A stretch of DNA of 29,898 nucleotides from a virus, in IMG/VR virus record IMGVR_UViG_3300023179_000371, positions 1 to 29,898 of that record, one strand, 5' to 3'. Below, one piece after another: positions 1-29,898 of the stretch; the stretch's first letter is position 1, and the number at the start of each line of letters is the position of its first letter. The notes under the pieces are model-generated. The model was not told the origin of the DNA. It did no database searches and worked only from the letters and a program-made list of their open reading frames with translations. Made by a program: the position numbers and the translations under genes.

Positions 1-36
1 TATTTATAGTTTTACTCCTTTTTTAGTTTTTGTCAA
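1..36 (-). promoter_or_regulatory. possible promoter / ribosome site for a gene beyond the left edge
   Basis: On the minus strand TTGACA lies at 36-31, just inside the non-coding bases after the rIIA-like stop codon, and an AAGGAG-like purine run follows at about 20-15. No good -10 hexamer is visible at the 17-nt position (AAAACT at 13-8). If the spacing used elsewhere in this window holds, the next minus-strand gene would start at or just past base 1. Only the -35 match is strong. Confidence 0.3.
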
Positions 37-2221
37 TAAGATTTATGTAATTTACAATCTTTGTCATTTCTTTCTTTTCATTGTAATGCCACGCATAAGT
101 ATGAGGGACAAATACATCCAGAATTTCGTATCTGGTTTGAATATTCTTTAAAAGAACATCTAAATCATAACTTGGATTGACCTTATCGAATTTAATTTCA
201 ATTTCAGCCAATTTTAAAAATTCAAGGACTTCGCCAACTTTCTTGAAGTTCGATTTTGCATAGAACATAACCGCACTTAAATATTGAGCAAACTCTGAAT
301 TTTCATTCTTAAACAATTCGTGCAAACCTTTCTTTTGAATTTCTTGCACAAGATCAGCAAAATTCTCATCTTTACTATTGTGTTCATCCCAATGAGTCTT
401 ATCTGTGATTTGCTGTGATAGTTTAGAATATTCCTTGCGGATTCCATCTTCAAGATGTTTCCAGAGGTTTGTAAGATTTTTATTTTTATTAATAATCTTT
501 TTCTTGGATTCAAAAGTTTTAGATTTGATTCCATAAATATCTGGAAGTTTCTGACCAGTAAGTTCTTCATACTTCTCAAGAATTTCTTTTAGAGTTCCAT
601 TTCTAAATTCGTGAGTTTTACCTTGGGCTTGGAAGTTATTGATCTCTACATAGATAGCAGTATCATTCGCAAGATCAATAGTCATAGTCTCCCAATTAGA
701 GGATTTTGTTCCCCAATTTCTCGCATCATTACGATTAAATTTAAAGATTTGAGAAGAATGTTTAGGATTTTTATTAGTTACAACGCTAGTTCCAGAATTA
801 ATCTTCTGAATAGTAATCTTCTCATAATCAGATAGATTCAAATAATTTTCACTAATAAGACCAAGTTCTTTGTCAAAAGTATCTTTCGTTGCTTGATCTG
901 CGAATGTAAATACATAAGCACCATCAATTTGATCTCCTAGTTCATTCCATAGAGTAGCAAGACGATGAGTTACTCCCATAGCTGAACCAGTATCATTAAC
1001 TAGAATCTTGTGCGTCTTTTCGCAAAGAATCCTTTTTTCTTCATTCTCTGAATTTAATTTTGAGCTTCTACGAGACTTCTGGTAAAACTTTGAGGTCAAT
1101 TTACCATTCTCTAGCATCTTTGCAATCTTATCATTGAAATCAATATGATTATCACTAATAGTTTTATTGTTCCAAGTTACTTTGTTGCTCAAAGCATTAC
1201 GAACAATATAACCTAAACTGCCATAAGTTCCAAAGACTTCATTATAAAGAGCTTTAACATCATAGATGTTCGTAGCATCTTTAAATTGTTGAGAGATACA
1301 TTCTGCCATCTCTTTCTTAATCTTACGAAACTTTTCTCTGATAGCTTTCCTAGTCTTTTCAGTATATTCTAGATTCTCACGGCTTGCAGTAATATCAAGT
1401 TCGCCAAGATTAAACTCAACTTCAAATCCTTGAGAGCAAATACTTTGCTCATCAGAATCTTCTTTGAATTGCACATCGCTAGTATCAATAGGATAACCAA
1501 CTCCCATAATAGCAACAGATTCAGAACCATATCCAGAACTACGATAATAAGCCCAACCATTACCTTGAAATACTGGTGTGCGATCATAGATTTCAGACAA
1601 ATCTTCTTTTCTTGCACCTTTGATAACTGGCTTGTTCTTGAAATACTTAAACAAGTTTTTAGCAGTATATAAGAAGGTTTCAGTATCTTCTTCTTTGATT
1701 GGAACAGAAATTAATACACCAGTAGGCTCGGAAGATTTTTCTTCCTTGAGCTTAACAATCTTACCGATTTTAGTTTCATCAATAAAAGCATTGTAAGTAG
1801 TTTTCTTGCCATCGTGATAAGAAATCAAAACAAAGTTATCACCATAGCTAAATGGTGCAAACTTACCAATACCATAATATCCAATAGCAGAATTACTATT
1901 GCGTTTAGTAGATTCACCATAATAACAATAAAGATTCTTAATGTCATCAGCAGAAAGACCATTACCAAAATCTCTGATAGTTAAAGTAGGGTCTAGCTTT
2001 GTAGGAAGTTTAACTTCGATAGGACGCTTGCTTTTTGCTTCGATGTTAGCGTCTTGTGCATTACAAGAAATCTCACGCAAAACTGCGAGAGGCTTGTTAG
2101 AATATAACTGATTACGAAGGATGTTAAAGATATAAGGAAGTCCAGATTGTTTGATTCCAAAACTTACGGACTCAAAACTATCAGACTCGACTACATTGAT
2201 TGGTTGTTCGATTAATTTCAT
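23..2221 (-). CDS. rIIA: rIIA-like GHKL ATPase-fold protein
   Basis: A 732-residue protein matching the phage T4 RIIA type. The GHKL (Bergerat) ATP site is near the N-terminus: the N-box ExxxN at residues 50-54 within LREISCNAQDAN, the G1 box DFGNG at 84-88, and a glycine-rich lid GYYGIGKFAPFS at 114-125. The long remainder is lysine- and glutamate-rich with no motif I recognise. T4 RIIA (725 residues, so similar in size) is a membrane-associated protein known for exclusion phenotypes and lysis timing; its biochemical role is unsettled. No rIIB partner is in the window. The start fits a promoter whose -10 TAAATT ends 6 nt before the ATG. Its -35 overlaps the stop codon of the upstream HNH gene, so it can be transcribed independently. 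Family assignment is firm, function is not. Confidence 0.85.
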   Translation of the reverse strand: MKLIEQPINVVESDSFESVSFGIKQSGLPYIFNILRNQLYSNKPLAVLREISCNAQDANIEAKSKRPIEVKLPTKLDPTLTIRDFGNGLSADDIKNLYCYYGESTKRNSNSAIGYYGIGKFAPFSYGDNFVLISYHDGKKTTYNAFIDETKIGKIVKLKEEKSSEPTGVLISVPIKEEDTETFLYTAKNLFKYFKNKPVIKGARKEDLSEIYDRTPVFQGNGWAYYRSSGYGSESVAIMGVGYPIDTSDVQFKEDSDEQSICSQGFEVEFNLGELDITASRENLEYTEKTRKAIREKFRKIKKEMAECISQQFKDATNIYDVKALYNEVFGTYGSLGYIVRNALSNKVTWNNKTISDNHIDFNDKIAKMLENGKLTSKFYQKSRRSSKLNSENEEKRILCEKTHKILVNDTGSAMGVTHRLATLWNELGDQIDGAYVFTFADQATKDTFDKELGLISENYLNLSDYEKITIQKINSGTSVVTNKNPKHSSQIFKFNRNDARNWGTKSSNWETMTIDLANDTAIYVEINNFQAQGKTHEFRNGTLKEILEKYEELTGQKLPDIYGIKSKTFESKKKIINKNKNLTNLWKHLEDGIRKEYSKLSQQITDKTHWDEHNSKDENFADLVQEIQKKGLHELFKNENSEFAQYLSAVMFYAKSNFKKVGEVLEFLKLAEIEIKFDKVNPSYDLDVLLKNIQTRYEILDVFVPHTYAWHYNEKKEMTKIVNYINLIDKN

Positions 2222-2256
2222 ATATTGAATTTAAATTAAATTTTAATTAGGGTCAA
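2222..2256 (-). promoter_or_regulatory. sigma-70-like promoter of the rIIA-like gene, leaderless geometry
   Basis: Minus strand: TTGACC at 2256-2251, a 17-nt spacer, TAAATT at 2233-2228, then 6 nt to the ATG at 2221. Transcription starting about 7 nt after the -10 would begin at the start codon. The TGA stop of the upstream HNH gene (2255-2253) lies inside the -35. No Shine-Dalgarno is present. Confidence 0.6.
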
Positions 2257-2765
2257 GAGTTATTTTCTGCTACTTTTCTGCAAAAAGTTATAAATTCTTG
2301 ATCTCCAAGAGCTTGCTTCATAAAATTTATTTTTTTGTGAACCCATTGAACATTGTCTTTTGTATATCCTTTAGAAGAATCAATCCTATCTAGGGATGCA
2401 GTTTGGTCTTTATGATTTCTGAAATTTCTTACAAAACAAATTTCCATTCCAGATAATGCACATTTTTTCTTTTGTTTGATAAAAAGCTCCCAAATATATT
2501 TAGGCGTAAGACTCCATTTAATTTTTCTATAACCCGCTTTTCTGCGAAGATTGTGGAAATACCTCAAGTGCATTTCTCCATAGCTTCGTAATCTACAATT
2601 TCTGCAACCACCTTTATTTTCTTTTTTATTTAATCCAGCTTGAGTTATTACTCTTTCTGCTCCACAACCACATCTACATTTCCATTTTGGAACATCCCAT
2701 CTTGTTTTCCCGACTAATTCTGTTATAGTATAATTTCCTATTTTTTGACCTATTTTATATTTCAT
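2253..2765 (-). CDS. free-standing HNH endonuclease with N-terminal zinc-binding cysteines
   Basis: 170 residues from the ATG at 2765. The open frame extends 9 codons further upstream, but AGTGTAAT ends 7 nt before this ATG, matching other starts here. The N-terminal half holds CRCGCG followed by CRNC, probably a zinc-binding module that positions DNA. The C-terminal half has the HNH core: CALSGMEI, then TASLDRIDSSKGYTKDN and VQWVHKKIN, the usual D-R-I-D / N-V-Q-W-V arrangement of phage HNH proteins. Such proteins are usually selfish homing nucleases placed between phage genes, and this one sits between rIIA and the ligase. No intron is visible around it. A second, different HNH protein lies at 22340-22885. 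Confidence 0.85.
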   Translation of the reverse strand: MKYKIGQKIGNYTITELVGKTRWDVPKWKCRCGCGAERVITQAGLNKKENKGGCRNCRLRSYGEMHLRYFHNLRRKAGYRKIKWSLTPKYIWELFIKQKKKCALSGMEICFVRNFRNHKDQTASLDRIDSSKGYTKDNVQWVHKKINFMKQALGDQEFITFCRKVAENNS

Positions 2766-2802
2766 ATAATAGATTACACTAAATAATGACAAACGGAATC
2801 AA
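2766..2802 (-). promoter_or_regulatory. AGTGTAAT-class promoter of the HNH gene
   Basis: Minus strand: TGTAAT at 2778-2773, preceded by AG, ends 7 nt before the ATG at 2765. TTGATT lies at 2802-2797, 18 nt upstream, the same pair of hexamers seen before the virion gene at 23024. Consistent with a second -10 class in this phage. Confidence 0.4.
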
Positions 2803-2818
2803 GATAACCTATATGTTA

Positions 2819-3934
2819 TTACTCGTAACTCTCTCTGTCAATACCTATAACATAACCAAATCTCGGAACACCATCTGGTGTATAATTGAAAAATTTTATT
2901 GTAGCTTTCTTTCCTACTAATTCATTTCTTTGTTTGTAGAGTTCTTTAAGATAACCAAAATCACCTTTGATATTACTCTTAAAGTATTTACCTTTAGCAT
3001 TTGTAAATTCCATATAACCAGCAGTTCCTTTGCGGTTGCCTTCGCCTTCTTTGACTCCTTTGATTACAAATTCGGCATCCATAAACTCTTTTCTTTTAAG
3101 AAGATGTTTGCTTCGTTTGTTTTCATAAGGTCTATTTAATCTTACCATTTGACCTTCATAACCATTTTCCATATACATTTCGTATGCTTGAGTAAGTTCT
3201 TTTTCATTACTTATTTTCATAGTAGTAACAACAACAATACTTGTATATTTTCTTTTAGTAAGAGCGTTAGAAACTAATTCATATCTCTCATAGAATAAAT
3301 CACTTTGATTTAACATTCCAATTTTAGGTGCATCATAAACCCAATACTGAATACTATCAGCACTTTCCTCTAGCTCTGCATCAGTAGGTTTAGTTCTTTT
3401 TACAAGAGAACAAATCTTGTTAAAATCATTGGCAAACTTATCACAATATAGTTCACCATCAAGAATTGCATTGGGATAATCTTTAAAGAATAAATCTAGA
3501 TTCTGACGAATATGAGGAGCAGAGATAATCTTTTTGCCATTTCTGCTAAACATTCCATCTTTTGTTACGATACAACGAATACCATCAAGTTTAGGTTGGC
3601 TATAAACTGGATAAGTAATTTCGTGATCTTCATACTTCTGTGCAAGCATTGGCTCAAAGTATTGTTTTTTATTAATATCTTTTATATCTTCAAAATAACC
3701 AGATTCTAACTTTTGTTTTCTCTTTGCTTCTGCTTCTTTTAATGCTTGTTCGCTTGCAGAAGTAGCATTTGCACGACCAGTATTTTTAGCTTTGCAATCT
3801 GTCCATTCATTAGTGATTTTATTATCGCTATCGGTATGACCAGAGATCGTGCGGTATTGATTTCCTTTGACTTCAATAGTCCACTCTTGGATTTTGCCAG
3901 TCTTTGTCTTTTTATAAATTGTAGGTAACTTCAT
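2819..3934 (-). CDS. ATP-dependent DNA ligase
   Basis: 371 residues. Joins nicks through a covalent lysyl-AMP intermediate. Motif I is SQPKLDGIR with the adenylated lysine at residue 115, motif III is ILDGELY at 157-163, motif IV is EGQMVRL, and motif V is LLKRKEF with its lysines. A C-terminal OB-fold segment follows, ending GVPRFGYVIGIDRESYE. Residues 1-80 precede the catalytic core and resemble a WGR-like domain (IYKKTKTGKIQEWTIEV), a nucleic-acid-binding module found on some phage ligases. Length suits phage ligases. The ATG has -10 and -35 sequences placed for a leaderless mRNA, and the -35 overlaps the stop of the upstream AbrB-like gene. Role: sealing Okazaki fragments and repair nicks, probably alongside the UV-damage endonuclease encoded upstream. 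Confidence 0.93.
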   Translation of the reverse strand: MKLPTIYKKTKTGKIQEWTIEVKGNQYRTISGHTDSDNKITNEWTDCKAKNTGRANATSASEQALKEAEAKRKQKLESGYFEDIKDINKKQYFEPMLAQKYEDHEITYPVYSQPKLDGIRCIVTKDGMFSRNGKKIISAPHIRQNLDLFFKDYPNAILDGELYCDKFANDFNKICSLVKRTKPTDAELEESADSIQYWVYDAPKIGMLNQSDLFYERYELVSNALTKRKYTSIVVVTTMKISNEKELTQAYEMYMENGYEGQMVRLNRPYENKRSKHLLKRKEFMDAEFVIKGVKEGEGNRKGTAGYMEFTNAKGKYFKSNIKGDFGYLKELYKQRNELVGKKATIKFFNYTPDGVPRFGYVIGIDRESYE

Positions 3935-3969
3935 AGTCTCAGTTTATACTGGACTAGCCAACTTGTCAA
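3935..3969 (-). promoter_or_regulatory. sigma-70-like promoter of the DNA ligase gene
   Basis: Minus strand: TTGACA at 3969-3964, then at 17 nt TAAACT (3946-3941) ending 6 nt before the ATG at 3934. TATAAA at 3948-3943 with a 15-nt spacer is an alternative -10. The upstream gene's TGA stop (3968-3966) is embedded in TTGACA. Confidence 0.6.
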
Positions 3970-4154
3970 ATTTTGTTTTTTTTTGATTTAGAAGGAGTTG
4001 CAGCTTTTAGCAAACTCCAAGTGCCATCTTTATTATCGTGCCAATCAATCGTATCACCAATTTTCCATCCCATTTTTTTCATTAAAGAATTTGGTAATTC
4101 AATGTATTGATAACCATTTTCTTCTTTTACTTCAATTTTAATAGGCTTTTTCAT
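3966..4154 (-). CDS. SpoVT/AbrB-type (MazE-like) DNA-binding protein
   Basis: 62 residues. The sequence ELPNSLMKKMGWKIGDTIDW followed by a DGTW turn is the swapped-hairpin AbrB fold used by MazE-type antitoxins and transition-state regulators. The lysine-rich tail (SKSKKNKI) could add DNA contacts. The start overlaps the previous gene's stop by 4 nt (ATGA), so translation is probably coupled. I see no toxin partner: the neighbour upstream at 4151-4798 does not resemble MazF, so an orphan phage regulator is more likely than a toxin-antitoxin pair. Its stop codon forms part of the ligase -35. Confidence 0.75.
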   Translation of the reverse strand: MKKPIKIEVKEENGYQYIELPNSLMKKMGWKIGDTIDWHDNKDGTWSLLKAATPSKSKKNKI

Positions 4155-4798
4155 CTTGGAGATAAAAACCTTATAATTTTTCTAATACCTTTCCATTGTA
4201 GCCAATTCAAAAATCTTATAATAAAATTGATGCTTTTGCAAAGTTTCCATTCAATAAGATTCATAGTCTTAACATAATATTTAAAATAAAAACTATAAAC
4301 TGGACATCTCATTTTTCTTTCGTGATCGTCTAATTGTTTTTGAAAAATTTCATCTGCTTCTATTCTTTTTTCAGATGAATTTTTTTCAACTGGCGTAATT
4401 AAAGATATTTCTGTCAATAATCCTTTTATTACAACACATTTCCAATCTGGAAACAAATCATAACTTTCTTTAGTTTTGCCAAGAACATAACAACTAAAAG
4501 TAAATGTTCCAGTAAAATCATCTCTAAAAACTTCTTCTTCACTATCTTTTACCCATTTATTTTTATCAAAAAATTCCCTAAATTTACCATTGTCCACAAC
4601 ATAGTTTGGATTATCTTCCCAATGCCCTTCTATTTTTAATTCAAATAATTTATTATCACGAATAATATAAGTGGACATTATATTAGGTTCTAATTCTTTT
4701 GTCTGAAACTCTTGTTGGTTAAAATCAACGCCAAGAGCTTTTAACTCATCATTAAGAGGTAAATCTTGCTCTATTTTAACATGATTAAACAATCCCAT
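4151..4798 (-). CDS. conserved phage protein of unknown function (MGLFNHVK-type)
   Basis: 215 residues. The N-terminus MGLFNHVKIEQDLPL, followed by FQTKELE and a Y-x-I-R-x-N-K-L-F-E stretch, resembles small phage proteins starting MGMFDYV...LPL...QTK that are widespread and uncharacterised. Residues 90-135 form a beta-rich segment with aromatic residues. The C-terminal 40 residues are basic and aromatic (WLQWKGIRKIIRFLSPR) and could be an amphipathic membrane-facing helix. No signal peptide and no catalytic motif recognised. It has its own strong promoter and overlaps the AbrB-like gene by 4 nt, so both are probably made from one mRNA. Confidence 0.7.
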   Translation of the reverse strand: MGLFNHVKIEQDLPLNDELKALGVDFNQQEFQTKELEPNIMSTYIIRDNKLFELKIEGHWEDNPNYVVDNGKFREFFDKNKWVKDSEEEVFRDDFTGTFTFSCYVLGKTKESYDLFPDWKCVVIKGLLTEISLITPVEKNSSEKRIEADEIFQKQLDDHERKMRCPVYSFYFKYYVKTMNLIEWKLCKSINFIIRFLNWLQWKGIRKIIRFLSPR

Positions 4799-4831
4799 AC
4801 TTTATTATATGTTTATTTGTTAAATTGTCAA
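4799..4831 (-). promoter_or_regulatory. consensus sigma-70-like promoter
   Basis: Minus strand: perfect TTGACA at 4831-4826, a 16-nt spacer, perfect TATAAT at 4809-4804, then 5 nt to the ATG at 4798. No Shine-Dalgarno. One of the two best consensus matches in the window; it drives the 4798-3966 gene pair. Confidence 0.75.
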
Positions 4832-4834
4832 ATA

Positions 4835-4924
4835 TTACCAATGATGAATTGCATTTATAATCAGCACAATATTAGCTATAACACCTAAAATAACCACAAA
4901 CATTTCATATACTTTATGTGTCAT
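4835..4924 (-). CDS. 29-residue single-span membrane peptide
   Basis: A micro-ORF of 29 residues: a short charged start (MTHKVYE) followed by a hydrophobic span, MFVVILGVIANIVLIINAI, ending HHW. The ATG overlaps the stop of the 43-residue ORF by 4 nt (ATGA), the same coupling used by its longer neighbours, and the stop lies 3 nt before the next promoter's -35. The overlap chain and purine-rich coding strand argue that it is real. Function unknown. Confidence 0.5.
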   Translation of the reverse strand: MTHKVYEMFVVILGVIANIVLIINAIHHW

Positions 4925-5052
4925 TTTTGATATACCTTATTTAAGATTAAAAGCACTCCAAAAAAACTTGCCATAGAATAGTTTTGCTTTACAATATTAA
5001 ATACCATAAATATTGACAAGAATAATTGGACTAATTGATTTAATATTTTCAT
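4921..5052 (-). CDS. 43-residue small hydrophobic protein
   Basis: Reads MKILNQLVQLFLSIFMVF, then a short polar stretch, then SFFGVLLILNKVYQK. It looks like one or two short membrane-associated helices. It begins inside the stop codon of the PD-(D/E)xK-like gene (ATGA overlap, 5052-5049) and ends inside the start of the 29-residue ORF, so four consecutive genes from 6421 to 4835 are joined by 4-nt overlaps. No recognisable family. Small phage membrane proteins of this type often act on the host envelope, but nothing in the sequence shows that here. Confidence 0.5.
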   Translation of the reverse strand: MKILNQLVQLFLSIFMVFNIVKQNYSMASFFGVLLILNKVYQK

Positions 5053-5525
5053 AGTGATTCTAGTTGAGATATAGAAAGATTATAACAATCTGCTTTAAAT
5101 TTCCAGCCAAAAGTAGATTTTTGATCTACCTTGCCTTTTTCGCAAAATCGTGCTTCATTGAAATAGTCGGCTTTCTTTTTCTTTCCAAGAATCCACGCTT
5201 TAGAAAAATCCTCTAATACTCTTACAAAAAGATAATAGTCACAATTTTGTTTTGTATTAAAATCTGAAACGCTACAATCATATTCTCGCCTTGGTCTTGA
5301 AGTGCAACGCTTTGTTTTTACTTCATAAGTAGTATTATCTTTTTTAACATCAAAATTATAATCATCTGGTTCTTCTGCATTTAAATATTCAGCAACAATT
5401 AATTGCCCAATGTAACCAGCAATATTTCCCGCACCTTCTGTAATAGAATTATTTAATTTGCCAAGTTTTGTTGCTCTTGATTTTGCTTCTGTTAAGATTT
5501 TATTTGATACTTGTAATTCAATCAT
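5049..5525 (-). CDS. PD-(D/E)xK nuclease-like protein
   Basis: 158 residues. The layout fits a restriction-endonuclease-like fold: a helix with GYIGQLIVAEYL (Glu46), then YNFDVKKDNTTYEVKTKR providing Asp59 and the E-x-K pair Glu68/Lys70, then strands through DYYLFVRVLED and KAWILGKKKK. Phage proteins of this size and layout include putative resolvases and repair nucleases. A specific substrate cannot be read from the sequence. The gene starts inside the stop codon of the UV-damage endonuclease gene (ATGA overlap), which supports a joint role in DNA repair or recombination. Confidence is good for the fold and low for the activity. Confidence 0.65.
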   Translation of the reverse strand: MIELQVSNKILTEAKSRATKLGKLNNSITEGAGNIAGYIGQLIVAEYLNAEEPDDYNFDVKKDNTTYEVKTKRCTSRPRREYDCSVSDFNTKQNCDYYLFVRVLEDFSKAWILGKKKKADYFNEARFCEKGKVDQKSTFGWKFKADCYNLSISQLESL

Positions 5526-6421
5526 AAATTTGCAAAAGATTGTTCTTTCATTTTTAACTCGAAATCAATATCTATATTATCATATCCATAAGTATTTGGC
5601 AAGAATTTTGCATAATCGGCGTGTTTTCTAGGATTCTTGTGACCATCAATACTTTCAGAATAATGAAATAATGGAGTATGATTACCCCAAGTAATTCGTG
5701 CAAGATGAAATGCTTGTTCCTCTGATAAATTATCTGGATGGCATTTATGATGAAGATAATCAAAGGTGATAGGAATACTAGAGATAGAATGAAAGTATTT
5801 CATAAGTTTCTTGACTGACCAACAAGTATCTTTGTCATCATTCTCAATAACTAATCTAGACTTAACATCATTTGATAGTCTATCAAAATTTTTCATAAAC
5901 TTTTTTACTACATCATTTAGATTGCCTTTAGAATTATGTATGTGCATATTCATAGGTGCATTATAGTTAAGTGGACAACCGATTTGGGTCATAAACCAAC
6001 CATAGTGATTTAATTCTTTGATTGTTTTGTCTACTGCATTGTCGTTATCACTAGCAAGAACATTAAATTCGCTAGGATGACAAGAAACTCTTGCATCCCT
6101 AGATTGAATTAGATTCTTGATATTATTAAATTGATTTACTATTCTTTCATAATCTGGCAAATCTTGTAATGATACATTAGCTTTGTCATAAGTAATAAGA
6201 GGAAATAAATCAGAAGAAATTCTATAAGTATGATTATGGTCGGCACAATATTTAATATATTGATATGTAACAATCATATTATTAAGGATTCTAGAAGATA
6301 AAGCTGAAAGAGCTTCTTTTCTATTCATAGAAGCAAAACGAGCATAAGTCATCGTATTGAACTTGACAGGATTATCTTGTTCAGCAAGACTTAAAACAAT
6401 ACAGCAAACTCCTTTTCGCAT
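5522..6421 (-). CDS. uvsE: UV-damage endonuclease (UvsE/UVDE family)
   Basis: 299 residues. UVDE enzymes are TIM-barrel metal-dependent nucleases that nick 5' of UV photoproducts. Diagnostic pieces are the YRISSDLFPLITYD stretch, RVSCHPSEFNVL (metal-binding His and Glu), MNMHIHNSKG, RLVIENDD, FDYLHHKCHP, and TPLFHYSESIDG followed by HADY near the end. Length matches bacterial UvsE. Two in-frame ATGs stand in tandem (6424 and 6421). I chose the second because the -10 TATATT ends exactly 6 nt before it, as at other starts here. It heads a four-gene overlapping chain including a PD-(D/E)xK-like protein. A repair enzyme of this kind would help a phage of sunlit water. Confidence 0.92.
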   Translation of the reverse strand: MRKGVCCIVLSLAEQDNPVKFNTMTYARFASMNRKEALSALSSRILNNMIVTYQYIKYCADHNHTYRISSDLFPLITYDKANVSLQDLPDYERIVNQFNNIKNLIQSRDARVSCHPSEFNVLASDNDNAVDKTIKELNHYGWFMTQIGCPLNYNAPMNMHIHNSKGNLNDVVKKFMKNFDRLSNDVKSRLVIENDDKDTCWSVKKLMKYFHSISSIPITFDYLHHKCHPDNLSEEQAFHLARITWGNHTPLFHYSESIDGHKNPRKHADYAKFLPNTYGYDNIDIDFELKMKEQSFANL

Positions 6422-6456
6422 CATTCAAATATAATATATATTGTCAAACTTGTCAA
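6422..6456 (-). promoter_or_regulatory. sigma-70-like promoter of the uvsE gene; it decides the start codon
   Basis: Minus strand: TTGACA at 6456-6451, a 17-nt spacer, TATATT at 6433-6428, then 6 nt to the second of two tandem ATGs (6421). The stop TGA of the upstream gene (6455-6453) is inside the -35. A second TTGACA at 6446-6441 has no -10 at proper spacing. Confidence 0.6.
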
Positions 6457-6860
6457 TTATACTTTTCAAAAAATCCAAAACTATTTATCTTACTTGCTCC
6501 GTGGTATTTATATTTGATTCTAAATTCATCTGGATGAACAATAGAAAGAAATTTTCTTCCATTAGGATAAAATTGCCTTACATCTTCGCTTATATCTTCA
6601 TATAGATAATATGTTTGTCCAACTTCACACTCTACTCTACATTCAAAAGTATCTACAAAATTATTCCAATCATTCAATTCAACTAATTCATCATACTCTT
6701 TTTTAATCTCTTGCAATTTTGTTTCAATTTTTTTATTTAAGTTAAGATGTCTAAGTTGTTGTAGCTTATCAAGATCAGCGAGTTCAATCTTTGGAGCAGA
6801 GTATTCTGCTATATATGAAGAACTTGCACGATTTTCTAAAACTCTTTTTGGATCTGTCAT
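6453..6860 (-). CDS. DUF2452 family protein
   Basis: 135 residues. The second half has the family pattern: NWNNFVDTFECRVECEVGQT, then YYLYED, then RKFLSIVHPDEFR and a closing GASKINSFGFF. The first half is a charged helix likely to form a coiled coil. DUF2452 proteins are cytosolic, found in phages and bacteria, and have no assigned function. The ATG overlaps the stop of the 58-residue ORF upstream (ATGA), so it is translated from the mRNA that starts before 7645 or from a local promoter I cannot see. Its stop codon lies inside the uvsE -35. Confidence 0.75.
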   Translation of the reverse strand: MTDPKRVLENRASSSYIAEYSAPKIELADLDKLQQLRHLNLNKKIETKLQEIKKEYDELVELNDWNNFVDTFECRVECEVGQTYYLYEDISEDVRQFYPNGRKFLSIVHPDEFRIKYKYHGASKINSFGFFEKYN

Positions 6861-7033
6861 CTGTAAATATATGTGGATGAACCATCTTTGTTTTTTAATT
6901 CTTTTTTAATCAACGACTTATCTTTTTCGTCTGACCAGTTTATACTATCATAGTTTTGTTTAAACCTATGAGAGAAACAACTTCTTGGTTTATCACCTTT
7001 TCCAGCACCATTATTTGCACTTTTTTCATTCAT
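6857..7033 (-). CDS. 58-residue hypothetical protein, start inside a 61-bp repeat
   Basis: 58 residues, MNEKSANNGAGKGDKPRSC and so on, rich in Lys, Asp and Ser, ending SSTYIYR. No membrane span, no known motif. The region SCFSHRFKQNYDSINW is reminiscent of small phage proteins beginning with a disordered, glycine- and lysine-rich segment followed by a W-rich turn. The stop overlaps the DUF2452 start by 4 nt. The start codon overlaps the last base of repeat copy A (7033-7093), whose other copy lies within the upstream gene. I am moderately sure it is real because of the overlap and the codon content. Confidence 0.6.
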   Translation of the reverse strand: MNEKSANNGAGKGDKPRSCFSHRFKQNYDSINWSDEKDKSLIKKELKNKDGSSTYIYR

Positions 7034-7093
7034 ATATTTGGCTTTTTTTCGTTAGCAAATATGATTATATTTGGTTTAATTTAGTTAGCAAAT
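7033..7093. repeat. 61-bp direct repeat, copy A (intergenic)
   Basis: 50 of 61 positions match copy B at 7361-7421 in the same orientation. Each copy holds two GTTAGCAAAT words about 33 bp apart around a TATTTGGT core. Copy A fills nearly the whole gap between the stop at 7094 and the ATG at 7033, so it may serve as an intergenic leader. Confidence 0.8.
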
Positions 7094-7645
7094 TCAATAA
7101 AAATTATAATTTCTAGAATTTTGCTCCTTCCATAATTTATCTGCTTCTTTTTTTGTTAAATTATACATTCTTATTTCTTCTGATGTAGCTTCTCTTTCAA
7201 CTTTATTTAAATTTTGTTTTGAAAGTGTATAAGTTTTTAATTGATGATACTTGAAATGATAAAGCCCATCATTTTCGGTATTTATGAATTTACTATATTC
7301 AATATATCTAAATGGCATATCTTCACCCTGAAGTTTATAAAGCGTGCCTCTTTTGAGTTCTATATTTGACCGATTTTCGTTAGCAAATATACTTTTATTT
7401 GGTGAAATCTCGTTAGCAAATACAGCTAATTGTTGAATTTTATTTTTTGAAAGAACAACTTCATCATCATAAGGAACATCTTTAGTAATTATTTGCCAAA
7501 TCCACCTTAGCTTTTCACGCCAAGTTTTAGTTCTTGGTTTAAATCCTTTTTGATAAATTGAAATATACAATAATCCATCTTTATCATAATTAAATTTAAC
7601 ACCTTCTGAATAACAATCGCATTCAATAAAAAGCTCTTTACTCAT
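7094..7645 (-). CDS. conserved phage protein fused to a second domain across a repeat
   Basis: 183 residues. Residues 1-76 form a compact unit typical of small stand-alone phage proteins: a short beta-rich start (FIECDC), then TWREKLRWIWQIITKDVPY, then EVVLSKNKIQQLAVF. Residues about 76-93 (FANEISPNKSIFANEN) are encoded by repeat copy B. Residues 94-183 form a second unit (RGTLYKLQGEDMPFRYIEYS onward) that could itself be a small phage protein. Where intergenic copy A carries a stop and an ATG, copy B reads straight through, so this looks like two ancestral genes joined by loss of the stop and start. No activity is apparent. A consensus promoter lies directly upstream. Confidence 0.75.
   Translation of the reverse strand: MSKELFIECDCYSEGVKFNYDKDGLLYISIYQKGFKPRTKTWREKLRWIWQIITKDVPYDDEVVLSKNKIQQLAVFANEISPNKSIFANENRSNIELKRGTLYKLQGEDMPFRYIEYSKFINTENDGLYHFKYHQLKTYTLSKQNLNKVEREATSEEIRMYNLTKKEADKLWKEQNSRNYNFY
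7361..7421. repeat. 61-bp direct repeat, copy B (in frame inside a gene)
   Basis: Matches copy A (7033-7093) at 50 of 61 positions, including both GTTAGCAAAT words. It encodes the linker between the two parts of the 7094-7645 protein. At the position equivalent to the ATG next to copy A the codon here is AGA, and the in-frame stop of copy A is absent. Confidence 0.8.
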
Positions 7646-7679
7646 AAGAAGATTATATTTAATATATAAAATTTGTCAA
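7646..7679 (-). promoter_or_regulatory. consensus sigma-70-like promoter between tRNA and coding block
   Basis: Minus strand: perfect TTGACA at 7679-7674, a 16-nt spacer, perfect TATAAT at 7657-7652, then 6 nt (CTTCTT) to the ATG at 7645. No Shine-Dalgarno. It starts the 7645-6453 gene chain just downstream of the tRNA. Confidence 0.75.
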
Positions 7680-7696
7680 CTATATATTTGAAATTT

Positions 7697-7783
7697 CGGG
7701 GCGAGTAGGATTCGAACCTACGAATGAATTTCTTCATCGGCAGTTTAGTAAACTGCTGTTTTCAACCACTCAACCATCGCCCC
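7697..7783 (-). tRNA. tRNA-Ser, anticodon ACU (reads AGU), class II
   Basis: 87 nt, minus strand. Acceptor GGGGCGA pairs fully with TCGCCCC. The T arm is GTAGG-TTCGAAT-CCTAC, and the anticodon arm is GCAGT-TTACTAA-ACTGC with anticodon ACT. A long variable arm with a TGAA/TTCA stem and a G discriminator base are typical of bacterial tRNA-Ser. CCA is not encoded (GAAA follows). Bacterial tRNAs for AGU/AGC normally have GCU; A34 here is unusual. It lies within the minus-strand block and is probably co-transcribed with upstream genes and processed. Confidence 0.93.
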
Positions 7784-7793
7784 ACATTTAAAA

Positions 7794-7976
7794 TTAAATT
7801 ATTTTAAAAATCTTAAGCATTATTATGCCAGACATAATAATACCAATAAAACCAGTAATTGTTCTAATTAATTCCATTTTATGGTTATGTTTATCAACCC
7901 ATATTTCAAACTTATCTCTAAGTTTGCCAGCTTTTTCTAGCTTCTTAAGTTTCTTTTTACTTATTTTCAATGTCAT
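7794..7976 (-). CDS. small single-span membrane protein
   Basis: 60 residues. A very basic N-terminal half (MTLKISKKKLKKLEKAGKL) continues through a helix and ends in a hydrophobic span (TGFIGIIMSGIIMLKIF), so a cytoplasmic charged domain is anchored by a C-terminal membrane segment. No family recognised. TATAAT ends 5 nt before the ATG (minus strand, 7987-7982), inside the end of the upstream gene, suggesting its own start site, although the -35 is poor. The tRNA-Ser follows 10 nt after its stop. Confidence 0.6.
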   Translation of the reverse strand: MTLKISKKKLKKLEKAGKLRDKFEIWVDKHNHKMELIRTITGFIGIIMSGIIMLKIFKII

Positions 7977-7982
7977 GATGTA

Positions 7983-8216
7983 TTATAAATCAAAATCTTT
8001 ATTTTTTCTAGATTTAGGAGTAAAATTAACTAACGCATCACTACCATATACTTGAAAAGTAGATATTTTATAGTTTTTTCTTTCGAGCATATTTTTTAAT
8101 TCATTAATATATTTACTGCTCATATAAACTACTAATGTTTCTCCATCATGAACATCTATTCCATATTCGTCTGCAAATTCTGAACAAATTGCTAGTGCTT
8201 CACTTGTATTGCTCAC
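7983..8216 (-). CDS. hypothetical protein, GTG start
   Basis: 77 residues, acidic N-terminal half (SEALAICSEFADEYGIDVHD), then a strand-helix segment and a basic tail (PKSRKNKDFDL). It looks like a small alpha/beta cytosolic protein. No recognised family. The GTG is preceded at 6 nt by AGTGTAAA, like other starts here, and lies 15 nt after the stop of the adenylosuccinate synthetase gene. Confidence 0.6.
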   Translation of the reverse strand: MSNTSEALAICSEFADEYGIDVHDGETLVVYMSSKYINELKNMLERKNYKISTFQVYGSDALVNFTPKSRKNKDFDL

Positions 8217-8230
8217 TAATAGTTTACACT
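8217..8230 (-). promoter_or_regulatory. AGTGTAAA element before the GTG start at 8216
   Basis: Minus strand: TGTAAA at 8228-8223, preceded by AG, ends 6 nt before the GTG. It fits the second -10-like class. No -35 is visible, and it is a single-base variant of the AGTGTAAT form. Confidence 0.3.
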
Positions 8231-8231
8231 A

Positions 8232-9224
8232 TTAAATTGAAGATCTATTTCCAGAAAATATTATTTCGCAATATTCTTTAAGTTGATTGGTAATATATTC
8301 TTTCATCGAGTCAAAATTAAGAAAATCTATATGACTTGGACCATGTTGGTCATCTGTTATAATTTTATATTTATTAATATTTTGTAAAATATCACATTTA
8401 TTTATGATAATTTTATTTGCGCCAGAAATTTTAATTGCTTGTTTTAAATGATTTAATCTAAGCCAATTAACTATTCTTTTACGACCAGTAGTTGATCCAA
8501 ACTCTTTGCCAAATTCTATAATTTTATTAAGATCTTCATCATTCCATAATGATTCTGGAAAAAGTGGATCAATTCCACTTTTAGTATCATAAATTTTTGC
8601 AACACCAATTATATCTCTAATTTTCTTTGGACTAAAACCTAGAGAGCAAGCATTATAAGGCAATGTTTCACTACTTGTAACATAAGGATAATCACCATAA
8701 TTAATATCTAGCCAAAAACTTTGCGCGCCTTCACAAAGAATTTCTCCTTCAAGATTTCCATCCCAAATATATTTTTTATCAATATAGTCTTTTGCTAGTT
8801 TTCCTACTCTTAACATTTTATCTGAATAAGCTGGAGCAATTCCTTGACCAGTTGTTCCAAGTTTAGGTTTTAAAATTTTAAGATCATAGCGAATATGTCT
8901 TTCAGTGATAAGATGAGCTTTGGGACTTACTTTAATTAAAGATGTATCAAATCCTTCTTTTTTAAGATAATCTATTTCATCAAAAAATTTATCAACATTG
9001 ATAACGCAATTTGGACCAATGACACTAAGTTTATTTTGAAAAACTCCGCAAGGAATAATATGAGTTTTATATTTTTTATCATTGAGATAAACTGTATGAC
9101 CTGCATTTGGACCACCATTCCAACGGCAAACAATATCATAATTTTTAGAAATAGCATTACTTATTTTACCTTTGCCTTCATCACCCCAAGCTAAACCAAA
9201 AATAATATCAACTGCTTTTATCAT
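8232..9224 (-). CDS. purA: adenylosuccinate synthetase family (PurA / PurZ0-like, short form)
   Basis: 330 residues. PurA joins IMP and aspartate with GTP to give adenylosuccinate. Present here: the P-loop-like WGDEGKGK with catalytic Asp15, NGGPNAGHT with His43, GTTGQGIAPAYSDKMLR, EGAQSFWLDINYGDYPYVTS, EFGSTTGRKR and NKCDIL. It is about 100 residues shorter than the common bacterial enzyme, a size shared by archaeal PurA and by phage PurZ-type enzymes that act on dGMP for 2-aminoadenine DNA. PurZ proper replaces the catalytic Asp with Ser; Asp is kept here, so PurA or PurZ0 are the options. No DatZ or MazZ homologue is in the window. It overlaps the upstream SEC-C-like gene by 17 nt. Family certain, substrate open. 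Confidence 0.9.
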   Translation of the reverse strand: MIKAVDIIFGLAWGDEGKGKISNAISKNYDIVCRWNGGPNAGHTVYLNDKKYKTHIIPCGVFQNKLSVIGPNCVINVDKFFDEIDYLKKEGFDTSLIKVSPKAHLITERHIRYDLKILKPKLGTTGQGIAPAYSDKMLRVGKLAKDYIDKKYIWDGNLEGEILCEGAQSFWLDINYGDYPYVTSSETLPYNACSLGFSPKKIRDIIGVAKIYDTKSGIDPLFPESLWNDEDLNKIIEFGKEFGSTTGRKRIVNWLRLNHLKQAIKISGANKIIINKCDILQNINKYKIITDDQHGPSHIDFLNFDSMKEYITNQLKEYCEIIFSGNRSSI

Positions 9225-9480
9225 TATGCTTTTCTCTTAATTCATTAACATAATTTTCTAAATTTTCTTTAGCTTTTGTACAATAATCTTGTCCAGATGC
9301 GCCACAGCATTTTTTAAATTTAATATTATTAAGTGGGCAATAAGAATTTCTTGATATTTTAGGTAATACTCTTACTACTGGAGAAAAAAATGTGGCTCTT
9401 GCGTATGGGCTATTTGGTAATGTAATTTTTTTATCTCCTTGATTTTCTGTATTTGATATATTTTGTGCATTTTCTTCCAT
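9208..9480 (-). CDS. small protein with SEC-C-like zinc motif
   Basis: 90 residues. The centre reads SRNSYCPLNNIKFKKCCG, resembling the SEC-C zinc module (CPCGSGKKYKKCCG) but with the second cysteine and the GSG changed. Two more cysteines (GQDYC, and the first in the motif) could complete a metal site. An acidic, disordered N-terminus precedes it and a charged helix follows. SEC-C modules bind zinc and often mediate protein or ribosome contacts. The gene is directly upstream of, and overlaps, the adenylosuccinate synthetase gene. Start fixed by TATAAT 6 nt upstream. Confidence 0.65.
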   Translation of the reverse strand: MEENAQNISNTENQGDKKITLPNSPYARATFFSPVVRVLPKISRNSYCPLNNIKFKKCCGASGQDYCTKAKENLENYVNELREKHNDKSS

Positions 9481-9492
9481 ATATCCATTATA
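9481..9492 (-). promoter_or_regulatory. -10 element of the SEC-C-like / purA transcript
   Basis: Minus strand: perfect TATAAT at 9492-9487 followed by 6 nt and the ATG at 9480. The -35 is weak (TTTACT about 16 nt upstream). It forms a divergent pair with the plus-strand element at 9527-9532. Confidence 0.5.
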
Positions 9493-9524
9493 ATATAATA
9501 TTGCTAAAAGTAAAGAAAAAAGAT

Positions 9525-9538
9525 CGTGTAATTATATT
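9525..9538 (+). promoter_or_regulatory. TGTAAT element before the plus-strand membrane protein gene
   Basis: TGTAAT at 9527-9532 ends 6 nt before the ATG at 9539. The flanking bases are CG rather than AG and no -35 is evident at 16-18 nt. Position, not sequence strength, supports the call. Confidence 0.35.
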
Positions 9539-10528
9539 ATGTTTAAATATATATTAGGATTTTCAGCATTTGCACTTGCATCTTGTGCGGCTTTTTTCTC
9601 TGTAAAAGGCATTGCTTTATTATTTGCTGCAAGTTTTTGGAGCGTGGCTATAATGGCTGGAACGATGGAATTAGCTAAACTTATTAGCGCAAGTTATCTA
9701 TATCGTTATTGGGGCGATATAAATAAAATTCTTAAAAAATATATGCTTGGAGCAACTATTCTTTTAATGTGCATTACTAGTCTTGGTATATTTGGATTTT
9801 TATCAGATGCATTTCAAAGAAACTTTTCGCAATATAGTTTAAATCAAAATAAAATACAAGGTTTAAAATCTCAACAAGGTTTTTATCTTTCTCAAATAGA
9901 TTTTAATAAAAGTAAATTAAAAGACCTAATTGAACTTCAAAAAACTTACCAAGCATCTTTAGATAGTGCAGTTAAACAAGATGTTACGACCACGAAAACT
10001 GTAGAAGGTGGATTATTTAGTAGTGGTAAAACTGAAAAAATAACAGATTCAAAACTTGTTCAAAGCCGAGAAAAAATCGTTACTGGATCTCAACAAAATA
10101 TAAATTCTTTATTTGAACAAATATCATTCGTAAATAAAGAATTAGATGATTTAACAAAAAAGAATACAGAGAATAATCAAAATATTGTACAATTAGAAAG
10201 TGATAATACTAAAGGTGAAATAGGAACATTTAAATTTGTAGCAGACGCTTTTGGATTAAAAATAGAAACCGCAGTTAGAATATTTATTATATTAATAGTT
10301 ATTGTTTTTGATCCACTAGCCGTATGTTTAGTTATCGCTTATAATTCACTTGTAAAAAATAATAAAACAGATAGCAACCTTGAACCAATCGTAGTTGAAA
10401 AGATTGTAGAAAAAATCGTAGAAAAACCAGTCGAAGTTGTAAAAACTGTTTTCAATAGTTTTAAAAAAGGAACAAAGAAAGTTCATAATCCTAGATTAGC
10501 TGACCCAAATTTACCAGAAAATAATTGA
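9539..10528 (+). CDS. phage membrane protein with central coiled coil
   Basis: 329 residues. Two hydrophobic segments lie near residues 1-50 and a third near 68-90 (MLGATILLMCITSLGIFGFL). A long polar, helix-forming region with Gln, Lys and Asn heptads spans about 95-235. A further membrane span, VRIFIILIVIVFDPLAVCLVIAY, follows near 245-268. The tail has repeats of VEKIVEKIVEKPVE and ends basic. The pattern ELAKLISASYLYRYW followed by LGIFGFLSDAF matches a conserved but uncharacterised phage membrane protein family. It stands alone on the plus strand between two minus-strand blocks, so expression is independent. A host-envelope role is plausible but not shown. Confidence 0.7.
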   Translation: MFKYILGFSAFALASCAAFFSVKGIALLFAASFWSVAIMAGTMELAKLISASYLYRYWGDINKILKKYMLGATILLMCITSLGIFGFLSDAFQRNFSQYSLNQNKIQGLKSQQGFYLSQIDFNKSKLKDLIELQKTYQASLDSAVKQDVTTTKTVEGGLFSSGKTEKITDSKLVQSREKIVTGSQQNINSLFEQISFVNKELDDLTKKNTENNQNIVQLESDNTKGEIGTFKFVADAFGLKIETAVRIFIILIVIVFDPLAVCLVIAYNSLVKNNKTDSNLEPIVVEKIVEKIVEKPVEVVKTVFNSFKKGTKKVHNPRLADPNLPENN

Positions 10529-10565
10529 TTATTTTTTCTTGATATAGTAATCATTTTTATTTTTT
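10526..10565. terminator. weak AT-rich hairpin between convergent genes
   Basis: TGATTA at 10526-10531 pairs with TAATCA at 10548-10553 and is followed on the plus strand by a T-rich run. It lies just where the plus-strand gene ends and the minus-strand ORF at 10684-10529 ends. The stem has only 6 bp with one G-C pair, so terminator function is a guess. Confidence 0.25.
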
Positions 10566-10684
10566 GAAATTTTCGATATATATTTTTTAGCTTTTTCATA
10601 ACCATCTTTATTTAAAGGAAATACTCCATATAAAAAATTATCGTTTTTTGAGTAAATGCCGTAATATTTATTTTTGCTCTTCAT
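10529..10684 (-). CDS. 51-residue lysine- and tyrosine-rich small protein
   Basis: Reads MKSKNKYYGIYSKNDNFLYG, then FPLNKDGYEKAKKYISKIS, ending YYIKKK. It resembles small phage proteins with a beta strand pair followed by a helix. It overlaps the 58-residue ORF by 17 nt and its stop abuts the stop of the convergent plus-strand gene with no spare bases. No function can be assigned. Confidence 0.55.
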   Translation of the reverse strand: MKSKNKYYGIYSKNDNFLYGVFPLNKDGYEKAKKYISKISKNKNDYYIKKK

Positions 10685-10844
10685 TAAAGTATTCTTCAAT
10701 TAATCCTCTTAAAAGTCTTAAGTGATGGACTTGCCAAGTTTCCCCATCCATTTTTTTGCCATTATCAATTAAATCTTGAAATAAAGCTGTCTCAATAATT
10801 TGATTAACTAAATGAATGATTTGCTTTTGCTTGTCTTCTTTCAT
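10668..10844 (-). CDS. 58-residue helical small protein
   Basis: Reads MKEDKQKQIIHLVNQIIETA, then LFQDLIDNGKKMDGETWQVH, ending EEYFNEEQK; predominantly helical with amphipathic character. TATAAT at minus 10855-10850 ends 5 nt before the ATG, overlapping the end of the dCMP deaminase gene. No known family. The last 17 nt overlap the next ORF. Confidence 0.55.
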   Translation of the reverse strand: MKEDKQKQIIHLVNQIIETALFQDLIDNGKKMDGETWQVHHLRLLRGLIEEYFNEEQK

Positions 10845-10856
10845 AAGATATTATAT

Positions 10857-11270
10857 TCAAATGTTGACCTTTTTTAAAGAAACTTTATAAAAATCAAATA
10901 TCTCATGCGCCAAATTATCTCTTTCATATTCTTCAATATATAAAACTTTTTTAATTCCATGAGATATAATATTAATTGCACAACTAGGACAAGGTAATAA
11001 TGTACAAGCTAAAATATAAGGATTTTCATATCTAGATATGCAAGCCAAAGCATTTGTTTCTGCATGAATGACATATTTTCTTCTTTCCTCTCTGTTTTCC
11101 CAAAAATTTTGTAATACTTCTTGTTTTGGCAATAATCCATTATAACCAATGCTTAATAGTCTACCTTCTTTGTTAAGAATAGAACATCCAACTTTTTTAT
11201 ATGGATCCTCGGATCTTAATGAAGAATCTAGTGCAAATTTTATCGCCATGTCCTCAAATGAAATTCTCAT
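10857..11270 (-). CDS. dCMP deaminase (zinc-dependent cytidine/deoxycytidylate deaminase family)
   Basis: 137 residues. It deaminates dCMP to dUMP, feeding dTMP synthesis. The zinc site is complete: HAE at residues 69-71 (His69, catalytic Glu71) and PCPSC at 93-97 (Cys94 and Cys97). The sequence SEDPYKKVGCSILNKEGRLL followed by IGYNG is typical of the dCMP branch (phage T4 gp cd, ComEB). Compared with T4 dCMP deaminase it is shorter. Its ATG overlaps the stop of the metallophosphoesterase gene by 4 nt. With an RNR and a dNMP kinase across the divergent promoter, it is part of a nucleotide-supply set that would shift pyrimidine pools toward T. Confidence 0.9.
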   Translation of the reverse strand: MRISFEDMAIKFALDSSLRSEDPYKKVGCSILNKEGRLLSIGYNGLLPKQEVLQNFWENREERRKYVIHAETNALACISRYENPYILACTLLPCPSCAINIISHGIKKVLYIEEYERDNLAHEIFDFYKVSLKKVNI

Positions 11271-11923
11271 ATATAGTTTAATTTTATTTCTTTCTTTTTG
11301 ATTGTAACGAAAGAAGATTTTGATTCACAAAAACTTCCAAGATTTATGTAATTTTCATCTTGATTTGGCATATGTGTATGCCCACAAATAACTTTATCAT
11401 AACCATTAATTTGAATATATTTTAACGCATTCTTTTTAACATCTCCACTTTTTTCTACGAAATCATTAGTTCTGGCTTTAAAAAATCTAAAAAAATTATC
11501 TGCATATGGCGTAAATTTTCTAACAATATAATATAATTTAATTATAAAATTAGTAATTGTTTTATATCTTGTAAAATAAATATCGAAAATATCTCCATGA
11601 ACAACTAAAATTTTTTCTCTATTAGATTCTATTATATATTCATTTGCACAATAAAATCCCAATAAAATACTCATAAATTCTGCTTTCAAGAAACAATGAT
11701 TTCCAATTAAGTAAATTATCTTATGTTTTTTTGAGAGTTTTCTTAATTTAGAGAGGACTTTCCAATGATTTTTTTTGAGTCTATGCAAATTATGATGATC
11801 AAAAAGATCACCAGCTATAATAATGTTTTTTGCTTTATATTTTTTTAAAACTTTGAGCAAATCTTCTGATTTACAATCTTTATCTCCAAGATGGATGTCT
11901 GATATAATCAAATAGTCATACAT
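11267..11923 (-). CDS. calcineurin-like metallophosphoesterase
   Basis: 218 residues. All family motifs are visible in order: SDIHLG (Asp9, His11), AGDLFD (Asp39), IGNH (Asn75, His76), VVHGD (His109) and CGHTHMP near residue 185, ending in the INLGSF strand. The layout with an inserted basic/aromatic helical cap (FIIKLYYIVRKFTPYADNFF) resembles LpxH-type UDP-2,3-diacylglucosamine hydrolases and related phage phosphatases. Lipid-A or nucleotide substrates are both possible. It sits in a five-gene overlapping minus-strand cluster between a small membrane protein and dCMP deaminase. Confidence 0.88.
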   Translation of the reverse strand: MYDYLIISDIHLGDKDCKSEDLLKVLKKYKAKNIIIAGDLFDHHNLHRLKKNHWKVLSKLRKLSKKHKIIYLIGNHCFLKAEFMSILLGFYCANEYIIESNREKILVVHGDIFDIYFTRYKTITNFIIKLYYIVRKFTPYADNFFRFFKARTNDFVEKSGDVKKNALKYIQINGYDKVICGHTHMPNQDENYINLGSFCESKSSFVTIKKKEIKLNYI

Positions 11924-11924
11924 A

Positions 11925-12209
11925 TTATTTTGTTAAATAATCCATTTTTCTTTGTAATCTAAAGTTTTCTTGTTCTTTTGCGCCAATAACAGCTTGAATC
12001 CTAGATCTTTGTATAGATTCATTCGCTTTCATAACAGTCAAAGAACTTTTTTCATTTTCCAACATTTTTATCATTTGATAATTAGAATTTTTTTGAGCAT
12101 TTAATATATGATATTCCATGCCCTTTTCTAAACATGATTGTCCTTTGACTTTGGATGTACTCCAAATCGCAATAAAAATAATTATTATATATTTAATAAT
12201 ATCACTCAT
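11925..12209 (-). CDS. small membrane-anchored or exported coiled-coil protein
   Basis: 94 residues from the ATG at 12209. The frame opens earlier, but those codons lie inside the upstream enzyme gene, and AAAGG sits about 8 nt before this ATG. MSDIIKYIIIIFIAIWSTSKVKG is a signal peptide or N-terminal anchor, followed by a long helical, Gln/Glu/Lys-rich segment (ESIQRSRIQAVIGAKEQENF) likely to coil. The single Cys (QSCLEK) is not in a convincing lipobox. Inner-membrane spanin subunits have this shape, but the metabolic context does not point to lysis. One nucleotide separates its stop from the next ATG. Confidence 0.55.
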   Translation of the reverse strand: MSDIIKYIIIIFIAIWSTSKVKGQSCLEKGMEYHILNAQKNSNYQMIKMLENEKSSLTVMKANESIQRSRIQAVIGAKEQENFRLQRKMDYLTK

Positions 12210-12219
12210 TTTGATGCCT

Positions 12220-13317
12220 TTATTTTCCATGAGCAACTCCTTCGTACATGCTATTAGATGTAACTAAAACTGCTTTGACTTTATTTGTCCAAAGTCCTCC
12301 TCGCATGTCTTGTAATTTTCTAAAACCAAGATAACTCATAGAACTTCTTAAGCCATTTACAAAGTCATATACTATATCTTCTAAAGAAGTATTTTGATTA
12401 ATTGGAATTAATGTATTATCACCTTCAACAAAAAGATTTTTCTTTGTTCCGTCATGAAGTTCATAATCTTCTACAACATCCTTGCTTGCCATTCCTCGAT
12501 ATTTGGCGAATAATTTTCCATCTTTTTCTATAAGATTCTCATCATCTACAACATCTAGTAGACCAGCAAAAATTCTTCCACAGATTACAGCATCACATCC
12601 ACTAACTATTGCTTTTACAAGATCTTTAGGATATCTAATTCCGCCATCTGCAAGAATACTTGGGCGATTTTGTGGATTTGGTTTATCTTGTTTAAACAAA
12701 TCTACTTGTGATAATTCCCAATTTCTTACAGCCTTCCATGCATAAAAATTACCAGTTAAACTTGGACACCAAATACCAGTTTTTACTTGAGTAAGACACA
12801 TTGACCCCGGACCAATAAGATGTCTAAATCCATCTGCTTTAAGATTAGCTAGTCTATAGACGCTTTCTTTAGTTAACGTATTTCCTACTATTACATCTTG
12901 AGAAAATTTAGAAGTTTTATACCATCTAAGAAAATCTTCTACATTTTTTGCTAAACCATTAGCTGTATCTAAAAAATAAATATCTGTATAAGTACTTGTC
13001 GCTCTAATTCTTTCTTCAGCATCTTTTAAACCAATTGCAGTTATACAGAAATTACTTTCATCTTTAATAAATTTTGCTTTACTTTTTTGATCGTCTATTG
13101 TCATAAAACGATGAAGAACTCCAGCGCCACCAAGTTTATTCATTTTAATACATGATTTTACTGATGATACTGTGTCCATTGGAGACAATATGATTGGTAA
13201 TTTAATTTCAAAATTTCTTGAAATTTTTGTAGTTGTATCTACCTCTTTTCTTGAATTGATATCAGAAAAATTTGGTAATAGAGATATATCATCGTAACCT
13301 AAAGCAGTTTTAAACAT
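12220..13317 (-). CDS. IMP dehydrogenase / GMP reductase family enzyme, without CBS domains
   Basis: 365 residues, one TIM barrel. The catalytic loop is LIGPGSMCLTQVKTG with the nucleophile Cys174. Other marks are IILSPMDTV, LDTANG, ILADGGIRYPKDLVKA and CDAVICGR for the phosphate site, then YRGMASKD. The canonical C-T-T-R after the Cys is C-L-T-Q. The segment FVEGDNTLIPINQ, followed by GLRSSMSYLGFRKL, resembles GMP reductase, and I do not see the Arg-Tyr pair of the IMPDH flap. GMP reductase (GMP to IMP) is therefore my preferred reading, though YRGM is IMPDH-like. With adenylosuccinate synthetase this would route guanine nucleotides to adenine nucleotides. A TTGACA/TAATAT promoter precedes it. 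Confidence 0.85.
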   Translation of the reverse strand: MFKTALGYDDISLLPNFSDINSRKEVDTTTKISRNFEIKLPIILSPMDTVSSVKSCIKMNKLGGAGVLHRFMTIDDQKSKAKFIKDESNFCITAIGLKDAEERIRATSTYTDIYFLDTANGLAKNVEDFLRWYKTSKFSQDVIVGNTLTKESVYRLANLKADGFRHLIGPGSMCLTQVKTGIWCPSLTGNFYAWKAVRNWELSQVDLFKQDKPNPQNRPSILADGGIRYPKDLVKAIVSGCDAVICGRIFAGLLDVVDDENLIEKDGKLFAKYRGMASKDVVEDYELHDGTKKNLFVEGDNTLIPINQNTSLEDIVYDFVNGLRSSMSYLGFRKLQDMRGGLWTNKVKAVLVTSNSMYEGVAHGK

Positions 13318-13352
13318 ACTTCAATATTAAATCACTTATATATACTTGTCAA
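13318..13352 (-). promoter_or_regulatory. sigma-70-like promoter of the guaB/guaC-like cluster
   Basis: Minus strand: perfect TTGACA at 13352-13347, a 17-nt spacer, TAATAT at 13329-13324, then 6 nt to the ATG at 13317. The -35 begins immediately after the TAA stop of the upstream gene. No Shine-Dalgarno. Confidence 0.7.
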
Positions 13353-13640
13353 TTAAAATTGTTTTAAAATTTCTTCTGTATTGTTTTTGTAAAAAATAAG
13401 TATATCTGAACTGGTTAATGTTTTAATTTCTTGAACGGTATTTTCATTTAAATTCAAAATTTTATAATTAAATATATCCATCAATGCTTTTGCTCTTTGA
13501 TTTTTACTACAACCGCAGCCGCCTAAACTGGAATAATAATAATCTATAATTAAAATTAAATCTTTTAATTTTTCATTAGCTATATTTTGATTTAGAAAAT
13601 CAAAAAAATCTTTAATTGTTTTAAATTCAGTTGTTTTCAT
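13353..13640 (-). CDS. hypothetical protein with GGCGC motif
   Basis: 95 residues. A helical N-terminus (FKTIKDFFDFLNQNI) leads to DYYYSSLGGCGCSKNQRAKA, where two cysteines in GCGC could bind metal or a cofactor, and the rest is alpha/beta. I recognise this type as a conserved short phage protein but cannot name it. It overlaps the end of the membrane protein gene upstream by 14 nt, so the two are probably translated together. Confidence 0.6.
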   Translation of the reverse strand: MKTTEFKTIKDFFDFLNQNIANEKLKDLILIIDYYYSSLGGCGCSKNQRAKALMDIFNYKILNLNENTVQEIKTLTSSDILIFYKNNTEEILKQF

Positions 13641-13977
13641 ATTTATATAAAATTATACTTAAAATCATATATTCCATAATAGATATTATATATAATAAAC
13701 CAATATAATATAATGGAAATTTAAAAAATAATATCATACATAAATTAAACCAAAAATTTAAGCATAGTGGGCAACTTACAAGTTTAAAAAAGAAATTATT
13801 TTTAAAGCCAAGAAATTCAGAAAAATTCAACCGAGTTATTTTAATGAAAGCCTCATATTCTTGAATTAACTTTGATTTATTTAACTTAAATAACTTAACG
13901 TATTCATAAAAGAAGTTGGTCTTAAACCATACAAATAGTGCAAAAGCTGATAATGATCCTGCTAATATTAAATCCAT
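13627..13977 (-). CDS. membrane protein with SCPLCLNFW motif (DUF1360-like)
   Basis: 116 residues. An N-terminal span (LILAGSLSAFALFVWF), a basic loop, then LVSCPLCLNFWFNLCMILFF and a final pair of hydrophobic stretches up to SIILYKYENN. The C-P-x-C-L-x-F-W signature is typical of small DUF1360-type membrane proteins, where a CPWC...W motif lies at a membrane edge. Function unknown. It heads the minus-strand cluster and is divergent from the dNMP kinase gene, sharing a promoter region with overlapping -35 boxes. Confidence 0.6.
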   Translation of the reverse strand: MDLILAGSLSAFALFVWFKTNFFYEYVKLFKLNKSKLIQEYEAFIKITRLNFSEFLGFKNNFFFKLVSCPLCLNFWFNLCMILFFKFPLYYIGLLYIISIMEYMILSIILYKYENN

Positions 13978-14012
13978 AATAATATTATATACTATAATAA
14001 AAATCTTGACAA
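13978..14012 (-). promoter_or_regulatory. divergent promoter, minus-strand half
   Basis: Minus strand: TTGTCA at 14012-14007, a 17-nt spacer, perfect TATAAT at 13989-13984, then 6 nt to the ATG at 13977. Its -35 overlaps that of the plus-strand promoter by 5 bp. Confidence 0.65.
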
Positions 14013-14042
14013 ATATATTTACTCATGTTATGATAGATACCT
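14006..14042 (+). promoter_or_regulatory. divergent promoter, plus-strand half
   Basis: TTGACA at 14006-14011, a 17-nt spacer, TATGAT at 14029-14034, then 8 nt to the ATG at 14043. A start about 7 nt after the -10 leaves a leader of one or two bases. This promoter opens the long plus-strand block. Confidence 0.65.
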
Positions 14043-14636
14043 ATGATTATAGGTATAACAGGTGTGGCTAGATGCGGAAAAGACACATTCTATAGTATTC
14101 TTAAAAAATTTTTAGAAGAAAGACAAATGAAATCTGAAAGATTGGCCTTAGCCGATGATCTTAAAAAAGAATTAAATACTTTCACTAAAGAAAAATTTAA
14201 TATTGATTTATTTAAATGTGATGGAAAAGATAAAGAACTCATAAGACCCTTAATGGTTGCATATGGAAAATGCAGAAGAGTCCAAACTGAGGGAAAATAT
14301 TGGACATCATTAGTAACTCCAAAAATTAAAGAATTAATTAAACAAGACATAATTCCAATAATTACTGATATTAGATACATTGAATACAAAGATGACGAAT
14401 ATGCATGGTTAAAATCTCAAAATGGTATGCTTATTCATCTTTCTAGAAAACTCGATGATGGTAGCTTAGTACCACCCGCTAATATAGAAGAAAAATCTAA
14501 TGATAATAAATTAAAAGCTGTAGCAGATCTATCAATTTGTTGGGATACTTGCCAAGATACAAATTTTCTATATGAATTGATGCAAAAAAATTTAAGGAAT
14601 ATATATGACAGACTTACAACTAATACGAAAGATTAA
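14043..14636 (+). CDS. deoxynucleoside monophosphate kinase-like P-loop protein
   Basis: 197 residues. The Walker A motif GVARCGKDT (residues 6-14) opens the protein, matching the GxxxxGKDT form of phage dNMP kinases such as T4 gp1. Further on come RLALADDLKKELN, then ITDIRYIEYKDDEYAWLK, a Walker-B-like region with substrate contacts, and IHLSRKLDDGS. It would phosphorylate dNMPs released from host DNA or made by deamination. It is the first gene of the rightward block, has its own promoter, and its 3' end overlaps the sigma-factor gene by 32 nt, so both are probably expressed early together. Confidence 0.8.
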   Translation: MIIGITGVARCGKDTFYSILKKFLEERQMKSERLALADDLKKELNTFTKEKFNIDLFKCDGKDKELIRPLMVAYGKCRRVQTEGKYWTSLVTPKIKELIKQDIIPIITDIRYIEYKDDEYAWLKSQNGMLIHLSRKLDDGSLVPPANIEEKSNDNKLKAVADLSICWDTCQDTNFLYELMQKNLRNIYDRLTTNTKD

Positions 14637-15195
14637 AAAAGATAACTGCGAAAAAAGTTTATTAGAACTTTATTCTAGGCATCAAGGTATTTGTAATAAA
14701 ATGTTACAAAAATATTGCAAAGTTTGTTATGATATTGGCGTTTCATTAGATGATTTAAATTCAGATAAAATTTATGTTGTTTATAAATCTGCATTATCTT
14801 TTAAAGAAAGAAAGAATATAAAATTTTCTACTTGGTTATGTAATCAAATGAGATATCATTGCCTTAATACTTTTAATAAAAATAGTAAAGATATTTCTAT
14901 GGAAAATGAAAATATTAAATATCTTACTGAAAAAAATCAAGCTAAACAAATAGATAATTCATCTCTTAATAAAGAAAAAGTAGATTTAATATTTAATATA
15001 TTAGACCAAATGAATGATTCAAGAGTTAAGGAAATATTTAATTTAAGATATTTTTCAGATAGAAAAATACAACCTTGGAATAAAATAGGTAAAAAAATGC
15101 ATATAAGCACTCAAACAGTTATAAACATACATAATAAAGCATTAAGTTTCTTAAATAAAAAAATATCTAGTAATATTTCATTTGACAAAATTTAA
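14605..15195 (+). CDS. sigma-70 family RNA polymerase sigma factor (phage-encoded)
   Basis: 196 residues. Region 2 is represented by EKSLLELYSRHQGICNKML and, further on, KFSTWLCNQMRYHCLNTF, the helix that contacts -10 DNA and core polymerase. Region 4 is at the C-terminus: VKEIFNLRYFSDR, then WNKIGKKMHISTQTVINIHN, a clear helix-turn-helix, then KALSFLNKKI. Regions 1 and 3 are missing, as in small alternative sigma factors. The role I infer is to direct host polymerase to phage promoters, perhaps the AGTGTAAT class. An AAGGA at 14594-14598 precedes the ATG by 6 nt, one of few Shine-Dalgarno sites here, as expected for a gene starting inside another. Confidence 0.8.
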   Translation: MTDLQLIRKIKKDNCEKSLLELYSRHQGICNKMLQKYCKVCYDIGVSLDDLNSDKIYVVYKSALSFKERKNIKFSTWLCNQMRYHCLNTFNKNSKDISMENENIKYLTEKNQAKQIDNSSLNKEKVDLIFNILDQMNDSRVKEIFNLRYFSDRKIQPWNKIGKKMHISTQTVINIHNKALSFLNKKISSNISFDKI

Positions 15196-15216
15196 TAATT
15201 AATTTATAATATCTTT
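15182..15216 (+). promoter_or_regulatory. consensus sigma-70-like promoter
   Basis: Perfect TTGACA at 15182-15187, a 17-nt spacer, perfect TATAAT at 15205-15210, then 6 nt to the ATG at 15217. The -35 lies in the last codons of the sigma-factor gene. Best match in the window to the consensus, including the ideal spacer. Confidence 0.8.
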
Positions 15217-15516
15217 ATGAGTACAAATACAAACACAAATAAAAACCAAAATGAGCTAGGTGCATTATGGAAAAAGAAAAGTAAAACAGGAATGTCTTTT
15301 TTATCTGGTTATATTAATGACCACGATGGACAAAGAATCGATGTTGTAGTTTTCGCCAATAGTAAAAAGTCAAATGAGAAGGCTCCAGATTATAGACTCT
15401 ATGTTTCTAGGCCTCTAGAATCTAGAACTTCGACTCCAACTCAAACTAAGGCTCCAGTTGATCCAGTTCAAAAAAGTAAACCAGTAGTAGAAGAAATCGA
15501 AGACGATATTCTATGA
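15217..15516 (+). CDS. DUF736-like protein with acidic C-terminal tail
   Basis: 99 residues. The core NELGALWKKKSKTGMSFLSG, followed by GQRIDVVVFANSKKSN and APDYRLYVSRP, matches the DUF736-like layout of a beta-rich small protein (GALWKK...YLSG...VVFxNxKK...PDYRLY). After a proline-rich linker the protein ends EEIEDDIL, an acidic tail like that of single-stranded DNA-binding proteins, which use it to recruit partners. A nucleic-acid-binding role is therefore a reasonable guess. The strongest promoter in the window precedes it, suggesting abundant expression. Its stop overlaps the next ATG by 4 nt. Confidence 0.65.
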   Translation: MSTNTNTNKNQNELGALWKKKSKTGMSFLSGYINDHDGQRIDVVVFANSKKSNEKAPDYRLYVSRPLESRTSTPTQTKAPVDPVQKSKPVVEEIEDDIL

Positions 15517-16604
15517 GTTTTACTTTAAACTTGCCTGTAAACTCAGTCAGTTTTGGACAAGTTTCGACTCTTCTTTTAAGAGAGTTGTATAAAAAAAATT
15601 TAAACAATTTTACCCTTTATCCGATTGGCGATAGATTTGATTTATCTACTCAAGAATCGGATGAAGGTTTTTTTAAATATATTCAAGATCGAACTGCTGA
15701 TTTTTTATCTAAAATAAAAAGAACAGATCCAATATTTAAACTTTGGCATATAAATGGATCACTAGATTCTCCATCTAATAAAAGATATCTTCTTTCATTT
15801 TATGAGTTAGATAACCCTACTAAAGAAGAAATTAATATTGTTAAAAATCAAGATAAAGTTTTCTTTTCTTCTAATTATACGGTAGATACATTTAAAATGT
15901 TTGGATGCTATAATGTTGAATTTTTGCCACTAGCTTTTGATAAATATAATTTTAAAAGATTAGACAAAAAATATTTCTCTGATGATCGTATAGTTTTTAA
16001 TCTTGTTGGCAAACTAGAAAAAAGAAAAAATCATAAAAAAGTAATTCAAGCTTGGGTTAAAAAATTTGGAAATGATTCAAGATATCATCTTCAATGTTCT
16101 ATTTATAATCCTTTCTTGAAAGAGGAAGATAATAAAAATTTGATCGGATCTATTTTAGAAGGTGTTAATTATTTTAATATTTCATTTATGGGACATATGC
16201 CAAAGAATAATATATATAATGACTATTTAAATAGTGCAGATATCATTATTGGTATGAGTGGTGGAGAAGGTTGGGGCTTGCCAGAATTTCATTCTGTAGC
16301 TATTGGAAAGCATGCTGTTATATTAAATGCGCACTCTTATAAAGATTGGGCTAATAAAAATAATTCAATTTTAATTGAACCTTCTTCAAAAATTGACGCT
16401 GTAGATAATATGTTTTTTCATAAAGGTCAACCTTTTAATCAAGGAAATATTTTTATTTTTAATGATGATGAATTTATTGCTGGATGCGAAAAAGCAATTG
16501 AGAAAGTTAAGTCTAATAAATTAAACTCCGAAGGACTAAAACTCCAAGATCAATTTACTTCTGAAAAATTTGCAGATAATGTCTTAAATATTATTAATAG
16601 TTAA
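15513..16604 (+). CDS. GT-B fold glycosyltransferase (family 4-like)
   Basis: 363 residues. The C-terminal half carries the nucleotide-sugar domain: VGKLEKRKNHKKVIQAW, then NDYLNSADIIIGMSGGEGWG followed by LPEFHSVAIGKHAVI, the E-x7-E type loop. The N-terminal half is a divergent acceptor domain with FFSSNYTVDTFKMFG, then FLPLAFDKYNF. Phage glycosyltransferases modify phage DNA, host surface glycans or virion proteins; nothing here picks one. ATGA overlap with the DUF736-like gene, so expression is coupled to it, and the next ATG follows its stop by a single base. Confidence 0.85.
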   Translation: MSFTLNLPVNSVSFGQVSTLLLRELYKKNLNNFTLYPIGDRFDLSTQESDEGFFKYIQDRTADFLSKIKRTDPIFKLWHINGSLDSPSNKRYLLSFYELDNPTKEEINIVKNQDKVFFSSNYTVDTFKMFGCYNVEFLPLAFDKYNFKRLDKKYFSDDRIVFNLVGKLEKRKNHKKVIQAWVKKFGNDSRYHLQCSIYNPFLKEEDNKNLIGSILEGVNYFNISFMGHMPKNNIYNDYLNSADIIIGMSGGEGWGLPEFHSVAIGKHAVILNAHSYKDWANKNNSILIEPSSKIDAVDNMFFHKGQPFNQGNIFIFNDDEFIAGCEKAIEKVKSNKLNSEGLKLQDQFTSEKFADNVLNIINS

Positions 16605-16605
16605 T

Positions 16606-16956
16606 ATGCCAATTTATTTGTATCAAAATCCTAAAACTGGCAAAATAAAAGAGATTTTACAAAGTGTACATGATACACATGAATATTCTGAAGATGGAAT
16701 TAAATGGAATAGAATTTTTACTACTCCAGAAGTAAATACATTTGGAACATTAGGAGCAGAATCTACTGCGAGACAATTTTCTGAACTAACTGGCAAACAA
16801 AAAGGTACTATGGGTGATCTTTGGGATAGAAGTGCTGAACTTTCTGAAAAAAGAAAAAAACTTTATGGTGGAGCAGATCCAGTAAAAAAGAAATACTACG
16901 AAGATTGGTCAAAAAAACGAAAAGGCAAAGTACACCCAAAAGCTGGCTCTGAATAA
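16606..16956 (+). CDS. FmdB-like small phage protein lacking zinc cysteines
   Basis: 116 residues. The opening MPIYLYQNPKTGKIKEILQS, followed by EDGIKWNRIF, follows the FmdB-type zinc-ribbon N-terminus (MPxYxYxxP...GxxxE) but without any of the metal-binding cysteines. The C-terminal half is very basic (KRKKLYGGADPVKKKYYEDW and KKRKGKVHPK) and probably disordered or nucleic-acid-binding. Phages often carry this fold upstream of structural or replication genes; its role is unknown. Starts one nucleotide after the glycosyltransferase stop, no Shine-Dalgarno. Confidence 0.65.
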   Translation: MPIYLYQNPKTGKIKEILQSVHDTHEYSEDGIKWNRIFTTPEVNTFGTLGAESTARQFSELTGKQKGTMGDLWDRSAELSEKRKKLYGGADPVKKKYYEDWSKKRKGKVHPKAGSE

Positions 16957-16970
16957 AATTGTTAGTAACT

Positions 16971-16992
16971 TTCTGGTTTTTTCTTTCCAGAA
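16971..16992 (+). promoter_or_regulatory. short hairpin upstream of nrdA
   Basis: TTCTGG at 16971-16976 pairs with CCAGAA at 16987-16992 around a T-rich loop. It follows the stop at 16956. There is no T-run after the stem, so it is not a standard terminator. It may be part of the same leader structure as the next hairpin. Confidence 0.35.
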
Positions 16993-17000
16993 GCATAAAA

Positions 17001-17032
17001 TCGATGTAATATAAGATTCACAGTTACATCGA
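17001..17032 (+). promoter_or_regulatory. 9-bp stem-loop immediately before the nrdA start codon
   Basis: TCGATGTAA (17001-17009) is perfectly complementary to TTACATCGA (17024-17032) with a 14-nt loop. The ATG follows 3 nt after the stem. As RNA this would sit at the ribosome entry site; as DNA the same symmetry could be an operator. It does not resemble an NrdR box. No Shine-Dalgarno lies between stem and ATG. Confidence 0.6.
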
Positions 17033-17035
17033 AGT

Positions 17036-19291
17036 ATGAATATAAAAGTTAAAAAAAGAAATGGTATCTCAGAAAAATTTAATATAGAAAAAATAAATAA
17101 AGTAATAGAATGGGCTGTTAATGGTTTAAGTGATGTAAGTCTTACTGATGTTGAAATTAATGCCAAAATAAATATACATGAAGGTATCACAACTAAAGAA
17201 ATTCATAACCTTTTGATTGAAAGTGCTGCGAATTTAATTTCTGTTGAAAAACCAAACTATCAATTTGTAGCTGGAAGATTGTTAAATTATCAATTACGAA
17301 AAGATGTCTGGAAAGGAAAGCATGCTCCAAGACTTTCAGAATTCTTAAATCAAGGAATTAAAAATAAAATTTATGATCCAGTTATTTTAGAAAATTATTG
17401 TGAAGATGAAATCAATAAAATTGGTGAATTTATTGACCATGAAAGAGATTATAATTTTACATATGCTGGAATTAAACAATTATGCGATAAGTATCTTATT
17501 AAAGATAGAGTAACTGGAAAGATTTATGAAACTCCACAATTTGCTTATATATTAATTTCTACATATGCTTTTGCAAATTACCCAGTAGAAACAAGATTAT
17601 CATATATAAGAAAATTTTATGATGCTATCAGCAAACATAAAATTAATTTACCAACGCCAGTGATGGCAGGAGTCAGAACTTGTAGTAGAAACTATGCTAG
17701 TTGTTGCTTAATTGGTGTTGATGATACAAAAGATAGTATTACAGCTAGTGCTACTGCTGTTAGTATGGCTACTGCTAATAGATGTGGAATTGGTATTGAT
17801 GTAAGTAAAATTAGAGCAATTGGTTCTCCGATTAAGAATGGAGAAGTCGTACATACTGGTTTAATTCCATTTTTAAAAATCTATGAAAGTAGCGTAAAAG
17901 CTTGGCAACAAAATGGATTAAGAGGTGGGAGTGCAACTTGCAATATTCAATGGTGGCATTATGAAATCGAAGATATTGTTGTATTAAAAAATAATGCTGG
18001 CACAGATGATAATAGAGTTCGCAAACTTGATTATACTGTAGGCATGAGTAAACTATTTTATGACAGAGTTTTAAAAGATGAAGATATTACTTTATTCAAT
18101 AATGCCGAAGTCCCAGAACTCTATGAAGCATGGGGAACAAAAGATTTCGATAAGGTATATAAAGAATGTGAATCAAAAAAATTAAAACTTAAAAAGAAAG
18201 TATCTGCTCGTAAATTATTTTCTCTCATAGTTAAAGAAAGAGTTGAAACTGGTCGTATTTATATACTAAATGTAGATCATGCTAATGATCATGGAGCTTG
18301 GTCTGATAAAGTCACAATGAGCAATCTTTGTACTGAAGTCATTCATCCAACTATTCCATTAAATGATTATCACGATAAAAATGGCGAAATTGGAATGTGT
18401 ATTCTTTCGGCAGTAAATATGCTAGAAATAAAAAACTGGCAAGATCTTGAAAAGACTTGCGATCTTATCGTAAGATTTCTTGATGAAATCATTGAAATTC
18501 AAGATTACTTCAATATTGCTGCTGAAAATTTTGCTAAAAAACGCAGAAGTCTTGGAATTGGAATTACCAATCTCGCGGCTTTTCTTGCTAAAAATGAATT
18601 AAAATATTCATCAGATAAATCATTAAATGTATTAGATGAATGGATGGAACATTTTCAATACTATCTTTTAAAGAGTAGCCTTGAGTTAGCTAAAGAAAAA
18701 GGCAAGTGTGAAAAATTTAATCATACAAAATATTCAAAAGGTATTCTACCAATTGATACTTATAAAGACAAACTTGATGAAATTGTAAAAAGAAAATTAT
18801 CTCTTGATTGGGATAAACTAAGAAAAGATATTAAGGAATTTGGATTAAGACATTCTACATTATCTTCTTGTATGCCTTGCGAAAGCAGTTCTGTAATTCA
18901 ATCTTCAACAAATGGAGTTGAACCAATTCGTAGTCTAATCACTTATAAAACTAGCAAAATGGGCAAACTTCCAGTATTAGTTCCGGGAATTGGAAAATAC
19001 GATGAAAATTATGAACTAGCTTATGATCTTAAAGATAATACTGGTTTATTAAAAATAAATGCAGTTATCCAAAAATATATTGACATGGCAATATCAACTA
19101 ATGTATACTACAATTATAGTCATTATGAAAACAATGTGTTGCCAGATGCAAAAGTTATGAAAGAATTAATGTATGCTTATAGTCTTGGTTTAATTAGTTT
19201 ATATTATAATAATACTGATGACGGAGATAAAGAGCAATCGCTTAATCAAAAAGAGGATAGAGATTGTTCAAGTGGAGCGTGTAAACTATAA
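17036..19291 (+). CDS. nrdA: class Ia ribonucleoside-diphosphate reductase, large subunit
   Basis: 751 residues, close to E. coli NrdA (761). It reduces NDPs to dNDPs with the NrdB radical. An ATP-cone-like start (KKRNGISEKFNIEKINKVIE) is followed by the catalytic barrel: substrate-cysteine pair at Cys223 (YASCCLIG) and Cys455 (GMCILSAVN), thiyl-radical Cys432 with Asn430 and Glu434 in SNLCTEV. PCESSSVIQSSTNG is present for substrate phosphate, and ISLYYNN supplies the paired tyrosines of the radical path. The C-terminus DCSSGACKL carries the thioredoxin/glutaredoxin-reducible cysteine pair. All key residues are intact, so the enzyme should be active. nrdB follows 3 nt later. A perfect 9-bp hairpin precedes the start. 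Confidence 0.97.
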   Translation: MNIKVKKRNGISEKFNIEKINKVIEWAVNGLSDVSLTDVEINAKINIHEGITTKEIHNLLIESAANLISVEKPNYQFVAGRLLNYQLRKDVWKGKHAPRLSEFLNQGIKNKIYDPVILENYCEDEINKIGEFIDHERDYNFTYAGIKQLCDKYLIKDRVTGKIYETPQFAYILISTYAFANYPVETRLSYIRKFYDAISKHKINLPTPVMAGVRTCSRNYASCCLIGVDDTKDSITASATAVSMATANRCGIGIDVSKIRAIGSPIKNGEVVHTGLIPFLKIYESSVKAWQQNGLRGGSATCNIQWWHYEIEDIVVLKNNAGTDDNRVRKLDYTVGMSKLFYDRVLKDEDITLFNNAEVPELYEAWGTKDFDKVYKECESKKLKLKKKVSARKLFSLIVKERVETGRIYILNVDHANDHGAWSDKVTMSNLCTEVIHPTIPLNDYHDKNGEIGMCILSAVNMLEIKNWQDLEKTCDLIVRFLDEIIEIQDYFNIAAENFAKKRRSLGIGITNLAAFLAKNELKYSSDKSLNVLDEWMEHFQYYLLKSSLELAKEKGKCEKFNHTKYSKGILPIDTYKDKLDEIVKRKLSLDWDKLRKDIKEFGLRHSTLSSCMPCESSSVIQSSTNGVEPIRSLITYKTSKMGKLPVLVPGIGKYDENYELAYDLKDNTGLLKINAVIQKYIDMAISTNVYYNYSHYENNVLPDAKVMKELMYAYSLGLISLYYNNTDDGDKEQSLNQKEDRDCSSGACKL

Positions 19292-19294
19292 CCC

Positions 19295-20359
19295 ATGAAA
19301 ACAGTTTTAAATTTTAAAAATATAGATACCACTAAACAACCATTATTTCTTGGAGAAGATCTTAATCTTCAAAGATATGATCGTTTTAAATATCCTATAT
19401 TTTTTGAATTGTTTAAAAAACAAAATGAAAATTTTTGGTGGCCTCACGAAATAGCTTTAGGTAAAGATCGTAGCGACTATAAAAATTTAACTGATACAGA
19501 AAGATTTGTATTCGATAGTAATTTACGATTTCAAACTCTCGGTGATAGCATGTTATCTCGTAGTATTCATTCACTTAAAGATTATGTAAGTAATCCAGAA
19601 CTTGAAATTTGTATGAATACTTGGGCGCAATTTGAAGGTATTCATAGTTATTCTTATTCTTATTTATTAAATAATGTTTATCCAGATGCAACTAAATTTT
19701 TTGATAGTATTATGGAAGATAAAGAAATTACAAGTCGCGCCGAATTAATTAGAAATAACTTTGATAAAATTCTTGGTGATGATGATAAAAAAGATACTAA
19801 ACAAAAGATTTTTGATGCAATACTTTCTATTAATGTTATGGAAGGACTTGTATTTTATGTATCATTTGCTTGTTCTTTTTATTTTGGATATCGTGGAAAG
19901 ATGGAAGGTAATTCTAAAATTATCAAATTCATTCAGAGAGATGAAGCTCTTCATTTTGCAGTTAGTCAAAATTTACTTAAGATTTTAAAAGAAGAAGACA
20001 AAGAAGGTTTTACCTCTATTGTCAAAAAAAGTGAGGATAAAATTTATGCTTTTTATGAACAAGCAGCTAAAAATGAAAGTGAATGGTCAAAATATCTCTT
20101 TAGCAAAGGTAATTTATTGGGTTTAAATGCAGAAGTTCTTGATGGTTACTCTAAATGGTTATGCGATTCTAGGCTTAGAAGTCTTGGCTATAAAAAGATA
20201 TTTAATCAAAAAGATAATCCTATTGCTGGTTGGCTTGACAGTTATCTAGATAGCAGTAAAGTACAAGTAGCTCCTCAAGAAACAGAGATTTCTAGTTATA
20301 AGGTCGGAGCGAGAAAAACAGATATTTCTGATGACGATTTCGGTGATTTAAAGCTATAA
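19295..20359 (+). CDS. nrdB: class Ia ribonucleoside-diphosphate reductase, small (radical) subunit
   Basis: 354 residues. Ferritin-like helical protein that houses the di-iron tyrosyl radical. All ligands are present at near E. coli spacing: Asp84 (TLGDS), Glu114 and His117 (FEGIHS), radical Tyr121, Glu183 (NVMEGLVFYVSFACSF), Glu217 and His220 (RDEALH). So this is an Fe-Tyr enzyme and not a radical-loss variant. The C-terminal tail with acidic run SDDDFGDLKL is the part that docks to NrdA. Start directly after the nrdA stop (3 nt, ACCC context) with no Shine-Dalgarno; translation is probably coupled to nrdA. Confidence 0.97.
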   Translation: MKTVLNFKNIDTTKQPLFLGEDLNLQRYDRFKYPIFFELFKKQNENFWWPHEIALGKDRSDYKNLTDTERFVFDSNLRFQTLGDSMLSRSIHSLKDYVSNPELEICMNTWAQFEGIHSYSYSYLLNNVYPDATKFFDSIMEDKEITSRAELIRNNFDKILGDDDKKDTKQKIFDAILSINVMEGLVFYVSFACSFYFGYRGKMEGNSKIIKFIQRDEALHFAVSQNLLKILKEEDKEGFTSIVKKSEDKIYAFYEQAAKNESEWSKYLFSKGNLLGLNAEVLDGYSKWLCDSRLRSLGYKKIFNQKDNPIAGWLDSYLDSSKVQVAPQETEISSYKVGARKTDISDDDFGDLKL

Positions 20360-20373
20360 TATGTATTAAATAT

Positions 20374-20388
20374 AGTGTAAATATCTAT
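20374..20388 (+). promoter_or_regulatory. AGTGTAAA element before the GTG start at 20389
   Basis: TGTAAA at 20376-20381, preceded by AG, ends 7 nt before the GTG at 20389. No convincing -35. Same layout as the other AGTGTAA(T/A) starts. Confidence 0.3.
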
Positions 20389-20727
20389 GTGAATTTAGAT
20401 ATTTCATTATTATTTAATATTGTTTTAGGAGCCTTATCTTTTTTGGGTGGATGGTTATTTACTAGAGTATTTTCACTTTTTGATAAACAAGAGAATTTAG
20501 TTAAAGAAATAAATGATAAGACTTTTCATGATTTTATAGCATTAAGAAAAGAAATGGAACTCGAAGGAAGAAAACACCAACAAGAAATATCTGATTTAGC
20601 ATTAAAAATAAGCACAACTTATGTAACTAAAGAGTCTTTTGAAGCTTATTTTGATAGAATAGAAGCTAAACTAGATCGTAATTTTGATATAATCCAAAAT
20701 CATTTAAGTAGAAATAACAAAAATTAA
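20389..20727 (+). CDS. N-terminal membrane span plus coiled coil, GTG start
   Basis: 112 residues. One hydrophobic segment (LLFNIVLGALSFLGGWLFTR) is followed by a charged helical region (ALRKEMELEGRKHQQEIS and later FEAYFDRIEAKLDRNFDII) predicted to coil. This shape is common among phage proteins of unknown function, including hinge or scaffold-like and spanin-like proteins, but no lysis neighbours are present. GTG start chosen because AGTGTAAA lies 7 nt upstream and no ATG is nearby. Confidence 0.6.
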   Translation: MNLDISLLFNIVLGALSFLGGWLFTRVFSLFDKQENLVKEINDKTFHDFIALRKEMELEGRKHQQEISDLALKISTTYVTKESFEAYFDRIEAKLDRNFDIIQNHLSRNNKN

Positions 20728-20741
20728 CTGTAATAGTTAAT
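20727..20741 (+). promoter_or_regulatory. TGTAAT element before the GTG start at 20742
   Basis: TGTAAT at 20729-20734, preceded by AC, ends 7 nt before the GTG at 20742. It overlaps the stop region of the previous gene. No -35 visible. Confidence 0.3.
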
Positions 20742-21257
20742 GTGATTGTATCGGATAGGGATATTGATTTTTTTGCTAAAAAATTAGGCTTATCACCAGA
20801 AAAAACTTTTTTACTTATTCAAGATCCAGAATGTTTGCCAGAAATTTTAAATAAAATCTCAGAAGACAATATAAATGGAATTGTAGATATAAGCTTTCCA
20901 GTATTTGCAGAAATAACAATTATAAAATATAGCAAAGATTTAAAATATTCATTTCAAGAAAAAGAATACATTTCTGAAGCGGTTGGATTAAAATTTTATG
21001 ATCTTATTGGAGAACCTATAATTAAAAAATCTATATTTGAATTTAAACATGATGAAGATACAGCTAAATCACTTCTTGTATTTTTAGGTTTCTTTTACAA
21101 AAATTTAAATAAAGCACGAAGAGCTTATCCATCAGAAAAAATCTATTATAATATAGCAAAAAATGGTTTTGAAAATTCAGATAAAATACACATATCAGAA
21201 CATTTACAAGATTGGATTAAAGTATTAAGAATCATACATAATGAAGTTTGGTTTTAA
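20742..21257 (+). CDS. hypothetical alpha-helical protein, GTG start
   Basis: 171 residues. The N-terminus VSDRDIDFFAKKLGLSPEKT looks like a short helical domain. The middle (VFAEITIIKYSKDLKYSFQE) has strands, and the C-terminal half is helical and ends SEHLQDWIKVLRIIHNEVWF. I recognise no motif or membrane span. GTG start, 14 nt after the preceding stop. It is the last gene before the 387-bp gap that precedes the tmRNA locus. Confidence 0.55.
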   Translation: MIVSDRDIDFFAKKLGLSPEKTFLLIQDPECLPEILNKISEDNINGIVDISFPVFAEITIIKYSKDLKYSFQEKEYISEAVGLKFYDLIGEPIIKKSIFEFKHDEDTAKSLLVFLGFFYKNLNKARRAYPSEKIYYNIAKNGFENSDKIHISEHLQDWIKVLRIIHNEVWF

Positions 21258-21644
21258 TACTATATCTTAAATTATTTAACTTTTCTTTGATATCCAAAAG
21301 GGCTTTACCTCCAGATTTTATATATCTGAAGTTAGGTATTATCAATCCAACTTTTCTTTTGACTCCAAATTTCACCACGATCTCAGTGATGAATGGGCCA
21401 TCGCACTTACGGATCAGAGGTAGCTTCGATCACTACATTCTGCGATGCCTATAGCTACATTCCCCTTATTAGCCATATAATGTACATATAAAGGTTTTAA
21501 TAGTCGTCAGCCCTTGGGACGTTGCTATCTCAAGGATTGATAGTTGATTTTTTGACATCAACAAACTGCTCTAATTGGGAACTATGTTAATTTATAATAT
21601 ATTAAGTTTGAGGTTTTGTCAAATTTTATTTATAATCAATATAA
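21258..21644. other. 387-bp gene-free gap with GC-richer, hairpin-dense sequence; candidate structured RNA
   Basis: Bases 21361-21480 are about 45% G+C (54 of 120), clearly above the neighbours. Predicted pairings: 21396-21405 with 21441-21449 (GGC-ATCGCA with TGCGAT-GCC, one bulged C) enclosing GTAG 21420-21423 with CTAC 21433-21436; CGTC 21505-21508 with GACG 21518-21521; CTATC 21525-21529 with GATAG 21539-21543; TTGAT 21544-21548 with ATCAA 21557-21561. The two 9-nt loops between 21509 and 21538 can pair with each other over 6 bp (21512-21517 with 21530-21535), a kissing-loop arrangement. The alternative is a decayed minus-strand gene: a 20-codon ORF from 21476 and a second open stretch in another frame are interrupted by stops. 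Strand is undetermined. Confidence 0.5.
21608..21644 (+). promoter_or_regulatory. sigma-70-like promoter of the 69-residue ORF / tmRNA transcript
   Basis: TTGAGG at 21608-21613, a 17-nt spacer, perfect TATAAT at 21631-21636, then 8 nt to the ATG at 21645. As I see no good -10 directly before the tmRNA, this promoter may also supply the tmRNA precursor. Confidence 0.55.
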
Positions 21645-21854
21645 ATGGAAATTATAAAAAATAAAGCTAGATGGTCAGTTTATGCAAATAAATGTGTTAA
21701 GCATTATAATATCTCTAATGATAATATTTATGATGAACCAGAGCAATATCCATGTATCGCAATACCCCAGTTAATTTCTGATATAAATGGATCAAGAGTT
21801 AAATTTAATTTTGTTTATAAAAAAGATTGTCAAAAATTATTAAAAGCTTTATAA
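21645..21854 (+). CDS. 69-residue hypothetical protein
   Basis: 69 residues. Basic start (MEIIKNKARWSVYANKCVKH), a middle DNIYDEPEQYPCIAIPQLIS and a strand-rich end (VKFNFVYKKDCQKLLKAL). Three cysteines without an obvious metal pattern. No known family. It lies 29 nt before the tmRNA and may share its transcript, so it is either a small phage protein or the first cistron of a processed tmRNA precursor. Confidence 0.6.
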   Translation: MEIIKNKARWSVYANKCVKHYNISNDNIYDEPEQYPCIAIPQLISDINGSRVKFNFVYKKDCQKLLKAL

Positions 21855-21883
21855 TGTGTAAGATTAGTTAGTTCTTTCACATT

Positions 21884-22271
21884 GGGCGCGTACTGGTTTC
21901 GATTTTAAGAAAATAAATTGAAATGCAAGTGGAGGTTGAATCGAGGACTCCTTAAAAAGTTTCAATTATATTAACTGCCAAAACAGCTAAATATAAAGGT
22001 CATATCTCTGCTAGAGTTTCTCTAGTTGAGATGACCGCTTCTGTAGCCTAAGTTCTACAGCGTGACTACCTTGACACATCTATTGGATAGTTGCGTAATT
22101 AGATGTCTTATTATTTATAGTTTTTTTGTTCTATCAGTATTAAGTATTAAAAATAAAATCGCTAAGTATGTTTGTTCTTTATCTATACAAAGCTAAAAAT
22201 AAAAAGAACTAAACTTGTAGTATTTTAATTTAGATTTTTAAAAGACGAGGATTCAACTTCCTCCGCGTCCA
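21884..22271 (+). ncRNA. ssrA: tmRNA (transfer-messenger RNA), one-piece
   Basis: Rescues stalled ribosomes by acting as tRNA-Ala then as mRNA. The ends form a 7-bp acceptor, GGGCGCG at 21884-21890 with CGCGTCC at 22264-22270, followed by an A discriminator. The T arm is GAGGA-TTCAACT-TCCTC at 22247-22263. CCA is not encoded. An early helix pairs GGAG 21931-21934 with CTCC 21948-21951, as in PK1. The tag frame I prefer starts at GCC 21977, reads AKTAKYKG onward, and ends TASVA at a TAA (22049-22051). That stop lies in the loop of a CTGTAG/CTACAG hairpin, as usual for helix 5. A hairpin (ACATCTA 22076-22082 with TAGATGT 22100-22106) fits a later pseudoknot. The tag is about 24 residues and a strong hairpin lies inside it. 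The resume codon is inferred, the tmRNA is not in doubt. Confidence 0.93.
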
Positions 22272-22327
22272 AGTAAACGAATCTCTTCGTCTCCATTTTA
22301 ATATTAGAGATTTATCTTAGGATAAGA

Positions 22328-22339
22328 TATAATCTTTAT
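22328..22339 (+). promoter_or_regulatory. -10 element of the second HNH gene
   Basis: Perfect TATAAT at 22328-22333 followed by 6 nt and the ATG at 22340. No clear -35 (region about 17 nt upstream is TAGAGA). Same start geometry as the other leaderless-type genes. Confidence 0.45.
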
Positions 22340-22885
22340 ATGTCAATATCAACAGTAAAAGTAAAATGCGCGTATTGTGGAAATGAATTTCAAAAATTAA
22401 AATCAGAATACAATAGAAGAATTAAAAAGAAAAATGCAGGTTTTTTCTGCAATTTAAAATGTTCTGGAAATTATTTTGATACTAAACATTTAGCTAAATA
22501 TAGAAAAATCTATAGTAAAAATATTAAAAATTATTCATCAAATCGCTTAGATGAATATAGCTCATTAAAATACTATTTAAATAAATCTTTATATAGAAGT
22601 AAAAAGAAAGGCGTGAAGTCTGATTTAACTTTAGAATATTTAAAAGAACTTTGGAATAAACAAAATGGAATCTGCCCATATACAGGAATTAAAATGGAAC
22701 TTCCGAGAACAACAGCTGATGAAGATATCAAAAAAACTCCAACAAAAGCAAGTTTAGATCAAATTGTACCATCAAAAGGTTATATAAAAGGAAATGTAGA
22801 ATTTGTTTGTTATAGCGTTAATGTAGCAAAAAATGATTTCAGTAAACAACAAATGATAAATTTTATAAATCAAATTAAAAAATGA
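22340..22885 (+). CDS. HNH endonuclease with N-terminal zinc finger
   Basis: 181 residues. The zinc finger is CAYCGNEF followed by FFCNLKCSGNYF, a C-x2-C...C-x3-C arrangement. The nuclease core has NGICPYTGIKMELP, then KASLDQIVPSKGYIKGN and VEFVCYSVNVAKN, the N-G-x-C-x-Y-T-G and D-x-I-x-P-x-x-G-Y pattern of phage HNH enzymes. It lies directly after the tmRNA, where homing nucleases commonly insert next to RNA genes, and differs in sequence from the HNH at 2253-2765. No intron is visible. The start is supported by TATAAT 6 nt upstream. Confidence 0.85.
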   Translation: MSISTVKVKCAYCGNEFQKLKSEYNRRIKKKNAGFFCNLKCSGNYFDTKHLAKYRKIYSKNIKNYSSNRLDEYSSLKYYLNKSLYRSKKKGVKSDLTLEYLKELWNKQNGICPYTGIKMELPRTTADEDIKKTPTKASLDQIVPSKGYIKGNVEFVCYSVNVAKNDFSKQQMINFINQIKK

Positions 22886-22986
22886 AAATTAATGTATTAC
22901 GCACAAAAATAATCAATTAACAAGTAATAAATGCTTATAAATTGAATTTTTGGTTTGTATCTCAAAAAGGATATCATAGTGGATTA

Positions 22987-23023
22987 TTGATTTTTGATAA
23001 AACTTTAGTGTAATTTAAGCGAA
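22987..23023 (+). promoter_or_regulatory. AGTGTAAT-class promoter of the virion gene block
   Basis: AGTGTAAT with TGTAAT at 23009-23014, ending 9 nt before the ATG at 23024, and TTGATT at 22987-22992, 16 nt upstream of the TGTAAT. The same hexamer pair precedes the HNH gene at 2765. Likely start of the late block. Confidence 0.45.
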
Positions 23024-24370
23024 ATGATTAATAACATTACAAGCAATGATGGTAGTGAAAAAAGAATTGGATTAGTTTATAATAGTGATAGCGGTTATTA
23101 CCAAGGTTTTGATTTTAGTAAAATAGATGATATTGAATCTCTTTTAAGAAATCCACCTTTAGCTGACGCATTTGGTAGACAAAGAATTTCTGAACCATAT
23201 ACTCTAGCAGATTACTCTCATGTTTATGGAGAAGAAACTGAACTTCTACAAAAAACTAGTGGAAATAATTCTTATATAAATTTTGATATCTCTAAAGCTA
23301 GAGCAGTTTTAGTAGTTGGCACAGGAGTTAATGATTTCACCATTCATCAAAGTAGAATGTATCATCATTATATGCCCGGCAAAAGTCAATTAACTTTTCA
23401 AAGTTTTAACCTTGGCGCTCCAAGATCAGGAACAAATAAAAGAGTTGGTTTATTTGATAATAATAATGGAATATTTTTTGAACAAAGTGGAGATGGAACA
23501 TTATCTTTAGTTTTAAGAAGCGATGTTTCTGGAAATATTCAAGACCAAAGATTCTCACAAAATAATTGGAACATAGATCAATGCAATGGAAATGGTCCAT
23601 CAAAATTTAATTTAGATATTACAAAAACTCAATTATTCACATCAGATTTTCAATGGTTAGGCGTTGGAACTGTAAGAGCAGGATTTGTGCATAATGGAGA
23701 TGCAATTATTGCACATGAATTTTATAATAGCAATTTTAAAGATTCTGTATATTGGAGTAATCCAAATTTACCAGTTAGATGTGAATTAAGAAATTATGCA
23801 AGTGGTGCAGGAATAACTGGATCAATGGATCAAATTTGCGCAACAGTTATAAGTGAAGGTGGATATAAAGAAGCAGGAGTAGATTTTTCTGCAACTACAA
23901 ATGGTCCAATATCTGTAAATGCTACAAAAATACCATTAATTGCTATTCGATTAAAAACTGGATATTATGGTAAACCAAATAGAAGCGTAGTAAGATTAGG
24001 ACAAGCCTCAGTTTATTCATTAAATCAACCAGTTCAATTTGAATTTTGGAGATTAACAGGAAATGGTAATATTGTAGGTGGGAGTTGGGTTAGTGCGAAT
24101 AATGAAAGTGTTGTAGAATATAATAATACAGCATCAAGCTTGACTACAACTAGTGGGCTTATGATAAATGCAGGGTATGTTGCTGCTGGAGGTCCAGCTG
24201 GAAATCCAGTAGGAACATCTACAAATTTTCAAGATATTACTACTGCAAAAAGAGGTTATATTAGTCAAAATATAGATAGCACAGAAAGCAATATTTTTGT
24301 AATTACAGCTACAGGATTAAATGGAGCGACAAGTGCATTTGCATCAGTTCAATGGCGAGAAACTAGATAA
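23024..24370 (+). CDS. phage virion structural protein, large beta-rich
   Basis: 448 residues. Mostly strand-rich with many Gly, Asn and Ser. The stretches LADAFGRQRISEP, then RMYHHYMPGKSQLTFQSFNLG, NKRVGLFDNNNGIFFEQSGDG and LRSDVSGNIQDQRFSQNNWN are typical of a conserved phage structural protein found in cyanophage- and T4-like virions, usually listed as tail or capsid decoration protein. No signal peptide. It is the first of a run of virion-like genes read in one direction. I am confident that it is structural; its location in the particle is not clear. Confidence 0.7.
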   Translation: MINNITSNDGSEKRIGLVYNSDSGYYQGFDFSKIDDIESLLRNPPLADAFGRQRISEPYTLADYSHVYGEETELLQKTSGNNSYINFDISKARAVLVVGTGVNDFTIHQSRMYHHYMPGKSQLTFQSFNLGAPRSGTNKRVGLFDNNNGIFFEQSGDGTLSLVLRSDVSGNIQDQRFSQNNWNIDQCNGNGPSKFNLDITKTQLFTSDFQWLGVGTVRAGFVHNGDAIIAHEFYNSNFKDSVYWSNPNLPVRCELRNYASGAGITGSMDQICATVISEGGYKEAGVDFSATTNGPISVNATKIPLIAIRLKTGYYGKPNRSVVRLGQASVYSLNQPVQFEFWRLTGNGNIVGGSWVSANNESVVEYNNTASSLTTTSGLMINAGYVAAGGPAGNPVGTSTNFQDITTAKRGYISQNIDSTESNIFVITATGLNGATSAFASVQWRETR

Positions 24371-24385
24371 TATTTAGTATTTTTT

Positions 24386-24402
24386 AGTGTAATATAAATA
24401 TT
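24386..24402 (+). promoter_or_regulatory. AGTGTAAT element of the 97-residue gene
   Basis: AGTGTAAT with TGTAAT at 24388-24393 ends 9 nt before the ATG at 24403. No -35 is recognisable. Same form and distance as at 23024. Confidence 0.4.
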
Positions 24403-24696
24403 ATGGAACAATTTAGAGATTCAGGATTTGAAAAACTTTCATTGATAAGCGGAAACGCTAATCCCGGTTTGGTAGCACCTCAACCACCAACTAATAAAAG
24501 TGTATTTTTGCTTGGCGTTCATTCTACAGGAGCCACTACTTTAACTCAAGGTAGTGCTACTGGTCCATTAATTATGTATGTTGGCGCAGGAAATTCTAAT
24601 TTCCCATCAACAGTTCAAGTTCCAAATAATAGCGGAGTCTATAGTTCTGTTGGTGGCGTTTCTGTATTTTATTATATTGCAGACGCAGTAGTGTAA
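24403..24696 (+). CDS. small virion-like protein
   Basis: 97 residues. A short helical N-terminus (MEQFRDSGFEKLSLISGN) precedes a Gly/Ser/Thr-rich beta domain (KSVFLLGVHSTGATTLTQGS and YVGAGNSNFPSTVQVPNNSG), ending VSVFYYIADAVV. This is typical of small tail or head decoration proteins that co-occur with the large structural protein upstream. No assignment to a known family. AGTGTAAT sits 9 nt before its ATG. Confidence 0.6.
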   Translation: MEQFRDSGFEKLSLISGNANPGLVAPQPPTNKSVFLLGVHSTGATTLTQGSATGPLIMYVGAGNSNFPSTVQVPNNSGVYSSVGGVSVFYYIADAVV

Positions 24697-24700
24697 TTTT

Positions 24701-25909
24701 ATGAAAAAAGAACTAGAGATTGATTTTAGTTCTATTTTAGCTGAAAAGAAAAAAGGCAAAGCTCCACTTAATAAACCATTTCGTCTTCCTTCTGGAAGTA
24801 AAAAGAAATTTGGTGTTTATGTTAAAAATGATAAAGGTAATATTGTAATAGTTAAATTTGGTGATCCAAATATGTCTATTAAAAGAGATGATCCAGCTAG
24901 ACGCAAAGCTTATAGATCAAGGCATGGTTGTGATACTAGTCGTCGTGGTCCAAAATGGAAAGCCAACTACTGGAGCTGTTTAATGTGGAGTAAAAAACCA
25001 GTAAGTAAAATTACAGCTAGTGAAGAAGAAATAACTTTAGAAGTTGATATTCAAGCTAAAAGCAAAGGTCTTTGGTATAATATTCAACAAAAAAAGAAAA
25101 AAATGGGTAAAAATTATCGCCCAGCACCAGAAGGCTCAAAAGATCGTCCAACACCAGAAGCAATTAAAAAAGCTCAAGCTAGTGATTATTTAAACGAAGA
25201 ATACGAATGGGATGGCGAAACAGAATTTGATCAATCTGAATTATTAAAAATAGATCAAACTCTTGCTCAAGTTGAAGAAGTAGAAGATCCAGAAGAAGAA
25301 TTGCAAGAATATAAAGATGATTTTTATGGAATGATTGTGGGATCAATTAATTCAATTAAAGCTCATGCAGAAAATGTTCTAAATAAATTAAACGATCCAA
25401 TGGTAAGAGAAAATTTAACAGAACCATTCCTACAACAAGTAGCCGCACTTGCTGAAGATTATATGATTACAATTCATAATTTTGCTTTATTTAATAAAGA
25501 AGATGAATCTGTTGCTCAAATGACAGGGCCAATTGATGATTATGTTTCTAAAGAATCCAAAAAAACAGATAATTGGTCAACTCCAATTAATGAATATACT
25601 CAATCAAATTCAATTTTTAATGTAGGTGATAAAATTAGAAATATTAATCCATATTGCAAACATTATGGTAGTGAAGGTATAGTTAAAGAAATTAGAGATC
25701 TTCCAGAAGATATGGGTTATGCAGTAATTTACGAATGCACAAATGATGGTTCAACTTGGAAAAAAGGAGATATCCTTGGTAAAACAGAAATTCAACTTCA
25801 AAAAATTAGTGAAGCAAAGTGGAGTAAAGAATATAAAGATAGTATTGATTGCAATAATCCAAAAGGCTTCTCTCAAAGAGCACATTGTCAAAGTTTAAAA
25901 AAGAAATAA
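24701..25909 (+). CDS. multidomain phage protein with DUF5872-like segment
   Basis: 402 residues, at least four parts. Residues 20-100 carry FRLPSGSKKKFGVYVKNDKG, then FGDPNMSIKRDDPARRKAYR and RHGCDTSRRGPKWKANYWSC, a conserved phage module. Residues about 121-160 (SKGLWYNIQQKKKKMGKNYR and PTPEAIKKAQAS) match the DUF5872 type. The middle is an acidic helical segment, then a KOW/SH3-like strand group (FNVGDKIRNINPYCKHYGSEG, VIYECTNDGSTW). The C-terminus SIDCNNPKGFSQRAHCQSLK is a tail found on other phage proteins. Single residues such as these Cys/His may bind metal. The gene sits in the virion block. Domain-level function unknown. Confidence 0.6.
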   Translation: MKKELEIDFSSILAEKKKGKAPLNKPFRLPSGSKKKFGVYVKNDKGNIVIVKFGDPNMSIKRDDPARRKAYRSRHGCDTSRRGPKWKANYWSCLMWSKKPVSKITASEEEITLEVDIQAKSKGLWYNIQQKKKKMGKNYRPAPEGSKDRPTPEAIKKAQASDYLNEEYEWDGETEFDQSELLKIDQTLAQVEEVEDPEEELQEYKDDFYGMIVGSINSIKAHAENVLNKLNDPMVRENLTEPFLQQVAALAEDYMITIHNFALFNKEDESVAQMTGPIDDYVSKESKKTDNWSTPINEYTQSNSIFNVGDKIRNINPYCKHYGSEGIVKEIRDLPEDMGYAVIYECTNDGSTWKKGDILGKTEIQLQKISEAKWSKEYKDSIDCNNPKGFSQRAHCQSLKKK

Positions 25910-25913
25910 TTTT

Positions 25914-26294
25914 ATGGCAAATGAAGGCCTAATATTTCCTAAGTTGAATGAAAGACAAAAAGATCTTTATCTAAAAATAGTTACGAATTTACAAACTTAT
26001 GGGTATTTTGATAGAGGAACTGGATCTAACGGAATTCAATATTTAAGTGCAGATCAAAATCCTTTTAAAGAACAAAATCTTGAATGTGAATATTGTGTAT
26101 TTTATTATCTTGAAGGAGATAAACCAAGATGCGAATTAATTCAAGGCAATATTGATGAAGAAGGATGGTGCAAATTTTGGATAATCAGCGAAGAAGATAT
26201 AAAGAAAGAATCTCAAGCTGCTTTCAGAGTTTTAAATAATAAAACTAAAACTTTTGAAGTATCATATAGATTGGATGATAAACAAACAAAATAA
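25914..26294 (+). CDS. small four-cysteine protein, HiPIP-like pattern
   Basis: 126 residues. Four cysteines stand in the order C58-x2-C61-x11-C73-x12-C86, with CVFYYLEGDKPRCELIQGN followed by EEGWCKFWII, a layout seen in phage proteins that resemble high-potential iron-sulphur proteins or a structural zinc site. The C-terminus is charged and contains ESQAAFRVLNNKTKTFEVSYR. Function unknown; it is often found near virion genes in large phages. It begins 4 nt after the preceding stop, and the next gene starts within its last codons. Confidence 0.65.
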   Translation: MANEGLIFPKLNERQKDLYLKIVTNLQTYGYFDRGTGSNGIQYLSADQNPFKEQNLECEYCVFYYLEGDKPRCELIQGNIDEEGWCKFWIISEEDIKKESQAAFRVLNNKTKTFEVSYRLDDKQTK

Positions 26295-26805
26295 ATTTTG
26301 GAATTGGAAATCGAAAACATTATCTGTTGGATTTATATTAATCGTATCTTGGGCATCCTGTCTAAAAATTGGTTTCGAACTTAAAAAATATAGCAATATA
26401 ACAAATCTTCCTAATTCTTGTTTTGTTGACGCGATGATTTATGCTTCTCAATGTAATCTTCTTTTAACCACAAACACAGAAATATGGAATAGTGTTTATG
26501 GTTTTATTTTTCATTATAAAGATGATCAAGAAAATATCCTTGGCCATGCAATTTGTGTTTTTGAATATAAAAATAATTTATGGGTATATGATCCTAATTG
26601 GGGCACATCACCAATATGTCAAACTGGAGATAAAAAACAATATAGGGAAAAAATAAGATTATACATTAATGAACATTACCCTATAATAGTAATAGAGGAT
26701 TTCATGCTGAATGATTGGACATATGTTCAAAAAATAAAGAAAAATAAAATGAACAAATCTTATCAAGAGGTGTCTATACATTTAGATGAGGATAAAAAGG
26801 AGTAA
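26275..26805 (+). CDS. membrane-anchored papain/transglutaminase-like cysteine hydrolase candidate
   Basis: 176 residues from the ATG at 26275, which overlaps the previous gene by 20 nt (an upstream TTG at 26254 is possible). Residues 17-33 form a membrane span (LSVGFILIVSWASCLKIGF). The rest shows a plausible Cys-His-Asp triad: Cys49 (LPNSCFVDAMIYA), His91 (GHAICVFEY) and Asp106 (LWVYDPNWGT), the order and context of papain-like or transglutaminase-like folds. It could cleave or cross-link proteins at the membrane. It directly precedes the PEP-CTERM protein gene, so that protein is the most obvious candidate partner, but this is inference. Not an exosortase: that family is multi-span. Confidence 0.5.
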   Translation: MINKQNKFWNWKSKTLSVGFILIVSWASCLKIGFELKKYSNITNLPNSCFVDAMIYASQCNLLLTTNTEIWNSVYGFIFHYKDDQENILGHAICVFEYKNNLWVYDPNWGTSPICQTGDKKQYREKIRLYINEHYPIIVIEDFMLNDWTYVQKIKKNKMNKSYQEVSIHLDEDKKE

Positions 26806-26811
26806 GTAAAT
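26797..26811 (+). promoter_or_regulatory. strong Shine-Dalgarno of the PEP-CTERM gene
   Basis: AAGGAG at 26797-26802 with 9 nt to the ATG at 26812. It is the only perfect, well-spaced site I find; most genes in the window lack one. Confidence 0.75.
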
Positions 26812-29304
26812 ATGAAAATAAACCTATTAAAAAGGTTACTAAAAAATACAGCCGCAAATTTAATTGCGGCTTTTTTAATGTCTGGATCTCTAGGGAATTC
26901 TGCGGTATTTTTATGGAATAATACTGGATCAGCATGGACATCAGGTACTAGTTGGACAAATGGCGTTCAACCTACTTCTACTAGCTCAAGCACAACAACA
27001 GATGAAGTTCAGTTTGGTAATTTTGGGGTCAACTTTAATACTGTTGATTTGACTTCTAGTAGGTCTGTTAAAAATCTTACATTTTTAACAAATGCAAATG
27101 CATATACATTTACAACTGCATCTGCAAAAGTATTAACTATTAGTGCGGGACTTACAAATAATTCAAGTGCAACTCAAACATTTAATTTAGTTGTAGAAAA
27201 TGCTAATGCTAGTAACACTTGGTATCAAACATCTGGTGGAACTATGATATTTAATAATTTAGTTACCTTGACTACCGCATCTTCATCTACATCTAGAACA
27301 TTAACTCTTGCTGGTGGCGGCACGTTTACATTTAATAATTCTTTAAATCAAGGCGGTTTAGCTACCGCAGGAAAAGTAGTTATTAATAATGCTGGAGGCA
27401 TAGTTAATCTTACTAGCGCCAATACACTTGGAGGTGGAATACAAATAACAGCCGGTACTGTTAATTTTAATAATGCTGGATCATTAGGCACTGGCATATT
27501 AGAATTAGGAGCAACAACTGGAACCAGTTATGGAAATAGTATATTGAATAATTCCTCTGGTTCAGCAATAAATTTAACTGGCATTACAGGATTAATATGG
27601 TCTGGCACAACCCCAGCAGGAATTCAAATTGGAACATCTTCTAGTACCTCTGCAAATAATATAGATTTTGGAAGCGGATTAGTAACTACAACTACTTCTA
27701 GAGCTATGAATATTGCTGGAACTGGCGTTACAATTTCAATGGGAACTCTTACAACAACTGGGACAAGCAATGGTTATACATATACATTTGATGGAGTTGG
27801 AAATACTATAGATTTGGATGGATGGAAAATTAGCACAGCAGTAACTCCTATTCAAAATGTAGTTCATCAATTAAAAGGTTCAGCTAATTTAAATGTAGGT
27901 ACTATTGAAAATGGCACAGCTGGCTGGACAAATGGTATTGAAATTAATGGAGGCGGTATAAATAGATTAACTGGAAATAATACTTATACTGGAACAACAT
28001 CATTTTTAAATGGAACAAATTATATATCTGGTAATAATAATGCAGCGACAGGAAATGTAAGTATTGCTGGTACATCTGGATCTGGAAAAACACCATTAGT
28101 AAGATTAGATTCTGTTAATGCAATTTCTAGTTCAAGCAGTTTAATCGGATCAACAAGCACAACAACAACTGGAACATTAGATTTTAATGCCAGTACGAAT
28201 TATGTATTTAATTCTTTTCTTGGTAATAATATGATTTTTACTAATTCATATGGTCAAGTGAGTGTTGTTACTTTTACAAACGCAGCAAATACTATTACTT
28301 CATCTGCTGGTACAAGTGGGGGCAGATCATTATTAAATAATAGCTCTGATTTAACTATAGTATTTGATGGAAATATAGATATTGGATCTAGTTCTACAGG
28401 ATTAAACAATACTCTTGGTGGAGTCGGTAATTGGCTTGTTAAAGGGAATATATTCAGCACAACAATAAACTCTACAAGAGGTTTAAATAAAACTGGTGCA
28501 GGACTTTTAGAACTACGAGGTGCAAATAATTATAATGGAGATACAGTAATATCTGGCGGAACTTTATTAATTGCAACCAATGCTTCTATTAGTGGAAGTA
28601 CCACTCAATTAAGCGGTGGTACTCTTGATGTTAGAGGAACAATAGCAGGAGTTAATCAAACTGGTGGAACATTATTAATATCTGGCACAGCAGGAACAAC
28701 TGTAGTAAATGCTGGCACATCTACAGTAAATGCTGGTGGCGTAATTGGAAATACAACGATCAATGGAAGTTTATTATCAATAAATGGAAGTGCAGGAGAT
28801 GTTATGGTAAATACAGGAGGTACATTAGGTGGCTCTGGTAGTGTGCAAACCCTAACTCTAAATGGCGGTACTGTGGCTCCGGGCAATAGTCCGGGTCTGC
28901 TAACTGCTTATGAGTTAAATGGAGCGAATGGAACATTCCTTTTCCAACTTGGCGCGCCCACTACCAGAGGCATCACATATGATGCAATAAATGTAACAAA
29001 TTTATTAACTCTTGGGGCGAATACAAATTTTACATTTGAAGTATTAGATAATTATAATTTTTATAGCGGAGATTCATATGATCTATTTGACTTTGGAAGT
29101 ATTGACTCAACTAGTTTTGATATAACAAAATTAAATGTTGCATTACCAACTTTAAATTCAAATGATTTGAGTTGGGATGTAAGTTCTTTTACAACAGATG
29201 GAATAATTAGCGTTATTAGTGTCCCAGAGCCATCAGCACTTCAAATGTTAGGAATTGGTTTGATTTCTTTATTAGCTTTTCGTAGAATAAATAAAAATGG
29301 ATAA
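26812..29304 (+). CDS. exported PEP-CTERM protein with autotransporter-associated beta-strand repeats
   Basis: 830 residues. A signal peptide (basic KRLLKN, then ANLIAAFLMSGSLG ending GNSA near residue 31) precedes SAVFLWNNTGSAWTSG, a W-rich opening of this family. The body is almost entirely Gly/Asn/Thr/Ser-rich beta repeats, with GLNKTGAGLLELRGANNYNG followed by TVISGGTLLI as a clear autotransporter-associated repeat and NNTYTGTTSFLNGTNYISGN as another. A non-repeat region precedes SVPEPSALQMLG, a hydrophobic span, and an FRR basic end: the PEP-CTERM sorting signal, cut by host exosortase. This is typical of host surface proteins in Verrucomicrobia and Planctomycetes, so it is probably acquired. 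Likely surface-exposed in an infected cell, perhaps for adhesion or superinfection exclusion. Confidence 0.88.
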   Translation: MKINLLKRLLKNTAANLIAAFLMSGSLGNSAVFLWNNTGSAWTSGTSWTNGVQPTSTSSSTTTDEVQFGNFGVNFNTVDLTSSRSVKNLTFLTNANAYTFTTASAKVLTISAGLTNNSSATQTFNLVVENANASNTWYQTSGGTMIFNNLVTLTTASSSTSRTLTLAGGGTFTFNNSLNQGGLATAGKVVINNAGGIVNLTSANTLGGGIQITAGTVNFNNAGSLGTGILELGATTGTSYGNSILNNSSGSAINLTGITGLIWSGTTPAGIQIGTSSSTSANNIDFGSGLVTTTTSRAMNIAGTGVTISMGTLTTTGTSNGYTYTFDGVGNTIDLDGWKISTAVTPIQNVVHQLKGSANLNVGTIENGTAGWTNGIEINGGGINRLTGNNTYTGTTSFLNGTNYISGNNNAATGNVSIAGTSGSGKTPLVRLDSVNAISSSSSLIGSTSTTTTGTLDFNASTNYVFNSFLGNNMIFTNSYGQVSVVTFTNAANTITSSAGTSGGRSLLNNSSDLTIVFDGNIDIGSSSTGLNNTLGGVGNWLVKGNIFSTTINSTRGLNKTGAGLLELRGANNYNGDTVISGGTLLIATNASISGSTTQLSGGTLDVRGTIAGVNQTGGTLLISGTAGTTVVNAGTSTVNAGGVIGNTTINGSLLSINGSAGDVMVNTGGTLGGSGSVQTLTLNGGTVAPGNSPGLLTAYELNGANGTFLFQLGAPTTRGITYDAINVTNLLTLGANTNFTFEVLDNYNFYSGDSYDLFDFGSIDSTSFDITKLNVALPTLNSNDLSWDVSSFTTDGIISVISVPEPSALQMLGIGLISLLAFRRINKNG
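26850..26876 (+). terminator. intrinsic-terminator-like hairpin inside the PEP-CTERM gene
   Basis: AGCCGCAA (26850-26857) pairs with TTGCGGCT (26864-26871), an 8-bp stem with five G-C pairs and a 6-nt loop, followed by TTTTT (26872-26876). A smaller AACCT/AGGTT hairpin (26821-26825 with 26833-26837) lies upstream. The stem encodes signal-peptide residues. It looks like a textbook terminator placed 38 nt into a coding region. Confidence 0.7.
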
Positions 29305-29542
29305 TCAATTGAAAAATTTATTGTTGTATAATTATGAAAAAAGTCTTCCTTCTAAAAGAGATACAGAAGATTTTATAAATAATTTTCATCAATATAGAAA
29401 CAAAAAGAAAGCTGAAGAAAAAACATATTATTCATTAGCTTTAATAATACTATTAATTGTTACAGCATTAGGGTCAATAGCTATAAAAGAAACAACAAAT
29501 AAACTAGACATACAAACCGCAGCTGGACGAGTTCAGAAATGA
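29297..29542 (+). CDS. small single-span membrane protein
   Basis: 81 residues. A charged cytoplasmic N-terminus (MDNQLKNLLLYNYEKSLPSK followed by RDTEDFINNF) leads to one span, YYSLALIILLIVTALGSIAI, and a short external tail. The topology resembles membrane-anchored anti-sigma factors or small regulators, but I see no such motif. The start is within the last codons of the PEP-CTERM gene (8-nt overlap), so translation is probably coupled and the two belong together. The stop overlaps the next ATG by 4 nt. Confidence 0.6.
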   Translation: MDNQLKNLLLYNYEKSLPSKRDTEDFINNFHQYRNKKKAEEKTYYSLALIILLIVTALGSIAIKETTNKLDIQTAAGRVQK

Positions 29543-29853
29543 AATCTTTTATATTGTCAGATTTATTATTTTATTTTATGTTATTTCCAATAGCTTATGC
29601 TTGCGCATTTATTTATATGAAAGACATTAAACCAGAAAAACAATATAATTTAGGTCTTGATTTTGAATATGTGCAAATTGACGAAGGATCATCTTTTGTA
29701 TCTCAAGCAGAACCAATAGGGCAAAATAGCCAACCTTGGATATTAAGTTTATTAGAAAAACCAAAACCAACTATAGATACAAATCAGCATTATATAATGG
29801 TTGGATATATGATGAAACAAATAAGATTAAAGACAAATTTATGCAAAAATTAA
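29539..29853 (+). CDS. small membrane-anchored protein
   Basis: 104 residues. One N-terminal span (LLFYFMLFPIAYACAFIYM) may act as an uncleaved anchor. The remaining 75 residues are acidic then basic (DFEYVQIDEGSSFVSQAEPI, later MMKQIRLKTNLCKN) and probably lie outside the membrane. I recognise no family. ATGA overlap with the gene before, and the next gene begins 13 nt before its stop, so three or more membrane or export genes form one tight unit behind the PEP-CTERM gene. Confidence 0.55.
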   Translation: MKSFILSDLLFYFMLFPIAYACAFIYMKDIKPEKQYNLGLDFEYVQIDEGSSFVSQAEPIGQNSQPWILSLLEKPKPTIDTNQHYIMVGYMMKQIRLKTNLCKN

Positions 29854-29898
29854 TATATATTATATTAACTGCTTTAGTATTAACTATTCATGCTTATA
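29841..29898 (+). CDS. start of an exported protein, cut by the window edge
   Basis: Only 19 codons are visible: MQKLIYIILTALVLTIHAY, a compact signal peptide or N-terminal anchor. The start overlaps the previous gene by 13 nt. It is the third consecutive membrane/export gene after the PEP-CTERM gene. Identity cannot be told. Confidence 0.5.
   Translation, partial: MQKLIYIILTALVLTIHAY

Follow-up and report, generated by a model that had tools for sequence, protein, structure and literature searches.

PEP-CTERM proteins are exported by the Sec system, held in the membrane by their C-terminal tail, cut by an exosortase, and delivered to the cell surface or to exopolysaccharide (EPS) (PMC1569441, PMC9850573, PMC12188702). 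The known roles of these proteins and of exosortases lie at the cell surface and in EPS binding, flocculation, adhesion, and biofilm (PMC9850573, PMC12188702). Haft et al. 2006 (PMC1569441) reported that their bodies contain much Thr, Ser, and Asn but little Cys and few basic residues. A second group, the autotransporter-associated repeat proteins (PATR, PF12951/TIGR02601), is built from a repeat unit that forms a beta-solenoid body, and type V autotransporters end in a C-terminal 12-strand beta-barrel translocator. Phages also encode surface proteins that alter the infected cell, such as superinfection-exclusion proteins and phage lipoproteins, which carry an export signal and probably act at the envelope. 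Our literature search, with subscription journals and preprints outside its scope, found no paper on PEP-CTERM proteins of phages.

We analyzed a linear viral record of 29.9 kb, referred to as a whole as the window. Positions 26812..29304 (+) are a real open reading frame with an ATG start, encoding a protein of 830 aa, here called P0001, that matches PF07589, PF12951, TIGR02595, and TIGR02601. The original prediction of a phage-encoded PEP-CTERM protein was borne out, as PF07589 and TIGR02595 both scored at or above cut-off and phage relatives share the locus. PF07589 scored 20.7 bits against the whole protein, equal to its cut-off of 20.7, and 25.2 bits in a six-frame search, while TIGR02595 reached 16.6 bits (cut-off 16). 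The match spans residues 803-825, and the signal itself, VPEPSALQMLGIGLISLLAFRRI, lies at 29218..29286 (+). The near-invariant Pro-Glu-Pro is present as VPEPS at the C-terminal end, followed by a modelled transmembrane helix at residues 809-828 (hydropathy 2.08) and the basic stretch RRINKNG. The predicted signal peptide was also found at the N-terminus (MKINLLKRLLKNTAANLIAAFLMSGSLGNSA, 26812..26904 (+), residues 1-31 up to a putative cleavage point), with a basic start, a hydrophobic core, and small residues; AlphaFold2 models a helix at residues 3-23 of it, and sequence inspection together with this model gave no other transmembrane segment. The body contains 16.8% Thr, 11.7% Ser, 12.1% Asn, no Cys, and 2.5% Lys+Arg, compared to 5.0, 7.1, 7.3, 1.6, and 13.8% in 18 other window proteins, and thereby matches the composition signature of Haft et al. 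2006 (PMC1569441). P0001 therefore shares with the substrates of exosortase (EpsH) (PMC1569441) a signal peptide, a PEP motif, a transmembrane helix, a basic end, and a Thr/Ser/Asn-rich, Cys-free body. Unlike those substrates, it and its counterparts in relatives, whose composition agrees with that of its body, are phage-encoded, occupy one fixed slot in phage records without an exosortase, and combine a constant signal peptide with swapped bodies.

The body had been described as many autotransporter-associated repeats, and this held in part: the beta-solenoid and the PATR and TIGR02601 matches are there, but only one unit is clearly PATR (PF12951, residues 558-587, 1.8e-7), beside two TIGR02601 stretches (1.8e-8), and there is no barrel. 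Pfam and NCBIfam profiles gave no match to an autotransporter barrel family in P0001, whose C terminus is the transmembrane helix. P0001 thus has the repeat unit and beta-solenoid body of the repeat proteins with a PEP-CTERM anchor in place of a matched beta-barrel, and it lacks the 12-strand translocator of type V autotransporters. In the AlphaFold2 model, built on 15 relatives, beta strands run throughout between the two terminal helices. The best-modelled part is a beta-solenoid at residues 520-710 (28369..28941 (+), mostly above 90 pLDDT) that includes the PATR unit, and the rest of the body is modelled as a degenerate beta-solenoid. Foldseek with this model returned weak matches to autotransporter passengers (IgA1 protease, antigen 43); identity with IgA1 protease was rejected, since the likeness is limited to the passenger solenoid. 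Domain searches found no carbohydrate-binding or enzyme domain in P0001. Two BFVD proteins of uncultured Caudovirales (A0A6J5M3L0, A0A6J5KUW0) are likened to P0001 by their autotransporter-repeat annotation, with Foldseek E-values of 0.15-1.5 at which homology is not demonstrable. No P0001-like protein was found in isolate phages, plasmids gave weak repeat similarity only, and a bacterial genome scan with alignment A1 gave a single weak Planctomycetota match (34%).

The position of the gene behind virion genes was confirmed by a T4-like cyanophage-type virion structural protein at 23024..24370 (+) (phrog_1645, 2e-93), which has homologues in 166 isolate phages, mostly Synechococcus phages. The window also encodes ribonucleotide reductase, DNA ligase, and a PurA/PurZ-like enzyme. 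The PEP-CTERM gene ends only 0.6 kb short of the record end, which would fit a contig that was mis-binned or that runs into host DNA at its edge. However, many independent contigs share the gene order, and downstream of the same position the relatives run on through small membrane and secreted proteins, with a FecR-domain protein among them in some, to the terminase large subunit. The GC3 of the gene (0.14) also resembles that of phage nrdA (0.15). The continuation in relatives rules out a host gene at the contig edge, and we regard host DNA or mis-binning as vanishingly improbable; the record end cuts a phage genome and does not mark a prophage boundary.

Several other features of the window were observed. 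Positions 21884-22272 hold a phage-borne tmRNA (RF00023, 109.6 bits) with a long unusual tag, AKTAKYKGHISARVSLVEMTASVA. A tmRNA is also present in L014, L019, L024, L033, L059, and L060 (L numbers denote related viral records); a second tag type, ending LIAA, occurs in L024 and L059. Phage tmRNA is known elsewhere (PMC9004378). ARAGORN called a tRNA-Ser with the unusual anticodon ACT at 7696-7784. The PurA/PurZ-like enzyme (8232-9224) and an IMP dehydrogenase/GMP reductase-like enzyme (12220-13317) occur together in this one phage, the former scoring higher against PurA than PurZ, with both scores below cut-off.

The PEP-CTERM gene lies in a slot between two conserved genes, p183 upstream (26254..26805 (+); probable ATG at 26275, giving 176 aa as in relatives; alignment of 21) and p81 downstream. 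The latter, a single-pass membrane protein at 29297..29542 (+) whose start overlaps the P0001 stop by 8 nt, was found at 29 viral loci, with 67% mean column identity in an alignment of 12. It is followed by p104, a small membrane protein (29539..29853 (+)) in the conserved downstream run, with homologues directly after p81 in many relatives. Upstream of p183 lies the conserved gene p126 (25914..26294 (+)), found at 30 viral loci, with a second copy in another locus. Relatives of p126 were considered as an "empty slot" control and rejected, as they mostly represent this second locus with a p126 paralogue. The original prediction saw a cargo module with private membrane genes; flanking membrane proteins are indeed present, but p183 and p81 are fixtures of the lineage, and what gets exchanged is the PEP-CTERM gene.

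To place the slot among relatives, we gathered viral contigs from IMG/VR with p183 and p81, of which 26, the window included, contain both and so span the slot. In all 26, the slot holds 1-5 genes with a PEP motif near at least one C terminus, and in 25 at least one slot gene carries the canonical tail of PEP motif, transmembrane helix, and basic end (the exception is L002). The locus is thus not a single odd cargo gene but a lineage-wide, hypervariable, and often multi-gene array. P0001 is 57-84% identical to slot proteins on other phage contigs (n = 14). A PEP-CTERM HMM alone was positive in 26 of 32 viral records, and several of the six negative records (L005, L057, L059) show clear tails by eye. 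In a scripted test of ORFs of at least 100 aa from 36 related loci, 43 of 617 had the tripartite tail, every one of them in the slot, though three of the 43 are borderline and of an amphipathic type (L012 4057-4782, L111 2056-2802, L024 10529-11260). Shuffled tails scored as tripartite in 13 of 127,600 cases, which excludes chance.

Further records were reached through a pseudopilin present in some slots. A type IV prepilin-like protein (TIGR02532) is encoded at L002 10256-10924, L029 11736-12404, L033 12997-13665, L049 2569-3228, and L109 6001-6669, where its gene overlaps or follows a PEP-CTERM gene in the same slot. The same PEP-CTERM genes occur with different neighbours in L109 (a 217-kb record), L110, and L111; in L140, a p183 relative is followed by three more PEP-CTERM genes. 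L109 represents a second phage type and L140 a third with the same kind of module; the module therefore moves between several phage groups or has persisted in them. In L112, a PEP-CTERM gene is present without p183 beside it.

Within the slot, bodies were found to be only 20-34% identical between phages whose p183 is up to 97% identical: L004 and L029 share 97% in p183 and 20% in the bodies, L059 and L061 share 93% and 33%, and the window and L006 share 93% and 28%. The signal peptide that opens the first slot gene, MKINLLKRLLKNTAAKLIAAFLM, is almost identical across most contigs while the bodies differ; inner slot genes use another, MKKIILTILTAITLTANSQA-like one, and many last genes end in VPEPSALQ(M/L)(L/F)GIGLISLLACRRINKRNG. 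Within one body type, dN/dS is about 0.1-0.4, indicating purifying selection. Slot genes thus look like long-resident, frequently recombining phage genes. Two 52-aa ORFs (L011 5212-5370, L012 9011-9169) consist of a short start and a PEP-CTERM tail with little else, and are probably recombination remnants.

Some inner slot genes (L002, L011, L012, L024, L060, L061, L111) depart from the standard tail in a way that the standard PEP-CTERM model leaves unexplained, which counts against reading the slot as a host-sorted display module. They end in IPEP[ST]xxx[DE]L[LI]xxP..., with an amphipathic tail instead of a transmembrane one, as at L011 1384-3159, L012 7238-9007, L002 7145-10102, L060 7201-9162, and L111 2056-2802. 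Several sequences recur (...ATIQTGI, ...NERGY, ...LTIVY), and since they do so on different bodies, these tails are not the random decay of one gene. A frameshift that would restore the helix was rejected, because the other frames hold none.

A search of 32 viral records, the longest of 172 kb, found no exosortase (PF09721); the control search did detect it in Methanocaldococcus jannaschii. The original prediction had asked whether the phage brings its own exosortase, and these records, being fragments, make the case for its absence strong but not complete. The host's exosortase is thus likely the sorter of P0001, the presence of one in the host being assumed. PEP-CTERM proteins with autotransporter repeats, the pseudopilin, and FecR proteins offer a hint toward the Planctomycetes-Verrucomicrobia group. 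The pseudopilin of some relatives scored 21.1 bits, in its N-terminal part only, against the Verru_Chthon cassette protein D model (TIGR02596, cut-off 70). As a host marker in Planctomycetota the pseudopilin was rejected as uninformative, as 191 of 199 genomes match it, mostly in the N-terminal region. The phage tmRNA had no match in 392 Planctomycetota genomes, in a search run without a positive control. Its fit to the general RF00023 model, in a search that kept just the top-scoring of any overlapping clan members, is a weak hint against an alpha-, beta-, or cyanobacterial origin.

We consider P0001 to be probably (roughly two chances in three) one allele of a variable module for surface display in a T4-like phage lineage that borrows the host exosortase. 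During infection, the Sec system would export the protein and its PEP-CTERM helix would hold it in the inner membrane, where the host exosortase would cut it and pass it to the outer surface or the exopolysaccharide. Compared to superinfection-exclusion proteins and phage lipoproteins, P0001 would thus rely on a host sorting enzyme and not on lipidation or a barrel of its own. Phages exchange bodies, and also gain and lose them, while the signal peptide stays constant and the anchors stay constant or similar. A benefit would likely come from an altered surface or matrix of the infected cell, seen differently by competing phages, predators, or neighbouring cells. The swapping suits a function directed at a partner that changes, for example competing phages or the host surface.

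Between blocking superinfection and acting on the matrix, we cannot choose firmly. Displayed solenoids may mask or compete for surface receptors, with swapping as an arms race with other phages. The speed with which near-identical phages exchange bodies, the several paralogues per phage, and the constant export and anchor parts make this a tentative candidate, although swapping has many other possible reasons, selection within a body type is purifying and not diversifying, and PADLOC defence models gave no match. Alternatively, the proteins may bind EPS to infected cells and change flocculation or adhesion, and with them encounter rates or grazing, which we hold to be possible but doubtful. 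In its favour, flocs form and EPS is retained through a PEP-CTERM protein in one host (PMC9850573), EPS adhesion needs an exosortase (PMC12188702), the solenoid weakly resembles self-associating passengers, and genes that look by eye glycosyltransferase- and sugar-nucleotide-like lie downstream in some relatives; against this, P0001 shows no carbohydrate-binding or enzyme domain, and there are other reasons for T4-like phages to carry glycosyltransferases. A decoy, in which abundant phage protein saturates the host exosortase and stops host surface-protein display, would need only a conserved tail. Tail and signal vary least of all parts, and the 52-aa ORFs hold barely more than the tail, yet those look like remnants, and bodies of 240-985 aa under purifying selection would be needless, so that we judge a decoy quite improbable.

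The upstream border gene brings in one further candidate. p183 combines one N-terminal transmembrane helix with a domain in which Cys56, His98, and Asp113 are invariant (alignment of 21), and its weak best Foldseek matches (E 0.02-0.5) are to the cysteine-protease folds of vasohibin (E 0.02), SseI, AvrPphB, and UCHL5. Lying directly upstream of the slot in the main lineage, it could be a membrane-anchored transglutaminase- or papain-like cysteine peptidase that cuts or links PEP-CTERM proteins, replacing or aiding the host exosortase. However, these fold matches rest on a model of low confidence (pLDDT 67), a sequence-family search gave no match, and the PEP-CTERM gene of L112 does without an adjoining p183. 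A relative in L110 (5938-7113 (-)) lies on the other strand at a distance of more than 3.5 kb, next to genes read by eye as endolysin- and lipoprotein-like, which makes a lysis role as likely for p183 as action on slot proteins; we rate a processing enzyme as improbable. That constant export signal and anchor, an exchangeable solenoid pool, the host exosortase, and p183 as membrane cysteine peptidase together form a dedicated variable display system, giving the infected cell a phage-specific coat, is an unlikely extension.

For the reading of P0001 as an allele of a host-sorted display module, the wider meaning lies in the use of a bacterial pathway by a virus. PEP-CTERM sorting has so far been described, in the literature we found, only as a cellular system; phages with exosortase substrates, apparently without an exosortase, would be a case of a virus drawing on a bacterial pathway that sorts proteins to the surface. 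The hosts of these uncultured phages are predicted to have an exosortase. The PEP motif without a transmembrane helix in some of the proteins becomes a testable question, and the slot offers a naturally occurring set of bodies, interchangeable on a single anchor, with which the function of PEP-CTERM proteins may be tested.
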